Position numbers and translations under genes: made by a program
DNA from: a virus
Strand: one strand, 5' to 3'
Virus record (IMG/VR): IMGVR_UViG_3300018481_000022
Coordinates: 1 to 64,000 of that record
Length of the DNA: 64,000 nucleotides
Notes under the pieces: model-generated
Told to the model about the DNA's origin: nothing
Database searches by the model: none
Seen by the model: the letters and a program-made list of their open reading frames with translations, nothing else
In this document: positions 1 through 64,000 of the stretch, in pieces
How the letters are laid out: every line of letters starts with the position of its first letter
Position numbering within the stretch: the first letter of the stretch is position 1

Positions 1-958
1 CGCCGATCGCGACCGCACTTTGCGTCATGTCGACGATGACGAGATAGCTCTCGCCCATGGCTGTGAAGTAGCCCTCGACGACGATGGCTGATCCGCGCGC
101 AAGCACACTGACAACGTAGTTTCGCCAACCACTCGCCGCGTTCGGGTTCGCAAAAACGTAGTTGTCGGGCGTCAGCGTCATCACACCGTTCGCGACAGCC
201 GGCGGAAGCGAGCCGGCCACTTCATCCCATTGCGCCGAATCGTCGTCAGTCGTGAACAGGTCGAGAAACCCGATGTAACTGATCGTGATACGCTCACCGC
301 TCGGCCGTGTGAGCGCGACCAGATTGCGCACGAGTCGACGGTTCAGCGTGCCGTCGTCGACGATCCGCACGTTCGACTGATTCTCGACGTAGTCGGGCGG
401 CCCGGGCAGGTCGAGAACCCACGAATCAAAGCCCCGATTGCCCTCACCGAGCCACGTCTCGTCAGAGATCCAGCGCAGGTCAAACCAATTCCAACCCCGC
501 AAGCGCGCGCCCGTCGTCAAGCGCAGAATCTCGATCAAAGCTTCTTCGGTGCCTCGGATCTTCCAGAACGGCACCGACGCCGCGATCAGCCGGCGCAACG
601 TCACAGGGTCAAGATCGTCGGTGATGTGGTCGAGCTCGGATGTCCAACCGACGATCCAACCGAGATAGGGCAAAAACTCGTCGGGGCACTTCGTGATCGA
701 CCACATGTCGGGAAGCGACCGGATCGCGGTGTCGATGCGATGCCAGACCTCTTGTGGGCCTTCAAGAAGTCGTTCGACGAAGCGAAAGCCGTGCTCTTGA
801 TCTTCTTCTCGGATCCCCTCGATCAGAAACTTGTACATACGCAGCGACATCGCGCGCGCCGCTGTCGAGCCTGACCCCGACTCGGGCGCCACGCTGAACC
901 CGATCATGGGGCTTGACGCGGTTTCGAATGGATTGCCGGCGAGGTCTTGGATGGCCAT
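1..958 (-). CDS. Phage tail protein I (baseplate wedge), 3' end outside window
   Basis: The ATG at 958 opens a frame that I followed with no stop from 958 to about 541 and that appears open to base 1; about 319 codons are visible. It lies 12 nt after the preceding gene. Residues 96-101 read LPYLGW and 131-140 read FWKIRGTEEA, the core signature of P2 gpI-like tail proteins (Pfam Tail_P2_I / TIGR02242), which sit at the outer end of the baseplate wedge and hold fibres. It normally follows gpJ directly, but here three receptor-binding candidates lie between them. The far C-terminal part is not assignable. Identity is strong; the total length is unknown. Confidence 0.85.
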   Translation of the reverse strand, partial: MAIQDLAGNPFETASSPMIGFSVAPESGSGSTAARAMSLRMYKFLIEGIREEDQEHGFRFVERLLEGPQEVWHRIDTAIRSLPDMWSITKCPDEFLPYLGWIVGWTSELDHITDDLDPVTLRRLIAASVPFWKIRGTEEALIEILRLTTGARLRGWNWFDLRWISDETWLGEGNRGFDSWVLDLPGPPDYVENQSNVRIVDDGTLNRRLVRNLVALTRPSGERITISYIGFLDLFTTDDDSAQWDEVAGSLPPAVANGVMTLTPDNYVFANPNAASGWRNYVVSVLARGSAIVVEGYFTAMGESYLVIVDMTQSAVAIG

Positions 959-970
959 AGGAAGGTGCCC

Positions 971-2425
971 TTATGGTAGCGCAGCTATCCCGTACTCCGC
1001 CTTAGCCCACGCCTCAAATTGCGCGCGTATCTCGGGCGTCTGGACCGACGCGCACAGCGCGTACAGAGCCCATCGGCCAACAAAGTTGATGGCACCGTTA
1101 GCGCTTCGCAGAATCGTGCCCACGCCTGCGCCGCCGGGCACGCTGAACGCTGGCGATCCTGCCACGAACCGATCGGCGCCGTTGAATCGCCACGTCCACT
1201 CGGTCGAACTGCTACGCGTATTGATTGCCCATGGCGCTTCGAATGATGCTTTGGGCATGCTCGGAAACTCCCAGCGCGTCGCCGATCCAAAGTTGTCGTA
1301 GACAACGCCGTTGAGAGGAATATGTGCGGCGACAGCGCTCGGGCCGACGTTATCGAAGCCTGTCTTCAAGTAGTCCGTTGGATTGCCGTCGTCGTGCGCG
1401 CCTATGACGAAGCGCTCGACGCCAGTCAGATTTGTCGGCAATGACGGCAACTGCAACGCTGGACCGCGCAGCACGGGCTTGCCATTGAACGCAGGGTCAG
1501 CTGCGACATAGACCGGATTCGACGCGTATGCCATGAGATAACCGCCGAGCGAGCCGCGGTTCTCGACTCGTAGAATATTGCTGCCGCTTAGCTGTACGTA
1601 AGCAGTTTTAGGGTCGACGTATACGAGCACGTTCTTCAAGAAATACAGTGGATGATCCGGGATAGCGGTCAGTGCGTACTCTGCTCTGGCCCATGCTTCG
1701 AACTTTGCGCGCGAAGCCTGTGTCTGCACGGTCCCGCACACGATGTACAGCGCCCATCGTCCCTTGAACTTGGCTGCCGACGTCCCGCGACTTCGCATGA
1801 TTTCGGAGGGGTGATGAAACTGGAAGTTGCGCCCCGTGGCTGTGAACCTGACAGAGCCATTCATTATCCATTGCCACGGCAGATCGGATTGATTGCCGTG
1901 TCGCGTATTGATAATCCACGGCGTCGTGAATCCGGTGGGCTTCGGGAAGCTATACGCGGGCCCCTCCTCGCAAAATCCGTCGTGGATCGTTCCGCTCGTG
2001 TGCGGAATATTCGTAGTATAGTAATCGCTCGTGTCAGACATCCCGATTGCTTCAAACCCTGTGTTGGCCGCCGCGGGCGACTCGACATCGTGAACGCCAA
2101 CCGCGAAGCGCTCCATCTGTCCGGTGTTCGGCAAGTTCGGTAACTGGTACCAGCTACCGTCACCCTGCCACGTGGGCTTGCCGTTGAAGCCAGGATCGCT
2201 CGCCAAATACGGCGACTGCGTCGAGCCGGCGCCCGGTGCGACGGCGCCGAGACTCCCTCTGTTAGTGAAGCTCGCCACCTTGCCAGCATTCAGCGTTACG
2301 TACGAACTCGCTGGATCTAGATACACGAGCACGTTCTGAAGAAACGTCAGCGGGTGCGGGAATGGATTTACTGGAACAAATGGCTCTGACTCATACGTCA
2401 GAAGCGGCTGTCCGGGGCGCGCCAT
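971..2425 (-). CDS. Two-domain lectin-like tail/receptor-binding protein
   Basis: This 484-residue protein consists of two tandem copies of one domain of about 225-235 residues. Each copy starts with a NVLVY(L/V)DP segment, passes through NRGSLG, an ERF(A/V)(V/I)G.HD segment and PW.INTR, and ends in a GRWALY...FEAWA.AEY tail. The pattern and lengths fit LamG/concanavalin-like beta-sandwich domains of tail tips or fibres; the fold is inferred. The ATG at 2425 is 1 nt after the upstream stop. Its position between baseplate genes J and I supports adsorption as its role. No enzymatic motif is visible. Confidence 0.6.
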   Translation of the reverse strand: MARPGQPLLTYESEPFVPVNPFPHPLTFLQNVLVYLDPASSYVTLNAGKVASFTNRGSLGAVAPGAGSTQSPYLASDPGFNGKPTWQGDGSWYQLPNLPNTGQMERFAVGVHDVESPAAANTGFEAIGMSDTSDYYTTNIPHTSGTIHDGFCEEGPAYSFPKPTGFTTPWIINTRHGNQSDLPWQWIMNGSVRFTATGRNFQFHHPSEIMRSRGTSAAKFKGRWALYIVCGTVQTQASRAKFEAWARAEYALTAIPDHPLYFLKNVLVYVDPKTAYVQLSGSNILRVENRGSLGGYLMAYASNPVYVAADPAFNGKPVLRGPALQLPSLPTNLTGVERFVIGAHDDGNPTDYLKTGFDNVGPSAVAAHIPLNGVVYDNFGSATRWEFPSMPKASFEAPWAINTRSSSTEWTWRFNGADRFVAGSPAFSVPGGAGVGTILRSANGAINFVGRWALYALCASVQTPEIRAQFEAWAKAEYGIAALP

Positions 2426-2426
2426 A

Positions 2427-2861
2427 CTAGGTCACCGCCTTCGGCTGCACGGACCCCACGAACAACACCTTCGCGCCGCCTACGTCGCACAGTGCGTAGG
2501 TCAGTATCGTCACCGCGTTCGCCGCTTTATTCACGTCAATCGCGCCGCTCATAGATACGGTTGTATACCCAGCGGCCGTAACAGCGGTAACACCTCTATT
2601 GCCGATTGCATCTTGCCGAATCCAGATCGCACCTTCGCGGTCTGTTTCAGGGTTTAGCAAGGCAATGGCCATATCTCCGATCATCACATCCGTCATTCTG
2701 AAGTTGAATGCGATAGCGGCATCAAGCTGTCTCGTTGCTGCATACAGAAACGGCGCAGCGGCACGAATCGTGAGCGCTACATTGCCAAAACTTTTATCGC
2801 TATAAACCACAGGCCCGGGCGTTGTGATCGCGTCAACGCCCATCGTCGGGATGTAGGTCAT
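2427..2861 (-). CDS. Unknown virion-associated protein, 144 aa
   Basis: The start is taken at the ATG at 2861, which overlaps the TGA of the upstream fibre gene (ATGA), the usual coupling in this region. A longer frame reaching 3143 lies inside that fibre gene and is an artefact. The protein begins MTYIPTMGVDAI and is rich in short beta-forming stretches, with no cysteine cluster, membrane span or signal peptide. I do not recognise the family. It sits between two receptor-binding candidates, so a fibre accessory, cap or trimerisation role is plausible. Confidence 0.55.
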   Translation of the reverse strand: MTYIPTMGVDAITTPGPVVYSDKSFGNVALTIRAAAPFLYAATRQLDAAIAFNFRMTDVMIGDMAIALLNPETDREGAIWIRQDAIGNRGVTAVTAAGYTTVSMSGAIDVNKAANAVTILTYALCDVGGAKVLFVGSVQPKAVT

Positions 2862-5281
2862 ACGAGACTCCACGCGGTTCCGTTGTAGATCCAGTGCAAC
2901 GACACGCCCGCCACTCCGATCGCGAAGCTCGCTACAAACGACTTCGTGAACGGATTCCAAACGAGCTTGCCGTTCCCGTTCACCGTCAGAGGCGTCAAGC
3001 TTCCGGCCGTCTCGACGATGGCAAAATGTGCACCGTTGCTCGGTGAGGCCGGCGCAGTCAGCGTGAACGCGCCGCCGGTTGTGTTGTAGCCTTGGCGCGC
3101 ATTCGCCGCGACCGTGGCGTTGCTTGTTGCGATTCCGGCCCAATTCATTTCGTCATCCCCCTGCGTCGGCACCGCTTCGCCGCCGATCACGACCAAGATA
3201 CTTGAATCCGCGTTGTTCGTGAAATTGCCGCCCGCGTTGTCTGCGACTCTACGCGTCCACGCGATGCCATCGGGCGAAGTCATCACGAGCCCGTATGCGT
3301 GTCCAACCGCGATGAAGTTGCCCGCGCGTGAATCCCAAGCACAGCCAAGAAGGCTCTTCTCGCCAGCGGCCGGAGTGCGCGACGTCCATGTGACGCCGTC
3401 GGGCGACGTCTGAATGCGCGACTGTCCGCTCTCGCCTTCGCCCACAGCAAGCCACAGGTTCAGCGCTGGCGAATAACAGACGGCCCATGGTTCCATCAGG
3501 TCGATCGCGCTCATAGGCCGTCGCGTCCACGTGACGCCGTCGGGCGACGTCTGACATTCGAGTCCGTCACCGACCGCGACGAACTGATGTTGCGCTTCCG
3601 ACCATGCGACGCTACGAAAGCCGGCGCTCGCGCCGATGTAGTTGTTTGCGGCCGTGCGTCGCGTCCACACTGAACCATTGGGCGACGTCCAGATCGAACC
3701 GCGAATCCCGACGCCGATGTGCAGGCCAAGAGCCGGCGCATAGCACCCGTCGTACCAGATGTCGCTTGCGCCCGCTGGCGCGCCGCCCGTGGGCCCCGTG
3801 CCCGTTCCGCTGTCGGGGTTGATCGCCGAACTCCACGAAAGCCCGTCGTTGGTCGAATAGTGGACGTTAGGCAAAGTCAAATTCGAATATATGTAGTGGT
3901 TGACAACCCACACCCCATTTCCATACCAACACGCCCCGTTATCTTCAGTCGTTCCGAACGGTGTCGACTGTGCCCACGTCTCGCCATTGTCAGCCGAGCG
4001 GAACACAACGCCCGCGTCGCCGACGAAAATCACAACGCCCGTTGTCGGATTTCGATCGCCGTTTCGCATCGTGCCAGCGGGCGGAAAGTATTTTCGCGTC
4101 CACGTGACACCGCCGTCGCTCGACACCTGCACTTCCATCGGCGCAGAAATCGCGCCCAAGATCGCACGCAAGACCGGCGGCCCGGCGAGCTGTGCCGCGA
4201 CCCCGTCGACCGCCGCGATTGCGTCCACAGTCGACCGACTGTGCAGTGTGCTCATGATCAGCACTGCAAGACCATCGACCCCGTCGACCTCGTCAGAAGC
4301 CTCGACGTCGAAGACCTCGCCCGGCATAGGCCCGACCTCGACCGACTCTTCGAGCATGTCGCCCGCGTCGAGGTCGTCGAAGAACTCGGTATCGTAGCTC
4401 TGACCCGGCACGGGCCCGAGCACGGTCAACGTGTACAAGTGCCCGGGAACTTGGCCCGTCGTTTGCAGAACCACGACAGAGCCTTCAACGCTCCGCACGT
4501 CGATCGTCACGATGCCGCCCGCCCACAGGTAGTTTCTCGGGTTGCGCGCCGACGCGTTGTCGATAATGGGTTCGCTGAAATGCACTTCGACTTCGGTCGA
4601 CGACCTCGCGATCACGAGATGTAGCGTCGGCGCCACGCCGATCCCGACATACGAAACGGGCGCCACGTGCCCGACTTCGCCCGCGGCGCCTCGAATGGCC
4701 TCAGTCAGAGCGACTTCATACGTCGCACCTTCGGTATGCTCGGTCGTCACGACCTCGACATAAAACGGGTTCGGCTGCCCCGGCGGCAAGCCAACCGACA
4801 CCGGCACGACCTCGACGCTACCCGACGACAGATTCTTGAAGCGGTAGTTCGCAGTATTCGTCAGCGCCGCATTGATCAGCGTCGGCACCTCGAAGTCGAT
4901 TCGCACTTTCACTTCGGTCAGCGCGCGCGCATCTGCAATCCCGAACTGGATCGTCGCCTGACTCGACAGTGCGTCGACCGTGCTGACGATGTCGCCAAGC
5001 AAAACGCTACGCGGAATGAACAGGCCATCAGCAACCACGACCTCGTCACCAAGCGCAACCTGATGAAGATCGCCAATGAACAGATCGTCGATGACCGCGA
5101 CCTCGTCGCCGAACGGTCCAAGCTGAACAAGTTCACCGACCCCATGCTCAGCGAACACGATTTCGTCGTCGATGTACCGAGAGTGAATGATTTCTTGCTT
5201 CAGCTGATCGGGCTCGAAGCCGCTTCTTGTGTCAACAAGAAGGGCGACTTCGTCGTCGATCGTCTGTGTGAATTCCGCCAT
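2858..5281 (-). CDS. Tail fibre/spike-like protein with BNR (Asp-box) repeats
   Basis: 807 residues in three parts. Residues ~8-110 are short repeats of the type GDEV.V.D.LFI, the same repeat that fills the C-terminal half of the 1509-residue protein at 21262-25791. The middle (~400-680) holds several Asp-box motifs (SPDG.TWT and SSDGG.TWT), typical of sialidase-like beta-propellers. The C-terminal ~100 residues resemble a fibre tip with a hydrophobic, glycine-rich knob. The gene starts 10 nt after baseplate gene J. Asp boxes mark a fold rather than catalysis, so binding of surface glycans is an inference. It is the largest of three adsorption candidates here. Confidence 0.65.
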   Translation of the reverse strand: MAEFTQTIDDEVALLVDTRSGFEPDQLKQEIIHSRYIDDEIVFAEHGVGELVQLGPFGDEVAVIDDLFIGDLHQVALGDEVVVADGLFIPRSVLLGDIVSTVDALSSQATIQFGIADARALTEVKVRIDFEVPTLINAALTNTANYRFKNLSSGSVEVVPVSVGLPPGQPNPFYVEVVTTEHTEGATYEVALTEAIRGAAGEVGHVAPVSYVGIGVAPTLHLVIARSSTEVEVHFSEPIIDNASARNPRNYLWAGGIVTIDVRSVEGSVVVLQTTGQVPGHLYTLTVLGPVPGQSYDTEFFDDLDAGDMLEESVEVGPMPGEVFDVEASDEVDGVDGLAVLIMSTLHSRSTVDAIAAVDGVAAQLAGPPVLRAILGAISAPMEVQVSSDGGVTWTRKYFPPAGTMRNGDRNPTTGVVIFVGDAGVVFRSADNGETWAQSTPFGTTEDNGACWYGNGVWVVNHYIYSNLTLPNVHYSTNDGLSWSSAINPDSGTGTGPTGGAPAGASDIWYDGCYAPALGLHIGVGIRGSIWTSPNGSVWTRRTAANNYIGASAGFRSVAWSEAQHQFVAVGDGLECQTSPDGVTWTRRPMSAIDLMEPWAVCYSPALNLWLAVGEGESGQSRIQTSPDGVTWTSRTPAAGEKSLLGCAWDSRAGNFIAVGHAYGLVMTSPDGIAWTRRVADNAGGNFTNNADSSILVVIGGEAVPTQGDDEMNWAGIATSNATVAANARQGYNTTGGAFTLTAPASPSNGAHFAIVETAGSLTPLTVNGNGKLVWNPFTKSFVASFAIGVAGVSLHWIYNGTAWSLV

Positions 5282-5291
5282 AGGCCCCGCT

Positions 5292-7472
5292 TCACTCTCT
5301 GATGACGACCTTCAAGATGCCCGCGACCGGAAGCTGTCGCGAGGTCAAGACCAAATCTTCGCTTGGCGCCGTGATGTCGACGTCGGTGATGCGCTTCTCG
5401 TCGACCTTGAACACCTCGTGTGTGAGCCGCGAAATGGGTATGCGCCCGCCGAAGTTCCACTCGTAGGTAACGCCGTCGGCCTTCAGCGCTTCGGGCTGAA
5501 CGACCTGTGTCAGCCCATTCACAATCTGTGCTTCGGTCACGCCTTCAGACGCCTCGACGTCGACGACGACGTCGATCACGCGCGGATCGAACGACACGGC
5601 ATACACTTGCTGATTCCCGACGTAGTGACCCGGAATCGGCGGCGAAGCGTACTTGTCGCCGTTGAAGTACAGCTCGATTTCGCGCAGGTGCTCGGAGGTC
5701 GGCACGACACCGCCCGACCCACACAGGATCAACTCAAGCGTCTTCGGCCCGAAACCTTCTTCGATGTAGCTCGCCCGGCTGAACGGTCGCGTGCCATCCG
5801 ACGCGACGAACGCCTTCGCGAGCACGATCGCGTCGTCACCGTTCAGCGCGACTTCTTTCGTGCGCAGTGACGCAGGCCCGGCGAGCTTGGCCCGTTCAAG
5901 GCTCTCGGGCGAAGCGCCTTCGGCTTCTGCCCAACCGCTCGCTTGACGCGGGTTGTAGAGCCGGTTGACGTAGGTCAGGCCCGTCTTGTCGACGACGATC
6001 GTATTCGCCCCGACGTTCCCGCTGACTTCCGCGTTGAAGCGGTAGCTGATCGACACGTTCCCTTGACCAAGCGCCGGAATGCGCCCCGTCACGCCGTCGC
6101 CCATGCGCACGGTCGCGCGGTCGTTGTCGCCCAACACGAGCATATAGTGTTTGTCTTGGGGGCCCGATGCCAGGAAGTCGTCGACCCGCGTCCACGGTTC
6201 AGCGTCGACCGTCACGGCCTCGCTTCCGTCGATGAAATGATCCCGGCTCGTTCGAAACTCCTGATTCGGGCCGCCGTTCGACGAGCCGAGCGGGTCGTCA
6301 CTCGCTGACCTGCCCTGCGTCACCGGGGCGATCACGAACTGAGCGCGAGTGTCGAGCCGACAGCGCGCCAGCGTCGGCGAAGTCGCGCCGCTCACCGTCA
6401 CGACTCTAAATCGCAGCCAAAACGCTTCGAGCCCGTTGACCGTCGCCTTCTGCCAATTCGCGAAATCATCTTGCGGAAGGTCGAAACTGACCTTCAGCTC
6501 GGTGCCCGCCTTGGTCAGACCTTCGGTGCCGTCGACGAACGCCGACTCAGACGAGACAACGAACTCCGACCACGCTGTGCCGACCGTGTAGTCAGTCGCC
6601 GTCTCTGACGGCGCCGTCTGCCCGAGAAGCCCCGTCAGCGCGACGTTCGCAAACCCGTTCCATGTCGACACGACGTCTTCCGACACGCCCGTTTCATTGA
6701 TGGTCACGCACACCGTCGCACCGCGCCGATCGGCGGGCCCTAAGAGCGACGTCAGGTCAAATTCGAGCACACCGCCGCCGATATTCGTCACCGAGCTCGG
6801 CTGAATGTCGAAGACGTCGCCGTCGTAGTATTCCCACACGCCGACGATGTTCGTCAGCGCCGTCACGACGTCGAGCGCGAGTTCATCCCACATCACGCTG
6901 TCGTGCCCAAAATAGAGCGCGTCGCCTATCGTAGGCGACGACCACGGGGTGAAGCTGGTTCCGCCGTTCGCCTCGCTCGTGTGATCCGTAAAAACGCCCC
7001 CGCTTGACGACTCGACGCGTGTAAAACTGTCGGTCGCCGACACCGTCACACCGTCAAGCGCCTCGAAGTAGATGACCGGGGTCGTCGTCGAGCTTCGAGT
7101 CGCGGCCTGCGCCAGCGGGGGCACGACCTCGAAGACCGTGTTGAACACGCGCGCAAGCTCGTAGACAAGCTCGCTACTCGCTGGCGCCGCTGAAGCCAAG
7201 TCGTAGCCGATCAGCTGCAACATGTTGCGCACCGTCTCGACGAGTTGCGCCGTCGGCAACGTGTTTTCGTTCGCGACGACGTCAAGCAAGACATTGTTCA
7301 GGTGCCCGACGAGCGCGAACGAGCGCAAGAGCTGAATGAACGGCTCGAAGTCGCTTTCGTCGGTGAGTTCCGGCACGTCGATCCGCTTGCGCACAAGAAG
7401 CGCTTCAAGGATCTGTGGGTAGTAGAAGGCGCTGTATTCGAACGATGGTACGACAATCGTTTTTGATGCCAT
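5292..7472 (-). CDS. Baseplate assembly protein J (wedge)
   Basis: The ATG at 7472 gives MASKTIVVPSFEY and 726 residues; a longer frame to 7556 overlaps the upstream gp25 gene and is not chosen. The N-terminal third contains the LTDESDFEPFIQLL type segment seen in baseplate J proteins, and the C-terminal half carries a GASPESLERAK..GP..LRT.E block, the hallmark of gpJ/Mu gp47-like wedge proteins. It links the wedge to the central hub. It lies directly after gp25 with a 13-nt gap. It is longer than P2 gpJ (about 300 aa), as is common for the large J proteins of this tail type. Confidence 0.85.
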   Translation of the reverse strand: MASKTIVVPSFEYSAFYYPQILEALLVRKRIDVPELTDESDFEPFIQLLRSFALVGHLNNVLLDVVANENTLPTAQLVETVRNMLQLIGYDLASAAPASSELVYELARVFNTVFEVVPPLAQAATRSSTTTPVIYFEALDGVTVSATDSFTRVESSSGGVFTDHTSEANGGTSFTPWSSPTIGDALYFGHDSVMWDELALDVVTALTNIVGVWEYYDGDVFDIQPSSVTNIGGGVLEFDLTSLLGPADRRGATVCVTINETGVSEDVVSTWNGFANVALTGLLGQTAPSETATDYTVGTAWSEFVVSSESAFVDGTEGLTKAGTELKVSFDLPQDDFANWQKATVNGLEAFWLRFRVVTVSGATSPTLARCRLDTRAQFVIAPVTQGRSASDDPLGSSNGGPNQEFRTSRDHFIDGSEAVTVDAEPWTRVDDFLASGPQDKHYMLVLGDNDRATVRMGDGVTGRIPALGQGNVSISYRFNAEVSGNVGANTIVVDKTGLTYVNRLYNPRQASGWAEAEGASPESLERAKLAGPASLRTKEVALNGDDAIVLAKAFVASDGTRPFSRASYIEEGFGPKTLELILCGSGGVVPTSEHLREIELYFNGDKYASPPIPGHYVGNQQVYAVSFDPRVIDVVVDVEASEGVTEAQIVNGLTQVVQPEALKADGVTYEWNFGGRIPISRLTHEVFKVDEKRITDVDITAPSEDLVLTSRQLPVAGILKVVIRE

Positions 7473-7485
7473 GTCGGATCGCCTC

Positions 7486-7875
7486 TTACGTGTTGGGGGC
7501 GGCCGCGCTGAAGCTCTCGCGGAACGTCTGTTCGCGATCGCTTTCGAGCGCCACATACTTGAACTCTAAAATCAGCTCTTGCGTCTGGCTGTCTTGCGAC
7601 CACCTGATCGTGTTTCGGCGCAGCATGTATCGCTTCTGAGCCTCGAAACGCTTGAAGACCTCGTTGACGCGACGGATGATCGACGCCTGCAAGAGCTCGT
7701 CAGACACATCGAAGACCATGTCGGCGCCGACGCCGATATTTTGTTGAAACGCGTGTTCGTTGGCGTCGTCACCGAGCGCGAGTCGAATGACCTTGTCGTC
7801 GTTCTCGTCGCCGCTAGACAGGCGCGCGCCGCCGTCTACGCCCACGCCTACGGGCATCGCTAGGCCAGTGGCCAT
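7486..7875 (-). CDS. gpW/gp25-like baseplate wedge protein
   Basis: 129 residues, matching the size of the T4 gp25/P2 gpW family. The central segment (ASIIRRVNEVFKRFE) followed by an acidic and hydrophobic strand pattern (ELILEFKYVAL) fits the gp25 fold. These proteins join the sheath to the baseplate wedge. The start codon overlaps the stop of the upstream 86-residue gene, and gpJ follows after 13 nt, giving the conserved gp25-J order of contractile tails. Confidence 0.8.
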   Translation of the reverse strand: MATGLAMPVGVGVDGGARLSSGDENDDKVIRLALGDDANEHAFQQNIGVGADMVFDVSDELLQASIIRRVNEVFKRFEAQKRYMLRRNTIRWSQDSQTQELILEFKYVALESDREQTFRESFSAAAPNT

Positions 7876-8135
7876 CAGCTTAGCCCCCCGGGCGGCACCG
7901 TCGTAGGCCCGCCCGAGAGCGGGATAGGGGCCGGATTCAAGACGGGCGCCGCGATGGGCGCCGCCGCGATGACGACCGTTCCCGGCGGTATGCTGACCGA
8001 CGCGAGCGCCGTCTTCACGTAGGCGTCGATCGCGTCTGCGATGATCGTGGCTGCCCCTTCCGCGGTCTTCTCGTTCGAAAGGTCTTCGAAGAGCGCCTGA
8101 AGTGCCGACTTCAACCCTGCCTTGTCGAGCGCCAT
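7875..8135 (-). CDS. Small baseplate-cluster protein, 86 aa
   Basis: The N-terminal half (MALDKAGLKSALQALFEDL) is a predicted amphipathic helix pair, followed by a proline- and alanine-rich tail. Similar short proteins that begin MALDK..LK..L are frequent between spike and gp25 genes of myoviruses, but their function is not established. It is packed tightly, 4 nt after the spike gene and overlapping gp25 at the stop. Coding is supported by spacing and composition. A structural or assembly role is inferred. Confidence 0.6.
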   Translation of the reverse strand: MALDKAGLKSALQALFEDLSNEKTAEGAATIIADAIDAYVKTALASVSIPPGTVVIAAAPIAAPVLNPAPIPLSGGPTTVPPGGLS

Positions 8136-8139
8136 AGCT

Positions 8140-8841
8140 TCACCCCAATTTTACCTTCTTGCTGAGCGTTGTCGGCGGTTGTGGCACAATCGGCGGCCCG
8201 CTCGGCCCTGTCGGCGTCGGGTGCGTATGCGTGTCGAAGTACGCCTTGAACAGGTCGCCCAAGATCGCCGATTCGCTTCCGCCGTTCAGCTCGATCACGT
8301 CGGTCGTCACGACCACCTTTCCCGTGTTCGAGTCCATGACGAAGGTCGCGCCCTTCGTGTTCTTCAGCGTCAACGAGCCCTTCGGGTCGATCGTCAGAAA
8401 CGCACTTCCATCTTTCCACGCCAGCGTGATTTCTTCGGCGCCCTTCGTGTCGTCGAACATGAACACATGCCCGGCGGGTGTCGCGAACCCGCGGCGTTTG
8501 CCGTAGTTTTTCGACGTAAACATCGCGTGAATCGGCGTAGGTACGTCGCCTTCGTCGTTGCCGTAGTAGCGCGACCCGCGCCACTTCAGATCCAGATTGT
8601 CGATCGACATCTGGCCCTTTTGCTCGTCTTCCGACGACCCCTCGACGCACTCGACCTCGACCAACTCGCCGACATCCGGCACGACGAACCAGCCCCAATC
8701 GTGCACCGGCTCGACATCGACCGGAATTTCGGTGTCTTCGTCGCCCATCAAGCCGACACAGGTCACCCGAATCACGCCCCGCTTGTCGGGGTCTTGATTG
8801 AAAGTGACTTGCGCTGTGTAGGTTGCTGTGCTGATCGCCAT
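8140..8841 (-). CDS. Baseplate spike protein (gpV/gp45-like)
   Basis: 233 residues. The N-terminal ~100 form an OB-like module (GVIRVTCVG, WGWFVVPDVGELVEV) and the remainder is a repetitive beta-helix-like segment. Residues 204-210 read THTHPTP, the metal-binding HxH apex seen at membrane-piercing spikes of P2 gpV and phi92 type. The protein caps the tail tube and pierces the outer membrane. It follows the hub gene by 9 nt, in the conserved hub-spike order. Confidence 0.85.
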   Translation of the reverse strand: MAISTATYTAQVTFNQDPDKRGVIRVTCVGLMGDEDTEIPVDVEPVHDWGWFVVPDVGELVEVECVEGSSEDEQKGQMSIDNLDLKWRGSRYYGNDEGDVPTPIHAMFTSKNYGKRRGFATPAGHVFMFDDTKGAEEITLAWKDGSAFLTIDPKGSLTLKNTKGATFVMDSNTGKVVVTTDVIELNGGSESAILGDLFKAYFDTHTHPTPTGPSGPPIVPQPPTTLSKKVKLG

Positions 8842-8850
8842 GGCTTGCCT

Positions 8851-10176
8851 TCACGCGAGCTCGGGAACGACTTTGCGCATGGAACAGTTCAGCTCGTAGC
8901 CCGAGCTGTTCGAAAGCACGTGATGCACGTTCGAAAAGAAGTAGTCGCCGTCGAGCCCCATACCGATCCCCGTCAGCGCGTGCGTCTGACGAGCCATGAC
9001 GTTTTCGACCCCGATGATCGTGCCACTCGACAGAACGAAGTTCTCTCGTGTGCGCCGAAACCACTGGCGCGCCCATTGAATCAACTCGGCCTCGCTCCGG
9101 AAGCGTCGATTCGTGCGCGCCTCGAAGCTGTAGTCGTTGATGAAGAGCTTCACAGTCGAGGCCGACTTGTATTCGCCCTGTAGCGCATTGCCCTCGACGT
9201 CGAACTCGACGTCGTCGCGCACGACCGCAAGCGGATCGGGCGTCTCTTCGTTCTCTTCGTCGAAGGTCGCGTCGAAAATCTTGCCCGTCAGCGGATCCTT
9301 CACGCGCGCCTGAAGCTTCGTCGTCGCACCTTGGATCGCAAGTTCAGGCTCGAATTCAAGAAGCGAACTCAGGTTCCGCTGATCGTAGCGGAACGTGTAT
9401 TTCTTCTCTTGAATGACCTCGCGCGGCAACTTGGCAGGGTTCTTGAAGTGCAACGTCCACTTGCCGTCTTCCTTGCCGTCAACCCAAAAATAATAGCCCG
9501 TGATGTTCGATAACCCCTTGATGAAGTCGTAGTCGCTCAGCCCGACCTTCTGAAAGAAGTTGTGCGGCGATCGCACATCCGGGGTGTCGTCGACGTCAAG
9601 CTCGAAGTCGTAGGCGCTGGCGCGCTGACGCACAGCGTCACCGAACGTCGCTTCCTTGAACGCGCGCCCGTTCTTCGTCTTCTTCTTGCCCTTGCCCTTC
9701 GGGGGCTTTTCCTTCGGGGGCAGGGGCGCGTTGTCCATCATGGCCGAGTCTTTCGTGTAGCCGATCACTTCGACGGTTGGGATCTCGTCGCGCGGGAAGT
9801 TCGGGCGCACCTTCCGAATGATCACGCGCCCCACGTGTCGAAGCTTCGTGCCGTAGCCGAGCCACAGCGACATCTCGTTTCCCGGTTGGAACACGCGCGT
9901 ATCACGTAGCGACAAGTGACTTCCGCTGCCCGCGCCGCCCGCGCCTAAACCACGCGAGCCCGTCGCCATGAGACCCTTCGGGGGCGAATATCGGGGGTCG
10001 CGGAACACGACACGCATCAAATCAGCCATGCCGTCAGACGACTCGTATTCGACCCGTTCGACGAGCTGTCGAATACCGAGCGGCACCTGTCCGCCGCCGA
10101 CCGCGATCCGAAAGTCGGGCGCGTTGAAAGCGACGTCGGTCGTATACGGATGACTCAGCGTGGATACATCAACCAT
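8851..10176 (-). CDS. Tail hub protein (late control D / gpD family)
   Basis: 441 residues. The N-terminal part (APDFRIAVGGGQVPL, VERVEYE) and the middle segment (SDYDFIKGLSNITGYYFWV) match gpD/VgrG-like hub proteins, which trimerise under the tube and carry the spike. A basic Lys-rich insertion lies near residue 150. The C-terminal HHVLSNSSGYELNCSMRK strand is typical of the family. It lies 3 nt after the LysM/tube-like gene and is followed by the spike. The P2 name, late control, is historical; no regulatory role is implied. Confidence 0.85.
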   Translation of the reverse strand: MVDVSTLSHPYTTDVAFNAPDFRIAVGGGQVPLGIRQLVERVEYESSDGMADLMRVVFRDPRYSPPKGLMATGSRGLGAGGAGSGSHLSLRDTRVFQPGNEMSLWLGYGTKLRHVGRVIIRKVRPNFPRDEIPTVEVIGYTKDSAMMDNAPLPPKEKPPKGKGKKKTKNGRAFKEATFGDAVRQRASAYDFELDVDDTPDVRSPHNFFQKVGLSDYDFIKGLSNITGYYFWVDGKEDGKWTLHFKNPAKLPREVIQEKKYTFRYDQRNLSSLLEFEPELAIQGATTKLQARVKDPLTGKIFDATFDEENEETPDPLAVVRDDVEFDVEGNALQGEYKSASTVKLFINDYSFEARTNRRFRSEAELIQWARQWFRRTRENFVLSSGTIIGVENVMARQTHALTGIGMGLDGDYFFSNVHHVLSNSSGYELNCSMRKVVPELA

Positions 10177-10179
10177 GGT

Positions 10180-10974
10180 TCACCTGAGATGCGACACGTA
10201 GTCGCCCGAGCGCTTGTCGAAGAACTGAAGACGAAGCCGGCGCTGTGGTGAGTCCTTTCGGCCGAAAGCTGTTTTCAGGGGTATCGATGTCTGTGTGATC
10301 GGCACGCCGCGCACGCCTTCGATCGACGGTAGGGTGACGATGTCGCCCGCTTCGAGGCTCTGTAGCGCGGGGTGCTTCTTCCGAATGACGTCGCCGATCA
10401 TCGGGTTGCCGTACTCTTCGAACGCCAAGAGCTCGAAGTAATCACGGTCACGAGCGCGCGCGTAGCGCGTGTCTGTCTCTTCCGCGTCGTCTAGGCTGAA
10501 CGTCGTGAACTCAAGAAGCGAAGCGGTGAAACCGACGTCGCGCAGGCCGCCGAAGAAATCCGGGCGCTCGTAAGTCGCCGACAGCGCCACGATCACACAG
10601 TTGATCGTCACGTGCCCGTCGCCGACCCAAAATTGCAAGATGGGCGGTCGACGAAGCGCCGGGTCGATGCGCGTCCACGCCGTCAACATGTCGAGCTTCG
10701 CTTCGGGCGAAGAGTCGAGCGCATGCTTCGAGAAGAAACGTCCGTCGAACGACACCCGCTCGGCTGCCCCGTTCAGAAATTGCAGGATCGGATTCTGACG
10801 ATTCAGCGAAGTAAACTCGCCCCAATTGACCGCGATTTCACGCGTCACGTTCTCGGCCTCGAACTGCCCCTGTAGCGTCTGGCCCGAGTCCAAGTTGCGC
10901 AGGTTCCACAGCTTGAAATTCGGTATGAACGTCGTCGCGAGCGCCACACCGGCCGATAGAAGCGGGCTGACCAT
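10180..10974 (-). CDS. Tube-initiator-like baseplate protein with LysM-like C-terminus
   Basis: 264 residues. The first ~200 have the FEAENVTREIAVNWGEF type opening of contractile-injection-system tube (CIS_tube) proteins. The segment from about residue 195 (GNPMIGDVIRKKHPALQSLEAGDIV) looks like a LysM domain, as in Afp7/PVC7 and T4 gp53-type proteins. Such proteins sit between the tube and the hub. Placement between tape measure and hub agrees. The LysM-like part is probably structural rather than peptidoglycan-binding. Confidence 0.75.
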   Translation of the reverse strand: MVSPLLSAGVALATTFIPNFKLWNLRNLDSGQTLQGQFEAENVTREIAVNWGEFTSLNRQNPILQFLNGAAERVSFDGRFFSKHALDSSPEAKLDMLTAWTRIDPALRRPPILQFWVGDGHVTINCVIVALSATYERPDFFGGLRDVGFTASLLEFTTFSLDDAEETDTRYARARDRDYFELLAFEEYGNPMIGDVIRKKHPALQSLEAGDIVTLPSIEGVRGVPITQTSIPLKTAFGRKDSPQRRLRLQFFDKRSGDYVSHLR

Positions 10975-10977
10975 GGT

Positions 10978-13344
10978 TCACGCACCTCCGACCGGCGCCG
11001 CACCGTGCTCGACCAAGGCTCGCCGTTGCCATGGGGTCGCCTTGAAGCCCGCCCGATCCTGTATCTCTTGCTTGTGCTTGGCCGTCGCCTTCGCGACCGT
11101 CTTGCCGTCGACGCACACCTTGCTTTCGACGTTGATCTCTTTCGGCATGTTGGCGCCAACCGCCGCACCGACTTGCATCGCGAGCGCTTCGTTCGCAGCG
11201 TCATCAATCGCCTTCTGACTGACCGTCGTGTCGATCGCTTCTTCCGCGATCTTCTTCTCGGGCGGAAGCCCGCGCTCGACCCCGACCTGTATACGGAACT
11301 CTTCTTCGCCGAACTCTTTCATTTTCTTGCCGAAGTCGAGGCCCACAAGATCGGCCATGAACCCCACGCCATAGGCGATATTTTTGATGAAGTTCACGAC
11401 CGACTCGATCACGCTTAGAATCAGGCTCTTGATCTTTGTCATGACGCCGCTAACGAGGTCGAGAAGCCACGTGAACACAACTCCGATACCCGACACGACC
11501 GCGCCGACAAGAAAGCCAATGACCGACCACACGACGCGCCAGACGGGCGCGAGAGCCTGCACGCCCTGAATGATGCCGCCGAAGAGATCACCGAGCGTCA
11601 TCTTCGTATTGTCGACGAATTCAAGGATCTTCTCGTAGACGTGCTCGAAGACGACGGTGAAGTACGAAAAGCCGTCGATAAACGGCTGAATCGCATTCGT
11701 CATGATCCATTCGAAGCCCGTAACGATACCGTCGACGATGCGCGTGAACGTCTCTGACACCGACTCACCGTCGCGACGGATCAGCATGAACCCGCCGACG
11801 ACAATCGCGATCGCCGCGAGCACCGGGCCACTGAAGACCGCGCCGATGACGGTGCCGATCGCGGTGAACGCAGGAACTAGAACGCTCGAAATGAAGAGCG
11901 CCACGCCGCCGAACGCGATAAGGATCGGAGCGATCGCGCCCGCCACGATGAAGGCAATCGTGGCGATCTTCGAGAACTGTTGAATCATCTCTTCAGACTG
12001 ACCGCCCGTGAACTTCGCGATCGTCTCTTCAAACTCTGTCTTCAGGTAGCGCCACGCTTCGAGCACCGTGTCGATGCCCTCTTTCATGCCCTTGGCGATC
12101 GCGACGATCGTGCTTCCCGCCGTCTGCGATGTCTCTTCGGTCAAGCCCGTCTCGCTATTCAGCTCTTGCATGACGAGAACGAGGTTCTGAATCATGTTCG
12201 TATACGAATCGAGCGACTCTTTCCCGAAATCCAAAAACAGGCCGGCCGTTTCGAGTGCGAGCCCTTCGACCGCGCCCGATAGCTGTTCGATCGCGCCAGC
12301 GAAGTTGTCGAGCCGCATGGCGGCCATTTTTTCCGCGTAGCCTTGCGCATTGCGCAGCTGATCGACCAGCGTGTCAACCTTGCCGGTGTCGATCGCCGTT
12401 TGCATCGACGTAAACGCCTTCTGACCGCGCACGCCGAAGAGCTCGGTCACGACGGCCGCGCGTTCCATGACGTCAGGAATCACCTTCACCTTCGCGTCGA
12501 TTTGCTTGAAGACGTCGACGATGTCGAGGCCGCCGTCAGCCGTCTTCGTGAACTCGATCCCCATCTTTTCGAGAATCGCCGTTCCTTCCTTCGTCGGCTT
12601 CGTCAGCGCGACGAGCGCTTGCGTGAACGCCGTTCCGCCAAGAGAACCTTTCAGGCCCGCGTCTGCGACGAGGCCCAAGACGGCCGCCGTCGTTTCGAGG
12701 TCGATGCCCATCGTTTTCGCTTGGGGCGCCGCATACGTCATCGCCTCGCCCAAGCCTAGAATGCTTGTGCTCGTCTTCGCGCTCGTCGCCGCAAGCACGT
12801 CAGCCACGCGCGCCGCGTCAGTCGCGGGTAGGTTCAGCGCCTTCAGCGTGTTCGAGACAATGTCAGCGGCCTGCGACAGCTCGATCCCGTCGGCCGCCGC
12901 CGCGCTAAGCACCGGCCCGAGCGCGTCGATCGATTCCTTGGCGGTGAACCCACCGAGCGCCAAGAGTTCGAGCCCTTGCGCGGCCTGCGTCGCGCTGAAC
13001 GCCGTCGAGGCGCCCTGTTTCTTGGCTTCCTTTTCAAGTGCGGCCATCTCTTCGGTCGTCGCGTCTGCGATCGCCGCTACCGCTGACATCTGCTTTTCGA
13101 AGTCGACAGCCGTCTTGAAGCCGAAGCCAAGCGCCGCCGACACGGGCAAGGCCGCGATCCCAAGGCCGCCCATCGCGCCGGCCAATTGAGTCATACCTTG
13201 CCCGACCGACTTGACGACGTTCGTGATCGCGTTGAACTGACCCGTGAACTTCTCGGCCGCGCTTCCCGCCGTGCGCATGCCGGTCACGGCCTGCTTTTCG
13301 TCGAAGGTTAGAACGCCACCGAGTCCAACATTTTCAAGTGCCAC
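10978..13344 (-). CDS. Tail tape measure protein
   Basis: 788 residues. The N-terminal core (residues ~75-300; FEKQMSAVAAI, QGLELLALGGF, TSTSILGLGEAM) is the TP901 tape-measure core. Hydrophobic, potentially membrane-spanning stretches at ~470-540 and ~600-660 fit a protein that exits with DNA. Using the known ratio of about 0.15 nm of tail per residue, the tail would be near 120 nm; this is an estimate. It follows the frameshifted chaperone pair, the standard location. Confidence 0.92.
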   Translation of the reverse strand: MALENVGLGGVLTFDEKQAVTGMRTAGSAAEKFTGQFNAITNVVKSVGQGMTQLAGAMGGLGIAALPVSAALGFGFKTAVDFEKQMSAVAAIADATTEEMAALEKEAKKQGASTAFSATQAAQGLELLALGGFTAKESIDALGPVLSAAAADGIELSQAADIVSNTLKALNLPATDAARVADVLAATSAKTSTSILGLGEAMTYAAPQAKTMGIDLETTAAVLGLVADAGLKGSLGGTAFTQALVALTKPTKEGTAILEKMGIEFTKTADGGLDIVDVFKQIDAKVKVIPDVMERAAVVTELFGVRGQKAFTSMQTAIDTGKVDTLVDQLRNAQGYAEKMAAMRLDNFAGAIEQLSGAVEGLALETAGLFLDFGKESLDSYTNMIQNLVLVMQELNSETGLTEETSQTAGSTIVAIAKGMKEGIDTVLEAWRYLKTEFEETIAKFTGGQSEEMIQQFSKIATIAFIVAGAIAPILIAFGGVALFISSVLVPAFTAIGTVIGAVFSGPVLAAIAIVVGGFMLIRRDGESVSETFTRIVDGIVTGFEWIMTNAIQPFIDGFSYFTVVFEHVYEKILEFVDNTKMTLGDLFGGIIQGVQALAPVWRVVWSVIGFLVGAVVSGIGVVFTWLLDLVSGVMTKIKSLILSVIESVVNFIKNIAYGVGFMADLVGLDFGKKMKEFGEEEFRIQVGVERGLPPEKKIAEEAIDTTVSQKAIDDAANEALAMQVGAAVGANMPKEINVESKVCVDGKTVAKATAKHKQEIQDRAGFKATPWQRRALVEHGAAPVGGA

Positions 13345-13348
13345 GTTG

Positions 13349-13594
13349 TCACCTCCGACGCCGCCCGATGCCCTTCTTCTGGCCCTTGTGCGCGTTCTTC
13401 ATGGCTTCGGCTTCGTCTGCCTTCTGTTTCGAAATCCGCTTCAGGTGCCACAACCGCTCTGAAGCTTCCATCTCTTCGACGTCCCGGTACGTGATGCCCC
13501 CTTCTGAAAAGTAGTACAGAGCGAAGGTCTGCTCTCGGAGGTCATCAAGTTGCGTTACCGGGAAGAAGCGCCGAAAAAACTTTTGTACGCCCAA
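13349..13594 (-). CDS. Tail assembly chaperone, downstream frame (expressed by -1 frameshift)
   Basis: This frame overlaps the end of the upstream chaperone gene by 40 nt in the -1 frame and has only a weak TTG as a possible start. The slippery heptamer at 13579-13573 lies at the overlap, so it is likely expressed only as a fusion, adding 74 residues and giving a 368-residue G-T type product. The tail is hydrophilic and ends in a basic QKKGIGRRRR stretch. It lies 4 nt upstream of the tape measure gene, exactly where lambda gpT-like domains occur. Confidence 0.75.
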   Translation of the reverse strand: MGVQKFFRRFFPVTQLDDLREQTFALYYFSEGGITYRDVEEMEASERLWHLKRISKQKADEAEAMKNAHKGQKKGIGRRRR

Positions 13595-14454
13595 TCGATC
13601 GGTAACTTGAACTCATGCCCGCCGCGCTTGAAGCGCGTGCACACCGCCGGCTCGCACTTGCCTTCGAGGCCCATCTTCGGGCCCAGAAAGTTCTTGTTCA
13701 GCCCCTCTTGCATGCTCTCGAAGTCGCGCTTCGACAGCTCGTCAATCTCGTTCAGCGTGAGCGACACCGGGGTCTGATCGTCATTCAGACCGACGATCGC
13801 GCCCTGAAGCGCAAGCGCCTTGATCTCTGCCTCGTTCGTGTTCCCGCGCGCCTGTTCGAGCACCGACCACTTCGGATAAGCCATCTGAAAGTGCGTCACC
13901 GTCTGGCGCCTGATCGCGATCGGATCTTCGAGGTCGTAGCGCCACAGGATCGCGTCGATGTCTTCGACCGTCACGACGTCAATCGTCGTCAGGTCGCCCG
14001 TGTATGGAAACTCGACGTTGCAACCAGCCCGCGGGCAACGTACCTGAAGCTTCAGCTTCGGCCCCATCGTCTTCGAGCGAAGCAGCGTGTAGACGTAGAA
14101 CACGTCGGCCATGTACATCGTTGACAGAATTACCGACTTGTTCGCGTCGTCGAGCGCATCCATGTTGTGCGGCCCGAGTCGAGAGCACATGTTCGCGACG
14201 ACGAGCGGAACGTGTTCGACGAGCCCGGTGTCGGGCGCGATCCGTTTTCCAAGCTCGCGGTCGTCACGCGTCTTCCAGACCTTCGTGACAAGGTCTTTAT
14301 GTAGGCGTCCGTCGCCGTCGAGAATCCCGATGGGTAGCTTGTCGCCGTATTCCCCCATACAGGTAGTTGTGCGTTGTGGCCCTGACGGCTTCTCGCCCGC
14401 TGGCGCCTCGCTAACGTCGCCGCCCCTTGAAACCCTACGTTGTGCCTGTGTCAT
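13555..14454 (-). CDS. Tail assembly chaperone, upstream frame (gpG-like)
   Basis: 299 residues between the tube gene and the tape measure gene. The first ~32 residues from the ATG at 14454 are low-complexity; a second ATG at 14358 (MGEYGDKLPIG) is an alternative start. The protein has an acidic helical C-terminal region (LNEIDELSKRDFESM) and two Cys pairs. Location, size and the programmed-frameshift overlap with the next frame identify it as the chaperone that coats the tape measure before tube polymerisation. The sequence itself is not a close match to lambda gpG. Confidence 0.75.
   Translation of the reverse strand: MTQAQRRVSRGGDVSEAPAGEKPSGPQRTTTCMGEYGDKLPIGILDGDGRLHKDLVTKVWKTRDDRELGKRIAPDTGLVEHVPLVVANMCSRLGPHNMDALDDANKSVILSTMYMADVFYVYTLLRSKTMGPKLKLQVRCPRAGCNVEFPYTGDLTTIDVVTVEDIDAILWRYDLEDPIAIRRQTVTHFQMAYPKWSVLEQARGNTNEAEIKALALQGAIVGLNDDQTPVSLTLNEIDELSKRDFESMQEGLNKNFLGPKMGLEGKCEPAVCTRFKRGGHEFKLPIDWAYKSFFGASSR
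13573..13579 (-). other. Programmed -1 frameshift slippery heptamer (T TTT TTC)
   Basis: On the coding strand the upstream frame reads AGT TTT TTC GGC. The heptamer T TTT TTC fits the X XXY YYZ rule with the P-site on TTT and the A-site on TTC. Slipping back one base gives TTT TTT CGG and enters the downstream frame. The stop of the upstream frame is at 13555-13557. Confidence 0.75.
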
Positions 14455-14579
14455 CGTTCACGGCCCCTTCAATCGGCCCTGTGGGCCTTGATAGGTCAAC
14501 CAGACTGCATTCAGCGAGGCCGTCACGTCGTAAGCGTGAAGAAGCTTCTTTCGCTTCGGCCCCTATGTCGTGCCTCGCC

Positions 14580-15017
14580 CTACAGTGGCAATACGTCGTC
14601 GGCCGAAAACGTCCATTCGACCTGCGCAAGTTCGCCGTCGTTCATCTGTTCGAGGTCGGGAAGCTTGCGCTTCTTCGGGAACACGCCCGCGAGCGAGAAC
14701 GTGCGGGTCAGGTTGCCCGAAAGGCTCTCATGCGTCAGCGTGCAAGGCTTCTTGTAGATCGGGCTGACCGGGTCTTGTGACTCGCGAAACCAAATTTCGA
14801 GCGCCGCTTGTTCGGCCGAATGATGAAGCGGCACCATCGCCGTAAATTCGGTCGCCTTGCGATTGCCGCCGCTGGCGACCGTGCGATCGGGTAGCTCGGT
14901 TGTAATGAGCTCGTCTTCGATGCCTGACACCTCGGTCGCCGTGATCGGAATCAGACCGATGATCGCGAAGGTGTACTTGTTGACCGGCATGTGGTCGGGC
15001 TGTATCTCACCTTTCAT
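14580..15017 (-). CDS. Tail tube protein
   Basis: 145 residues, the size of T4 gp19-like tube subunits. The sequence VNKYTFAIIGLIPITATEVSGI at the start and the (VE)WTFSADDVL end fit the tube family, which forms the inner tail conduit inside the sheath. It is preceded by a small unknown gene and the sheath gene and followed by the chaperones, the canonical order. Identification rests mainly on size, beta-rich pattern and position. Confidence 0.75.
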   Translation of the reverse strand: MKGEIQPDHMPVNKYTFAIIGLIPITATEVSGIEDELITTELPDRTVASGGNRKATEFTAMVPLHHSAEQAALEIWFRESQDPVSPIYKKPCTLTHESLSGNLTRTFSLAGVFPKKRKLPDLEQMNDGELAQVEWTFSADDVLPL

Positions 15018-15053
15018 GACATGTCCTTTCTTGGGTTGGGGTTGATCTTCCGA

Positions 15054-15497
15054 CTACGGCTCGACCGTCACTGGTTTCAACCGCACCGTCCCGACCGCAT
15101 TCGTCGCGCCCGTCGCGACCGCGGTCACACTGAGCTGAACGAGGTCGCCCGGTTCGATCGGCAAGTTGATCGCAAGGCCCTTCGAGGTGCCATCGAGTTC
15201 GGCGTTTCCGATCGTCAGCGTCGCCTTCGAGACACTGTTGACGAGCACCGCGAAAGTCGTTGCGCCGGCCGTGCCCGTCACGCCTACCTTCGCGTAGACG
15301 TTGGCGAGCGTCGTCGGTGAGTCGGCGAGTAGCGTCGCCTTGATGCCGACGACGGGCGTCGCTTCGGCATATGGCAACGTTTCGCCAGACGACGCGGCCA
15401 GCGCCTGCAAGACGTCCATAAGGTTGTCTGCCCCGTGCGAGTCGTCGAAGAAGGCGCCCGCTTCGCCCAAGGATCGCTTCAGTGTAGCTCTCGACAT
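15054..15497 (-). CDS. Unknown tail-region protein, 147 aa
   Basis: The N-terminal ~45 residues are helical (MSRATLKRSLGEAGAFFDD) and the rest is a small beta-sandwich-like, Ala/Thr/Val-rich segment (VGVTGTAGATTFAVLVN). There are no cysteines, membrane spans or catalytic motifs. It lies between sheath and tube genes. I do not recognise the family; a small virion decoration or tail accessory protein is possible. Confidence 0.6.
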   Translation of the reverse strand: MSRATLKRSLGEAGAFFDDSHGADNLMDVLQALAASSGETLPYAEATPVVGIKATLLADSPTTLANVYAKVGVTGTAGATTFAVLVNSVSKATLTIGNAELDGTSKGLAINLPIEPGDLVQLSVTAVATGATNAVGTVRLKPVTVEP

Positions 15498-15561
15498 GAT
15501 CTATTTCCCTTCCGTTGGCGCGCGAGCGCCGTTGCCTCGTTGTCGTCCCGGTGTCCGCTCG

Positions 15562-17859
15562 TCACGCCACAGCTTCGAAGATGCCCTGTTTCCCGATCTT
15601 GATTATGAAGCGCTCGACCGTGTCGCTAAGTCGAAGGCTAACCTGCGCATACTTCTCCGCATTCTGACGCGTAACGTCGGTGTTGATCTCTTCGTCGACC
15701 TTGATGATCGCGGCTTGTTGAAACGTCTTCCCGCGCAGGGCGCGCTTGACGAACTCGGGCATGAAGAACGTGATCAGCGCCGTTTCGGCTTGCTTGTCGC
15801 TGATCTGATCGTTGATCGCGAAAATGATGAAGTCGAACGACGATTCGAGCACCTGTTCATAGTACGACATCTGCTCTCGCTGATGCTTGAAGCGCCAGCT
15901 CGGGTCACGATGCAACGTGCGGTCGCCCCAAATGACGAAGTTGCCTTGCTTCTTCTTGATGGCTGCGATTCCCGTCGGGTTCAGCAACTCTTCATTCAGC
16001 CGGCGATCGCCCGTCGGCACCTTCAGCAAGCGCGGCAACGTCGCATCGACGCCCGCTTCTGCCTTGTGATAGCCGTCGTAATCGACCGCGATCCGCGCCT
16101 CGCGCCCGTGAATCATGCCCGTCACAGGAATCAGCTTCAGCCGACCTTCACGCGCGAACGCTGGATCGGGGTCTGGCACATAGCCGTAGGACGGCCATGC
16201 AAGCACAGCGTAGTCGGAGCGCCCTAGCGTGTCGTTGACAAGCGACAGAACCGATTGCTCGCTCGTCATGTCCGAAGGCGCCTCGTAGCGGTATTGATGA
16301 TTCTTGGCTTCAGCGAACGCCGTGCCCGCCTTCTGTACAGCGGTTGACGACACACTCGGAGTCGCAAACTTCACGAGCCCGAGATTCTTGCCCGCAATGT
16401 CATTGAACGGGCTCGTGTCGATATCCCACGCCTTTTGTTCGTAGTCGGCGTCGATGACGTCAGCGTTCCCGTCTGCGCCCCCTTCGAGCTCTATCGGCGC
16501 CGCGACCAAGAACTCGTCGCCCGCTTCCGCGAACGTGCTCAGGTCGACGCCCGGGGCGACCGTGATCGAGTTGTAGGTGTTCGCGACGATTCGGAAGCCG
16601 TCGAGCTTATGTTCAGGCTTATTCGGGAACAGCAAGCCCCCGATCAGCGAGTCCTTGGCAATCGGCTTGAAGTGAATTGCGATCTGGTCGGCCGCGACAA
16701 GCGGCACCGCGCCCGCCGTCACCGTGAACGTCGGGATCCACTTGTTTAGCGTCTCGTAGGCCGTGCCAAGCGTCACGACATCAGGTAGCGTCCCGAAACG
16801 CGCCGACTCGATCGTGCCCGACGTCGCACTCGTCATCGTGATCGTCAGCGTGTCAGGAAGCTGACCGTCGACCGGCTCGACCTCGATCGTCGGATTGGCG
16901 CCCGTCGGGCTGTCGACCGCGAGCCCGGCGACTTCCGCCGTCAACACGCTTGCCGTCACCGTCTCGGCCTTCCCGTAGATGTTCGCGGGGCGAATGCTCG
17001 CCGTGTGCGCACCGTTCCACAGGTCTTCGGCCTTCACGTAGTAGTTCGAGTCGTCGTTGTTGATCACGTTGACCCAATACCGCGCGTTCATCGGGTCGGT
17101 GTGCAGGTTGCCCCACTTCTTGACCGACGCGCCGTCGACGAACACCTGAAGCGAAAACTCGGAGTCGGGCGAATCCTCACCATCGCCGATGCGATACGAC
17201 ACCGCCTTGTTCTCGTTTTCAAGCACGATGAAGAAGCGGAGCTCGGCCCCCGTCGCCGCGTTGTAGTCGTCAAGCATCTTCTGGTCGCTCGCGACCGTCA
17301 CGAGCCCCGTGTCGCTGCTACCGATGATCGGATAGCGCTTGTTTGGCACGTCCAAAAGTTCGACATATCCGCCTCGGAAACGGTCGGTCGCGTAGTCTTC
17401 CGCGATCGCGACGGGCAGCTGCAAGGTCGTGTTCGCGAGGTCATCGATCGCGTCGAGCTCCTGCGACACGTAAATCTGTTTCCCGCCCCATCGCCCGCCG
17501 TTGTGCGCGCGCAGCATGCCCATGGGGGTTGGCGTCTTCGCGTTGCGCGCATACAGCGTAGCGCTCGCCGACACTTCGTTTCCGTCGGTCACGCGCACAA
17601 GCGCAAGCCCGCCCGCACCGTTCGCAAGATTGAAGTAGTCTTGCGCACAATCGGGAAGCATGCTGTCCGGAATCACGCTTCCGGTGCGCGCGATCAGCTC
17701 GGTCTTCGAGCTGATCAACATGAGCTCGCCGACCGGGCCCTTTTCCATGATGCCGGCATAACCTGCCCATCCGAGAGCGCCGGGCGAGATGGTCTTGTCG
17801 CCCTCTTGCTCTTCGATCACCGTGCCAGCGCCACGAGTCGGGCCAAATCGCTTTACCAT
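15562..17859 (-). CDS. Contractile tail sheath protein
   Basis: 765 residues. The start (VIEEQEGDKTISPGALGWAG) and the C-terminal region (WGDRTLHRDPSWRFKHQRE, GKTFQQAAIIKVDEEIN) match phage sheath proteins (Pfam Phage_sheath), whose C-terminal domain is conserved from P2 FI to T4 gp18. The middle ~250 residues form a large variable domain, likely exposed on the sheath surface, which explains the length. It makes the tail myovirus-type. The gene starts 15 nt after its upstream neighbour. Confidence 0.9.
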   Translation of the reverse strand: MVKRFGPTRGAGTVIEEQEGDKTISPGALGWAGYAGIMEKGPVGELMLISSKTELIARTGSVIPDSMLPDCAQDYFNLANGAGGLALVRVTDGNEVSASATLYARNAKTPTPMGMLRAHNGGRWGGKQIYVSQELDAIDDLANTTLQLPVAIAEDYATDRFRGGYVELLDVPNKRYPIIGSSDTGLVTVASDQKMLDDYNAATGAELRFFIVLENENKAVSYRIGDGEDSPDSEFSLQVFVDGASVKKWGNLHTDPMNARYWVNVINNDDSNYYVKAEDLWNGAHTASIRPANIYGKAETVTASVLTAEVAGLAVDSPTGANPTIEVEPVDGQLPDTLTITMTSATSGTIESARFGTLPDVVTLGTAYETLNKWIPTFTVTAGAVPLVAADQIAIHFKPIAKDSLIGGLLFPNKPEHKLDGFRIVANTYNSITVAPGVDLSTFAEAGDEFLVAAPIELEGGADGNADVIDADYEQKAWDIDTSPFNDIAGKNLGLVKFATPSVSSTAVQKAGTAFAEAKNHQYRYEAPSDMTSEQSVLSLVNDTLGRSDYAVLAWPSYGYVPDPDPAFAREGRLKLIPVTGMIHGREARIAVDYDGYHKAEAGVDATLPRLLKVPTGDRRLNEELLNPTGIAAIKKKQGNFVIWGDRTLHRDPSWRFKHQREQMSYYEQVLESSFDFIIFAINDQISDKQAETALITFFMPEFVKRALRGKTFQQAAIIKVDEEINTDVTRQNAEKYAQVSLRLSDTVERFIIKIGKQGIFEAVA

Positions 17860-17874
17860 GTGTGATCCTCCTGT

Positions 17875-19116
17875 TTAGGGAACTTCGATATTCGGGCCGC
17901 CAGTCACTGCGAAGCGCGAAACCCCTGTGATCGGCCGGGCGTCTTCGGGATAGAATACAGCGTTCAAGATTCGCGCCTGAAGCCTCGCGCTGAAGGTCTC
18001 TTTCAGCGAGAGCGCGAACCCGCTGGCGTCATAGGCCGTGTCGGACGAAAGCGGATAGAACTCGTCTTGACCGCGCGAATGCAACGAAGACACGTTCGCA
18101 AAGAAGCGCGAGATTTCTTCGTTCATCGCGTGAAGTTCGCGCGCACTCGACGCAATGAGCTGCAACGGTAGTCGGATGTCGGCCTGAAAACCTTCTTCGA
18201 AGGCGAACCCCTGCCCCGTGCCCTTATTCAGCACGTAGGGCCGCACGCGGATCATGCGCCGTCGCTGAAGCTCGATCGCCGTGACAACCACGGCCGGGAT
18301 TTTCGCGATCTCTGTATAATCTTGCGACTGCGTCAGAACCACGTGCGGGCGCCACGCGAACCGCACTTCGATCCGATCGCCGACCGGCTGAGCCGGAAGC
18401 GAAAGAAGCTTTCCGGGCACATCGTAGGCCCACCCCAACACGGGCGCCATGCGCATCGGGTCGGTCGTCTTGTTGTACACCGAGTCGACGTCGACGATGT
18501 CGTACGGAACCTGAAGCGTGTTCAAATCGATCGTCGCCTGCCCGACCGAGTCGAATTCAAGGATCGAGATTGGCCGCATGCGCTGACGAAGCTCGTCGAT
18601 GAATGAGCGCACGACGTAGTCTTCGAGCGACACAAGGTCTGTCTCGTACAGAAGCCGAACTTCGTTCACATGCGGCGTGACTTGCGGGTCAGTCGTGCTC
18701 AGGTTGATCACGAGCCCGAGCGCCTGCGTCGGCCAAGTCGCGATGTGATCCGCGACCTCTTGCTCGGTGTTCCAGTTGTTGGGCGACGCGACGACCCAAT
18801 CGTTCGCTCCGACATTCCAATACCGCTCGACCGCCCCATCTGACAGCCGGTAGCGCACGTCTGTCACGGGCACACCTCGCGATGTGTGCGTCGTCGAGAT
18901 GGCCATAAACCCGCCCCACTTCCGGCACGCCGTCGGAGCGATCACGCGCGTTCGTGCGCACAAGTCGGGCGCCAGCGGGTAGGCCCCGTCGACCTCGACG
19001 TTCGCAAGTTCGAGCCGTTGACGTTGCACATGAAGCCGCACGCCCGTGAATTGCATCTCGGGGCGCGCCGCTTCTTCGAAGTGAAAAGCCTTCATCCACT
19101 TGCGATATCTTGGCAT
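17875..19116 (-). CDS. Unknown neck/tail protein, 413 aa
   Basis: The ATG at 19116 (MPRYRKWMKAFHF) overlaps the TGA of the upstream gene; a GTG one codon earlier is possible. The sequence has a central region of beta strands and long helices and contains YDIVDVDSVYNK and LPLQLIASSARELHAMNEEI. No known domain is evident. Its place, after the virion morphogenesis gene and before the sheath, suggests a tail terminator or connector role. Function is inferred only from position. Confidence 0.65.
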   Translation of the reverse strand: MPRYRKWMKAFHFEEAARPEMQFTGVRLHVQRQRLELANVEVDGAYPLAPDLCARTRVIAPTACRKWGGFMAISTTHTSRGVPVTDVRYRLSDGAVERYWNVGANDWVVASPNNWNTEQEVADHIATWPTQALGLVINLSTTDPQVTPHVNEVRLLYETDLVSLEDYVVRSFIDELRQRMRPISILEFDSVGQATIDLNTLQVPYDIVDVDSVYNKTTDPMRMAPVLGWAYDVPGKLLSLPAQPVGDRIEVRFAWRPHVVLTQSQDYTEIAKIPAVVVTAIELQRRRMIRVRPYVLNKGTGQGFAFEEGFQADIRLPLQLIASSARELHAMNEEISRFFANVSSLHSRGQDEFYPLSSDTAYDASGFALSLKETFSARLQARILNAVFYPEDARPITGVSRFAVTGGPNIEVP

Positions 19117-19751
19117 CACTCGTCACCCTTCCCTTTTGCCGCGACCTCGCGAAACGAAGCTTCGAGCGCCTTCTTCCAGTTGTCGCGCACCTTCTTGATC
19201 ATCTGTGTGTTCGCGAATGCGACCTTGAAGAACGGGCGCTCAGGAATCACGATCGCCTTCGTGTCGGCCGCAAGCGGCTTCCAACCCGTCTGCATTCGTT
19301 CGAAAAGTATCGCCGCGCGCCCCGTCAGCTTACCGGGGTCGAGTTCGCCCGAGCTCGCACGCCACAAGGCGAAGAACATGCCGCGCATCTCAGGTGTCAC
19401 CGCGATCGTGACGCCTTCGTGCACGACGATCGCGATGTTGTACTTGTCTGACGTGCGAAGCACACCGACAAACACCGTAAAGTCGTCTTCGACCTGCGAC
19501 GTGATCGATTGAAACAGAAGCCCGCTGTCGACGAGCGGCTTCTTGTCTTTTTTGATGGCCTGCGTCAGCTTCGCGTTTCGCTTCAGCTTGCCGCCGCCCT
19601 GCAAGGTCTTGCGCACGATCGCTTCGCCGATCTTGCCGTTCAGAGTCGTGGCGAGCCGAAGATTCTTACGCGATACCTTGTCGAAGCCGGGCGCGTCGAG
19701 GGCCATGCGCCAGCGCTTCAGGCCCTTGATCTTGAACTCGGTCTTGGCCAC
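19116..19751 (-). CDS. Virion morphogenesis / tail completion protein (gpG/gpS-like)
   Basis: 211 residues. The start (MAKTEFKIKGLKRWRMAL), the basic middle (NAKLTQAIKKDKKPLVDSG) and the VHEGVTI...IPERPFF pattern are those of the phage virion morphogenesis family (Mu gpG, P2 gpS-like), which completes the tail top for joining to the head. The residues PERPFFKVAF near 180 are the conserved C-terminal block. It is followed by an ATGA overlap with the next gene. Confidence 0.75.
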   Translation of the reverse strand: MAKTEFKIKGLKRWRMALDAPGFDKVSRKNLRLATTLNGKIGEAIVRKTLQGGGKLKRNAKLTQAIKKDKKPLVDSGLLFQSITSQVEDDFTVFVGVLRTSDKYNIAIVVHEGVTIAVTPEMRGMFFALWRASSGELDPGKLTGRAAILFERMQTGWKPLAADTKAIVIPERPFFKVAFANTQMIKKVRDNWKKALEASFREVAAKGKGDE

Positions 19752-19757
19752 AGCCGT

Positions 19758-20177
19758 CTATCCCCCGCGCTTCTGTCGCTCCGGTGCGCGGTCGCTGAAA
19801 AACGCTTTCACGAGCGACGGCCCATACTGATCGGGATAGTGGCCCTCGTAGCGAAGCTTGACGACGTAGACGTCGAGCGGAACCCGCGCGGCCCCTGCGC
19901 CGTAGCCGATGATCCGGTCGCCCACTCCGATCGTCTGCCCGAGCGCGCGCAAGTCGCGCATGCGGAAGAGCACGTAGCCGGTCGAGTATTCAAGCGCTCC
20001 GATTTCCTGCATGCGAAGTTCTTTGTCAGATGCCCACTTCCATTGACCGGGCGCTGTGTACGCTTCGCGATAGACGACTGTCTGAACCGGCTCGTTGTAG
20101 CCGTCGTCTTGAATGGTCGCCGCCCTGTCCACAGGTTGAACGTCGGTCGGCAAGGGGTGAATGAGATTTGGCAACAT
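19758..20177 (-). CDS. Head-tail joining / neck protein, 139 aa
   Basis: A small protein with a beta-rich central part (IGVGDRIIGYGAGAARVPLDVYVV) consistent with a head-closure or stopper fold. It lies between the 367-residue neck candidate and the tail completion gene, the usual place of head-tail joining proteins. There are no motifs specific enough to separate stopper from connector. The gene is spaced 6 nt from its downstream and 3 nt from its upstream neighbour. Confidence 0.55.
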   Translation of the reverse strand: MLPNLIHPLPTDVQPVDRAATIQDDGYNEPVQTVVYREAYTAPGQWKWASDKELRMQEIGALEYSTGYVLFRMRDLRALGQTIGVGDRIIGYGAGAARVPLDVYVVKLRYEGHYPDQYGPSLVKAFFSDRAPERQKRGG

Positions 20178-20180
20178 GCA

Positions 20181-21284
20181 TCACATCCATGTCGGATTCG
20201 GCGGCGTCGCCATGCCGATCGGCGCCTTGTACAGCTTCACGATCATCTGAACTTCGGGGTCGTCGATCAGCCCCGACAGGCCGGCGGCTCGCGGCTTCAG
20301 GTCGCCGCCCGCGGTCTGGTATTTGATCGAATGCCCGTCGGTCACCTCTTGCTGAACGATGCCAGACGTGATCGGCGGCGGAATCAGCCCGGGCACTGAG
20401 CCCGGAACGATCGGCGTCGCCAGATCCTTCACGACGAGCTTCAGAAGAGCGCGCTGAATCAAGAGCGGCGTCGAGCCGTCGGGTTCGACGTAGCCGAAGA
20501 CCCCCTTGACGAACTGATTGTGTCTGCCCATGTGAAAGCGCGATCGGCCTTGACGATCCGACGCCGTGTAGATGTCGCGATCGTAACTGAAGCTGTCGAC
20601 CAGCTTGATCCGCGGGTTCTTGCGGTCGTCGGGTAGTTGCCGGCCCGTGTATGCGCGGTATCGCCCCGCTTCGAGCGGGGTGTCGTCGTTATTCAACCGA
20701 AGCTCTTCAATCGAAATGATCGGAACCGCGATGTGTAGCGTGTCGCTGTCGGTGCCGTCGAGGTGCATCTCGATCGCGATCGGCCGAAACCACTGACGCG
20801 TCACGCGTTCTAGCACTTGTTGCCACAGCTGGATCGACGCGAAGATCGTCGCATCGTCGGGCGGATCGGTGTTCACGCCCGCGGCGCGCACGTCGTCGAC
20901 GCTGATGTACGTGTCGTCGGCGCCAAGCGAAGGCGAAGAGAGCACCTCGAACTCTTCGACGAAGAACTGTTCAGGGCTCGTCGTCTGGTATCGTGTGAAC
21001 CAGCGAATCTCATACGTACCGACGAGCGCGTTCGATGGCACAGCATACACGGCCGCATAGTGCCCGATTGCGATTCGGTCGCCGTCGGGCACAGGGTTCA
21101 GGTTGACGGCCTGTCGGCCCGAGCTCGGGTAAACCTGCATCGGCGTCGAAACCGACGTGATCTTCTCGAACACCTGAAACGACAGTTCGGTCACGTTGAT
21201 CGGCGCGCCAAAACTGTCGCGCATGAAGACGTCGAGCTTCGGGTTCGAAGCGTTGCTCGTTTCACCTCGTGTCAGCGCTGGCAT
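20181..21284 (-). CDS. Neck/adaptor-like protein, 367 aa
   Basis: The first ~125 residues look like an immunoglobulin-type beta domain (FMRDSFGAPINVTELSFQVF, VGTYEIRWF). Residues ~130-300 contain a DTYISVDDVRAAGV..DPPDDATI segment typical of head-tail adaptors of the HK97 gp6 type. A fusion of an Ig-like domain to an adaptor is inferred. Its start overlaps the end of the giant fibre gene by 23 nt. It likely sits at the portal ring. Confidence 0.55.
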   Translation of the reverse strand: MPALTRGETSNASNPKLDVFMRDSFGAPINVTELSFQVFEKITSVSTPMQVYPSSGRQAVNLNPVPDGDRIAIGHYAAVYAVPSNALVGTYEIRWFTRYQTTSPEQFFVEEFEVLSSPSLGADDTYISVDDVRAAGVNTDPPDDATIFASIQLWQQVLERVTRQWFRPIAIEMHLDGTDSDTLHIAVPIISIEELRLNNDDTPLEAGRYRAYTGRQLPDDRKNPRIKLVDSFSYDRDIYTASDRQGRSRFHMGRHNQFVKGVFGYVEPDGSTPLLIQRALLKLVVKDLATPIVPGSVPGLIPPPITSGIVQQEVTDGHSIKYQTAGGDLKPRAAGLSGLIDDPEVQMIVKLYKAPIGMATPPNPTWM

Positions 21285-24200
21285 ACCCCATCACCTCGGT
21301 TGAATCGTTGACCTGCACCGCGAGCCCTACACTTGCGTTCAGGATATCGGTCGCGACGACGAAGTCGCCACGTTTGACAACGAAGCCCCCTGAGCCGGGC
21401 GACAACTCGGGGCCCCCTGAAAGCGAGAGCGGCCCGCCTTCGACCGTCAGCACGACAACCGGGCCAGCGTTCGCGCCGTGCCCGATGCCGTGCGCCACAA
21501 GCTCGACCGCCGCCGTATGCAAGCTGTCTTCGACACTTACATTGTCGCTAATAGCTTCGAGGTCTTCGAAGCCCGCGCCCGAGTTCATCCGATCAGCCAC
21601 GCCAACGAGGTCACCGACCTCGACCGTGAAGCTGCCCGTTGCCGGCGCTGTGGGGCTCGCCAAGACGGTGAACATGTCGATCGGCCCCGTGTTGGCCCCG
21701 TCGACGATGCCGTGCGCCACAAGCTCGACATCGCCCGTGTGAGCCGCATCTTCGACAAGCCCGAAATCGTCTTCTGATCGGGAGTACCAAACTGTTACAC
21801 CGAGCGCGTCGTTCGTCGTGACGACCTCGGTTCCCAGCTTCAGAATTTCGGCCGCCGCCAAGTCTTCGACTTCGACCGTGTCGGCCGCGTCGCCCCCGAG
21901 CGTTCGCGCAGCTGTCGACACGTCAGCGACCGTCACAACGTCCGAAAGCGACTTCCCGACGCCGACCGACGTCTTCAGCGAGTCCAAAACGCGCACTGCG
22001 TCTTCGAACTCGACGATGACGTTGATCTGTTCGAGAATCAGCTCGTCAGAAAACGCGTCGACCGCGTCGAGCGCCGCGCGTGCATAGGCAAGCGCCAGCG
22101 CGACCAAGTCGACCGCTTCGACCGCGTCGTCGGTGAAAACGTCTCTGTCGACCCCGACCGACACGAAGTCGAGCGCTTCGACCGCGTCGTCGAGGCTTCG
22201 ACCGAAAGCCTTCTGAGCGCCGATTGCGTCAAGTACCTCGACCGAATCGACGACCACAACCACGACCGCCAAGTCGACGAGAACACCGTCGACCGTCAGC
22301 GCGGTATCGCGCACGACTCGCCCCGCGTCGAGCCCCATCGCGATGACGTCTGCGACATCGGTCAGGTCACGCACGTCTCGACCGAGCACGAGCGCCCCTG
22401 TCACACTGTCGACGACCGCGATCGTGTCGCTCACCCCGAAGACCTGCGCGGCCCCAAGACCGAACCGATCGGTCACCGCCACGACGTCCAAGAACGCCCG
22501 GGCTGAATCGTGTTCGCGAGTCACGAGGTCGAGCGCGACGACGGCGTCGACGACAGTTTGCGCAATCGAACGCGTCGCTGTGACAGAAAGCAGGTCGTCA
22601 AGCGTGACGCCGTCGCTCGTGATGGCTTCCTTGATACTGTCGCGACCTACCCGAATCAGGTCGTCGACCACGACGATGTCTTCGAGCCTGACGACGTAGC
22701 TCGCTGCGATCGAGAGCGCGTCGACAACGGCGACCGAATCGAGGCCCGCGAAGTCAACGCCGATCGACCCCTGATCGACGACACTCACCGTGTCGGCGAA
22801 CACGCGCCCGAAAGCGACTTTCACTTCGACTTGGTCGAGCGCCGAAACGACGTCGTCGAATGTCGTCTGTGATGCGCGTTCGACGCCGACAGAGTCGGCC
22901 AGAACGACAACGTCACTTGTAATCACAACCTGCGCAGACGCAAGCGCAAGCGCGTCGACCACTTCGACGACGTCGACGAAAGCGCGTTCAGATGTTGCCG
23001 CGCAAGCAAGCAAGTCTTCGACGTTCGCCGTGTCGCTTACTGTGACCTGCGACTCTGCGCGCGAAGCTTCGACTTCATCGTTGACCGCCGCCGTATCGGC
23101 CGCCGAACGATCAAAGGCCATCGACCCCACGATCGTATCGGCAACCGTCGTCGCATCGCTCTCTGTTCGCTCATACGCCCCTGCCTGCAAGATCGCAAGC
23201 GCATCGACAATTGACGTCACGTCAGTCGTCAAGCGCTCGAAAAGGGTGACGCGAACCAACGTATCTACAGCGCTCGCCGTGTCACTTGCCTCGCGTTCAA
23301 TTGTCGCAATGCGCGCGACTTCAATCGCATCGGTGACCGGCGTCGCATCTGTCTGCGATCGAGCGAAGGTCGCTGTGCGCCACAACTCGTCAACGATCGA
23401 GGCGCTGTCGCCCGCCGCTCGCTCCGATACGGTGTCTCTGACAGGTTGCTCGAAGACTGAAACCGTGTCTGCCGCGCGCCGTGCAAACCAACCCACGCGC
23501 GCAAGTACATCGGCGATCGTTGCTGTGTCGGTCGCGGGCCTTCGACCATACGTCAGAGTTCGACGAACGAGGTCAGCGACCGCGGCCGTGTCGGTCGGCC
23601 TTCGACCATAGACGACTGTTCGACGAACGAGGTCAGCGACCGCGACCGGGTCGGTTGGCCTTCGACCATAGACGACTGTTCGACGAACGAGGTCAGCGAC
23701 CGCGACCGGGTCGGTCGCGAGCCTTCGACCATACGTCAGAGCCCGCTGAACGAAGTCGTCAACCGAGACGGCGTCGACCGCGCTTCTTGGTATCACACCG
23801 ATAGTAAATAGTACGACAAGCGCGTCATCAACGGTTTCGTTATCCGCTGCATTTCGAACGCACGTCAAGACCCGTTTCATCGACTCAGTTAGGCTAAACG
23901 TATCTGTAAGTGTCGTGATGCTATAAGCCACTCCCACATAGCCAAAACTAAAGAGGCCGAATAGTTGCGCAACAGTATCGTTTGACCACCATCTTATGGA
24001 ATCACGATCGGTCTGAACTGCCGCTGACCTTTTCGGAACGTCTAGATCCAACCCCGATCCAGCCGTACAGATAATTCCGCCTTGGGGCGCGTCTCGACGA
24101 CGCTCACTCGCGTTGATATTTCTCAGAAATGCATACGAACCCTGAGCGACCGGAAGATTCGAAGAAATCGCACGAGTTCCGTGTGCGTATCCTGTTCCGC

Positions 24201-25791
24201 CTTCACAGAAATCACATGGCTGACCAGATCCCGGAGTGGTTAGATTTTGCCCGGTCACTGCGCTTATCACGCTTTTCGCTATCGCTATCGAAGGGTGCCC
24301 TAGCGACGGCAACGGCTGAATGAAATTGGCTGTGCCCGATGCGTTAGTGCGCAATACGTCGAGCTGCACTGGTTGAATTCCACTGTTGCCCCAATAGAAC
24401 GCAAGATAGAAAAAGAGGTCAGCATTTGTTCCATCCCATGACCAACCGTTGGGCAACGCTTGCCCAAACTGAAAATCATAGGTGAACGCCGCGGCCGTAT
24501 TCTGTGTGTAAAATGAATTGTCGCGAATGGGCAGCGCGCCATCAATGTTCAGAGCGGCGGCCCACTGCGCGCCAGCATTTGGATCAATCCAACCAATCGA
24601 CAACGCGCCCACCCCTGCGCCAGTGCGAATCTGATCGACGTCTACATTGTGACACTGACCAATCGCATGAATCAGATCGGGGCGCCACGGCAGTGTGTTC
24701 ACTGCACTTGCGGCACTTGTGCAGGTGCCGCATGCAACTTGAAGATCGTCGCCGCCAAATGCTATATAGTTGAAATAGTATGAGTTTATAGTCTTTGTCC
24801 AAACCAACCGGAAACCGTCGTCTATCGGTGTGAATGTTGCGGCGAACGTCGGTGAAGCAAGAGTGCTGTTAGCCTGAGCATACCCCTTTATTACGGCCCC
24901 ATTCGAACTCCATCCGGCTATTGATGTGCCGCCGCTTGTATGCCATACGCCGACGGCTTTCTGATTGGGCGCATTCACACCGTCGTCAGCCGCGATACCA
25001 TGCATGAACTCGATATTAGGCGTAACGGATGAAGGGGCTTGTGCGCTATAGAGTATAATCGCCTTTACCTTGAAACCGAGTCCGGTATAGTCTCTTGTGC
25101 TCGGCGCGGATGGGGCTTGAACCAGCCCGGCGCGAGCGAAAATCTTTCTAGTTGGGGTTAGCGCTCGCGGCCCCTGAATCAGAAGCATGTGTTGTGTCAG
25201 CGATTCGATCCCGGTGCCGCCGACCTTCGTGCTTGGCGCCCCCGTGCTGACGCCCGCCGCAACGACCGGCTTGTACATCGCATAGACACCGACCAGACCG
25301 CCCGCACTAAAGTCGAATGTCTCATTCCAACCGGCCGGAACGGTCGTGCCGTTCCGATTCGCGTCGATCACGCCAACCGCCAGCGCAAAGCAATCGACAG
25401 GCGCGGTTTCCGCAAGCCACGACCACGTGTCGCTGTCGTTTCGCTTGATCGAATGTCGACAAATCGGCTGCGTTTTATTTGCCCCTCGAAACTGATACGA
25501 CAAAATCAAATAGCTGTTGTTGACCGTCCATGAGAACGGAACACTATTGCTATCGCCAGTTTGACGAAGCTTCCAGAAGAACGCACTGACAAGACCGTTG
25601 TGCGAGCTTCCGATTCGATGCCAGCCGTCGGGCGCCGCGATGTACTGATCCTGTAATTCGTCACAGGTCGCGCGCATCACGTGCACGAGTAGCAAGTCGT
25701 CGGTGACCAACGTCATCTGTGACAAATCGGCCGATGCCGATGTGCCTGACCCGTAAACATACATGACGTTGATGAAGGTTGGCGCGGCCAT
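21262..25791 (-). CDS. Giant repetitive virion fibre protein, 1509 aa
   Basis: The N-terminal ~230 residues look like a beta-sandwich found at the start of many phage fibres, followed by a second glycine- and asparagine-rich globular part to ~630. Residues ~640-1480 are built from some 30-35 imperfect repeats of 20-25 residues with the pattern D.V.V.D.(L/V), usually preceded by an aromatic or Arg-rich turn. The same repeat occurs at the N-terminus of the tail-fibre candidate at 2858-5281. The gene sits among head and neck genes rather than baseplate genes. A collar or head fibre is an inference. It shows no signal peptide or catalytic site. Confidence 0.65.
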   Translation of the reverse strand: MAAPTFINVMYVYGSGTSASADLSQMTLVTDDLLLVHVMRATCDELQDQYIAAPDGWHRIGSSHNGLVSAFFWKLRQTGDSNSVPFSWTVNNSYLILSYQFRGANKTQPICRHSIKRNDSDTWSWLAETAPVDCFALAVGVIDANRNGTTVPAGWNETFDFSAGGLVGVYAMYKPVVAAGVSTGAPSTKVGGTGIESLTQHMLLIQGPRALTPTRKIFARAGLVQAPSAPSTRDYTGLGFKVKAIILYSAQAPSSVTPNIEFMHGIAADDGVNAPNQKAVGVWHTSGGTSIAGWSSNGAVIKGYAQANSTLASPTFAATFTPIDDGFRLVWTKTINSYYFNYIAFGGDDLQVACGTCTSAASAVNTLPWRPDLIHAIGQCHNVDVDQIRTGAGVGALSIGWIDPNAGAQWAAALNIDGALPIRDNSFYTQNTAAAFTYDFQFGQALPNGWSWDGTNADLFFYLAFYWGNSGIQPVQLDVLRTNASGTANFIQPLPSLGHPSIAIAKSVISAVTGQNLTTPGSGQPCDFCEGGTGYAHGTRAISSNLPVAQGSYAFLRNINASERRRDAPQGGIICTAGSGLDLDVPKRSAAVQTDRDSIRWWSNDTVAQLFGLFSFGYVGVAYSITTLTDTFSLTESMKRVLTCVRNAADNETVDDALVVLFTIGVIPRSAVDAVSVDDFVQRALTYGRRLATDPVAVADLVRRTVVYGRRPTDPVAVADLVRRTVVYGRRPTDTAAVADLVRRTLTYGRRPATDTATIADVLARVGWFARRAADTVSVFEQPVRDTVSERAAGDSASIVDELWRTATFARSQTDATPVTDAIEVARIATIEREASDTASAVDTLVRVTLFERLTTDVTSIVDALAILQAGAYERTESDATTVADTIVGSMAFDRSAADTAAVNDEVEASRAESQVTVSDTANVEDLLACAATSERAFVDVVEVVDALALASAQVVITSDVVVLADSVGVERASQTTFDDVVSALDQVEVKVAFGRVFADTVSVVDQGSIGVDFAGLDSVAVVDALSIAASYVVRLEDIVVVDDLIRVGRDSIKEAITSDGVTLDDLLSVTATRSIAQTVVDAVVALDLVTREHDSARAFLDVVAVTDRFGLGAAQVFGVSDTIAVVDSVTGALVLGRDVRDLTDVADVIAMGLDAGRVVRDTALTVDGVLVDLAVVVVVVDSVEVLDAIGAQKAFGRSLDDAVEALDFVSVGVDRDVFTDDAVEAVDLVALALAYARAALDAVDAFSDELILEQINVIVEFEDAVRVLDSLKTSVGVGKSLSDVVTVADVSTAARTLGGDAADTVEVEDLAAAEILKLGTEVVTTNDALGVTVWYSRSEDDFGLVEDAAHTGDVELVAHGIVDGANTGPIDMFTVLASPTAPATGSFTVEVGDLVGVADRMNSGAGFEDLEAISDNVSVEDSLHTAAVELVAHGIGHGANAGPVVVLTVEGGPLSLSGGPELSPGSGGFVVKRGDFVVATDILNASVGLAVQVNDSTEVMGYASADTR
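23521..23760 (-). repeat. 60-bp tandem DNA repeats inside the giant fibre gene
   Basis: Copies at 23581-23640 and 23641-23700 are 57/60 identical. Flanking copies at 23521-23580 and 23701-23760 are more diverged and slightly longer. Each encodes about 20 residues (VADLVRRTVVYGRRPTD). This is the youngest part of the protein repeat array and shows growth by in-frame tandem duplication. Confidence 0.9.
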
Positions 25792-25797
25792 GAGAGT

Positions 25798-26529
25798 CTA
25801 AAGCCTCCAACTCTTGACAGCGCGCGACGCCTGCAAACGACCATCGGGTCCGAGCGGTAACGAATGCTTGTCGACCTCGAAATTCTGACCCGCCTCGTCG
25901 TACCACTCGCCTTGTCGGTACCGGGCAAGCGCCACGCGCCCCGAGAACGTGCACACCGTCACGAATACGTTCTCGGGCGGTTGACTTGCGGGAAAAGCAT
26001 TGAACGCGTGCGAATCGACCGAAGGCACTTCGAGCCACAGCGCCGCGACCCCGAGCGTCGGCACAAGATCGCCCCCGCCCCCGCTGACGGGCGCGACCGT
26101 CACGACTCGGATCCACAGGTTGCCCATGTCTCGGGCGATCCAATCCGCCTCGCGACCAATGAGCGCGAGCGCGTATTCTTGCCAATCGCCATGCCACACC
26201 GTGAAGTTTCGTGTCTGCGCAATCAGCTTCGAACCATTGTTTGCGCGCCGCGGATCCTCGCCCCATACCATCGCCGCGAGCTCGATCCCGCCTTCACCTG
26301 CAAGGCGCGCGAATCGCCCGCGCACGGCCGCCGATCCGAACCCAATCGGGCCGCGCGTCTCGATCGCTTGGTCGAAACCATGACCTTGTTCGGCGACTAG
26401 CGACACGAAGCGGTCATCACCAAGATGGGTCGCCAAGACAGCGTGTCGATCCTGATTGCCGCCGTTGCCGATGACCCGAAGGTCGCCAATCGACCCGCCG
26501 TCAGCGACTGAATGTAGAAGGTCGGACAT
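25798..26529 (-). CDS. Unknown virion-type protein, 243 aa
   Basis: A mixed beta/glycine-rich protein (IGDLRVIGNGGNQDRHAVLA; VSGGGGDLVPTLG) without Cys clusters, membrane spans or signal peptide. It lies just upstream of the giant fibre gene (6-nt gap) and downstream of another unknown gene (9 nt), in a block between capsid and neck genes. Not recognised. Coupling to the fibre suggests an attachment or assembly role. Confidence 0.55.
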   Translation of the reverse strand: MSDLLHSVADGGSIGDLRVIGNGGNQDRHAVLATHLGDDRFVSLVAEQGHGFDQAIETRGPIGFGSAAVRGRFARLAGEGGIELAAMVWGEDPRRANNGSKLIAQTRNFTVWHGDWQEYALALIGREADWIARDMGNLWIRVVTVAPVSGGGGDLVPTLGVAALWLEVPSVDSHAFNAFPASQPPENVFVTVCTFSGRVALARYRQGEWYDEAGQNFEVDKHSLPLGPDGRLQASRAVKSWRL

Positions 26530-26538
26530 GGCCGCCCT

Positions 26539-26967
26539 TCAACTCGCCGTCTCGCCCGTGCCCTCGTTGACGAGCGCGTTGACAAGAGCCGTCGCAAGCG
26601 GCTGCGACTCCTGAGCGGGCAAGCCCGCCGTCACAAGGGCCGTCGCAAGGGCGCCTTCAAGGGCGCCTTGGGCGCCAACTGCGTCGCCCCACAGCCGAGC
26701 GTCATCGACATACAGAATGACCCGACTTGCCCACGTGTCGGCGCGCCAGTAGCGAACGACTCCCGAGAAGTCTGCGCGCGCAACAACGACACCCGCGCGC
26801 ACACCGAAGGCAAGGATCTGATCGACGACGATCTGGTTCAGAGCCGTTGCCGTCTGCACCTGCAACGAAGTCGACCCGGGGCTCGTCACGAGCGCCGCAA
26901 AAATCGCTGAATCATTGTTGCGAACCGTATTCTGAAAGTTCGCGGCCTTGACGAAGCGTCGTTCCAT
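26539..26967 (-). CDS. Unknown protein, 142 aa
   Basis: Starts MERRFVKAANFQNTV after a purine-rich upstream stretch. It has a mixed alpha/beta pattern with an alanine- and leucine-rich C-terminal helix (GALATALVTAGLPAQESQPL). No motif I recognise. It is part of the leftward virion gene block, with a 49-nt gap upstream. Confidence 0.5.
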   Translation of the reverse strand: MERRFVKAANFQNTVRNNDSAIFAALVTSPGSTSLQVQTATALNQIVVDQILAFGVRAGVVVARADFSGVVRYWRADTWASRVILYVDDARLWGDAVGAQGALEGALATALVTAGLPAQESQPLATALVNALVNEGTGETAS

Positions 26968-27016
26968 GGGTTCGCCTTTCGTTTCGGGGCAAGCGCCCGA
27001 GCGAACCCGGGCGCGT

Positions 27017-27355
27017 TCACGATAGCCTGAAGATGTTCCTACAGGTCAGGGCTGAACACACGCGTTCGACCGAGTCGACAGCTCGACCCGACTGACGCAC
27101 CTTCGTTTCCTTGCCGCACTTCGCGCACGGGAAACGGGGTGCATCGGACGTCAGGGCCGTCACTTCTTCGACGACCTGCACAAGACGGCACGGCGGCGAA
27201 GAGCAGACGCGCAACGACTCGTCGTGTCGACGGGCTTCGCCGTGTGCTCGACTCTCTGCGCCGCACTTCGGGCATGGAAACTTCGGCGAAACGGGCGCCG
27301 TTTCGACCGATGCTGTCGCGGCATCGGTCATCTGTTGACGGTCGACGAAGCTCAT
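27017..27355 (-). CDS. Double zinc-ribbon protein, 112 aa
   Basis: Two copies of one zinc-ribbon unit. The first is CPKCG at ~29 with CSSPPC at ~51; the second is CAKCG at ~78 with CSALTC at ~101. Both copies share the FPC.KCG.E opening and an R.C......C close. Such ribbons bind zinc and often nucleic acid or protein. It overlaps the upstream gene by 4 nt. Its role among virion genes is unknown. Confidence 0.65.
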   Translation of the reverse strand: MSFVDRQQMTDAATASVETAPVSPKFPCPKCGAESRAHGEARRHDESLRVCSSPPCRLVQVVEEVTALTSDAPRFPCAKCGKETKVRQSGRAVDSVERVCSALTCRNIFRLS

Positions 27356-27840
27356 GTGATCCGCACGTTGTAAGTCAGCTTGAGCTTGTCCGCTGTGGTC
27401 TTGTTGACCGCGGTGAACACAGCGCGCATGAGCGCCGACCCGCCCGGGCTCGTGTTCTGATTCAGAACGACGACCTCGCGAATGTTCGCCGCCGACTTCG
27501 ACCCTGCGCCCGATGGGTAACTCACGACGAGCTGAAACGTTCGTGTGCCAGCCAAAAGCGTCTTCAGGTCGGCCGTGTTGATCGTGCCAGTCACTGGCGA
27601 AATCACGTTCGTCTGACCGCTACCCGCTGCGACGCCGCTCGTTCCGATTCGGAACTGATCCCAATCGTTCGTGTTCAGGCCGCACGCCTGACGCCACGTC
27701 TGGCGCTTGCCCGTATTGACGACAAGGTTGTGCGTGCGCACCCGCGCAATGACCTTCGGGCCGTCGGCGCCGTCGCGAATGACTTCGACGTCGACGTATC
27801 CGCCGAACTTGCGACCTTCGAGCATGTCTTGAATGTTCAT
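27352..27840 (-). CDS. Unknown virion-type protein, 162 aa
   Basis: Beta-rich protein; residues ~40-60 (VRTHNLVVNTGKRQTWRQAC) resemble segments I have seen in phage minor structural proteins, but I cannot name the family. It has no membrane or catalytic signature. It follows the three-domain methyltransferase/glycosyltransferase gene by 7 nt and overlaps the zinc-ribbon gene. It might be the substrate or partner of the modifying enzyme; this is speculation. Confidence 0.5.
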   Translation of the reverse strand: MNIQDMLEGRKFGGYVDVEVIRDGADGPKVIARVRTHNLVVNTGKRQTWRQACGLNTNDWDQFRIGTSGVAAGSGQTNVISPVTGTINTADLKTLLAGTRTFQLVVSYPSGAGSKSAANIREVVVLNQNTSPGGSALMRAVFTAVNKTTADKLKLTYNVRIT

Positions 27841-27847
27841 AGCCGGC

Positions 27848-29665
27848 CTAATCCTCCGCGGCGCGCCCGCTGAGCGCGCCCTGTATCAGTGTAACGTTTG
27901 CCCGAGCTTCTGCGAAAGCTTCGGGCGGTGAATCGTCAGGCAAGAGCTCGACCACGCGTTGACACCATGCCAGCGCTTCAGACAACAAGCCGAGCTCCCC
28001 GCAAACTTGCGCCAGCCGCTGAGCGGGCAGGTACGAATAGAACGCGAGGTCGATCCACCATACCGTGATTGGCGGTTCGCCGATCGCGGTCGCCGCGATC
28101 GAGTAGAACCGACGCGCCTTCTCGGGTTCTTTGCTCAGGTAGGCGATGTCGCCCAACCACAAAAAATGCTCGAAGCGCGACCAATCGTCGGCCGTGCAAC
28201 CATGCAAGACGACCGAAGCGTCTTTCATCCTGCCCTGAAGCATGTATTCTTTGGCGAGGATCAACCGCGCTTGGTACTTCTGAACGCCGTTGTGCGACAC
28301 GACGAGAAACTGTTCAAGGCGCTCGGTCGCGCGTGACACGTCGATGTCGCGCCATTCCTGCCCGAGATAGAAAAGGCTCGCTTCGGATTTCCGCGAGAGC
28401 CAGTCGTCAAGTAGCGCGCTTCTGTTCTGTGCCTTGCGTTGTTTGGCCCGACTCGCGCCTCGTTCGTGATGCCGGTCGTGAAGCGTCTTGACCTGCCCGA
28501 GAGTCACGCAAAACGTGCCATCGGGAAAGTCGAGCACATTGTGCACCGGGCGCTTGAATCGGATGTCGGGCGCCTTCTGAAAGAGCCACGGGAAGGCCCA
28601 TTGCTGCCCGTTGCCTTGGCGAAGCACGAAGCCGACACGCGCGGCCTTCGGAAGCACGCTGTCGACCGCAAGCAAAACGTCTTCGCCTGCGACAAGCCGC
28701 TCGTGACCTTCGGTCATGAAGATCCAATCGCCCGAGCATTCGTCGATGCACTGATTGCGCACCGACGCGAAATGAATACCGCCTTCGCCCATGTATTCCT
28801 TGCACGAGCCTCGACACACCGCGCACGCGTCGATCGTGTGCCCTGTCGGCGGCCCCATCGGGTCGCGCAAGAAGAAGACCTTGTCGGCATACCGCGAAGC
28901 GACTTCCCACGTGTCGTCAGTCGTGCGCGGGTCGACCCCGACAACGAGCTCGTCAGCAATACCCCGAAGCGACGCAAGTGTCGGTTCAAGGTCGCGCCCC
29001 TCGTCGCGCACGGGCAAAGTCGCCGACAACCGAAAGTTCTTCTTCGCGATTGGGCCGCACACCGCGAGCAAGTACGGGCCAAGAACTTCGATCCTCACGT
29101 GCTCGAAGTGAACCGACAGCTCTGACTTCAGGGTCATAGCGGTAAACTTCACCGCGTGCTGTGGCTCTTCGTCGGGGCCAAGTCGGTTGTTCGGCACGCT
29201 GATCAGCGCCCCGAGTCGATCCGACCCTGCCATCGCGTCGAAGACGCCTGCGCGCGCGCCCGCTGACAGATGTTCCATGCACTCTGTCGACACAAACAAG
29301 TCGACGCCGTCGAAGGGAACCAAGATGTCGTCGAGTTCGAGGTCGAGTCGCGTCGTCGACAGGCCCCGCGCGAGAGCGGCTTCAAGCGCGACCTCGCTAT
29401 TGTCGACGACCGTGACGCCCGCGACATTCGAAAGCGTCTTCAGCTGTTCGCCAAGCACCCCTGTCGCGCCGCCGATGTCTGCGACTCGCACATTCTGTAC
29501 ATACAGCCGCTCGACAAGGTGCTTGATCCGCGCGTATACGCGCGCCAGCGCTTGCGTGCGCCAAGCCTCTTCGGCCTCGCGTTCCCACAGATGATCCCAC
29601 AGGTCGGCCGAATTGTGCAGGCGCGCCTGATGTTCCGCTTCGTGTTGGGCGATGGCTTCGACCAT
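27848..29665 (-). CDS. Methyltransferase-glycosyltransferase-TPR fusion protein
   Basis: 605 residues with three visible parts. Residues ~55-200 are a class I SAM methyltransferase (motif I ADIGGATGVLG at 62-72, then VVDNS and SVPNNRLGPDEEP). Residues ~211-400 resemble a family-2 glycosyltransferase (LPVRDEG, DELVVGVDPRTTDDT, FASVRNQ, GDWIF), but the metal-binding D.DE step is replaced by MTEGHE at 317-322, and a C-x2-C-x3-C insert lies at 281-288. Residues ~425-600 look like TPR-type helical repeats. Such fusions modify glycans or proteins in cell-envelope loci. Here the gene is embedded in virion genes, so modification of the virion or host surface is inferred. Confidence 0.75.
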   Translation of the reverse strand: MVEAIAQHEAEHQARLHNSADLWDHLWEREAEEAWRTQALARVYARIKHLVERLYVQNVRVADIGGATGVLGEQLKTLSNVAGVTVVDNSEVALEAALARGLSTTRLDLELDDILVPFDGVDLFVSTECMEHLSAGARAGVFDAMAGSDRLGALISVPNNRLGPDEEPQHAVKFTAMTLKSELSVHFEHVRIEVLGPYLLAVCGPIAKKNFRLSATLPVRDEGRDLEPTLASLRGIADELVVGVDPRTTDDTWEVASRYADKVFFLRDPMGPPTGHTIDACAVCRGSCKEYMGEGGIHFASVRNQCIDECSGDWIFMTEGHERLVAGEDVLLAVDSVLPKAARVGFVLRQGNGQQWAFPWLFQKAPDIRFKRPVHNVLDFPDGTFCVTLGQVKTLHDRHHERGASRAKQRKAQNRSALLDDWLSRKSEASLFYLGQEWRDIDVSRATERLEQFLVVSHNGVQKYQARLILAKEYMLQGRMKDASVVLHGCTADDWSRFEHFLWLGDIAYLSKEPEKARRFYSIAATAIGEPPITVWWIDLAFYSYLPAQRLAQVCGELGLLSEALAWCQRVVELLPDDSPPEAFAEARANVTLIQGALSGRAAED

Positions 29666-29695
29666 GATCCCTTTCCTTTCGTCGTGTCGGATTGC

Positions 29696-30139
29696 CTACA
29701 GAACGCCGTTCCACAATGCTTTTGCGACCAGCCATCCGGGCGCATCGGGCGACTCGGGCGCTTGCGGCTGAGCCGGTGCGTGCCCTTTCGTGACTGCCGT
29801 CGCCGCTTCCTTTGGTTGGTAGCCGACCACGCGCTCGACTTCGGTCAGCGTGTTGAACTCGAAAGAGCCGTCGTTCTTGCGCGTATACGCCGCCGCATAG
29901 AAGCGAACCCGCTTGCTTTCTTCGACGTTCTCGCCGAACTGATACACGTCGAACACGACCGACTTCGAAAAAATCTCGACGGGGTAACAGCTTGAATCCT
30001 TCCCGAGATTCAACTTCTGTTTGATGTACGACTTCCCCGCGTCGCGAACCTTCTGCGCATACACAGACAGGCTTTCGCCCGTCGCAAGCGCGATGTCTTT
30101 TTGCACGATCACGTCGTGAGTCTTCTTCGTCTCTGACAT
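29696..30139 (-). CDS. Unknown protein with C-terminal WNGVL, 147 aa
   Basis: The N-terminal ~100 residues alternate charged helices and strands (VIVQKDIALATGESLSVYAQ); a proline-rich linker follows (APAQPQAPESPDAPGW) and the protein ends in ALWNGVL. The scaffold protein at 32741 ends MWSGVL, an unexpected match of termini. It lies between an unknown gene (12-nt gap) and the modifying enzyme (30-nt gap). No family is recognised. Confidence 0.5.
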   Translation of the reverse strand: MSETKKTHDVIVQKDIALATGESLSVYAQKVRDAGKSYIKQKLNLGKDSSCYPVEIFSKSVVFDVYQFGENVEESKRVRFYAAAYTRKNDGSFEFNTLTEVERVVGYQPKEAATAVTKGHAPAQPQAPESPDAPGWLVAKALWNGVL

Positions 30140-30151
30140 TGGCGTCGCTCC

Positions 30152-30565
30152 CTATCGCTTCAGTGCGTTGAAAATTTGCTTGCCGCCCTTCGCAAGCGAC
30201 ACGCGCGCCGCGGGCTGTGACGCATGGGCCATCAGCGTCAGCCGCACGTCATCAGCGATCAGCGTCACTCGCTCGCCGCCCTTGACTCGCCCTTGCGCCT
30301 CGACCGCCTCGACGTGCACGAAGACGCGTCGAACGCCGTCAGGGCGCGATACGGAATACTGCACACCGATGTCGCGCCCTGACGGCTCGCCGCACGCTTG
30401 ACACTTGCCGCGCACGGTATGGCGCTCGACAAGCGACACCCCGTGAATCGTCGCTTGAAAGTCGTCGCGCGCCAGTTTCGCGAGCCACATTCGCGCCTGT
30501 TCGGCGTCGTTCAGGTCTACGGGGTGTGTCTGACCGTCCGATGTGTGGATTTTCAGCACGTACAC
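30152..30565 (-). CDS. Unknown protein with CxxC, 137 aa
   Basis: It begins MYVLKIHTSDGQTHPVD, a small beta domain, and has one C-x2-C pair (CQACGE, about residue 55) too short for a full zinc ribbon by itself. A second beta-rich segment ends in a basic helix (GGKQIFNALKR). Not recognised. Tight spacing on both sides (12 nt each) supports it as a gene. Confidence 0.5.
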   Translation of the reverse strand: MYVLKIHTSDGQTHPVDLNDAEQARMWLAKLARDDFQATIHGVSLVERHTVRGKCQACGEPSGRDIGVQYSVSRPDGVRRVFVHVEAVEAQGRVKGGERVTLIADDVRLTLMAHASQPAARVSLAKGGKQIFNALKR

Positions 30566-30577
30566 CCCTGTTAGAAC

Positions 30578-30922
30578 CTACTTCAGAACGTCGACCTCGT
30601 CGCAATCCTCCGAACTCCGAGGCCTCAGAGCCGCGTCACTGAACGAAGGTAGGTCGAGAGCGGGCGGCGGGATGGAAGGCCGCCCGGGGTTCACCGTGGG
30701 CCGCTCCGGGGTCGTTCCGACTCGGGCCGGCGGTGTTGGCTTCGGGCCCGCCGTCGTGAACACGACACCGCGCGCTTTCAGATGGGCCGCTTCCCCATCT
30801 GTGACGACGCAGGTCGTACCGGGGCGCACATGAATCGCCCCCTTCACGGATCGCTCGACAGAAGCAGGAAAATCTTCGACCTGCTTCAGTTGCGAGCTTG
30901 GCGAAAAAATGATGGTCGGCAT
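30578..30922 (-). CDS. Unknown protein with proline-rich tail, 114 aa
   Basis: The first ~55 residues are a compact beta segment (MPTIIFSPSSQLKQVEDF) and the rest is a Pro/Thr/Arg-rich, likely disordered region with an acidic end (EDCDEVDVLK). It is located two genes downstream of the capsid gene. It could be a capsid-associated or neck accessory protein; no family is recognised. Confidence 0.45.
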   Translation of the reverse strand: MPTIIFSPSSQLKQVEDFPASVERSVKGAIHVRPGTTCVVTDGEAAHLKARGVVFTTAGPKPTPPARVGTTPERPTVNPGRPSIPPPALDLPSFSDAALRPRSSEDCDEVDVLK

Positions 30923-30944
30923 GCGCTGTGATCCTTCCTTCGAG

Positions 30945-31409
30945 TCAGTCGTCGTCTTCTTCTTCGTCGCCCTTTTGCGCGCCCAAAATCAGGTCGATGA
31001 TCTCTCGCTTGCCCGCCTTCTTCGGCACCTCGCGCACCGTGAGCGGCAAGTCGTCGTCGTTCTTGATCAGCAAGATCAAATCTTCGCGCGACATCTTCTT
31101 CAGGTCGCGGCGCTCGTAGGCGCCCTTGACCGCTTCAGGCTCGTCTTCGGCTTCATCGTCGTCTTCGGCCTCGTCATCCGACTCTTCGACCTCGACGTCG
31201 ACGTCGGGCTCTTCCGGTGCGGCCTGCCCCGGAAGCTTGCCCTTGATGATCTGAACCGAGAACCCGGGCTGAGCCGAATAGTAGGCCGCTTCTTCGGGGT
31301 TGGTCGTCGTGAACGATTCGCCCTTCTTGATCGTTCGCCCCTTGAAGCCCGTGTGCGTCAGGGGCCCGTTCTTCACGAGCCCGAGCTTGATTTTCGCTTG
31401 AAGTGACAT
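30945..31409 (-). CDS. Acidic HeH/LEM-like protein next to capsid gene, 154 aa
   Basis: The ATG at 31409 follows a purine-rich AAGGGAAGG site and gives MSLQAKIKLGLV; a longer frame to 31466 lacks support. Residues ~75-105 are a run of Asp/Glu. The C-terminal 45 residues (KKMSREDLILLIKNDDDLPL) look like a short HeH/LEM-type helix-extended-loop-helix. Proteins with this architecture often follow the major capsid gene. Function is inferred as capsid or head-tail accessory. Confidence 0.55.
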   Translation of the reverse strand: MSLQAKIKLGLVKNGPLTHTGFKGRTIKKGESFTTTNPEEAAYYSAQPGFSVQIIKGKLPGQAAPEEPDVDVEVEESDDEAEDDDEAEDEPEAVKGAYERRDLKKMSREDLILLIKNDDDLPLTVREVPKKAGKREIIDLILGAQKGDEEEDDD

Positions 31410-31481
31410 TCCTTGAACCTTCCCTTGGTCAATCAAAATGTGTGCCGGCTTAGTGGCGAACCACAAGCGGCCAGATACCGG

Positions 31482-32678
31482 CTAAACGCCCTTGCCGATG
31501 TTTCTGACCTTGACGATCGCGCTCAGCTCTTCGTACTGAACGTCGACCTTCGACGTGATCGCGTATTGGTTCACACCCTTGTAGATGTCGCGATCCTTCT
31601 CGATTCGGATGTCGCGCCCAACGCCAACGATGAAGTTGTTTTGATGCGTCAACAGAATTTGCGGGCTCGATCGGTAGGTCACCTTGACAACGTCACCGCT
31701 CGCGATGGCACCTGCGCCCGCGCGCGCAATCGTGCCCGCGTTCGCGTCCAAGACGTAATCAGTCACTTCGATGTAAGGTACCGTCGGCACCTTGTCGAGC
31801 TCGTCGGGGTGCACGACGACGTCGGTCACCGGGCCGTTCTTCAGCGCGACCGGGGTCGTTCCCGTCAACGTCACATGTTCGACGGTCAGCGGCTCGAACT
31901 CCCACAGCGGAACAGGCACAGCTGTGATCCCGAACGGGCCGGGCGTTCCGCCGCCGCCCCCGGCTGCACTGTCACCGAGCGCGGTCGCGCGCGTCGAAAG
32001 CTTTTCCATGTACAACTGCCACAGGTCGGGGCTCATGAACCATCGCAACGCGGTTCGATTACGCCGAAACTTCGTGGGCATCGCGCGGATCGCTTTGCTG
32101 AAGATCGACAGACCGATGTTCTGCCCGAGCGCGTCGACGACGTTCGAACCGTCGGCAAGCGTCGACCAGCCATTCGACAGAGCCAGGTAGCTATCCTTGA
32201 CCTCGTCGGCTGAACCGCCTTCGATCAGATCAGATTGGGGCACAGCGGGCCCGAGCTTGTTGCCGTTGATGTAAAGGTCTTCGAGGTCGTTCGCGAGTTG
32301 CGTTGCCATCAGGCGAATGATCGTCTCTTCGACGTTGTCGCCTTCGATGTTCAGCTCGCGAAAGTTGTCGCCGACTTCGAAGGGAACGATCAGCTCGTGC
32401 GGCGTGATCGTGATCTTCGAGGTCGTGATTCCGCGACGCACTTGCGGGTCGACACCTTCGGCCTTGGGCATCGCGACGCGCTTGCCCACACCGATCTTGT
32501 CGATATCCAGATTTTCGTTTCGGAAGCGTACGATTCGCGCATTGTCTTTCAGCACCGTCTCGTCGATGACGAAGTCGATGAAGCGATCACTTTGCGCGTC
32601 GTTCAGCTTGCCGCCGGTCGCCAGATTGTCCGCGACGATCGTGGCCTTCCTGACAAGATCCTCGTTTGCGATGGTCAT
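31482..32678 (-). CDS. Major capsid protein (HK97 fold)
   Basis: 398 residues. It begins with a helical N-arm, then GVGKRVAMPKAEG and TTSKITITPHELIVPFEVG segments and an ATQLANDLEDLYINGN helix typical of HK97-like shells. A Gly-rich insertion (~235-245) and an Ig-like or surface domain (~255-330) interrupt the axial domain, which resumes at IVGVGRDIRIEKDRDIYKG. It follows the protease and scaffold genes, the classic order. A strong hairpin lies just upstream at 32710-32754. Confidence 0.85.
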   Translation of the reverse strand: MTIANEDLVRKATIVADNLATGGKLNDAQSDRFIDFVIDETVLKDNARIVRFRNENLDIDKIGVGKRVAMPKAEGVDPQVRRGITTSKITITPHELIVPFEVGDNFRELNIEGDNVEETIIRLMATQLANDLEDLYINGNKLGPAVPQSDLIEGGSADEVKDSYLALSNGWSTLADGSNVVDALGQNIGLSIFSKAIRAMPTKFRRNRTALRWFMSPDLWQLYMEKLSTRATALGDSAAGGGGGTPGPFGITAVPVPLWEFEPLTVEHVTLTGTTPVALKNGPVTDVVVHPDELDKVPTVPYIEVTDYVLDANAGTIARAGAGAIASGDVVKVTYRSSPQILLTHQNNFIVGVGRDIRIEKDRDIYKGVNQYAITSKVDVQYEELSAIVKVRNIGKGV

Positions 32679-32709
32679 CTCTTACCCTGTCCCTTCGAAA
32701 GTTGCTTTT

Positions 32710-32754
32710 GCGGGGTCCTTGATTGGTTCGTCGCCGGGCCCTATAGGACCCCGC
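32710..32754 (-). promoter_or_regulatory. Strong hairpin between scaffold stop and capsid start
   Basis: Perfect 10-bp inverted repeat, GCGGGGTCCT at 32710-32719 and AGGACCCCGC at 32745-32754, covering the scaffold stop codon. It is not followed by a U-run in the leftward direction, so it is not a typical terminator. It may stabilise or process the mRNA ahead of the capsid gene. Confidence 0.55.
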
Positions 32755-33691
32755 TCCACATGGAAGACTTTTTCGTCGCCGTGTCAGTGACGTCACCGCC
32801 AAGACTGTTCGAGGCCGGGCGCGCCTTCTCGATTGCCTCGACCCGATCGACGAGCTTGTCGACAGCGCCAGCAAGGGCCTTCAACGTCGACACGACAGCG
32901 TCGTCGCCGTCGCCCGCCTTCAGCGTGCCCGTCACCGTCGGCTTCTTCTTCGGGTTCGTCAGTTCGGTCACAGCGCTCTGATTGCCGTGCGACGACACCG
33001 GGGCGACTGTCGAGTCGGGCGACGTGCCCGGGGTGACCGCTTCGAGAACGAGCTTCAGGATTTCCTGCGCGCTCTGTAGGGCCTTGATGCGCTGTGGCGT
33101 GAAGGCCGCGGCCTTCTGCACAGCGGACGCAAGCGAAGCCATCGTGAGCGGCTCTGCGACCTCGTCTTCGTCGGCCTTAGCGACCTTCTTCTCGGGCTTC
33201 AGCGGCTTCTTTGCGTTCGGGAAGCCCTGTTCGGGATCGAACCCGGCGGCCTTCAGCTTCGCCATGGCGGTCTTCATCTGCGTTGCGTCCATGCCGGCTT
33301 TCGTCAGAAGCGCCTTCAGCGACGTCTTTTCGACCTGCGTCTCGACTTCGGTGTCGCCTTCTTCGGTTTCGGATTCGTCGCCGCCCCCTTCTTCGGGCTT
33401 CGGCTCGTCGCCGCCGCCGTCTGACGGCGCCTTGGTTTCCTTCTTCGTGGACACAAGGCCCGCGATCTTGTCGACGATGCCGTTGACGTGTTCGAGAGCC
33501 TTCGTCACTGAGTCTTCGCCCTCGACTTCCAACGGCACGCGCACGGCTTCTTTCTTCTCGGCTGTAGCGCCCATACTCGGATCCTCCTGATTCTTGACGA
33601 TCAAAAATTCGACTTCGTTCGCAGGTGCGTCGACTAAGCTTACTTCTTCGGTGCTCAGCCCGACGAATCTGCGCTTCGCTTGCTTCGGCAT
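32741..33691 (-). CDS. Scaffold-like protein with protease C-terminal tail motif at its start
   Basis: 316 residues. The N-terminal 30 (VGLSTEEVSLVDAPANEVEF) match the C-terminal end of XkdF-type prohead proteases, here detached from the protease gene upstream. The rest is acidic, Lys/Glu/Pro-rich and helical, as expected for a scaffold removed from the prohead. It ends MWSGVL, inside the hairpin ahead of the capsid gene. It probably guides capsid assembly and is cleaved by the protease encoded 20 nt upstream. Confidence 0.7.
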   Translation of the reverse strand: MPKQAKRRFVGLSTEEVSLVDAPANEVEFLIVKNQEDPSMGATAEKKEAVRVPLEVEGEDSVTKALEHVNGIVDKIAGLVSTKKETKAPSDGGGDEPKPEEGGGDESETEEGDTEVETQVEKTSLKALLTKAGMDATQMKTAMAKLKAAGFDPEQGFPNAKKPLKPEKKVAKADEDEVAEPLTMASLASAVQKAAAFTPQRIKALQSAQEILKLVLEAVTPGTSPDSTVAPVSSHGNQSAVTELTNPKKKPTVTGTLKAGDGDDAVVSTLKALAGAVDKLVDRVEAIEKARPASNSLGGDVTDTATKKSSMWSGVL

Positions 33692-33710
33692 GAATTCGAT
33701 CCTCCCTACG

Positions 33711-34271
33711 TCACTCCGCGGGCACGACCTTCGCTCGGCCCCCGATCGAAAAGCCCGTGATCTTGCCTTCCTTGACCTTCTTCCACAGGTCAGCGTCGAG
33801 CACCTTGACGGTCATGATCCAAGAGCCTTGCTTGATGGTCTTCGCCCCGAGCACGATGCCACTCGGAGCGACGTAGCTTTCGACGAGCGCGAGCTTTCCC
33901 TTCGGAAATGTCGAGTGCTGAACCCCGAGCTTCGTCGTGCGGTTGAAGTTCTGAAGGAAGCCATAAGCGGCTTCCTTGATCACATCAGCCGAGATGATAT
34001 CGCCCTGAGCGTCGACCACTTCGGGCTGTAGTACGACACCGCTGACGGTCTGCTCTTCATCCGACGCCTTCAGGATCTCGACGTCGAACCGCTTTTCGAC
34101 CCGATTCTGTTCGTCGTCTTCGTCTTCTGCGTCGCCCCCGCCGTCGCCGTCGCCCGCTTCCGGCGGGTCGCCAGCGGGTTCGAGCTCGACCGAAACAAGC
34201 TTTCGGGCCGGCTTGGCCTTACTCGCTTTCGCCAGCGCCGCGATCGAAGTGATGTGCTCTTTTATGTCCAC
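33711..34271 (-). CDS. Prohead protease (XkdF/S78-like)
   Basis: 186 residues. The core from ~75 (SGVVLQPEVVDAQGDIIS) through GVQHS (His119), ALVESY (Ser132) and the block ITGFSIGGRA at 171-180 are the conserved elements of the XkdF-like serine protease family that matures phage heads. The N-terminal ~60 residues are acidic and disordered. It ends right after the GFSIGG block, earlier than usual; the missing EVSLVD.PAN tail begins the next gene. Confidence 0.8.
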   Translation of the reverse strand: MDIKEHITSIAALAKASKAKPARKLVSVELEPAGDPPEAGDGDGGGDAEDEDDEQNRVEKRFDVEILKASDEEQTVSGVVLQPEVVDAQGDIISADVIKEAAYGFLQNFNRTTKLGVQHSTFPKGKLALVESYVAPSGIVLGAKTIKQGSWIMTVKVLDADLWKKVKEGKITGFSIGGRAKVVPAE

Positions 34272-34306
34272 ATCGCGAGTCTATCGCGACGCAGGGCCCA
34301 CGCCCG

Positions 34307-34492
34307 CTAACGAGGTCGGCGAACGGTGCCCGTCTTGCGGCTCGTTGGCGTCGACGAAGGCGCCTTCGGTCGCTTGCGAACGGGCTTGCTCGGCTCGCCA
34401 GACACGAGGTCGCCGTCTTCGTTGAAGACCAAATCGGGCAACCTGTCGGCGGCCTCGACCAGCGTTTCGGCGACATCTACACGCTTCTTCAT
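34307..34492 (-). CDS. Small basic protein, 61 aa
   Basis: The ATG at 34492 overlaps the TGA of the MuF gene (ATGA), implying coupled translation. Residues 1-30 form an acidic helix (VAETLVEAADRLPDLVF) and the tail is basic and Ser/Thr-rich (RKRPKAPSS, SRKTGTVRRPR), perhaps DNA- or RNA-binding. No family is recognised. It is located between MuF and the prohead protease. Confidence 0.5.
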   Translation of the reverse strand: MKKRVDVAETLVEAADRLPDLVFNEDGDLVSGEPSKPVRKRPKAPSSTPTSRKTGTVRRPR

Positions 34493-36375
34493 AGCCGTTT
34501 GATCTTAGCTGGAATCTGCGACATTTCAATGTGCGACGGAATGCCGGCATCGTTCTTGCTGTCGATCAAGAAGTTCTTGCCGATTCGCTTGTCGCCAATA
34601 CGGAACCTCGCGATGTCTTCAGGTGTACGAAGCGTCGCCATGACCTTCGCCGCCTTTTTCGCTCCGAGGTCGCGCTTCAGGCGCCTCGCGAAAGCCGCGA
34701 AGACCTGTTTGATCTGTTCCGGATTCGTCCATTCGAAGCCCGCCTTCGTCCACACATACCGACCTACTTGCGCGGCTTCAAGTGACACCTTGCCTATCTC
34801 TTGCTTCACGTAGGCGTCGACCTGTGCGTTGAATATCGACGCACCGATTCCGCTGCCCTGCAAATTGTCGTCAACGAAGAAGGCCGCGTGATGCACGTTA
34901 GTCTTCCCGTCGGCCCCACGCGAGAAGTCGCGCCCAAACGTCCCGACGATGTTCTTGTCTTCGTCGATGATCCCGGCGCTGACCGATGCTTGTTGCTTCT
35001 TCGCGCTCTCTCTAGTCGACACGACCAGCTTGTGCCCGGGCGGTAGTCGCGCGTCGAGCCCTGCCAACTCGTCAATGTCGGCGTCTGAGAGCTTCCGACC
35101 GAAGACCTTCTCGCCAAGCTCGCCAAACCGCACCGAAGGCACGACAGGCAAGCTCACAGGGGCAGCAACGGGCTTCGTCGGCAACTCCGACGACGGCTTC
35201 ATCGGTCTTTCAGGTTCGAGCCCTTCGCGTTCGAGGTCGTCGAACGACATCGACTCGACCGACACGTCGACCGTCGAGCGACACCGAAAGTGATAGGGCG
35301 GAAGGGCCAAGCCGGCCTGAGCCATGCCGCGCGCGCCGCCCTTGGCAAAGATCGACCTCGCGTTGTTGATACCCATCCACGGGTGCGCGGCGCGCACGTC
35401 ATCCGGAGTCTTCGCGGCGCTCGTCTTCGCGATCTGGTCGTTCGCTTCCTTGACGAAAAACTCCTTGCCGTTCATGAACGCGCAAATTTGCGTCGTCCGA
35501 TCGTCCATCGGATTGACGATTTCGTACTTCGTGATTCCGACCTGAGAGAAGCTTCGCACCTGCCCGCGCACGCGCGCATTCGTCGCTGTGTTCGCCGCGA
35601 GCCCTTCGAAATACTTGGCCTGCGAACCGTTGAAGCCCTTCGGGATCGTCACCTTCGCGAGATTTTCAGCGACCGCGGCCGCGATCCGCTTGCCCGCTTC
35701 AGCGTGCGAAACGCCTTCAGCCATCGCCGGCTTCACCGCGTTCCGAATCGTCTCGCGAACATTCTGCGAATAGTGTCGCCCGATCCAGTACATCTGATCG
35801 CCTTGCAGGTCGGCGATCGCTTGCTTGTCGACGACGTCGAACTTCACCGAAGCTTCAGCGACTTGCTTCGGCTTCTTCGACGGCGACTTTGGCAACCTCG
35901 CCTTGCGTGCGACTTCTTCCTTCGCTTCGAGCTGATTCGTGAAGTTCGGGGTGATGTACTGAAGCGACGCGGTCGTCTTGCCGGTCGCCTTCTTCCATCC
36001 GGCCTGACGCGCGAGCTCGTAGACGCGCCCGATGTCGCTCGACACGCGTGCTTCGACCTCGCCCGCCCATTTCCCCATCGTCTTGTCTACCTTGTCGAGC
36101 GCGACGTTCACCGACTCGCCAGCGGCCACGGTCGCGCCCGCTTGCGCGCTCGCTTCCTTCGCTCGGTTGTTCCACTTCATCAGTTGATAGTCGCGAATTC
36201 GCATTTCCAAGCGCGCGATCCTCGCCACTTCGCTGACCATGAGCGCTTTCGCGACCGACGCGTCAGACGCGACGATCACGTCGTGCAAGATGTCGAGCGA
36301 ACACGCCCGACACTCGCACACGAGCGCACGTTGCAGCGTGGCAAGCTTCACTTCGCCCCCAACTGCTTTCGCCAC
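34489..36375 (-). CDS. MuF head morphogenesis protein with C-terminal GNAT-like domain
   Basis: 628 residues. The middle (~190-370) is a Mu gpF-type minor head domain, with TTQICAFMNGKEF at 294-306 and PPYHFRCRS at 359-367. After a Pro-rich linker (390-415) comes an alpha/beta domain (~415-555) with the acetyl-CoA-binding pattern DDNLQGSGIGASIF at 502-515 and a YVWTKAGFEWT strand at 540-550, as in GNAT acetyltransferases. A helical end follows. An N-terminal Cys trio (C20, C22, C25) is also visible. The start overlaps the portal gene by 28 nt. MuF proteins with C-terminal effector domains are known; an injected acetyltransferase is inferred. Confidence 0.8.
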   Translation of the reverse strand: MAKAVGGEVKLATLQRALVCECRACSLDILHDVIVASDASVAKALMVSEVARIARLEMRIRDYQLMKWNNRAKEASAQAGATVAAGESVNVALDKVDKTMGKWAGEVEARVSSDIGRVYELARQAGWKKATGKTTASLQYITPNFTNQLEAKEEVARKARLPKSPSKKPKQVAEASVKFDVVDKQAIADLQGDQMYWIGRHYSQNVRETIRNAVKPAMAEGVSHAEAGKRIAAAVAENLAKVTIPKGFNGSQAKYFEGLAANTATNARVRGQVRSFSQVGITKYEIVNPMDDRTTQICAFMNGKEFFVKEANDQIAKTSAAKTPDDVRAAHPWMGINNARSIFAKGGARGMAQAGLALPPYHFRCRSTVDVSVESMSFDDLEREGLEPERPMKPSSELPTKPVAAPVSLPVVPSVRFGELGEKVFGRKLSDADIDELAGLDARLPPGHKLVVSTRESAKKQQASVSAGIIDEDKNIVGTFGRDFSRGADGKTNVHHAAFFVDDNLQGSGIGASIFNAQVDAYVKQEIGKVSLEAAQVGRYVWTKAGFEWTNPEQIKQVFAAFARRLKRDLGAKKAAKVMATLRTPEDIARFRIGDKRIGKNFLIDSKNDAGIPSHIEMSQIPAKIKRL

Positions 36376-38198
36376 ATGACTTCGGCCGCCCGATTCAACG
36401 CCAGCAAACGCTTGGCAACGTCCATGACGCTGTCGGGGTCTTCTTCGTCGAGGTCGTCGAGTCCGATGTCGGCTAGGTCGATGTCGCCGTCGTCGCTCAG
36501 AAGCCCGAGCGCCTTCAGCGCGGTCACTTGCTGCCCCGGTTCGGTCGGCTGAGCTTGATTCTTCACCGCTTCAGCCATGGTCAGACTGAATGGAAGATCA
36601 GCCGGGAAGCCCGGGGCGAAGTCGGGCAGGTCGATCCCAAGGATGTCTTCGAGCATGTAGCGCGCGATGCGCGGCGTCATGCCGCCCGTCTTTTCAGACC
36701 CGCCAAGAATCTTGACGAGCTGTGTATTGTCAGTCGTGTTCGGCGTGTTCGACTTGAACTTGTGGTAAACGACCCCCATCTCGGGAAACACAAGCCGATT
36801 GATCACCTCGTCGAACTCGGTTCGCTCAGGCGCGAAGACCTGTTCGTCAGCGAGTCGCCGCGACGACTCGGCCGTCGAACGCGAGTAGTCGGCGGCCTGC
36901 CCCACGAAGATCGGCGGCAAGCGGAACGAGCGCCGGATCTTGTCATGGTTCTTCTCGCTGTAGTTCTGAAACAGAGCGTCGGCGTGCTGTTCCTTGGTCA
37001 GCGGCTTGATTTCAATCTTCACCTGCCCGCCGTCTTCGCCCGTGTCTTCACCCGACGGTTCGGCCTCGACGATCAGAAATTTGCTGTAGTTGTCCGACCC
37101 CTGAATCTGCGACTCGACGAACGACTGAATGCGGTCGATCGTGCCCTGCGTCAGTTGCCCGTTCGATACCGCGATCACCATGCTCGGTATGTTGTTGTTC
37201 TTGAACGTGACCCAATTGATCTCTTCGGCCGCTCGGTCGCCGAAGATCGAAAGTAGGTTGCCGATGAAGCGCGGCAACCCATACGGGCTTCGGGGGCTGT
37301 AGAGCTTCAGGTGAAAGACCTCACTCGCCCGATCGCCCACCTTCACGGCCTTCATGTCGCCGTCGCGCTTCGAATACACGCGCGGGTCACCGAACTCCTT
37401 GAACCACACGACCTTGTGCCCGGTGAGCGACGTCGCCGTGCGCCCCTGATGAATCGACCTTGACTGAACGAACGTGCGGAACCGGCGCATGACGCGCTGT
37501 ATCTTGATCTTCACACTACCGTCAGACTGCAATTCGAGGATCTTGCGCTCGACCTCGATCGGCTCGTCTTCCATCTTGCCAAGTCGCATCTGGTAGCTTG
37601 GCAGGTGCGTGAAGCCCTGAATCTCGTTCAGCGAGTTCCGAATCACCTCGAAGTAGGCGTTGCCCGTCGTTTCGATATCGCGCCTGATGCGCCGTCGGAA
37701 CTGAACGAAGCTCTCGTCGGTGCAGTAGGTAAAGAAGTTCGCGAGTCGCACCTTCTCGTCGCGCGCGGCGTCAAGTAGCGCTTGCTGATCGGGGGTCACC
37801 TGCCCCGTCGTGTCTTGCGCGGCGTCGTCTTCGGTCTTCGTCACATCGTCCATGCGCAGGCGCGAGACGAAACGAAAGCCGGTCGATTCGATGTTCGTTT
37901 CCATCGTTTCGATGCACTGATTCAGCTCGGAACTGTTTTCCGGAAGCATGGCCAGCGTAAGCAGGTCGAACGGGGGCAAAATCACTTTGCCCTTGTGCCC
38001 GAGCGCGTTGAAAGGCTCTTCTGGCAGGGCTTCCGACGCGCCCGGGTCGGCGTCTGACGTCGTCAGGCCATTCGCGCCCGTGCCCTTGCGAACGTCGATC
38101 ACGAGCGCGCGAACCTTCTTCAACATGCGCTTGTTCGCCGCGTTCGCGGCCTGCGTCACTTCGCGTTGCTTCGCGATCGAGATGGTTTCGGATGACAT
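36348..38198 (-). CDS. Portal protein
   Basis: 616 residues. The TGNAYFEVIRN segment (~185), the YSPRSPYGLPR turn (~305), LSIFGDRAAEEINWVTFKNN and the IRRSFRLPPIFVG block (~440) are typical of the HK97/SPP1-type portal family (Phage_portal). It forms the dodecameric DNA entry vertex. The acidic C-terminal tail (DIDLADIGLDDLDEED) is likely flexible. It overlaps the MuF gene and directly follows the large terminase, the standard packaging order. Confidence 0.88.
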   Translation of the reverse strand: MSSETISIAKQREVTQAANAANKRMLKKVRALVIDVRKGTGANGLTTSDADPGASEALPEEPFNALGHKGKVILPPFDLLTLAMLPENSSELNQCIETMETNIESTGFRFVSRLRMDDVTKTEDDAAQDTTGQVTPDQQALLDAARDEKVRLANFFTYCTDESFVQFRRRIRRDIETTGNAYFEVIRNSLNEIQGFTHLPSYQMRLGKMEDEPIEVERKILELQSDGSVKIKIQRVMRRFRTFVQSRSIHQGRTATSLTGHKVVWFKEFGDPRVYSKRDGDMKAVKVGDRASEVFHLKLYSPRSPYGLPRFIGNLLSIFGDRAAEEINWVTFKNNNIPSMVIAVSNGQLTQGTIDRIQSFVESQIQGSDNYSKFLIVEAEPSGEDTGEDGGQVKIEIKPLTKEQHADALFQNYSEKNHDKIRRSFRLPPIFVGQAADYSRSTAESSRRLADEQVFAPERTEFDEVINRLVFPEMGVVYHKFKSNTPNTTDNTQLVKILGGSEKTGGMTPRIARYMLEDILGIDLPDFAPGFPADLPFSLTMAEAVKNQAQPTEPGQQVTALKALGLLSDDGDIDLADIGLDDLDEEDPDSVMDVAKRLLALNRAAEVMWRKQLGAK

Positions 38199-39719
38199 TT
38201 AGAGCACTCCGGGTTCTCTGCGCTCGCCGCCGCGACGACGGCGCATCTTGCTTGTGGTGACAGCGAGGTCGAGCGCGTCAAAGAGGTCTTTGTATCGATG
38301 GTTAGGGAACAGCACGAGGTGTTCTATCAAGAGCGCCTGCGTTCCCTTGCGGAAGAACATGCGCTTGTCTTCAAATAGCGCCGACAGCTTCCAAGCGCGG
38401 GTGATCTTGTCCTTGTCGGTCTGCACGCGCCGAAGCCGCATGTCCTTGTCGACCTCGCGTAACGTCTGGTACTGCGCCGCTTGATACTGGTTCGTCTCGA
38501 TCCCGACCCGGATCGGCTTCCAGCGCCGATAGAAGTCGATGATCTTCTTCGTCTGCGCACTGAACCGAAGCTGATCTTCGAAGTAGTCGAGCACGTAGTA
38601 AGCGCTTCGGTCCTTGTTCACGCCGATGACAACGATTGCGAATTTGTCGGCCTTCTCTTCCTCGCTGATCGCAAGGTCGGTGCCCATGAAGACCCGAAGC
38701 GTCTTCGTGTCGGGCCAATCGTCTTCGGCGAGTTGCTGGCAGTAGTCGTACTGAAAGATTTCGCCCTTCATCGCTTCGGTGTCGCACTGATATTGCGCGT
38801 TGAAGATGATCAAGCCAGCGCGCTTGCGGCGTTCGAGAAACCACTTCGCGGGATACTTCTTCGGCCACGGGCTTCGACCCTTCTCGTCGAGCGCCGGAAC
38901 GACCTGATGGTGCTTCTTCAGCTCGTGCTTCAGAAGGTGCCCGTACAGATCGTCATAGTGATACCGCGTGCCAAGAATGTGATGTTCGCCCCGGTGCGAC
39001 ACGTCGGGATCGGGGGGTTCGAGCGTCGGCATCAGTGTGTTGTAAAACCACTTCTGCGTCTTCTCGCGCTGAAGCTTCGTGCGACTGTTGTCTTCGTCGA
39101 CGAGGTCATCGGAGATGATCACGTCGTAGTGCTTCGAGATGACCGTTCCCTCGACGCCGACGCAGGTGACCGAAGCCTCTTTCGCGACGACCGTGCGCGG
39201 CAAGACCTCGATTTCGCGTTCATCCCATTTCCCGACCCGCTTCGCGTCGTAGTAGCGCCCGAAGATTTCTTGAAGCCGCGTGTTCGCTTCGAAGTGCGAC
39301 TTGATGTTCTTCAGGAAGCCGCACGCGTTCTGAAGCGTCTTCGACGCGATCAAGATTCGAAGATTGGGATCCTTCAACAAGAGGTGAACGGCCTTCACCT
39401 CGGTACAAGTCGTCGACTTGCCCGCGCCTCGAAAACACAGCTGAACGTTCTCGGGGTGATCGAACTGAAATTGCATCAAGGCGAGGTGAAACGGCTCGCA
39501 CTGCAAGCCGAGAACTTCGGTCGCCAAGATGTCGATCCGGTCGTTGTTGATGACCTGATCGCGAATCCAATCGTTGCGAAGCTTGAACGAGTTCTCGTAG
39601 AAGTCGATCAGCTGCGATCGGTCAGCTCGTCGGAGCTCGCGCGCGGTCGGAATGGACAGCGCCAAGTTTGTACGCCCGCGCCTGTAGGGTCGCTCTTCGT
39701 CTGTCGCTGACTCCGCCAC
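38199..39719 (-). CDS. Terminase large subunit
   Basis: 506 residues from the GTG at 39719, chosen for the AAGG ribosome-binding site just upstream; a TTG at 39746 would add nine. Walker A is CFRGAGKST near residue 95, and Walker B lies in DVIISDDLVDE near 200. The nuclease part shows MGTDLA, GIETNQ and DALDLAV acids, the RNase H-like triad. It is the packaging motor. It ends 1 nt before the portal start and follows a small zinc-finger gene. Confidence 0.9.
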   Translation of the reverse strand: MAESATDEERPYRRGRTNLALSIPTARELRRADRSQLIDFYENSFKLRNDWIRDQVINNDRIDILATEVLGLQCEPFHLALMQFQFDHPENVQLCFRGAGKSTTCTEVKAVHLLLKDPNLRILIASKTLQNACGFLKNIKSHFEANTRLQEIFGRYYDAKRVGKWDEREIEVLPRTVVAKEASVTCVGVEGTVISKHYDVIISDDLVDEDNSRTKLQREKTQKWFYNTLMPTLEPPDPDVSHRGEHHILGTRYHYDDLYGHLLKHELKKHHQVVPALDEKGRSPWPKKYPAKWFLERRKRAGLIIFNAQYQCDTEAMKGEIFQYDYCQQLAEDDWPDTKTLRVFMGTDLAISEEEKADKFAIVVIGVNKDRSAYYVLDYFEDQLRFSAQTKKIIDFYRRWKPIRVGIETNQYQAAQYQTLREVDKDMRLRRVQTDKDKITRAWKLSALFEDKRMFFRKGTQALLIEHLVLFPNHRYKDLFDALDLAVTTSKMRRRRGGERREPGVL

Positions 39720-39777
39720 GCCGAACCTTCTTTCATCGCGCAGCAACCGGGCCCTGTGGGCGGCCCGACCCGGTCAG

Positions 39778-39957
39778 CTAGCGCTTCAGTTCTATCGTCT
39801 CGCTGTGCAATTTGAGCCAGACCGTAAACGCGTTGAAACAGGTTCCGCAAACGTCATAAGTAAACGTGTGCGCACGACGGCTTTCGGCGTGCCCAACTTG
39901 CTTCGGCGCGCCCTCGCCATAGTCGCCACATCGGTCGCACCTGAACGCGTCGCTCAT
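39778..39957 (-). CDS. Small zinc-binding protein, 59 aa
   Basis: The ATG at 39957 (MSDAFRCDRCGDYG) is preferred; an upstream ATG at 39984 overlaps the previous gene. C-x2-C at residues 7-10 and a CGTC pair near 37 form a zinc ribbon, followed by a helix (FNAFTVWLKLHS). Similar small ribbons are common near terminase genes and may assist packaging or regulation. A GC-rich inverted repeat (ACCGGG/CCCGGT) separates it from the terminase start. Confidence 0.55.
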   Translation of the reverse strand: MSDAFRCDRCGDYGEGAPKQVGHAESRRAHTFTYDVCGTCFNAFTVWLKLHSETIELKR

Positions 39958-39970
39958 GCCTTGCCCACTT

Positions 39971-40417
39971 TCAGACGTCGTCATTGAACCCTTGCGCGCT
40001 GATGGCCGTCACACCGGGCCCGGCTGTGACAAAGCAACCAAAGATCGACCCGTTCGCATTCGGCACGTCGACCACATACGGCACGCCAACACCGCCCGCG
40101 GCGTGTATCAACGGCGGCGTCATCGGAACGAAGGCTTTTCCTTGCTCTGACCAGATGCGAACTTCAACGGCTGGATTCCCAGTGCCCCCGGGCGCCGCTG
40201 TGGGGTTCGTCGTCGGGTCAGCCGTCATCGGGGTCACCCCGAAGCGAATCGAGCTGTAGCCGCCCGCGTTGACGCCCCGCGAGCGCACGTTGAAAACGGC
40301 GTCGACCGCCGTCACGACCCGATGAAGTTGCCAATCGGGGGCCTTCGCCGGTGCGTTGTCGATCGTTGTAAGCAAGCGTGAGCGCCGTCGGCTGTCTGCG
40401 TCGTCGTAGTAGCTCAT
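39971..40417 (-). CDS. Small virion-type protein, 148 aa
   Basis: The ATG at 40417 follows an AAAGGAAGGG site and gives MSYYDDADSRRRS. The protein is beta-rich with AGGYSSIRFGV and RIWSEQGKAFVPM segments. It forms a pair with the next upstream gene, and both resemble short phage decoration or fibre-tip proteins of the kind found near terminase genes. Family not named; role inferred. Confidence 0.55.
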   Translation of the reverse strand: MSYYDDADSRRRSRLLTTIDNAPAKAPDWQLHRVVTAVDAVFNVRSRGVNAGGYSSIRFGVTPMTADPTTNPTAAPGGTGNPAVEVRIWSEQGKAFVPMTPPLIHAAGGVGVPYVVDVPNANGSIFGCFVTAGPGVTAISAQGFNDDV

Positions 40418-40493
40418 GGGGTTCGCCCTTCCTTTCGATGCGACAAGGGGCGACCTGCCACCTGAGCAAGCCGCCCCTTCGTCGCTTGCGTGC

Positions 40494-40796
40494 CTACTCG
40501 TGAGCGATCCAGTGAACGACGCCGTCGAGTGCATTCAGATCGGCATCGGTTCCAATTCGGAAGCCATCCGATAGGGGCGTGACGCCGCCGCCGACCACGA
40601 TCAGCGACATCGTGCCGCCGGTCACGCGCTTCAGCCCGCGACCTTCGGTCATCGTGTCTGTCCACAACGCATTTACGAGACGCGTTTCGGCAAAGAGCTC
40701 GACGCGCCGCGGCCTGAAGCCGACTGAACGCACGTCCATTGCAGCGCCCGTGCCCTTGTAGACGCCCGTCTTCGAAATTTGAACACCGCTTGACAT
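40494..40796 (-). CDS. Small virion-type protein with GFRIGTDADLN/VHWIA motif, 100 aa
   Basis: The ATG at 40796 follows CAAGGGAAAACGATC and gives MSSGVQISKTGVYKG. The sequence has the pattern G..A.DVRSVGF.PRRVEL, then SDGFRIGTDADLNALDG and an end VHWIAHE. I have seen the same layout in small phage proteins of uncertain function, often annotated as decoration or tail-fibre-like. It is the first gene after the 385-nt gap downstream of the small terminase. Confidence 0.6.
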   Translation of the reverse strand: MSSGVQISKTGVYKGTGAAMDVRSVGFRPRRVELFAETRLVNALWTDTMTEGRGLKRVTGGTMSLIVVGGGVTPLSDGFRIGTDADLNALDGVVHWIAHE

Positions 40797-41181
40797 GATC
40801 GTTTTCCCTTGATTGCAAACGAATGCGAGGCCGTCGAAGTGTGTTCGGCGGCCATGATTCAACGGTTCGAAAGAGCCGCGCCGCGAAGCGCGACGTGAAG
40901 ACTTCGGTCACCTCCTTGGCGATCAACCCTTGACAGACCACGGGACGTCTTCAACACGTGGCCCTGCTTTCGCTCGGGTCGGAACGAACACGAACTCACA
41001 GAGTAGCCGGGCGTGTTCGGCGCAACCTAGCTTCGCCCCCGCGCGCGCATACAGGCGCCAGCGTGCGAAGCACAACGGACGATCACCGCTGCGAAGGTAC
41101 GCTTCGGCGCTTCACGCGCACAAGGATCACCGATTGCCCCCGCTTCTGTTCCGAGCGAAGCGGCTTTTGCCCGTCAGGAAA
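40797..41181. other. 385-nt non-coding gap between small terminase and first virion genes
   Basis: No frame here has both a start and credible composition. On the minus strand there is a hairpin (GTCAGG/CCTGAC, 41175-41190 region) at the small terminase stop, several GC-rich inverted repeats, and an AAGGAGGTGA run near 40910 with no matching gene after it. It may hold a late promoter, mRNA leader or packaging site; none is proven. Confidence 0.4.
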
Positions 41182-41862
41182 TCACCTGACGCGACGCCTT
41201 CCCGCGGAGCGCCGACCCGACTTCGCCCGGTTCTTCTTGTCAAGCGACGGCTCGGTCATGGTCGGCTTGCCAAGCGCGGCCGTCTCTGCGTCGACCTTGA
41301 TGGCCTCGCCATGGTGAAGCGGCCCGGGCGACAGCGCCCGCACGTTTGCCCCTGTGCCGTACTTGTCGATCATCTTGCTTAGCCCGCCGATAGCGTCAAG
41401 CACACCCTTCCGAAGGTCGCCGTCTTTCATCTCTGAAATCGAGATGCCGCCGACGAGCACTCGACGTTCGGGTTCCTTGGCGATGACCCCGAGCGTCTGC
41501 CCCGTCGAGATGACCTTGTCGGCAATCTCTGCGCGCAAGCGAATCGACCCGACGATTACGCTGTATTGCGTCTTCGAGTTCAGGTTGTTGACGAGGTCGT
41601 TCAGGTCGCTGATGTTCCGTTCTTGCTCGATCACATACCGGGCGAAGCGTTGCTTCGGCGAGAGCCCTTCTTCTTCTTCGCCCTTCGACGTCAACAAGAA
41701 GTTCTTCGCGATCGCGTAATGCTGTGCCGTGATCCCGAGTTCGTCGATGATCTCCGAGTCCGTACACCCCTCGACAAGCGAAGCGTATATCGCGGCCCCG
41801 AGCTCGATCTTCTGGCGCCGCGTCAGCTTGGCGTCTTCTTCAATGCGCTTGTGTCTCTTCAT
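41182..41862 (-). CDS. Terminase small subunit-like DNA-binding protein
   Basis: 226 residues from the ATG at 41862 after a GGGGTGA site. Residues ~30-60 form a helix-turn-helix (VEGCTDSEIIDELGITAQHY), followed by long helices suited to oligomerisation (EQERNISDLNDLVNNLNSK) and a basic tail (KKNRAKSGRRSAGRRRVR). Position, two small genes before the large terminase, and the domain order fit a small terminase that recognises packaging DNA. Sequence alone would only support an HTH protein. Confidence 0.6.
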   Translation of the reverse strand: MKRHKRIEEDAKLTRRQKIELGAAIYASLVEGCTDSEIIDELGITAQHYAIAKNFLLTSKGEEEEGLSPKQRFARYVIEQERNISDLNDLVNNLNSKTQYSVIVGSIRLRAEIADKVISTGQTLGVIAKEPERRVLVGGISISEMKDGDLRKGVLDAIGGLSKMIDKYGTGANVRALSPGPLHHGEAIKVDAETAALGKPTMTEPSLDKKNRAKSGRRSAGRRRVR

Positions 41863-42143
41863 GTCGTCACCCCAATCACAGCCCGCACGTCGATCGCGCA
41901 CGTCGGATCGAGTGCTCCGAGAATCACATCACGAAGTTCAGGTCGACACCGAATGTAGAACCCAATCGACTCGACGCAATTCTGTCGAGCGGCTTCGGGT
42001 GTGTAGCCGAGCATGGTGAACCATTCAAACACGAGCCCGTCGGCCTCGAAGCGATCCCCCTCGACGATCTGGATCGTCGACACGCACAACTTCAGCTCGG
42101 CCGTCGCTTCGACCGACACGAGCACCCGCGCGCGACACCTCAC
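41859..42143 (-). CDS. Unknown protein, 94 aa
   Basis: It begins RCRARVLVSVEATAELKLC, a beta strand pair, then an acidic alpha/beta segment (IVEGDRFEADGLVFEWFT) and ends IDVRAVIGVTT. It overlaps the small terminase start by 4 nt and the upstream gene by 4 nt, so it belongs to the same operon. No family is recognised. Confidence 0.5.
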   Translation of the reverse strand: MRCRARVLVSVEATAELKLCVSTIQIVEGDRFEADGLVFEWFTMLGYTPEAARQNCVESIGFYIRCRPELRDVILGALDPTCAIDVRAVIGVTT

Positions 42144-42346
42144 GGCGGAACCTTCCGAGCTGACTCACTGAGCGCACCGAAGAGGTCGGCAAGCGACCCG
42201 TAGTCGCCTGTGTACCAAAGCTGATGGCCGTCGACTTCGAGGCGCGCGCGCATGCGACCGTTACGTGTCGGGTATGTTGTGACGACAACACCGACCGTAC
42301 TCTCTTTCACCTTCTGCCAAAACGACGTGTCGCGCTTTTCAGTCAT
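42140..42346 (-). CDS. Small basic protein, 68 aa
   Basis: The ATG at 42346 overlaps the stop of the HTH gene by 8 nt. The sequence MTEKRDTSFWQKVKE is followed by a short beta unit (MRARLEVDGHQLWYTGDYGS). No known domain. A longer frame upstream is an artefact lying within the HTH gene. Confidence 0.5.
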   Translation of the reverse strand: MTEKRDTSFWQKVKESTVGVVVTTYPTRNGRMRARLEVDGHQLWYTGDYGSLADLFGALSESARKVPP

Positions 42347-42830
42347 CGCCTTCGATCGCCTTCCTGACCCACTCGGGGGCCTTCCTTGCTGCCCGAACCA
42401 GATCCTCGACGTCGTCGTCGGTGAGGCCGAGTCGAGCTTGCGCTTCCTTGATCGTGCCCCTTGCCGTGTGCTGATGAAGACGAATCCCAAGCGCCGCATA
42501 CCCGTAGTCGCCCGCGCGAAGCGCTGTCGACGGCGACACCCCAAGTCGCCGCGCAATCTTCGAAACCGGAACCTTCTTCCGGATCCGAAGCAACGCGATC
42601 GCCTCGCACTTCGCCAGCGGAAGCATGCGCGTCGAGGTGTAGTCGCGCTCGCCGATCAAGCGCCCGCGCGGCCTGACGTTCTTCCACGTTCGGCCGATCG
42701 CGATGTTGTAGATCACGGGGTAGGCGACACCGTGCTCTTCAGCGATCGCCCTGAGCGATTCCTTCTTGACGATTCGGCGCTTGATCGTGCGAACGGCATC
42801 GCGTGACAGCTTCGATTCCCCAAATTGCAC
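42339..42830 (-). CDS. Helix-turn-helix protein, 163 aa
   Basis: From a GTG at 42830. Two HTH-like segments are visible: ESLRAIAEEHGVAYPVIYNI (~24-43), followed by a GRTWKNV turn, and VPVSKIARRLGVSPSTALRA (~87-106). The first resembles the HTH that follows HNH endonucleases and the second a resolvase-type HTH, so it likely binds DNA. No nuclease motif is present. It could regulate the late operon it heads. Confidence 0.6.
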   Translation of the reverse strand: MQFGESKLSRDAVRTIKRRIVKKESLRAIAEEHGVAYPVIYNIAIGRTWKNVRPRGRLIGERDYTSTRMLPLAKCEAIALLRIRKKVPVSKIARRLGVSPSTALRAGDYGYAALGIRLHQHTARGTIKEAQARLGLTDDDVEDLVRAARKAPEWVRKAIEGDD

Positions 42831-42882
42831 ACCTGCTAATTACGGGGCGAACGCGAAGGCCGCTGAAACTTTCGTCAGATAC

Positions 42883-43179
42883 TTACACGACAAGAGCCGC
42901 AAGCGCGTCAGCGATCACGTCGTACCTGCGTGCGCGCTCGCGAAGGTCGAGAGAAATCTCTCGAAGCTCAGACGCAATCACCGCCCGCGCTTCGGGCTCG
43001 AAGGGAACGACCGTCGACAAATCGGGAATCTCGGGTCGGTTGGAAATATAGCCGAGCAATCGGATCACATCCTGTCGCGTCGCCGCGACAATCTGCGCCT
43101 TCAGAAGCTCGCCGCGAGTCGCCATAAGCGCCCGCTTCGTTTCCAGTAGTTCCGCCCGTAGCGATTCGGTACTGCCCAT
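42883..43179 (-). CDS. Unknown helical protein, 98 aa
   Basis: The first ~35 residues are a strongly helical, possibly coiled-coil stretch (STESLRAELLETKRALMATR). The C-terminal half is also helical (ELREISLDLRERARRYDV). No cysteines or membrane spans. It lies in the leftward operon with a 52-nt gap before the HTH gene. No family is recognised. Confidence 0.5.
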   Translation of the reverse strand: MGSTESLRAELLETKRALMATRGELLKAQIVAATRQDVIRLLGYISNRPEIPDLSTVVPFEPEARAVIASELREISLDLRERARRYDVIADALAALVV

Positions 43180-43236
43180 GACGCCTAAAATACCAGACCC
43201 GAGCGCTGTGCGCTGAATTGGGGCGCGCGAAGGTTC

Positions 43237-43698
43237 TCACGACTTCTTCAGCTCTTCGGCGAGAGCCGCTTCGAAGTTGGCAAGCACAGATCGAAGCACA
43301 ACCACGAACGCCCGAAGAATTGCGACTCGCGACACAGTCTTGTCGTTCATCATTGCATGCGTCGAAGCGTCAGCGTGTCCATTCGCGGCGCGAATCTCGG
43401 CAATGAAGAGCGACGACTCGCCACGCTCGCGCGACAGCTTCTTCGTCAGCTCGTTCAGCGGCAACATCGGAAGAGCCGACGACAATGCGCGCTCGACAAG
43501 GGGCCAGATCGGCCGCGTCTTGCGCTCGTATTTTTCGACACGACCCCGGCAAGGTTCGACAGCGTCGTCCGAATACAGCTCGACGTCGTAGTTGCCAAAC
43601 TCGGCTGTGCCCGTTTCATCGTTGCCGATGAAAGCTTGCCCGAGCTCGGTCACAGCGCCCGTCACAGCCGAATGAAGTTCGACTCGAACAACGATCAT
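43237..43698 (-). CDS. Unknown two-part phage protein, 153 aa
   Basis: Residues 1-50 (MIVVRVELHSAVTGAVTELG, then a GTAEFGNYDV strand) form a small beta unit common at the start of phage-encoded proteins of proteobacteria, of unknown function. Residues ~80-150 are paralogous to the neighbouring 84-residue protein (KKLSRERGESSLFIAEI here, RKLATERGKSSIFVVEV there). It overlaps that gene by 4 nt. Confidence 0.6.
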   Translation of the reverse strand: MIVVRVELHSAVTGAVTELGQAFIGNDETGTAEFGNYDVELYSDDAVEPCRGRVEKYERKTRPIWPLVERALSSALPMLPLNELTKKLSRERGESSLFIAEIRAANGHADASTHAMMNDKTVSRVAILRAFVVVLRSVLANFEAALAEELKKS

Positions 43699-43949
43699 CG
43701 CTTGCTCCGCTTCCTATTTCGAGCCTGCTCTTCCGCGAGCTTGAGCTTGTTCACCGCGAGTGCGTCTTCAAGGGCAAACACAAGCGCCTGAAGAGTCTCC
43801 GCCCGTGACTCTGTACCCTTGTTCAGCACCGAGCACCATTGCATGCGCGCGCCCGCGACCTCGACAACGAAGATCGACGACTTGCCTCGTTCGGTCGCCA
43901 GCTTCCTGACGACCTTGGCGATCGAAGGCGGTCGCTTGCTCGCGCTCAT
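43695..43949 (-). CDS. Unknown 84-aa protein, paralogue of the neighbouring gene
   Basis: The ATG at 43949 overlaps the next upstream gene (43946). The RGKSSIFVVEVAGARMQWCS strand unit and the following helix (ETLQALVFALEDALAV) align with the C-terminal half of the 153-residue neighbour, so they arose by duplication. Function unknown. Confidence 0.55.
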   Translation of the reverse strand: MSASKRPPSIAKVVRKLATERGKSSIFVVEVAGARMQWCSVLNKGTESRAETLQALVFALEDALAVNKLKLAEEQARNRKRSKR

Positions 43950-44218
43950 GGCCCGACCTTCAACTTTCGCTCTGCAAGATACGCGCCCTTCAATCTCTCT
44001 CGCGCGGCGTCGCCAAGCAACGCGATCCCGTTCAGCAACGCTACGAACGAATCGCACCACAGACATTCGTCATTCGGCAACCCCGCCCGCTCGCAATCGT
44101 GGCACACGCAACAGTCGTGCAAGATGCACCCCGCGGTCAGAACGAAGTCGAGCCCGAGCGGCTTCACCTCGCACGTACACAGCATGTCTTCAATCAGCTC
44201 GGCCGGATGATCCCTCAT
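43946..44218 (-). CDS. Cysteine-rich zinc-binding protein, 90 aa
   Basis: Nine cysteines in the first ~60 residues, in the order CTC, C, CCVCHDC and CLWC, with nearby histidines, consistent with one or two zinc sites. The C-terminal half is a helix (LLNGIALLGDAARERLKGAY). It overlaps both neighbours by 4 nt. Role unknown. Confidence 0.55.
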   Translation of the reverse strand: MRDHPAELIEDMLCTCEVKPLGLDFVLTAGCILHDCCVCHDCERAGLPNDECLWCDSFVALLNGIALLGDAARERLKGAYLAERKLKVGP

Positions 44219-44634
44219 GACTCACCGCCCGCCACAAACCCGGGGTGCTTCGTGGCCATGTGCCGCGCCAGCTGAACGAATGACCTGTGACAACACGGGC
44301 GCACCCCGTGCTTGACCCGCTCGCGAAGGTTGCGCAAGCGCGTCTTGGTCTTCCGCCACTCGCGCCCGTTGTGGTCGGCTTCCTTCCGGGCGGCCTGTCG
44401 GAGCTCTTCAGAGCGCCTACGCGCCTCGCGCTCGGTCGCAAGCTCACGACGTAGCCGGTCGACCTCGTCGCCCTTGTAGACGAGCCCATGGCCATTGGGG
44501 CAGTGAAACGTCTTTCCGTCCTTCAGCCGGTCTTCGCGGAACTTGCTAGGCATGGCGAACGTGACGCCGCACTCCCCGCACACGGTTGATTCCAGCGTCA
44601 CGAACTCCGAGAACGAGTAAACCGTCGCGCCCAT
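44215..44634 (-). CDS. Zinc-finger/coiled-coil phage protein, first gene of the late region
   Basis: The ATG at 44634 (MGATVYSFSEF) has an AGGTG site; a GTG at 44643 is possible. The protein has a C2C2 ribbon (CGECGVTF ... FHCPNGH), a coiled coil (VDRLRRELATEREARRRSEE) and a C-terminal C2H2-like unit (CCHRSFVQLARHMATKHP). The same three-part layout recurs in phages of Proteobacteria, with unknown role, probably nucleic-acid binding. A perfect 16-bp GC palindrome lies just upstream. Confidence 0.7.
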   Translation of the reverse strand: MGATVYSFSEFVTLESTVCGECGVTFAMPSKFREDRLKDGKTFHCPNGHGLVYKGDEVDRLRRELATEREARRRSEELRQAARKEADHNGREWRKTKTRLRNLRERVKHGVRPCCHRSFVQLARHMATKHPGFVAGGES

Positions 44635-44663
44635 GGCTCGCACCTGCCCTTTCTGACCTCGAA

Positions 44664-44690
44664 GCTACCCCGGGCCGGCCCGGGCGCTGA
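44664..44690 (-). promoter_or_regulatory. Conserved GC-palindrome/GGTAGC leader ahead of first late gene
   Basis: The coding strand reads TCAGCGCCCGGG, then a GC core and CGGGGTAGC; 44669-44684 is a perfect 16-bp palindrome (CCCGGGCCGGCCCGGG). Related leaders precede five other leftward genes (46775, 48002, 50565, 54931, 57306). Function unknown; an operator or RNA leader is inferred. Confidence 0.55.
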
Positions 44691-44701
44691 AACGTCTTTC
44701 A

Positions 44702-44747
44702 GGTGTCCAGACGGTGTCCAGACGCCAGATCGCCTGAACACCGTCTG
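44702..44747. repeat. Tandem 11-bp repeat and 10-bp inverted repeat beside attP
   Basis: GGTGTCCAGAC occurs twice in tandem at 44702-44723. CAGACGGTGT (44708-44717) pairs with ACACCGTCTG (44738-44747). Placed 25-70 bp from the attP core, these are candidate arm-type sites for integrase or excisionase, or a hairpin in the late leader. Confidence 0.5.
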
Positions 44748-44770
44748 AGAGAACAAAAACACCTTGTTTT

Positions 44771-44836
44771 AGCGGAGAAGAAGGGATTCGAACCCTTGGA
44801 AAGGCTCGCGCCAATCAACGGATTTCAAGACCCTTG
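44771..44836 (-). other. attP core: 3' half of tRNA-Ser (UGA)
   Basis: Read on the minus strand, the segment runs from an anticodon-arm-like CTTGAAA (TGA) through a variable arm GGC-GCGA-GCC, a perfect T-arm AAGGG-TTCGAAT-CCCTT and an acceptor end CTTCTCCGCT. No 5' half (D-arm) is present, so it is not a functional tRNA gene. Phage attachment cores that restore the 3' part of a host tRNA have exactly this form. The integrase gene starts 237 bp away. Confidence 0.8.
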
Positions 44837-45003
44837 CCAAGAGGTCGATACGTCGATTTCGGGGCGTTTTTGGGGGGTCGCTCGGGTCCAAAGTCGAAAA
44901 ATCGTCCCGTATGTGGGGCGAATGGACGGCATGCATGGACGACATCGCATGGACAAGGCCAAAGATTCGGGCTGTCCATGCGCGGAATTCTGCTAAACCA
45001 AGA

Positions 45004-45043
45004 CAAAAGAAGGCCCTCGCGTCGCCGGAAACGACCGAGGGCC
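45004..45043 (-). terminator. Leftward rho-independent terminator between attP and int
   Basis: Stem GGCCCTCG (45012-45019) pairs with CGAGGGCC (45036-45043). On the minus strand the stem is followed by TTCTTTTGTCTT. It would stop leftward transcripts that run antisense through int before they reach attP and the late operon. Confidence 0.65.
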
Positions 45044-45072
45044 AGACCCACCGAGAAAAGAGAGAAATCCAG

Positions 45073-46377
45073 GTGAGCGACAAGAGAGTAAACCAAGGCG
45101 GCGGCACAGCCAAAGGCACAGCCGAATGGCAACCCAATCGAACCGGGGGCGGAAAGTACGTCGCCAAGATCACGACCCTTGCCGGAAAGCGTGTTCGCGT
45201 GCCCATGCTGGACGACAACGGTCGACCGCTCTTTACCGACAAGGAAAAAGACCACACGCACGCGATGGATTTCGCGCACGCGCTGAACGATGAACTTCGG
45301 TCTGAAGCGACAGCCCGCAAAAATGCTGACCGCAAGGCCATCACGGTCGTTCAGTTCGGCACACAATGGACATCAGGCGCGCTCTTCCGAGAACATGGCG
45401 ACGTGAACGGGCTCTCGATCAAAAAGACGGCGAAAGACGATCGCAATCGCCTGCGAAAGTACGTTTACCCCTACATCGGAAACGTGGCGATCGTCGACGT
45501 CGACGATCAGACGATCGAAAAAACCTTCGCGAAGGCCCATCAGGCATTTTTCGAAAGGCACAAGCGGCCCATGAGCCAAGCGACGAAGCGTCATCTATAC
45601 ATGGTGACGCACCGACTCTTCGAGCTCGCAATCATTCCGGGGCGCCTGATCACGGTCAACCCTGTTTCAAAACACGTCTTGCCCAAGCCGGGGAAAGAGA
45701 AGCTTTACAGCTTTCTTTACCCCGACGAACTCGTCGACTTGCTCGGGTGCACCGACATTCCCATCGCGCGGCGCGTCTACTACGCGATCGCGAGCTACAC
45801 GGGCCTGCGCAAGGGGTCACTGCGCGCGTTCACTTGGGGCTTGGTCGACTTCAAGAACTTGACGATAACGAACCTCGTCAACAAGCCCGACTTGCCAGTG
45901 ATGTTTGCGCAGACCGACCCGCTGATCCCGGGCCTGTCGTCGCTGATCGAGTTGCTTCGCCGCTATCGCGAGCTTCGTGGATGGCCCGACGATGACCAAG
46001 TGATCGTGTCGATCCGCGAGCTCGGCTGCAAGAAAGACGCCGAAGCCGCAACGTTGCGCATGGATCTCGATTGCGCGGGCATCAAGCGCAAGAATCTCTT
46101 CATCAAGAGCACTCGGGTCGAGCCGCTTCGCTTTCATGACCTGCGCGCCACGTTCATCACGTGGGCGCGCCGCCTTGGCAAGGGCGACGGCTGGATCAGC
46201 GACCGCACGGGCCACACGACGAAGAAGCTCATGGATCGCTACGACCGCGGCGCACGATCGCTTCTTGATCTGAAATACATTCCCTTCCCCGACATCACGA
46301 ACGCGATCCCTGAGCTCGCCGACATGAGCAAGGTCGCGCGACTACCGCCGCCGCGCACGAAGAAGCGCAAGAACTAG
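45073..46377 (+). CDS. int: Tyrosine site-specific integrase
   Basis: 434 residues from the GTG at 45073 (purine-rich GAGAGAAA site about 10 nt upstream); a longer frame from 44911 runs through the terminator hairpin and is not preferred. Catalytic residues are Arg246 in TGLRKG, His355-x-x-Arg358 in FHDLRAT, His381 in GHTT and the nucleophile Tyr390 in DRYDRG. An N-terminal SAM-like core-binding region spans ~90-185. The gene lies beside the tRNA-Ser-like attP core, and the sequence type resembles integrases of Myxococcota. It integrates and, with an excisionase, excises the phage. Its 3' end overlaps the convergent next gene by 4 nt. Confidence 0.93.
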   Translation: MSDKRVNQGGGTAKGTAEWQPNRTGGGKYVAKITTLAGKRVRVPMLDDNGRPLFTDKEKDHTHAMDFAHALNDELRSEATARKNADRKAITVVQFGTQWTSGALFREHGDVNGLSIKKTAKDDRNRLRKYVYPYIGNVAIVDVDDQTIEKTFAKAHQAFFERHKRPMSQATKRHLYMVTHRLFELAIIPGRLITVNPVSKHVLPKPGKEKLYSFLYPDELVDLLGCTDIPIARRVYYAIASYTGLRKGSLRAFTWGLVDFKNLTITNLVNKPDLPVMFAQTDPLIPGLSSLIELLRRYRELRGWPDDDQVIVSIRELGCKKDAEAATLRMDLDCAGIKRKNLFIKSTRVEPLRFHDLRATFITWARRLGKGDGWISDRTGHTTKKLMDRYDRGARSLLDLKYIPFPDITNAIPELADMSKVARLPPPRTKKRKN

Positions 46378-46775
46378 GGGCGCCTGTAGCCGCTTCGCTC
46401 CAAGGAAGCGCGCACCTGACGCTGTAGCTCGTCGGCTTCATTCGTCGGGTGCGCCTTCTCTTCCTTCGAAGACAACGGCGCCTTGCAACGGGTCGACAGC
46501 CATCGGCTGTATTCTTTCCGTTGCATCATGAGGCGCCGACCGACAGGGGCGATCCTGCACTCGCCCCTATCGGCCGCATCGACGACGTGTCGCCACGGGT
46601 ATCGGTCGTCGCGAATGTTGATCCACTCTTCGGGGTCGTTCGCGCCGACGCCCCCGCGCCGAATGAGCGCCGCCAAGAGTTCGTTCACTGTCATGTCGCC
46701 GGGGTCGCGCTCAGGGGCAACGGGGGCCGCTGGCGCTTCTTGAACGGCTTCTGGCTTGGTCTTCGCTCGCGACAT
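46374..46775 (-). CDS. Putative excisionase-like/HTH protein, 133 aa
   Basis: The ATG at 46775 (MSRAKTKPE) is chosen; it lies just after the shared GTAGTTGAC leader. The first ~30 residues are Pro/Ala-rich. Residues ~60-100 (WRHVVDAADRGECRIA..GRRLMMQRKEYSRWLS) resemble the winged helix of excisionases and MerR-like HTH proteins. It is convergent with int and overlaps it by 4 nt. Role as Xis is inferred from position and this pattern. Confidence 0.5.
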   Translation of the reverse strand: MSRAKTKPEAVQEAPAAPVAPERDPGDMTVNELLAALIRRGGVGANDPEEWINIRDDRYPWRHVVDAADRGECRIAPVGRRLMMQRKEYSRWLSTRCKAPLSSKEEKAHPTNEADELQRQVRASLERSGYRRP

Positions 46776-46780
46776 GCCGG

Positions 46781-46812
46781 TCAACTACCCGCGCCCGTGG
46801 GCGCCCGCTGGC
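46781..46812 (-). promoter_or_regulatory. Conserved GGGTAGTTGAC leader of the 133-aa gene
   Basis: The coding strand reads CAGCGGGCGCCCACGGGCGC followed by GGGTAGTTGACC, 5 nt before the ATG. It contains the TCAACTAC half-site also seen in the right-end operator repeats. Confidence 0.5.
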
Positions 46813-47057
46813 GCGCCCGCGGAAAGCGCCCTTCGTCTCGCCCTTCGCGCTTGCCAGACGCATTCACGCGAACAGTATTTCTGAAGCGACCATGCCCGAG
46901 CAAAGGGCGCTCGACACGCTGAACACTTCACGGGGCGTTCAAGCAACGCTTGGCGCTTCTCGCTCTTGGTCTTCCGGACGTAGAACCACGGCACGGATCC
47001 CCCTTTCTTGCGCCACCTGCCATCGTCTTCGACGTTTGGCGCGTTGTTTTTGGGCAT
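46785..47057 (-). CDS. Zinc-knuckle protein, 90 aa
   Basis: One C-x2-C...C-x3-C knuckle (C45, C48, C62, C66; CSACRAPF then YCSREC) flanked by a basic tail (ARRARRRALS). It overlaps the tandem-knuckle gene upstream by 119 nt in another frame, an unusually long overlap. It begins with ATG at 47057 (MPKNNAPNVE). A +1 frameshift could in principle join it to the upstream protein; independent initiation is simpler. It likely binds nucleic acid. Confidence 0.6.
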   Translation of the reverse strand: MPKNNAPNVEDDGRWRKKGGSVPWFYVRKTKSEKRQALLERPVKCSACRAPFARAWSLQKYCSRECVWQARRARRRALSAGAPAGAHGRG

Positions 47058-47712
47058 AGTGCTCGCGTTGACAGACGTCGGCGCAGTAGCGCGCGTTGCT
47101 GTAGTTCGGCACGAATGAAGCCGCGCAAGTCGGATTGGCGCACACGATCGGCGGTCGCTGGCGTAGTTGCTTAGCGCGCTTCGTGGCGTTCCCTTTCGCG
47201 AACCCCGTGAACGACTCGACCACAGGAATCTTCGCCCTGCGTTGCTCGAATTGTTTCACTCGGGGGTATGGCTTGGGAAGCTGTGGCCCGCGAGACTTCG
47301 GGGCGCGCTTCGCGACCACACCCCGCTTCGCTCTCGCCGCGGACACGGAACACGCCGTGCCGCAAAAGCGGTGACTGTACCTGTGGGCGACGAACACGTT
47401 TTGACACAGCGGGTGATCGCATCGTCGTCGCTCGGGTTCCATCCTGCGTCGCGCACGATCGCGACAGCGCTTGCCGCAATACTTGCCGTCGCGAAGCGCC
47501 ACGAAGCGCGCGGAGCATTCCGCAAGCGCACAGGTCGCAAGCGCACCGAGCTCTTTCTTGGGGCGCGTAGTCGCGCGCGTAAAGCGACTCACCCCGACGA
47601 ACGACTTGCGAGCCTTGACGACCTCGTCAGTCGCAAGAGCTACGTCGTCACGTCGTTCGGCGAGCTTCTGAAACTCGACCGCAATCTCGACCCCAAGAGC
47701 TCGCCACGTCAC
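46939..47712 (-). CDS. Tandem zinc-knuckle protein, three units, 257 aa
   Basis: Three repeated knuckles with C-x4-C...C-x3-C spacing at C61/C66/C79/C83, C98/C103/C117/C121 and C191/C196/C210/C214, each followed by Arg/Lys runs. The N-terminal MTWRALGVEIAVEFQKLAE helix resembles the start of the four-knuckle protein at 49478-50176. The very basic composition suggests RNA or DNA binding. It overlaps the upstream gene by 4 nt. Single knuckles of this kind are common in phages; an array of three is unusual. Confidence 0.7.
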   Translation of the reverse strand: MTWRALGVEIAVEFQKLAERRDDVALATDEVVKARKSFVGVSRFTRATTRPKKELGALATCALAECSARFVALRDGKYCGKRCRDRARRRMEPERRRCDHPLCQNVFVAHRYSHRFCGTACSVSAARAKRGVVAKRAPKSRGPQLPKPYPRVKQFEQRRAKIPVVESFTGFAKGNATKRAKQLRQRPPIVCANPTCAASFVPNYSNARYCADVCQREHYAQKQRAKRRRRWQVAQERGIRAVVLRPEDQEREAPSVA

Positions 47713-48002
47713 AGAAGGCCGCCCTTCTTCCGAAGGCGCTCGCGAAGGCGCGCGTAATAGCGGCGCATGCCGGGCGGATCTTCAAGCCGGGGGTAGTGCC
47801 CGCTACTGACGCGCGAAATCGCATCGGCAAGCCGCAAGCGTTGCCAATGAATGTCGTGCGGTTCCCAACACGACGCGACTTCGAACCAGACCCCGGCGCA
47901 TGGAATGCGCTTTACTGGCACGCCGTTGACCGAATCCTGAATCCCGCCAACGAGAGCGAGAAGACGCTTGCGGGCCTCGTCTGGCTTCATTCGCTCGGTC
48001 AC
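47709..48002 (-). CDS. Unknown small protein, 97 aa
   Basis: From the GTG at 48002, which follows the shared GC-palindrome/GGGTAGTTCTC leader. It begins MTERMKPDEARKRLLALVGG and has a C-terminal basic helix (RRYYARLRERLRKKG). Two cysteines near residues 35-45 are too few for a zinc site. A plus-strand frame over the same bases was judged a shadow. No family is recognised. Confidence 0.5.
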   Translation of the reverse strand: MTERMKPDEARKRLLALVGGIQDSVNGVPVKRIPCAGVWFEVASCWEPHDIHWQRLRLADAISRVSSGHYPRLEDPPGMRRYYARLRERLRKKGGLL

Positions 48003-48003
48003 C

Positions 48004-48037
48004 CCGAGAACTACCCGACTCCGGGCCCGGGCGCTGA
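48004..48037 (-). promoter_or_regulatory. Conserved GC-palindrome/GGGTAGTTCTCGG leader
   Basis: The coding strand reads TCAGCGCCCGGGCCCGG, then GGGTAGTTCTCGG, ending just before the GTG at 48002. It is nearly identical in its conserved parts to the leader of the SspB-like gene at 57309-57336. Confidence 0.55.
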
Positions 48038-48043
48038 CCTCGT

Positions 48044-48622
48044 TCAGCTATCCTTCGGGGCGTACAATTTTCTATACGTGCTCTCTGCGTTTCGCATCAC
48101 GTAGTCATGTGTACGCTCGCGAACGTCGGGCAGGAAGTAGGCCAAGAGTGCATGTAGAATCTCGTGAATGACGGGCTGACCTGTGCCGATCACTTCGCCC
48201 GCAAGCGACTTTCGGATCACCGCAAGCGGCACCTGCCTGAACGTCGACGACGCATGGCTCAGGTAGGCCGCCGTCGGGCGCCCATTGAAGAGCACCCCTT
48301 GAAGTTCGTCCATAACCTGATCGTCGACGAAGTGAACACCGACGAGCGGGAAGACCCCGACGAGCGTCGGATCGTTTGGGCGCCACGCGCGCCACGCCAT
48401 GAAGAGCGCCGTTGTCGCGGTTACGCATGCGTCGAGCAAGAGGATCCGATCGCGACGCATGCCGGGCGCGTCGATCAAGACGAGCTCGAAGCCGACCGAC
48501 GCCACGCGATGCAAGCGCGGCCCGAGCGGCCATTGAATGCGAACAACCTTGAACGCGAAGGCGTGTGCGCAGATGAAGAAGGCAACTACTGCAACGACGA
48601 TCATCCACTGCAAAACCGTCAT
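48044..48622 (-). CDS. Membrane-anchored HEXXH metallopeptidase-like protein
   Basis: 192 residues. Residues 5-25 form one transmembrane or signal-anchor segment (MIVVAVVAFFICAHAF). The C-terminal part carries HEILH at 153-157 and a further His at 172 (ERTHDY), a zincin-type zinc site with glutamate E154 as base. The domain would lie outside or inside depending on topology, which I cannot fix. The substrate is unknown; cell-wall, envelope or defence-protein cleavage is possible. It is in the leftward accessory operon. Confidence 0.6.
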   Translation of the reverse strand: MTVLQWMIVVAVVAFFICAHAFAFKVVRIQWPLGPRLHRVASVGFELVLIDAPGMRRDRILLLDACVTATTALFMAWRAWRPNDPTLVGVFPLVGVHFVDDQVMDELQGVLFNGRPTAAYLSHASSTFRQVPLAVIRKSLAGEVIGTGQPVIHEILHALLAYFLPDVRERTHDYVMRNAESTYRKLYAPKDS

Positions 48623-48631
48623 GCATACAGG

Positions 48632-49159
48632 CTATTTCAAAAACGCCCATTCGGTCACGGGATAGCCAACCCAAGGTTCGACGTCTGTCGTGTAGGGCAA
48701 CATCAGCGGGTGCCGCGGGTGCCCGCTCTTCGAGGTGCCGAAGCACAGCGGGTCGATCGAGTTCGCTTCAATGATGCCCGCCAAGCCGCGCAGGGCCCGC
48801 TTGCGGGGGTCATCGGGCGCCTGCATGACCGATGCACCCCATGCGAGAACGACGCTGTCAGCGGCGCTCAGGCGCTCACGAAGGGCCATTGAATTAGTCA
48901 GCCATCTGCCTACGCCTTGACGAAGTTCGATCGGGTCGGTCGCGCGCCTCGAAAACAGGTTGACGACATACATGCGCGCATACCCGAGCTTAGTGGCGAA
49001 CCCGACACACTTGCGAATCGTCGGGTCGTCTTGCTCGCCGTCGGCGGTCGACGGGTTCAGCATTACGAATGTAATCGTTCCTGTGTTCTGATCTTCCTTC
49101 GACCAATCACGATACAGCCAAAAGCGATTTTCGCCTTCAATGTGCGCTTGCCGGATCAT
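48632..49159 (-). CDS. DUF1643 family protein
   Basis: 175 residues from the ATG at 49159, which overlaps the TGA of the upstream gene (ATGA). The segments FVMLNPSTADGEQDDPTI near 30, VVNLFSRRATDP near 65 and the end GHPRHPLMLPY are the DUF1643 signature. This family is widespread in bacteria and phages and its biochemical role is unknown. It is part of the leftward accessory operon. Confidence 0.85.
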   Translation of the reverse strand: MIRQAHIEGENRFWLYRDWSKEDQNTGTITFVMLNPSTADGEQDDPTIRKCVGFATKLGYARMYVVNLFSRRATDPIELRQGVGRWLTNSMALRERLSAADSVVLAWGASVMQAPDDPRKRALRGLAGIIEANSIDPLCFGTSKSGHPRHPLMLPYTTDVEPWVGYPVTEWAFLK

Positions 49160-49485
49160 GAATGCGACCGAAACCAGAAGCGAAGCAACGCGAACCACGC
49201 GAACACGACCCGAAGCCGGTAGCGCAAGCGAAGCGAAAGCTTCATGTGCCAAGGAAGCGCCCGATACATGGCGCGCGCTTGGTCGGTCACGAGCTTCTTC
49301 GTCAGCAAGACGACCGCGCCCGAGCGCATGAGCCGCGTCTGTAGGAACGCGAAGCGCTTCGCCTCGCTCGGCCTGAGCTGTCGCTCGGTCGAAATCTTGG
49401 CGAGTCGCGAGAACTCTTGAACCTTCATCCGATTCAGCACCGTCACGCGCGCTTCGACGATCGCGAACCTTGGCCCGTTACCCAT
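49156..49485 (-). CDS. Unknown protein with hydrophobic basic C-terminus, 109 aa
   Basis: The N-terminal 60 residues are helical and basic (VTVLNRMKVQEFSRLAKIST). The C-terminal ~30 are aromatic and hydrophobic (VVFAWFALLRFWF) between arginines, likely a membrane-associated helix. It overlaps the four-knuckle gene upstream by 8 nt and DUF1643 downstream. No family is recognised. Confidence 0.5.
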   Translation of the reverse strand: MGNGPRFAIVEARVTVLNRMKVQEFSRLAKISTERQLRPSEAKRFAFLQTRLMRSGAVVLLTKKLVTDQARAMYRALPWHMKLSLRLRYRLRVVFAWFALLRFWFRSHS

Positions 49486-50176
49486 GCGCTACAGATACCG
49501 GGCGCTTGGCTTGTCGCTGGCGCCTCGCGTAGTTCTCGCGGGCCCGCTGAAGCTTCCAAGCCTTCCGACACTCTTCGCCGCACACGACCCGCTTGTGAAA
49601 CGTCGGGAACAAGCACTCGCACACCGCGCACTTCTTCATGGGGCGAGCCCGGTCGATCCGCTCCTTGTTCTGACGCATCTTCGCGACCGTGCGACACCGC
49701 GGCCCGCAATAGAGCTCGAACCCAAGCGATAGCTCGAAGCTTCGCCCGCAAATTTTACAGAGCCGAAGATCGATCGGCGGTCGACCCGAGCCACAGCGCC
49801 GCGTGCAATAGACGTGTAGGCGGGTGTACGCTTCAAAGACGTTTCGACACGTCTTGCACTTGCGCATATTGCGATCGAACCGTGAACGTCGGGCACACAG
49901 AATCGAGCAATGCTGTCGCCCGCGCACGTACGGGAATGGCGTTTCGCATCGCTCACAAATCAGCTGTCGTTCAGTAGGCACCGGCCTCGACCGCTTCACC
50001 GGCTTCGGGGTCGCCCCGAGCTCTGCCCAAGCCGAAGCGATCAGCTCGACATCAGACAGGCGCCGTTCGGGCCTCGGTCCGTGTGAGCGCCACCTTGTAG
50101 CGCGCAACATGACCCGCAATGGCTCTTGCGAGCCCGAGAATTCGCCTGCTACTTCCGCGGCAAGATCGGCCCACAT
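49478..50176 (-). CDS. Tandem zinc-knuckle protein, four units, 232 aa
   Basis: Four C-x2-C...C-x3-C knuckles at C74/C77/C90/C94, C107/C110/C124/C128, C140/C143/C157/C161 and C183/C186/C199/C203, each about 33 residues with F or Y before the second pair and basic linkers. The N-terminal ~55 residues are helical (MWADLAAEVAGEF), similar to the three-knuckle protein. It ends with a long basic helix (KLQRARENYARRQRQAKR). It overlaps both neighbours. Likely binds nucleic acid; no target is known. Confidence 0.75.
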   Translation of the reverse strand: MWADLAAEVAGEFSGSQEPLRVMLRATRWRSHGPRPERRLSDVELIASAWAELGATPKPVKRSRPVPTERQLICERCETPFPYVRGRQHCSILCARRSRFDRNMRKCKTCRNVFEAYTRLHVYCTRRCGSGRPPIDLRLCKICGRSFELSLGFELYCGPRCRTVAKMRQNKERIDRARPMKKCAVCECLFPTFHKRVVCGEECRKAWKLQRARENYARRQRQAKRPVSVAHG

Positions 50177-50565
50177 TTCCGAATACCCTTTCGAATACCC
50201 GCACTGACGGCCGCCGATTGCGCGTCAGTTTCCTTCGGTGAGTTCTCGCCCGTCATCGGCTGACCGTAGTGACACAGATTGGCACACGCAATATGTCGCA
50301 TACCGTAGTGACTTACGCGCTGATCAACCCCGACGAAGCGTTTCGTAGCGCACAGGTCGCACTCGCACTCGATCACCGTCCACACACGAGCGGCGTCTCG
50401 ACTCGGCCCGCCCTGCGCGGCCAGACCTCGAATTCCCATGACAACACGCTGACCCGGGCGAAACTTGCCAACCCACTTCGGCTTCTGGCCATTCATGACA
50501 GACCACAGCCATTCGGGAAAGACTCGGCCTCGGTAGCGTTCCCACAACAACAAGAGCTTGTTCAT
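50149..50565 (-). CDS. Zinc-binding phage protein, 138 aa, first of leftward block
   Basis: It begins MNKLLLLWERYRGRVFPEWL. A CECDLC pair near 70 and a CANLC pair near 95 flank a basic segment (KRFVGVDQRVSHYGMRH), a zinc ribbon of the kind common in small phage proteins. The C-terminal tail is basic (KGIRKCGPILPRK). It heads the leftward operon ending at 46374 and overlaps the next gene by 28 nt. The shared GTAG leader precedes it. Confidence 0.6.
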   Translation of the reverse strand: MNKLLLLWERYRGRVFPEWLWSVMNGQKPKWVGKFRPGQRVVMGIRGLAAQGGPSRDAARVWTVIECECDLCATKRFVGVDQRVSHYGMRHIACANLCHYGQPMTGENSPKETDAQSAAVSAGIRKGIRKCGPILPRK

Positions 50566-50570
50566 GCACT

Positions 50571-50607
50571 TCGGGGAAGTAGCCGGGCGCCTGCGTCTTC
50601 GCTGGCG
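50571..50607 (-). promoter_or_regulatory. Variant of the conserved leader ahead of the 138-aa gene
   Basis: The coding strand reads CGCCAGCGAAGACGCAGGCG, then CCCGGCTACTTCCCCGA before the ATG at 50565. It keeps the CAGCG...GCGCCCGG start but the GTAGTT part is inverted or diverged, so it is the weakest member of the set. Confidence 0.35.
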
Positions 50608-50642
50608 ATTTCGCGGGCTTGCTAGTTTGCTGTCGAAAAAGT

Positions 50643-50671
50643 TTGCACGTTGAAGCGACGCGCGCTAGATT
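50643..50671 (+). promoter_or_regulatory. Promoter of shared type (TTGCAC-17-TAGATT)
   Basis: -35 TTGCAC at 50643-50648 and -10 TAGATT at 50666-50671, spacer 17 bp. The spacer contains GTTGAAGCG, which is also in the promoters at 51847 and 60181. The GTG at 50678 lies 7 nt after the -10, so the first mRNA may be leaderless. Confidence 0.6.
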
Positions 50672-50677
50672 CAAGGG

Positions 50678-50887
50678 GTGAACAACTCGAAACCAGAAAC
50701 CAAGTCAATCCAACACGGCGACGTCATCGTGACCAAGGGATGGGGCGACACGCGACACCGCGTGCTGATCGTCGACAGCAACGTCGACGGCCTCGTTTTC
50801 GTATGCGTCAACCTTGAAACGGGCGCCGATTCAGTCGTGCTCGAACGCGAAATCGTGCGGGTCAACCCGCGGGTCAACCCGTCATGA
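50678..50887 (+). CDS. Unknown small protein, 69 aa, probably leaderless
   Basis: From the GTG at 50678, placed where transcription should start. A beta-rich protein (IQHGDVIVTKGWGDTRHRV, then VFVCVNLETGADSVVLERE) that resembles small SH3-like phage proteins. It ends with RVNPRVNPS. It overlaps the next gene by 4 nt. No family is recognised. Confidence 0.55.
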   Translation: MNNSKPETKSIQHGDVIVTKGWGDTRHRVLIVDSNVDGLVFVCVNLETGADSVVLEREIVRVNPRVNPS

Positions 50888-51345
50888 AGACCCTTCTCGC
50901 TACCCTGACCGCGGCCCTTCTCTTGGGCGCCAGCGTCGCGCACGCCAAGCCCAGCAAGAGGCCGAAAGCGGCTTTCGCCTGCGACCTCGTCGAGCTCACG
51001 CTGTGGACAGCGCCCGACGTCTACTACTCCGACACCGTCATCGCCGTTCGACTCCGATGCCACAACGACAGCGCGAAGACCGTACGAGTCAAGGCTCGCG
51101 ATGTGTTCTTGCTGAACACCGACGGGCAGAAGTACCGACCCGATCGCGACTCCGACAACCTCGACGTCATCTACTCCGACGACGCCTTCGGGCCCGAGCA
51201 CGTCGACCACTTCATCGACATCGAACGCGACGAGGTCAAGGATCTTGGCTTCACGTTCACGGGCGGCGACGGCCTGACCGATCCGCACCTGACACTTGAC
51301 GTCAACGGTACGAAATACGAACACCATCGCTCACCTGAGAACTGA
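50884..51345 (+). CDS. Secreted protein with signal peptide, 153 aa
   Basis: Residues 1-21 are a clear Sec signal peptide (MKTLLATLTAALLLGASVAHA) with cleavage likely after AHA. The mature part is a beta-sandwich-like domain (TVIAVRLRCHNDSAKTVRVK) with two cysteines (C33 and C59) able to pair outside the cytoplasm. It resembles DUF4352-type exported proteins in outline only. In a prophage region it would be a lysogenic-conversion (moron) candidate acting in the periplasm or outside. Confidence 0.65.
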   Translation: MKTLLATLTAALLLGASVAHAKPSKRPKAAFACDLVELTLWTAPDVYYSDTVIAVRLRCHNDSAKTVRVKARDVFLLNTDGQKYRPDRDSDNLDVIYSDDAFGPEHVDHFIDIERDEVKDLGFTFTGGDGLTDPHLTLDVNGTKYEHHRSPEN

Positions 51346-51348
51346 CCT

Positions 51349-51537
51349 ATGACAGCCAAGCTCTACACGCACATACGCGAGACTTCGACCGACGACCTCG
51401 TCGTCATCGTTCGGTTCTTCGACACACCGCGACTCCGACAGTATTACACCGGGCTGATTGCGGACATTCGCAAGGAGCTCAGCGCGCGCGGCTTCTACGC
51501 GGGTCAAGCCGTTGACAGGCACGACGACGAGTCGTAG
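51349..51537 (+). CDS. Unknown small protein, 62 aa
   Basis: Starts ATG at 51349, 3 nt after the secreted protein gene. Sequence MTAKLYTHIRETSTDDLVVI followed by a helix (RLRQYYTGLIADIRKELSAR) and an acidic tail. Small alpha/beta unit with no membrane or metal motif. No family is recognised. Confidence 0.5.
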   Translation: MTAKLYTHIRETSTDDLVVIVRFFDTPRLRQYYTGLIADIRKELSARGFYAGQAVDRHDDES

Positions 51538-51547
51538 GTCAGATCAC

Positions 51548-51835
51548 ATGGATCCAGACACGGCCTTCTTGAACATCCTTCGCGGGCACCTCGTAGCCGA
51601 ACATGCCGCGGCCCTTTCCGATTGGCTCGCCAACTTCGGGTTCGCCCCACAGGAAACACTCGTGCCCGCCGAATGCGCGGCCTTCATCGCGCGCCATTGC
51701 CTGAAGCACTACCCGCTGACCGACCGCGAAACAATCCGAGTTCGCGCCGACAAAACGGGGCTGTGGACAGCTCGAACCGAAGGCCCATGGAAACCATTAG
51801 CGATTTGGTCCGATTTGGCCATCATAAAAGACTAG
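51548..51835 (+). CDS. Unknown small protein, 95 aa
   Basis: The ATG at 51548 gives MDPDTAFLNILRGHLVAEH; an upstream in-frame region overlaps the previous gene. The protein is mainly helical with AALSDWLANFGF and CAAFIARHCLKHYPLTDR segments and ends in a beta hairpin. Not recognised. It ends 12 nt before the next promoter. Confidence 0.5.
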   Translation: MDPDTAFLNILRGHLVAEHAAALSDWLANFGFAPQETLVPAECAAFIARHCLKHYPLTDRETIRVRADKTGLWTARTEGPWKPLAIWSDLAIIKD

Positions 51836-51846
51836 GTGAAAAGTTA

Positions 51847-51874
51847 TTGCGTTGAAGCGGTCGCCTGCTAATCT
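51847..51874 (+). promoter_or_regulatory. Promoter of shared type (TTGCGT-16-TAATCT)
   Basis: -35 TTGCGT at 51847-51852 and -10 TAATCT at 51869-51874, spacer 16 bp. The core TTGCGTTGAAGCG and CGCCTGCTAATCT is identical to the leftward promoter at 60181-60154. It drives the DUF6011 gene at 51909. Confidence 0.7.
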
Positions 51875-51908
51875 ATTCCTTGTCAGGCAGTAACAAGGAA
51901 GTATCGCA

Positions 51909-52310
51909 GTGAACGCACACCGTTTTATTCTCGCGGGCAACGCAACCTTCACACTCGTCAGCGCCAAGACGGGAACCCGGTTCACCTACCGGATCCGCGC
52001 GAAGGAAGTAGACGGCGGCAAGATGCTTCACTTCGTCTCGGTTCTCACGGGCGCCGACAACGAGAACGACTTCACGTTCTTGGGCACCGTCTTCGAAGGC
52101 AAGACGTTTCGCCACAGCGCGAAGTCGCGAATCGGCCTCGACGCGCTCTCGGCTCGCGCCTTCACGTGGGCCTTTGGCCGAATCATCACCGATTCGCTGA
52201 CCGACGCCAGCGTTCATCACGAAGGCAAGTGCGGCCGCTGTGGTCGCAAGCTGACGGTGCCCCGTTCGATCGAAATCGGGCTTGGCCCCGAGTGCGAAAA
52301 CGCGGCCTGA
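51909..52310 (+). CDS. DUF6011 domain protein
   Basis: 133 residues from the GTG at 51909 after an AAGGAAG site. The C-terminal 30 residues (CGRCGRKLTVP at 108-118, then GLGPEC to 129) are the DUF6011 zinc motif, found in many phage and actinobacterial proteins of unknown role. The N-terminal ~100 are a beta-rich domain (FTLVSAKTGTRFTYRIRA). It has its own promoter and a strong terminator, so it forms a single-gene unit with high expected expression. Confidence 0.8.
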   Translation: MNAHRFILAGNATFTLVSAKTGTRFTYRIRAKEVDGGKMLHFVSVLTGADNENDFTFLGTVFEGKTFRHSAKSRIGLDALSARAFTWAFGRIITDSLTDASVHHEGKCGRCGRKLTVPRSIEIGLGPECENAA

Positions 52311-52318
52311 AAGCAACC

Positions 52319-52346
52319 GGCCCCGGGCAAAAACTCGGGGCCTTTT
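52319..52346 (+). terminator. Rho-independent terminator after DUF6011 gene
   Basis: GGCCCCG (52319-52325) pairs with CGGGGCC (52336-52342), followed by TTTTCG. The 8-nt spacing from the stop codon fits termination of the DUF6011 transcript. Confidence 0.85.
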
Positions 52347-52370
52347 CGCTTGGAAAGACGAACCAGACAC

Positions 52371-52601
52371 ATGGCCATCGAAGACATGATCTACGGACGC
52401 GCCAGCGTCGAAATCTACGACCGTGCGACCCCGCACGACGAGGTCGTCGAGCCCGACCCGAAGCTTCCCGGGAACGCTTGGGTTCGCCGCGAGGTGTTCA
52501 GCTTCTGTCGCGAGCGCGAAGGCTACGTCTTCGACATCGTCGACGGCCCGGGCGGTTGGGCGCACGCCGACAACGTTCGCAACTTCCGGCGCACGGCCTG
52601 A
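52371..52601 (+). CDS. Unknown small protein, 76 aa
   Basis: The ATG at 52371 (MAIEDMIYGRASVEIYDR) is chosen over an upstream start that overlaps the terminator. The rest is a beta unit with DGPGGWAHADNVRNFRR at the end. No membrane or metal site. It lies after the terminator and before the toxin gene. No family is recognised. Confidence 0.5.
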   Translation: MAIEDMIYGRASVEIYDRATPHDEVVEPDPKLPGNAWVRREVFSFCREREGYVFDIVDGPGGWAHADNVRNFRRTA

Positions 52602-52679
52602 AGCGGATACTCAGCGCTTCGTCGAGGTCGATTCTTTTTCGGCTTGCGTTGTCAACGTATCAGGTTTACAGTTATCCTT

Positions 52680-52955
52680 GTGACGAAGACGGTGACGATC
52701 GCTGCGAAAGCCAAGAAGCAACTGAAGAAGATCCCTGTGCACATCGTCGCGGCCTTCCGACACTGGGTATTGCTCGTCGAAACGACCGGGCTCGAAGAGG
52801 TCCGAAAGATCCCGGGCTACCACGACGAGCCGCTGAAGGGCGACCGCCTTGGGCAGCGTTCGGTACGCCTGAACGTGGCCTATCGCGCGATCTACGTCGT
52901 GACAAGCGTAGGCGTCAGCGTCGAAGTCATTGAAGTCAACAAGCACGACTACTGA
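52680..52955 (+). CDS. HigB/RelE-type toxin
   Basis: 91 residues from the GTG at 52680; a TTG further up has no support. A possible promoter, TTGTCA with TTATCC, would make it leaderless. The segment VRKIPGYHDEPLKGDRLGQR (41-60), SVRLNVAYRAIY and the end IEVNKHDY are the RelE/HigB family signature; these toxins cut mRNA on ribosomes. An XRE antitoxin gene follows 14 nt downstream, the toxin-first order of HigBA. Activity is inferred from family. Confidence 0.82.
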   Translation: MTKTVTIAAKAKKQLKKIPVHIVAAFRHWVLLVETTGLEEVRKIPGYHDEPLKGDRLGQRSVRLNVAYRAIYVVTSVGVSVEVIEVNKHDY

Positions 52956-52969
52956 AAAGGGCACGACAA

Positions 52970-53284
52970 ATGCGCGCGAAAAAGAAGAGCGACACGATGA
53001 AGTTTCTCGACAAGCTGATCGGGGCGCCGATGACGCTCGGCCGCATGCTGTCGAGCATTCGAGCTAGCGAAGAGCTTTCACTCGCCAACCTCGCCAAGAA
53101 GCTCGACGTCAGCCGACAACACCTGCATGCGGTCGAAGCTGACCGCACGGCCGTCAGCATCGATCGAGCCGCCCGATGGGCCAAGATTCTTGGCTACCCC
53201 GAGCTTCTATTCGTCGAACTCGCGTTGCAATCCGAACTTCAGGCCGCGGGCTTCAAATTCCGCGTGAAGGTCGAGGCCGCGTAA
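52970..53284 (+). CDS. HigA-type XRE antitoxin
   Basis: 104 residues. Residues ~36-60 form a helix-turn-helix (LSLANLAKKLDVSRQHLHAV) of the XRE/Cro type. The first 12 residues are basic (MRAKKKSDTMKF). It follows the toxin, as in HigBA, and should bind the toxin and repress the shared promoter. The C-terminal helix-strand (FVELALQSELQAAGFKF) is likely the toxin-binding part. Stop at 53282-53284, facing the convergent RHH gene. Confidence 0.82.
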   Translation: MRAKKKSDTMKFLDKLIGAPMTLGRMLSSIRASEELSLANLAKKLDVSRQHLHAVEADRTAVSIDRAARWAKILGYPELLFVELALQSELQAAGFKFRVKVEAA

Positions 53285-53296
53285 ATGAACAACCGA

Positions 53297-53378
53297 CGCC
53301 CCGGGGGAAGCACGGGCGGCCGTTGGGGGCTTTCGGCGCGCCTCCGCGCGACGACGGCCCAACTTCGACCCCGGGGCG
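53297..53378. repeat. Nested inverted repeats between convergent genes
   Basis: Three nested stems: CGCCCCGGGG (53297-53306) with CCCCGGGGCG (53369-53378), GTTGGG (53322-53327) with CCCAAC (53358-53363), and GCGCG (53336-53340) with CGCGC (53345-53349). It may form a structured RNA on either strand or act as a bidirectional transcription stop; no U-run follows. Confidence 0.55.
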
Positions 53379-53383
53379 ACGTC

Positions 53384-53548
53384 CTACGACTCGCCGTTCA
53401 GCTCTGCCCGATGTCGTTCAAGAACCAGATCGATCCCCTCGCGAACATACACGACGAGCGGAACCTTCGTTCGCTCGCGCAAGAGCTGAAGGGCTTCGTG
53501 CTGTTCAGGGGTGAGGTGAACAGCTGTCGAAATTTTCTTGCGGGCCAT
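53384..53548 (-). CDS. Ribbon-helix-helix DNA-binding protein, 54 aa
   Basis: The ATG at 53548 opens a frame of 54 codons ending with TAG at 53384-53386. The sequence KISTAVHLTPEQHEALQLL, then RTKVPLVVYVREGIDLVLE, is a classic RHH fold (CopG/Arc-like), with the strand KISTAVHL for DNA contact. It closely resembles small RHH proteins of Myxococcota. It is the last gene of the leftward block and convergent with the HigA-type gene. Likely a repressor; target unknown. Confidence 0.8.
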   Translation of the reverse strand: MARKKISTAVHLTPEQHEALQLLRERTKVPLVVYVREGIDLVLERHRAELNGES

Positions 53549-53561
53549 GGGCGACGGCACT

Positions 53562-53735
53562 TCAGAGAATCCGATACCAACACACGACCATCATGATGAT
53601 CGCGACGATGTTTATTACCCATCCGATGACGCTGAGCAAAACCGGATCGCCCAAAATGCGCTTCTGCCAGCCATGCGCAAGAATCATGAGCGCGATCATT
53701 GCCAAAAGCGCCGGTGCGGTCGTTGGTAGTGTCAT
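53562..53735 (-). CDS. Small two-TM membrane protein, 57 aa
   Basis: ATG at 53735, with a strong AGGAGG site 12 nt upstream; stop TGA at 53562-53564. Residues ~7-20 (APALLAMIALMILA) and ~35-53 (LLSVIGWVINIVAIIMMVV) are membrane spans, joined by a basic turn (WQKRIL). Size and layout fit a small holin or other membrane protein. It lies 13 nt before the RHH gene. Confidence 0.7.
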   Translation of the reverse strand: MTLPTTAPALLAMIALMILAHGWQKRILGDPVLLSVIGWVINIVAIIMMVVCWYRIL

Positions 53736-53770
53736 GATCTTCGTGCCTCCTGCGCCATAGTGTAAGCGCC

Positions 53771-54013
53771 CTAGTCTGCCCTTCCGAGCTTTCGAACTTC
53801 CGCGCGCGCCCGCCTACGAGCTCGCCTGTTTCCGCCATACGCCTCGACGAGCTGTCGGTATCGCGACTCTTGTTCGTCGAGCTTCGCCCGAGCGGTCAAC
53901 ATCTGAACGCGGGCCCGAGCGGTTTCGTCGGCGTCTGCCTCTTGCTGAAGCCCGGCGGCCTCGACCGCTGACGATGCCGTGTCGATGGCCTTTCTAGGCT
54001 CGTCAGCGGCCAT
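53771..54013 (-). CDS. Coiled-coil protein, 80 aa
   Basis: Helical throughout (KAIDTASSAVEAAGLQQEAD), with heptad-like spacing and a very basic end (NRRARRRARAEVRKLG). The start overlaps the next upstream gene by 11 nt. No known domain; possibly a nucleic-acid-binding or structural accessory. Confidence 0.5.
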   Translation of the reverse strand: MAADEPRKAIDTASSAVEAAGLQQEADADETARARVQMLTARAKLDEQESRYRQLVEAYGGNRRARRRARAEVRKLGRAD

Positions 54014-54311
54014 AGCGGGCCGCTGGCTCCGTCGCCTTGGGTTCAGCTTCGGGCGACCCGCTCGGGGCGCTGGCGACGTTCAGCGGAGCGACAACGGGCA
54101 CGAGCGCCCGCTCGACCTGAGCGATTGCAACCTTCAGGTCGTCGAGCTCTCGCAAGAGAAATTCTCGGTTCGACTCGTTCTGAAGCGCGTCGCGCTGACT
54201 TAGACCCCATCGAATCGTCGAGCCTATGGCCATCTGCACTCGACCCGACGCCTCGACTAGCGTCCCGAGTTTCAACACAAACACGAATTGTTCGTCGCTG
54301 TGCGTCGACAT
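54003..54311 (-). CDS. Unknown protein, 102 aa
   Basis: The ATG at 54311 (MSTHSDEQFVFVLKLGTLVE) after a GAGATAGAGG site is chosen over an upstream frame. The first half is beta/helix (VQMAIGSTIRWGLSQRDAL), the second half helical (LLRELDDLKVAIAQVERAL) with a Pro-rich tail. Not recognised. It overlaps the coiled-coil gene. Confidence 0.5.
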   Translation of the reverse strand: MSTHSDEQFVFVLKLGTLVEASGRVQMAIGSTIRWGLSQRDALQNESNREFLLRELDDLKVAIAQVERALVPVVAPLNVASAPSGSPEAEPKATEPAARYGR

Positions 54312-54316
54312 GACCT

Positions 54317-54547
54317 CTATCTCCCGGGCGCGCTCACGGTGTGGCGCTTGCAATAGATGTGCGTCTCTGACTTCTCGCCAACCCAACCCCACGACCAACC
54401 GTCAGGCAAAACGACTTTCATCGGCTGTAGCGATATTGGATGCATGGAACCCCGAAGCGCCGGCTTCATGCGGAACAGTACGACCGCGCGTGTCTTCCTT
54501 CGGCACCCCTTCGCGTCACATACCGCTATGAACCGCTGAGCGAGCAC
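54317..54547 (-). CDS. Small zinc-ribbon-like protein, 76 aa
   Basis: From the GTG at 54547, which overlaps the end of the upstream zinc gene. A CDAKGC pair at 10-15 and YCKRH near 66 bracket a LPDGWSWGW strand, a layout common in small phage zinc proteins. A start further upstream would run through the neighbouring gene. Role unknown. Confidence 0.5.
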   Translation of the reverse strand: MLAQRFIAVCDAKGCRRKTRAVVLFRMKPALRGSMHPISLQPMKVVLPDGWSWGWVGEKSETHIYCKRHTVSAPGR

Positions 54548-54732
54548 TCGGCCCCGACCTTGCGGCGCTCGCTGAAGTTTCGAAGCGCATCGCCGCACGT
54601 TCCGGCATCGTGCGGAATCCGACAGAAGCGCTCGGTGCAAACGTACTTTCGGCACCGCTCGCACTTCGTCACAGTCGAAGCGCTCTTGCGGGTTCGACCA
54701 CAGCATTCGCAACTAGGCTTTCTGACCGACAT
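54526..54732 (-). CDS. Cysteine-rich zinc-finger protein, 68 aa
   Basis: The ATG at 54732 (MSVRKPSCECCGRTR) is preferred. Two zinc sites can be formed by CECC, CERC, CTERFC and the HDAGTC end, resembling a treble-clef/RING-like or AN1-like finger; the type is uncertain. It overlaps both neighbours (22 and 20 nt). Likely binds protein or nucleic acid. Confidence 0.55.
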   Translation of the reverse strand: MSVRKPSCECCGRTRKSASTVTKCERCRKYVCTERFCRIPHDAGTCGDALRNFSERRKVGAECSLSGS

Positions 54733-54931
54733 GTCTCTTCTTTCGCGTGTTGGCGCCTCGAAGCGCGCGCACGACGCGTTCGAGCTTCGCGCGCTCTTGC
54801 TGTGCGGCTTCGACAGCGAGGTGCGCGCACATCGGGCAGATCCCAACGTGCTCGAACTCGCATGCCCAATATCGCCCGCACCCGCCGCAACGCCGTTCGT
54901 GAAGGGTGAACTCGCGCGTGATCTTGATCAC
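54713..54931 (-). CDS. Zinc-ribbon/coiled-coil protein, 72 aa
   Basis: From the GTG at 54931, just after the shared leader. A zinc ribbon of CGGCG and CPMCAH occupies the first ~38 residues and a charged helix (EAAQQERAKLERVVRALRGA) follows, the layout of many short phage zinc proteins. A basic end (TRKKRHVGQKA) suggests nucleic-acid contact. Confidence 0.6.
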   Translation of the reverse strand: MIKITREFTLHERRCGGCGRYWACEFEHVGICPMCAHLAVEAAQQERAKLERVVRALRGANTRKKRHVGQKA

Positions 54932-54933
54932 GT

Positions 54934-54966
54934 CGACAACTACCGCGCGCGCTCGCGCGCCGCTGA
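54934..54966 (-). promoter_or_regulatory. Conserved CAGCG...GCGGTAGTTGTCGAC leader
   Basis: The coding strand reads TCAGCGGCGCGCGAGCGCG and CGCGGTAGTTGTCG, ending 2-3 nt before the GTG at 54931. The GC-rich arms here are alternating CG rather than CCCGGG. Confidence 0.5.
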
Positions 54967-54967
54967 A

Positions 54968-55150
54968 CTACGGTTCGAGCGGCGGAACGCGACGAGTGAC
55001 ATAGATCCGCGTGTTGTCGTCGACGACGATTTCGACTTCCATCGTCAGCGCTTGTTGCGCAATCTCGTCTGGCCTCGCTCGAAATTCATCGACCGAAACC
55101 GTGATGCGCCGCTGACCTCCCGACAGTTGATCCAATACGGTAATTTCCAT
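54968..55150 (-). CDS. Unknown small protein, 60 aa
   Basis: Sequence MEITVLDQLSGGQRRITVSV followed by DEIAQQALTMEVEIVV and an IYVTRRVPP end. A small beta-alpha-beta unit with no metal or membrane motif. It lies 4 nt from the upstream gene and 36 nt from the next. No family is recognised. Confidence 0.5.
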   Translation of the reverse strand: MEITVLDQLSGGQRRITVSVDEFRARPDEIAQQALTMEVEIVVDDNTRIYVTRRVPPLEP

Positions 55151-55154
55151 CGCC

Positions 55155-55445
55155 TTATTCCTTGCAGCCGTCGTCGAGGTCGACCGCGCGCACGCGACGG
55201 CCTCGCATCAATGGCGTCGGTTCTGATTGCCGCTTCGGCTCGTCACCGTCGTCGAGCTCAGGTGCCCGGCCGCGCACGAAGCGTTCCATCGTGTCGCGCA
55301 CGCCCGCGTGATAGTGCGCCGCGCTGAACGCTCGGAGGATCGATGCGATCGAAGCGGGAATCGTCGCGACATCACGACCAAGCTCGACCGCGATCGCAGA
55401 CATCGCGATCGAAATGTCACCCTTCAAGTTCGAACGAATAGGCAT
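55155..55445 (-). CDS. Unknown small protein, 96 aa
   Basis: Begins MPIRSNLKGDISIAMSAIAVE, with a helical middle (ASIASILRAFSAAHYHAGVR) and a charged, probably flexible tail (RRVRAVDLDDGCKE). No catalytic or metal motif. A gap of 153 nt upstream (55446-55598) shows no gene. No family is recognised. Confidence 0.5.
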   Translation of the reverse strand: MPIRSNLKGDISIAMSAIAVELGRDVATIPASIASILRAFSAAHYHAGVRDTMERFVRGRAPELDDGDEPKRQSEPTPLMRGRRVRAVDLDDGCKE

Positions 55446-55598
55446 AGGGAAATCACCTTAGCCGAGCGTCAACCTCGACCCGCTGAACCGACCAAGCACC
55501 CCGGGCGACGCCCAACTCGACTCGCGCACGTTGCCGGACATTTCCCTATGTTTCGGCGTGCGCCGACCCGGATACCCCTGCGAATCTGTTCTCGGGCG

Positions 55599-56075
55599 TC
55601 AGCGTTTTGCCGGCCCCTTCGTGCCCGCGAGCACGGCCTCGAAGTCGCCGATGTTGGCGAAGCAATCTTGGATCGAAACAGGCTTGCCGGTGAGCCTGAC
55701 GAGCCGGCGGTTATACGTCAACGCCGTCTCGGGCACTTCGGCTTCACCCCGAGCGAACGCCCGCCCGAGCGGCGTCAGTTGCCACCATCCGGCCCCGGGC
55801 GGCGCGCGCTTCAGAAGCCCCCAATAGCGAAGCTTCGCATAGTCGCCGTTTCGGTCACGAACGAAAGCCCGGCCGCACTGGAACGGCCGGTGCGGGCTTG
55901 CCTCGTACATCTTCAGAAGCGATCGAGCCATCGACGCCGATATGTGCCCGCGTCGCACGCGCGCGAGGCGCGCGCAACATGGGCACCTGACCCCGTCGCC
56001 CGCGCGAAGACGCTTTTCGATCACCCGCCGAACGTGCTCGACGGTCAGGGCGCCGTGCCTATGCGTCGAAATCAT
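55599..56075 (-). CDS. Zinc-binding winged-helix-like phage protein, 158 aa
   Basis: A CPCC pair near residue 31 and a later Cys follow a helical start (LTVEHVRRVIEKRLRAGDGV). Residues ~75-110 (DYAKLRYWGLLKRAPPGAGW, then WQLTPLGRAFARGEAEVP) are a winged-helix-like unit seen in a broad family of phage proteins of unknown role. It overlaps the next upstream gene by 17 nt. Confidence 0.65.
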   Translation of the reverse strand: MISTHRHGALTVEHVRRVIEKRLRAGDGVRCPCCARLARVRRGHISASMARSLLKMYEASPHRPFQCGRAFVRDRNGDYAKLRYWGLLKRAPPGAGWWQLTPLGRAFARGEAEVPETALTYNRRLVRLTGKPVSIQDCFANIGDFEAVLAGTKGPAKR

Positions 56076-56256
56076 CTAGGGGAAGTATCGCGTCGGTGTG
56101 CTTACCGCTGGCGACAGCTTCGAGCCAGTCAGCGAAGGCGTCGATATCCCGCACCGTCAGCACGCTTAGCGGCGTATAGACGTCAGTCGGCATCGTCGCG
56201 CCGACAGCTCTTTCGATGCGACGAAGCGCCTTTTGCTTTCGAGTGTTCGGCGACAT
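56059..56256 (-). CDS. Unknown small protein, 65 aa
   Basis: Begins MSPNTRKQKALRRIERAV and contains LTVRDIDAFADWLEAVASGK, ending in an acidic DAILPLDDFDA. Mostly helical. It overlaps both the winged-helix gene and the next upstream gene. No family is recognised. Confidence 0.5.
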   Translation of the reverse strand: MSPNTRKQKALRRIERAVGATMPTDVYTPLSVLTVRDIDAFADWLEAVASGKHTDAILPLDDFDA

Positions 56257-56425
56257 GGCTCTTCCGTAGCGCCTTTCGACCTTGGCGCCAACCGTCGCGC
56301 CACAGTTCCCACATATACAAGCACAGCCCGTCCGATACTATCGGGCGACTGTTCGCGTCGATGTACTCTCGTGCGCGGAGCGCGCGCACGAACGGCCGAC
56401 AGTCTTGCCAGCGCTTCGACTTCAA
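56183..56425 (-). CDS. Unknown basic protein, 80 aa (TTG start, coupled)
   Basis: A TTG at 56425 overlaps the TGA of the upstream zinc gene (TTGA), suggesting coupled initiation; a GTG at 56440 is an alternative. The sequence KSKRWQDCRPFVRALRAREY, then a hydrophobic LCLYMWELWRDGWRQG stretch, is followed by a Lys/His/Arg-rich tail. Not recognised. Coding rests on operon spacing. Confidence 0.4.
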   Translation of the reverse strand: MKSKRWQDCRPFVRALRAREYIDANSRPIVSDGLCLYMWELWRDGWRQGRKALRKSHVAEHSKAKGASSHRKSCRRDDAD

Positions 56426-56628
56426 TCCTGCCCCCGACACACCCGCTCGTCGAAGCCCTTGCAGGCAAGACACTCGCCGGTCACGAGGTCGATCGGCCCA
56501 CCTTCACGGTCGGTCGCGCCACAGTTAGCACAGACCGGCATGCACTTCGCGCACCACATCAGGTCATCGGGGTCGAGCGCTCGAAGCTCAGCCCCACAAC
56601 CTGCACACATGAAGACAGCGGCTCTCAT
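56422..56628 (-). CDS. Zinc-binding protein with four Cys pairs, 68 aa
   Basis: CAGC (8-11), CAKC (26-29), CANC (33-36) and CLAC (~53-56) form two zinc sites of a rubredoxin/zinc-ribbon type. The sequence is small and acidic. It overlaps the upstream gene by 4 nt. Role unknown. Confidence 0.6.
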   Translation of the reverse strand: MRAAVFMCAGCGAELRALDPDDLMWCAKCMPVCANCGATDREGGPIDLVTGECLACKGFDERVCRGQD

Positions 56629-56897
56629 GTTCGAGCCCGACGACGAACTTCATCATGATGCGTTCGCACACATCTTCGAAGCTCGCTCTGAAGACTAGGC
56701 GTCAACCTGTCTTGCGCCCCCAAGATATTTACCGCCTCGCCAAGTGGCCCCATCAAGCTACGACCTGTCGCCCCGTCGACTTCGGTCGCGACGAACCAAC
56801 ACAGCGCACACAGAGCTTGTGCACTGGCCTCGACCGGATCGCACTCGGAATTCAGAAGCGCCGCTTGCGCTTCGACAAACACGTCTTTCGCGCTCAT
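56625..56897 (-). CDS. Unknown helical protein, 90 aa
   Basis: Begins MSAKDVFVEAQAALLNSE and is helical, with ASAQALCALCWFVATEV in the middle and a basic tail (RRCVRTHHDEVRRRART). It starts 4 nt after the SspB-like gene and overlaps the zinc gene downstream. No family is recognised. Confidence 0.5.
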   Translation of the reverse strand: MSAKDVFVEAQAALLNSECDPVEASAQALCALCWFVATEVDGATGRSLMGPLGEAVNILGAQDRLTPSLQSELRRCVRTHHDEVRRRART

Positions 56898-56901
56898 GAC
56901 T

Positions 56902-57306
56902 TCAGCCCCCGCCCTTGATTACCGTGAACCTTTCACGCCGAAGCTTCTCGTTCGCCTTCTCGCCAGCTGAACGCAACATGTCACGCTGTACTTCGCCGGG
57001 CGCGTCGTTGATCCACAGCCCGACCGCGTTCAGCGCTGGCGAGGTGACACAGAAGACCGCGGCCCATGGCACGAAGCAATAGATCCAGCCATAGGGCCCA
57101 AACGAAAGCGTGCCGCTGATGGCCTCGTGATCGATCTTCATGTCGCTGATCGACTTGGGCATGTCGTGCCCCCATTCGAAGACGAGATTGACCGTCGTCC
57201 GAAGGTACTTCGGCACGACGACGTCGTCGCGAGTCGCGTCGAAATGCACCCGCACAAGCCCGTGCGGAATCCACATGATCACAGCGTCGGCTTTTGGCGA
57301 ACTCAC
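56902..57306 (-). CDS. SspB-like ClpXP adaptor
   Basis: 134 residues from the GTG at 57306, directly after the shared leader. GLVRVHFDA at 16-24, VVVP at 29-32, TLSFG at 66-70 and VPWAAVF at 79-85 match the SspB fold of stringent starvation protein B in Myxococcota and Alphaproteobacteria. SspB delivers substrates to the ClpXP protease through a C-terminal XB tail. Here the C-terminal end (RERFTVIKGGG) has a hydrophobic/basic stretch that could serve this. A phage copy could redirect host proteolysis; this is inferred. Confidence 0.72.
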   Translation of the reverse strand: MSSPKADAVIMWIPHGLVRVHFDATRDDVVVPKYLRTTVNLVFEWGHDMPKSISDMKIDHEAISGTLSFGPYGWIYCFVPWAAVFCVTSPALNAVGLWINDAPGEVQRDMLRSAGEKANEKLRRERFTVIKGGG

Positions 57307-57308
57307 GC

Positions 57309-57336
57309 CCGAGAACTACCCGCCCCGGGCGCTGAC
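57309..57336 (-). promoter_or_regulatory. Conserved GC-palindrome/GGGTAGTTCTCGGG leader
   Basis: The coding strand reads TCAGCGCCCGGGGC and GGGTAGTTCTCGGG, ending 3 nt before the GTG at 57306. The nearly identical sequence occurs before the GTG at 48002. Confidence 0.55.
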
Positions 57337-57346
57337 CGCTGAATCT

Positions 57347-57676
57347 TCAGGCGCCCTTCGAGCGCCGCAAGAGCTCGCCGTATTCCTGCTCTGAAAACGC
57401 GTCAGGCGCCAGCGCCAGCGCCACGACGACGAGCACCCGCGTTCGAGCCGGCCCGGGCGGAAGCACCCCGAGCACAGACGAAATGTGCGCCATTGCCTGA
57501 AGTTCAAGGGGCATGTCTTCGGCGTCGGGCACAACAACCGGCATGAACGCTTCAGTCATCACGAGCGCCCTTCGCATCGTCTCGACCGCATGGCTGAACG
57601 AGAGCATGCAGGGGGCGTCGAGCAAACGCCGATCGTAGGTCGCGACGACGTTCAACGCGAGCTCGCGCAACGTCAT
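57347..57676 (-). CDS. Unknown helical protein, 109 aa
   Basis: The ATG at 57676 overlaps the stop of the Acb2-like gene (ATGA). Begins MTLRELALNVVATYDRRLLD, has a long hydrophobic C-terminal helix (TRVLVVVALALAPDAF) and no cysteine cluster. A longer frame to 58015 lies within the Acb2-like gene and is rejected. Coupling to the Acb2-like gene makes it a candidate partner in defence evasion; unproven. Confidence 0.5.
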   Translation of the reverse strand: MTLRELALNVVATYDRRLLDAPCMLSFSHAVETMRRALVMTEAFMPVVVPDAEDMPLELQAMAHISSVLGVLPPGPARTRVLVVVALALAPDAFSEQEYGELLRRSKGA

Positions 57677-57984
57677 TCGGGGCCCTCGCTCGCGCCCTGC
57701 GCGGTCGCATACTTCGCCGTCTGCGCTTCGCTCTCGCACGCGATCGCGGCGTTCGCGGTCATGACCGCTTCGCGCACCTTGCGGATCGCGGCGCTCTGAT
57801 CTGGCCCGGGCGGCGTCAGCTCGCGAATCACACGAGCAAGTGTATGCCCTGCGCGACGCAAAAACACGTAGCGCATGTGCTGACCGGGACGTGGCGGGTG
57901 ATACGTGAACCACTGTTCGAATTGCTCGTCGGCGATCGCGCACGCGTCGGTCGCGCTCGGTGTCGGTTCGTCGGTCGTCTTCAT
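57673..57984 (-). CDS. Acb2-like cyclic-nucleotide sponge (anti-CBASS/anti-Thoeris candidate)
   Basis: 103 residues from the ATG at 57984, with AAAGG upstream; ATGs at 58020 and 58044 are alternatives. The core FTYHPP at 26-31, a helix AGHTLARVIRELTPPG and the block AVMTANAAIA at 73-82 match the Acb2/Tad1 hairpin family, whose members (such as Acb2 of Pseudomonas phages) bind cyclic di- and tri-nucleotides and so block CBASS, with relatives acting on Thoeris signals. It heads the leftward block and is followed by a coupled unknown gene. Binding of a ligand here is inferred from family. Confidence 0.8.
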   Translation of the reverse strand: MKTTDEPTPSATDACAIADEQFEQWFTYHPPRPGQHMRYVFLRRAGHTLARVIRELTPPGPDQSAAIRKVREAVMTANAAIACESEAQTAKYATAQGASEGPE

Positions 57985-58051
57985 GTTCGGCGGCGCCTTT
58001 CGTCGATTGGTCCACTTCATGTCGCCATAGTTACCGCGGGTCATGCCGTCG

Positions 58052-58102
58052 AGCTGAACGATTCGCCGGCCGTCGATCTGGCGAACTTCGTGCCGTTCAG
58101 CT
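58052..58102. promoter_or_regulatory. Nested inverted repeat in divergent Acb2-like/58114 intergenic region
   Basis: AGCTGAACG (58052-58060) pairs with CGTTCAGCT (58094-58102), and inside it TTCGCC (58062-58067) pairs with GGCGAA (58080-58085). It lies between the divergent Acb2-like gene and the rightward gene at 58114, a position suited to an operator or an mRNA hairpin. Confidence 0.5.
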
Positions 58103-58113
58103 AGCTATGGGGC

Positions 58114-58266
58114 ATGGAAGACCATGAAGCCGAACTCCGACTCTGTCTCGAAAACCGTCAGGTGACAGACCGAATGAAAGCGCATTTCGACGAAGACGCG
58201 ATATCGTTCTCGCTCATTGGCCTAGTGGTAGCGCTCATTGGCGCTTTGCTTCATTGGGCGCAGTAA
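58114..58266 (+). CDS. Small one-TM protein, 50 aa
   Basis: ATG at 58114, stop TAA at 58264-58266. An acidic and basic N-terminus (MEDHEAELRLCLENRQV) precedes one C-terminal membrane span (FSLIGLVVALIGALLHWA). Too short for most gene calls, but the composition and the downstream gene's RBS make it likely. It could be a membrane regulator or lysis helper; this is inference. Confidence 0.55.
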   Translation: MEDHEAELRLCLENRQVTDRMKAHFDEDAISFSLIGLVVALIGALLHWAQ

Positions 58267-58288
58267 ATCGCCAACGAAAGGGCAGGTC

Positions 58289-58645
58289 ATGCCGCCGTCG
58301 ATTCGGTGCAAAACGTGCAAGCGGCGAAGCTTCAACCTGACCGACGTTCGAGAGCGTTTCTGTGGGCGATGTCACAAATTCCACGACAGCCCCGGTGACT
58401 ACGACCTCGAAGGCGTCGTGTTCACGCCAAGCGAAGCGACCCCCGACACGCTACGTATGCTCGCTGACGTCGTTCACAATCACCTGACCGACCGTGAGCG
58501 CGAAGTAATTTTCCGAGCTGTCGTCGAGCACAACGAGGCGCTGACGATCGAGCTCTTGAAGCACGGGGGCAAGGAGCTCGACACGGAAACGTGGGCGAAG
58601 CTGATTCTATGGTGCGCCCGAATCGCAATCAAGGAAGGTGCATGA
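58289..58645 (+). CDS. Zinc-ribbon protein, 118 aa
   Basis: The ATG at 58289 follows AAAGGGCAGG and gives MPPSIRCKTCKRRSF. A CKTC at 7-10 and CGRC at ~25-28 form a zinc ribbon in the first 32 residues; the rest is helical (TLRMLADVVHNHLTDRE). A role in nucleic-acid binding is plausible. It is 22 nt after the small membrane gene. Confidence 0.55.
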   Translation: MPPSIRCKTCKRRSFNLTDVRERFCGRCHKFHDSPGDYDLEGVVFTPSEATPDTLRMLADVVHNHLTDREREVIFRAVVEHNEALTIELLKHGGKELDTETWAKLILWCARIAIKEGA

Positions 58646-58648
58646 CGC

Positions 58649-59080
58649 ATGACGCAAACACGAACACAGACGTATTCACTCGCAATCCTAGACGTTCTGC
58701 CCTCGACGTTCGCAGACATCCGACGGCGTCTTCTCGCCGCGGGCTATGAAGACACGATCAACGACCTCGTCGGCCAAATCAACATGAACGGCCTCGCGAT
58801 CGAAGCACGACCCGAACCGCCCGAGCGCAACGCCCTCGACGTCTATCAGAAGGCACGCGACGGCCTCTACGTGACGACTCTCGGCCCCGACGACCCAAGA
58901 TACTCGGCCGAAATCGAACGCGTCACCGCGGCCTTCAAGCGCGACGCATTGCTTCACGTCGGCCTTCACGATCACCCCAAGTGCGACGAAATCTACGCAT
59001 TCGCGGTTCGCTCCGATGAAAACGCCGAACCGCTCTTGATTCTGTGGGCGCTCGACCGAATCGCGGGCTTCATGCGCTGA
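58649..59080 (+). CDS. Unknown protein, 143 aa
   Basis: Begins MTQTRTQTYSLAILDVLPST followed by FADIRRRLLAAGYEDTINDL; this opening I have seen in several phage proteins of unknown function. The rest is mixed alpha/beta (YVTTLGPDDPRYSAEIERV, then LLILWALDRIAGF). No metal or membrane site. It starts 3 nt after the zinc-ribbon gene. Confidence 0.6.
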   Translation: MTQTRTQTYSLAILDVLPSTFADIRRRLLAAGYEDTINDLVGQINMNGLAIEARPEPPERNALDVYQKARDGLYVTTLGPDDPRYSAEIERVTAAFKRDALLHVGLHDHPKCDEIYAFAVRSDENAEPLLILWALDRIAGFMR

Positions 59081-59093
59081 AGCTGGCCAGGCC

Positions 59094-59312
59094 ATGAAGG
59101 AAGAAAAAGAGCTGTGGAAATTGGCGGGCAGAACGGCGCTCGCGCTCGCGCTCGTGATCGCCAACCTGTTCTTCTCTGCATTCACGCTCGTAGCGATTCA
59201 CTACGGGGCGCCAATCGTGTTTGCGCTCATGCTGGCGATGCTGCTCTTCGTCAACGCCGTCGTCGTCACAAGAACGGTCGTCGCGCCGATCATCGAAGGC
59301 AAGTCACCCTAA
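59094..59312 (+). CDS. Two-TM membrane protein, holin candidate, 72 aa
   Basis: Residues ~11-35 (GRTALALALVIANLFFSAF) and ~40-62 (PIVFALMLAMLLFVNAVVV) are membrane spans, with a charged N-terminus (MKEEKELWK) and a short basic-acidic tail. This is the size and layout of class II holins, but no endolysin gene is visible nearby. It overlaps the convergent gene by 4 nt. Confidence 0.6.
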   Translation: MKEEKELWKLAGRTALALALVIANLFFSAFTLVAIHYGAPIVFALMLAMLLFVNAVVVTRTVVAPIIEGKSP

Positions 59313-59557
59313 CGACCGCGCACAAGTGCGGCCCGAAACGCATCATGCTGAACCGGAGTCGCGCGCCTAAACGGAACCTGCGCGCGCCAACATGAATACG
59401 CATTCAGGCGACGTCGACGCAACAACGTTCCGAGCTCGCGCAACTCGTGCCCAAACGACACGAGCAACCCATGTGCGCCGTAATCCCAATACGCGTATTC
59501 GGCCAAGGCGATCCGCTTGGCCGTCAGGTAGTCAATCGCTCGTTGCAGGTCGGTCAT
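59309..59557 (-). CDS. Unknown small protein, 82 aa
   Basis: ATG at 59557 (MTDLQRAIDYLTAKRIALAE). The first 25 residues are helical, then YAYWDYGAHGLLVSFGHELR and a basic end (RRRLNAYSCWR). A longer frame overlaps the upstream gene. No strong ribosome-binding site. Probable gene on operon grounds only. Confidence 0.4.
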   Translation of the reverse strand: MTDLQRAIDYLTAKRIALAEYAYWDYGAHGLLVSFGHELRELGTLLRRRRLNAYSCWRAQVPFRRATPVQHDAFRAALVRGR

Positions 59558-59630
59558 TCGCGAGGCTTGCAAGCGTACAAGAGCCGAGCACAAGAAGGCT
59601 AGACCCGTCGGGGCGCCCGCCTCGACCCGC

Positions 59631-60119
59631 TCAGGCGTTGAAGCCGACCTCGTAGTGCGGAAGCACTCGCACACCGCGACCGCCGTGCTTGTAGCGGAAC
59701 TCGATCGTCGTGCGCCGCGGCCCGACCTTCGTCACGCGCCCGTGGCGGAAACCGCTCGGGTGCGAACCGCTCGGGAAGGTCACGAACTCACCGACGACGG
59801 GCACCATGCGGATCCTGTTCGTTTCCAGGTAGCCCGCCCAATGGGCGCGCACCCGCTCGACACTCGACGCGGTCAGGTCGATCGAATGCTCGCCGCTTGC
59901 GGCGCCCGAGAACACAACGCGCTCGGGGTGTTCGTAATCCCAGCGGGCTTTCCCGTCGATCACGAAAGCGGCCTTGCGCCAGTATTCGCGCTGAATGCGG
60001 ATCCGTGCGAGCACGGTGCCGTGGACGTTGACGCGCTTGAACTCGTTGGCTTCGATCGCACGCTTGAGTTCGCCGCTCGCTGTGGCGCTGATTGGGGTGA
60101 CGGTGATCGCGGTAGGCAT
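59631..60119 (-). CDS. Unknown protein with KOW-like C-terminus, 162 aa
   Basis: The ATG at 60119 follows CAGGAGTAACC. It begins MPTAITVTPISATASGELKR; near residue 110 it has GEFVTFPSGSHP, then HGRVTKVGPRRTTIEFRY, resembling a KOW-type or SH3-like nucleic-acid-binding strand set. It is transcribed from the promoter at 60181-60154, which shares its core with that of the DUF6011 gene. Function unknown. Confidence 0.6.
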   Translation of the reverse strand: MPTAITVTPISATASGELKRAIEANEFKRVNVHGTVLARIRIQREYWRKAAFVIDGKARWDYEHPERVVFSGAASGEHSIDLTASSVERVRAHWAGYLETNRIRMVPVVGEFVTFPSGSHPSGFRHGRVTKVGPRRTTIEFRYKHGGRGVRVLPHYEVGFNA

Positions 60120-60153
60120 GGTTTCGGTTACTCCTGAGTTGCTGACAAGCTAC

Positions 60154-60181
60154 AGATTAGCAGGCGTTCGCTTCAACGCAA
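60154..60181 (-). promoter_or_regulatory. Promoter of shared type (TTGCGT-16-TAATCT)
   Basis: On the minus strand -35 TTGCGT is at 60181-60176 and -10 TAATCT at 60159-60154, spacer 16 bp. The core TTGCGTTGAAGCG, two variable bases, CGCCTGCTAATCT and a downstream CTTGTC are identical to those at 51847. Confidence 0.7.
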
Positions 60182-60223
60182 CAACTTTCTGCAAGCCACT
60201 CACAAGCCCCCGAAACCTTGGCG

Positions 60224-60284
60224 AAAAACTGCCCGGGGTGCGGCGCCCCTGCCCAGTGGTTGTCCCGGTCCACGCCGCACCCCG
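60224..60284 (-). terminator. Rho-independent terminator after the 117-aa gene
   Basis: Perfect 12-bp inverted repeat, CGGGGTGCGGCG (60234-60245) with CGCCGCACCCCG (60273-60284), followed on the minus strand by GGCAGTTTTTC (T5 at 60228-60224). It ends the transcript of the gene at 60291 before the next promoter. Confidence 0.8.
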
Positions 60285-60290
60285 TCGAGC

Positions 60291-60644
60291 TCATTCGGCA
60301 TCTGACGCAAGCATGCTTCGGAGCTCACGACGAACGATAGTTCGAATCAGGCGCGCGAGTCCATGCCATAGAAGGTCGGCGTCTTCGCGCCCCACGACCT
60401 CGACAGGGTCGCGCGCGCGGTAGGCGCGCTCGGGCGCCCGCGACACGCGCCCGGGCGACTTCGACTTCGTAGCGCGCCCGGCTAACCGTTTCTGACGCTC
60501 TTGCCATCGAACCCGGTGAACGGTCGCGCGCGTGACGTCGAAGCCGGCTTCCTTGCCGGCGCTGACGACCTGCCCGACCGACATCGTCACGGGCTGTGCG
60601 CGGATAAACGCCGACTTCGTTGCTGGCCTCTTGCTTCGGGGCAT
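60291..60644 (-). CDS. Basic HTH-like regulator of a Myxococcota-type family, 117 aa
   Basis: ATG at 60644 (MPRSKRPATKSAFIRAQPV). Residues ~20-60 (TMSVGQVVSAGKEAGFDVTR and ATVHRVRWQERQK) form a helix-turn-helix common in small basic proteins of Deltaproteobacteria. The rest is Arg/Lys-rich, then a helix (HGLARLIRTIVRRELRSML). Likely DNA-binding. It has its own terminator and lies opposite the three-paralogue array. Confidence 0.6.
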   Translation of the reverse strand: MPRSKRPATKSAFIRAQPVTMSVGQVVSAGKEAGFDVTRATVHRVRWQERQKRLAGRATKSKSPGRVSRAPERAYRARDPVEVVGREDADLLWHGLARLIRTIVRRELRSMLASDAE

Positions 60645-60743
60645 CGTTTTCGGTCTTCCCTTCCTGAAATCGGGATCTATCATCTCGCTTCAAGCTGTCC
60701 AAGCTTTCCGGGGTAACTACCTGACGAAAGGAACTTTCGAGCC

Positions 60744-61076
60744 ATGCGCCAGATGACCCAATTTGACGCCGACATGCTACATCGCGAGATGCGCGAAGGC
60801 GGGCTTGACATCGTCGTGTCAGCCATCGCCAACCGACAGATCGACGACACGCTTGCGCTTCCGGGCGCGCTCGCCAGCATTCACCGCGTGCTTCGCGAAG
60901 AAGGGCTCGACGTACTCGTCGACGGCTTCCTGAACACGTGCCTGAAGACCTACGTTCGGAACTTCGGGGGCCCGCTTCCGGGCGACCTGCGCCCTGCCTT
61001 CGAAGCCGCCTATTGTCGAGCGACCAAGCTTCGCTTCATGCCCCTTGCGACCCGGCTTCGACCCCTGACGGCCTAG
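60744..61076 (+). CDS. Paralogue array member 1, 110 aa
   Basis: First of three tandem related genes. ATG at 60744 after GACGAAAGGAAC. Residues ~17-34 (REGGLDIVVSAIANRQIDD), ~50 (LREEGLDVLVDGF) and ~75 (GGPLPGDLRPAFEAAY) define the family. The protein is mostly helical and soluble. It is preceded by a TAACTACCTGACGAA operator half-site. Function unknown. Confidence 0.7.
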   Translation: MRQMTQFDADMLHREMREGGLDIVVSAIANRQIDDTLALPGALASIHRVLREEGLDVLVDGFLNTCLKTYVRNFGGPLPGDLRPAFEAAYCRATKLRFMPLATRLRPLTA

Positions 61077-61096
61077 CGCCCGAAAGGTATAAATCT

Positions 61097-61471
61097 ATGT
61101 CTTCGCCGAAGGCACCGACCGAAGCCAACGAGCGACGCCGTGCCCTGTCTGAAGCCGGATTGAAGCTGATTGCGACGGTCATCGCCGATCGACAAATCGA
61201 CGACGCGTGTCTAGTCGACACGGTTCGCAACGACCTGCGCCAACTTCTCGACGACAAGGGCCCGGCTGCCCTCGTCGACCTGTACGAAAAAGCATTTCAA
61301 ATGTCATTTTCAATCACTTGCCGCGAGGCGTACGCCAACCTATTCGGGCGCCGACTTCCCTGTCACATGAAAGAGCTCGCCCGGGCGGCCTATCGCGAAG
61401 CTCTGACCGAACGCTTCACAGCTCTTGCCAACTCGAAACGATCGACACAAGACACCGCTCGAAAGGTATAA
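61097..61471 (+). CDS. Paralogue array member 2, 124 aa
   Basis: ATG at 61097 follows CGAAAGGTATAAATCT, repeated exactly before member 3. It shares the SEAGLKLIATVIADRQIDDA opening, a LLDDKGPAALVDLY middle and the YREALTERFTALA end with its neighbours. An N-terminal extension (MSSPKAPTEANERRRAL) is charged. No domain is known to me. Confidence 0.7.
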   Translation: MSSPKAPTEANERRRALSEAGLKLIATVIADRQIDDACLVDTVRNDLRQLLDDKGPAALVDLYEKAFQMSFSITCREAYANLFGRRLPCHMKELARAAYREALTERFTALANSKRSTQDTARKV

Positions 61472-61477
61472 ATCTAT

Positions 61478-61810
61478 ATGCCCCGAATCCTGATTCAGTG
61501 TGACAACGAGATGCACCGTCTACTTCGTGAAGGGGGCCTCGAACTCTTCGCGCGCGTAGTCGCCAATCGACAGATCGACGCCGCGCTAACAGCTCAGGGA
61601 AGGCTTGACGCCGCATGTCGCCGGCTTCGTGAAGAAGGCGTTCCAGCGTTGGTCGAAGAGTTCTACACCATGAGCCTGACGGCCTACGAAGACCTGTTCG
61701 GCGGTCAGCTTCCTGACGACCTTCACGAACCCTTCGAGGCCGCCTATCGACAGGCATTGACCGAACGTTTTACGGCTCTCGCCGCCCGGGAACAGAGAAG
61801 CCACAACTAG
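61478..61810 (+). CDS. Paralogue array member 3, 110 aa
   Basis: ATG at 61478 after CGAAAGGTATAAATCTAT. Contains EGGLELFARVVANRQID, REEGVPALVEEFY and GGQLPDDLHEPFEAAYRQAL, then TERFTALA, nearly the same as member 2 at the end. The set appears to have arisen by tandem duplication including the leader. A role as a host-interaction or regulatory family is possible but unsupported. Confidence 0.7.
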   Translation: MPRILIQCDNEMHRLLREGGLELFARVVANRQIDAALTAQGRLDAACRRLREEGVPALVEEFYTMSLTAYEDLFGGQLPDDLHEPFEAAYRQALTERFTALAAREQRSHN

Positions 61811-62099
61811 ACACCTGTCGGAAACCCTTTCCGCTCTTCAGCTGTCCGCGGTTCCGGGTATAGACGCCCGATGTAACTACTTGACGAACCCCCAAGCTGT
61901 CCACGGTTCTGACCGCAAGAACCCGGGGCCGTGCTGTCGGGGTAGTTCGTGACGATTCGTCAACTAGTTTGACCTGTCGAATGTCTCGCGACGCGCCCGA
62001 TTCTCGGGTCTACATCTTCGGCTTTTGGCCTTTCGCTTACAGTTCAGAAGAGCCCTATAACTACTTGACGAATAGTCAACTACTACCACGGTCTACCCG
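61811..62099. promoter_or_regulatory. Intergenic region with dyad operator sites
   Basis: Contains TAACTACTTGACGAA at 61874-61888, the perfect dyad TGACGATTCGTCA at 61950-61962, and TTGAC (62065-62069) with GTCAA (62075-62079) inside an AACTAC...AACTAC frame. Motifs of AAGCTGTCC also recur (61830 and 61890 regions, and 60690). TTGACG in the sites could serve as -35 boxes. No gene is visible here. Confidence 0.6.
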
Positions 62100-62375
62100 A
62101 TGCCCAAGACATACACGCTTGAAACTGCCGCCCCGTTCGACGTCGTGCGCGACATCACCGTCGGGCCCCTCGTCGAGCGGGGCTTCACGGTCTATCTGTC
62201 GGAAGCCGAAGAACCCGAACGTGTGTGGAACGTGTGGCGATGGCTCGCTGTGATTGGGGCTCTGTCTGGCTCGCCGTTCTTCTTCCGCTTCGTGGCCCCC
62301 GAAACGACGAACCTTCAGGGCTTCGGAATAGGCTTCATCGTTTCGGCGCTCGTGCTCCTTGTCGCCCGACGGTAG
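62100..62375 (+). CDS. Small two-TM membrane protein, 91 aa
   Basis: ATG at 62100, 20 nt after the operator pair. The N-terminal ~45 residues are soluble (MPKTYTLETAAPFDVVRD). Two membrane spans follow at ~46-64 (WRWLAVIGALSGSPFFFRF) and ~72-89 (GFGIGFIVSALVLLVA), with a basic end. No family is recognised. It is the last gene before a long non-coding end. Confidence 0.6.
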   Translation: MPKTYTLETAAPFDVVRDITVGPLVERGFTVYLSEAEEPERVWNVWRWLAVIGALSGSPFFFRFVAPETTNLQGFGIGFIVSALVLLVARR

Positions 62376-62552
62376 TAACTAATACCTTTCGGCAAGCTCG
62401 ACATTTCGCCCCTGTCTTTCGGGGGCAACGTCGCGAGCATTCCCCGCTTTCGGCCCCGGGCGCCCTTCTCCGAACCTCACAACCCCGACCCGGGGCAGGT
62501 TCCCGAGACAGTGCCCGGGGTCGTGTGTCGTTCGAGGGCAGGTCGACGCTTT

Positions 62553-62584
62553 GGGCTGTCGGTAGTTCCCGGGGTGCGGGCTGA
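62553..62584 (+). promoter_or_regulatory. Plus-strand copy of the GTAGTT/CCCGGGG leader without a gene
   Basis: GGCTGTCGGTAGTTCCCGGGG is followed by GTG and a frame of only about nine codons. It resembles the leader seen ahead of leftward genes at 48002 and 57306 and may be a remnant or a regulatory decoy site. Confidence 0.35.
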
Positions 62585-62596
62585 ATCGACAGGTCT

Positions 62597-62625
62597 GACA
62601 TAGCGACATAGCGACATAGCGACAG
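62597..62625. repeat. 8-bp tandem repeat (GACATAGC)x3
   Basis: Three exact GACATAGC units at 62597-62620 followed by GACAGG. No known function; short tandem repeats of this type can vary in copy number. Confidence 0.9.
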
Positions 62626-62831
62626 GGCGGCGAAGGTGCCGACGACCCGACGCCGAAACACGCTTTCGGCTCGAATCAGTCGACAGAGTCGTACGAGCTA
62701 GAAAGCGCCCATACGACCGAATCGACAGATGCGTCCGCTTGCTGGGTCAGCCATCACTCCCGAAACCGCCGCACCTACATGTAGGGAGCCCTCACAAGTG
62801 GGGTAGGTGTGCCCCATGTCATACAAGTATC

Positions 62832-62926
62832 TGATGAATCATCAACTACTTACACGATATGCCCTGTGTACTACCTGACGATTCATCAACTACTTACACG
62901 GTATGCGTCAACTACTTATACACCTG
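62832..62926. repeat. Iteron-like repeats with dyads (TCAACTACTTAYAC)
   Basis: ATCAACTACTTACACGATATG at 62842-62862, ATCAACTACTTACACGGTATG at 62886-62906 (44 bp apart) and GTCAACTACTTATACACC from 62907 (21 bp further) form three direct repeats. The first two are preceded by dyads TGATGAATCATCA (62832-62844) and TGACGATTCATCA (62876-62888). Spacing in multiples of about 22 bp suggests one protein bound on one face of the helix. Confidence 0.75.
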
Positions 62927-63135
62927 CCCTAGTAATCTATACCCATTGGCCCCACATGCACCTGACCGCTGTCTTGCCCGGGGCGTGTGTGCGGATCGTC
63001 TGCCCTGTCGTCAGAAAGGCGTCGAGGTGAAAAGGGGTGATTCGTCGTGGGCGGCGCGAGGCAGTATATGGTGAAGATAGAGGTGCGCATGCTCTCTTGC
63101 CTGCATTCTGGAATCCGGGAAGATGTGCTGTTCTC

Positions 63136-63144
63136 TTATCCACA
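63136..63144 (+). other. Perfect DnaA box (TTATCCACA)
   Basis: TTATCCACA is identical to the high-affinity bacterial DnaA box. It lies about 210 bp from the iterons in a segment of lower GC, a classic arrangement for theta-type origins. One 9-mer could occur by chance, so this is a candidate only. Confidence 0.55.
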
Positions 63145-63478
63145 CTATCTGTATGGGGGGTATGCATTCCCATTCCATGCGTAACGCTGCTCTCATAGGG
63201 GGCATACGTCACAGGTAGCAGGCACAAGGGATATATACGTATAGGGGTTCAGGGGCAGAACAGACATGACATTCTCATAGGGTACATAGGGTGCTTCTCT
63301 ATCTGGCTGTAGTGACGATTCGGGAATCTTCTTGATAGGTCTGTTGGGGATGGGCTCTGTCGTATGTTGGCGCGTTTTGCCGAAATCAGCTCTCTATGTC
63401 GTGTCGCTTCGGGGTTCGTTTCCTGTGTAAATCGACCTACGTTTTCGAGGTCGCTGAAAGCTCATTTCGGGCTAGAAA

Positions 63479-63771
63479 CCGACCTTCGGTCGGCAAGCTC
63501 TATAAAATAGTACGTTTTCTGATGTCTGTTTCCATTCGGAGCGCTTCGCGCTCTTCCTGTGGGTTGCTACGACGTGTGAGTTCCTGAACGGCCAAAGCTT
63601 GCTACGTGGAAGTAGTTGAACCGCCTTCGGCGGCGCTTCGTGTCTTTCGATGGCTGTTTTCCGCTCAGTTTTGGCGCGAAGGTGCTTTCGCCACTTCGGA
63701 AAATCGACCTTCGCACCGAAAAACGTAGCTTCGGGTAGTATTTTATACCTGTCTGGCGAAGCTCCGCTTCG
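63479..63771. repeat. Four perfect hairpins with TTC or TCC loops
   Basis: CCGACCTTCGGTCGG (63479-63493), GAGCGCTTCGCGCTC (63539-63553), CCGCCTTCGGCGG (63621-63633) and CGAAGCTCCGCTTCG (63757-63771) are short perfect hairpins with three-base loops. They lie in non-coding DNA with no U-runs. Possible roles are RNA structure, single-strand origin or packaging signals. Confidence 0.6.
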
Positions 63772-64000
63772 ACGACGTGTAATCTGAGCGACGTCGAAGT
63801 CGAGCTGTCTACGTCGATGCGAGGCCGTCAGAGCGAAGGTCGATTTCGGGTGTCTGACCTGCGTCGATCCGGGGCGAAGCCCGTTTTCGCCGCTGACCTG
63901 CTTTTTCGAGCGCGAAGCTATGTGCTTCTAGGCAAAAGTCACTTTTGGGCGCGCTTCTGTTCGAAGCCGTGTTTTCGGATCGGATCTGGCGCCTTCGAGG

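Follow-up and report, generated by a model that had tools for sequence, protein, structure and literature searches.

A probable Acb2-type nucleotide sponge encoded by an uncultivated myovirus lineage

The acb2-like gene at positions 57673 to 58020 (minus strand) of IMG/VR record IMGVR_UViG_3300018481_000022 very probably encodes a phage Acb2-type sponge; positions are those of the whole 64,000-nucleotide stretch of DNA that was analyzed, referred to here as the window. The product belongs to the Acb2/Tad1 hairpin family, is predicted to be an all-helical hairpin without the beta domain of Tad1, and keeps the tyrosine and the basic residue at the positions used by Acb2. The gene contributes a further member of the Acb2 family, from an uncultivated lineage of myoviruses in the distant kin of which Acb2 and Tad2 are encoded close together.

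Family membership and predicted fold

The minus-strand reading frame at 57673 to 57984 is open and translates to 103 amino acids (aa), and the two motifs by which an earlier note on this DNA had recognized the family are present in the translated product, FTYHPP at residues 26 to 31 and AVMTANAAIA at residues 73 to 82. Judging from its relatives, the gene probably starts at 58020, giving 115 aa, rather than at 57984, because the homologues in two related genomes (G001 and G003) open with comparable N-terminal extensions (MTWKPPKKRP... and M(EV)MWQPP...). The homologue in a third relative, G002, differs from these in having its start directly before the hairpin domain.

Sequence comparison supports placing the protein in the Acb2/Tad1 hairpin family. 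The Pfam profile for the Acb2/Tad1 hairpin domain (PF24729) aligns over its full length (profile positions 1 to 58 of 58) with residues 27 to 83, encoded at 57736 to 57906 (minus strand), and the score of 45.1 bits (E=1.2e-11) lies well above the curated cut-off of 27 bits, so the HMM search agrees with the family assignment proposed earlier. The profile has no matches in the control genomes (0/14). The same model is matched end to end by T4 Vs.4 (71 bits), which is the Acb2 of T4 (PMC10419184, PMC12657230), and by the protein of Pseudomonas phage p26 (66 bits), whose sequence in PDB 8h2j is named Acb2 (PMC11722364). The window protein also matches phrog_1454 at 5e-15, and the two PHROG families that it matches are both of unknown function.

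Direct comparison with solved structures gives weaker results. Searched on its own with phmmer, the protein finds no Acb2 match among solved structures, a profile search of solved structures finds no significant Acb2 (the best being 'Acb2 homolog 43', 9ptq, at E=0.11), and hhalign against the T4 group gives an E value of 0.0016 with a probability of only 16%. We read these weak or absent matches as divergence inside a family of short helical proteins, with ligand and oligomer inferred. Like the T4 (Vs.4, PDB 7uq2) and p26 (PDB 8h2j) proteins, the window protein is small and helical, lacks a beta domain, and matches PF24729 end to end; it differs from them in a much shorter inter-helix loop and in its N- and C-terminal extensions. 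The FTYHPP...MTANAAIA pattern is shared, at 40 to 62% identity, with proteins of environmental phages, Mycobacterium phage ScoobyDoobyDoo, Tunturiibacter phage Tunturi_1, and Paenibacillus phages, from which the window protein and its G001 and G003 relatives differ in their extra N- and C-terminal extensions. One IMG/VR scan returned 149 stretches with related sequence, the best 80 of them being retained, and the gene is therefore not novel; tblastn identifies 93 phage records with related sequence. Within this abundant subfamily the protein is an ordinary member.

AlphaFold2 (AF2) models the monomer as a helical hairpin (mean pLDDT 85), as the earlier note had anticipated, with long helices at residues 36 to 56 and 61 to 82 and block means of pLDDT of 90 to 97 across residues 31 to 80. 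The two long antiparallel helices in a small, all-helical protomer are those expected of Acb2. No beta strands are present in the model, whereas in Tad1 the hairpin is preceded by an N-terminal beta-sheet domain (PMC12043709), and the protein is thus Acb2-like rather than Tad1-like. Acb2 and Tad1 both give their names to the Pfam hairpin model, and the comparison with Tad1 made here is with its published domain description.

In a Foldseek search against viral structures (BFVD), 17 of the 25 best matches are named as Acb2/Tad1 hairpin domain-containing proteins, with a best E value of 4.3e-3 and none at or below 0.001 for this short helical monomer; a Foldseek search of the PDB with the AF2 model, a weak test for such a query, finds no Acb2 entry. 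This PDB result, and the ease with which short two-helix folds are resembled, speak for a structural or regulatory phage protein that merely resembles Acb2 in its short helical hairpin. We regard that explanation as very unlikely, as the profile match is specific and full-length, the pocket residues are conserved, the gene lies apart from the virion genes, in an accessory block, and a Tad2 gene is nearby in related phages. The profile match, the predicted fold, the pocket residues, and a model held in common with characterized Acb2 proteins all support the Acb2/Tad1-family identity that had been proposed.

Ligand-pocket residues and proposed function

In an alignment with the T4 and p26 Acb2 proteins, Y28 of the window protein (103-aa numbering) corresponds to T4 Y8, and R43 corresponds to T4 K23 and p26 K26, which we take to be the ligand-pocket basic residue in Acb2. 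The spacing is identical, with the basic residue 15 positions after the tyrosine in each protein, and among the 46 aligned sequences the Y28 column is tyrosine in 41 and the R43 column is arginine in 45. A Y8A substitution in T4 Acb2 disrupts binding (PMC12657218, PMC12657230). Two other T4 positions are changed, in that T68 is R68 in the window protein and F82 is without a counterpart (A82), and the ligand range may therefore differ from that of T4 Acb2.

These substitutions, together with the distance of the FTYHPP...MTANAAIA subfamily from the T4 and Pseudomonas Acb2 proteins (14 to 18% identity), could indicate a hairpin-family member whose subfamily binds another ligand, for example gcADPR as does Tad1, or a nonimmune nucleotide, and not CBASS signals. 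We consider this unlikely, as both the tyrosine and the basic residue are kept and the Tad1-type N-terminal beta domain is not predicted. We favor the Acb2-type sponge and infer, by analogy with solved Acb2, that the small helical hairpin would assemble as a hexamer able to bind cyclic di- and/or trinucleotides produced by host CBASS-type, or possibly Thoeris, immunity. Sequestering of the signal would then leave the immune effectors untriggered.

Neighboring genes and the upstream inverted repeat

Two minus-strand genes lie downstream of acb2, a 109-aa open reading frame (ORF) at 57347 to 57676 and a 134-aa ORF with sub-threshold similarity to SspB at 56902 to 57306. The start of the lineage-specific 109-aa ORF overlaps the acb2 stop by 4 nucleotides (ATGA), as it does in G001, G002, and G003, and it is fair to describe this gene as coupled to acb2. 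The order of acb2, the 109-aa ORF, and the SspB-like ORF is kept in all three of these relatives (terminase 86 to 89% identical), and the block runs on into genes of 90, 65, and 158 aa that are also conserved there. Five proteins of the block were compared with 83 acb2 loci outside the lineage and have no match at any locus. Because the block continues and has no outside matches, the synteny is most simply that of a gene block of one phage lineage and not of a portable module, and a conserved three-gene anti-defense module was set aside on these grounds.

Neither the 109-aa nor the SspB-like ORF has a family match above cut-off. A single-sequence scan of IMG/VR also finds no relatives of either, although such a scan misses real ones, as same-lineage genomes hold both. 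The SspB profile (PF04386) scores 13.4, 12.3, and 16.2 bits in three of the four SspB-like homologues, with no match in the fourth, against a cut-off of 27 bits; hhalign gives a colinear match of low significance with Escherichia coli SspB (E=0.026), and the AF2 model of the SspB-like ORF (pLDDT 42) is too poor for use. The SspB-like label given earlier is thus retained as a sub-threshold hint that does not reach the family cut-off. The accompanying proposal that the coupled genes are further anti-defense factors is not sustained, as they have no family match, occur only in this phage lineage, and sit inside a longer conserved block. We consider it very unlikely that the acb2, 109-aa, and SspB-like genes form one counter-defense unit, with Acb2 sequestering the signal while a ClpXP adaptor of SspB type removes a host immune protein. 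In G001 (L124:4455-5213), the 109-aa and SspB-like ORFs are one continuous frame of 252 aa, possibly because the two genes have fused or a stop codon has been lost.

An imperfect inverted repeat is present at 58052 to 58102, between divergent starts, with arms AGCTGAACG (58052 to 58060) and CGTTCAGCT (58094 to 58102) and an inner pair TTCGCC/GGCGAA. The earlier note had described this repeat and suggested that it may control acb2; the repeat itself exists, but the case for control is not upheld. Exact 9-nucleotide inverted repeats with spacers of 3 to 60 are common in the window (66 in all), with a comparable inner arm in 12 of those listed (about 10 distinct), and RNA folding gives a z-score of only -1.85. 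The repeat is missing from the upstream regions of G001, G002, and G003, and a promoter scan upstream of acb2 finds no promoter-like site.

Phage context and Tad2 in distant kin

The window belongs to a virus record of 64,857 bases that codes for a tail sheath, portal, terminase, and integrase, and related records of 78 to 108 kb suggest that it is a fragment. An integrase-type match lies at 44911 to 46377 (plus strand), and the phage may thus be temperate. A first scan for the host through terminase relatives found nothing, and a second returned just two MAG contigs, both distant (41% identity) and insufficient to name a host; the suggestion in the earlier note that the host group carries CBASS- or Thoeris-type defenses thus gains no support here.

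Two more distant relatives, G005 and G006 (terminase 65%), also code for a PF24729 protein (72 bits), and both carry a Tad2-like gene (PF11195, 87 bits; G005:C1:40578-40784 and G006:C1:35505-35711) about 2.7 kb from acb2 and on the same strand. As Tad2 is another sponge (PMC12043709), the region in those two genomes contains two likely nucleotide-signal inhibitors, and their proximity in two distant kin supports an anti-signaling role for acb2. There is no Tad2 match in the window's own record, which may be incomplete. The proximity fits the stacking of nucleotide sponges already known from phages and raises no new question by itself.

Elsewhere in the window, three tandem paralogous ORFs (60744 to 61076, 61097 to 61471, and 61478 to 61810, plus strand) are 32 to 45% identical and have A(N/D)RQID and FG..LP motifs in common; Pfam and PADLOC scans of the first and third of these find no match. 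A DUF1643 protein (115.6 bits) is encoded at 48632 to 49252 on the minus strand.
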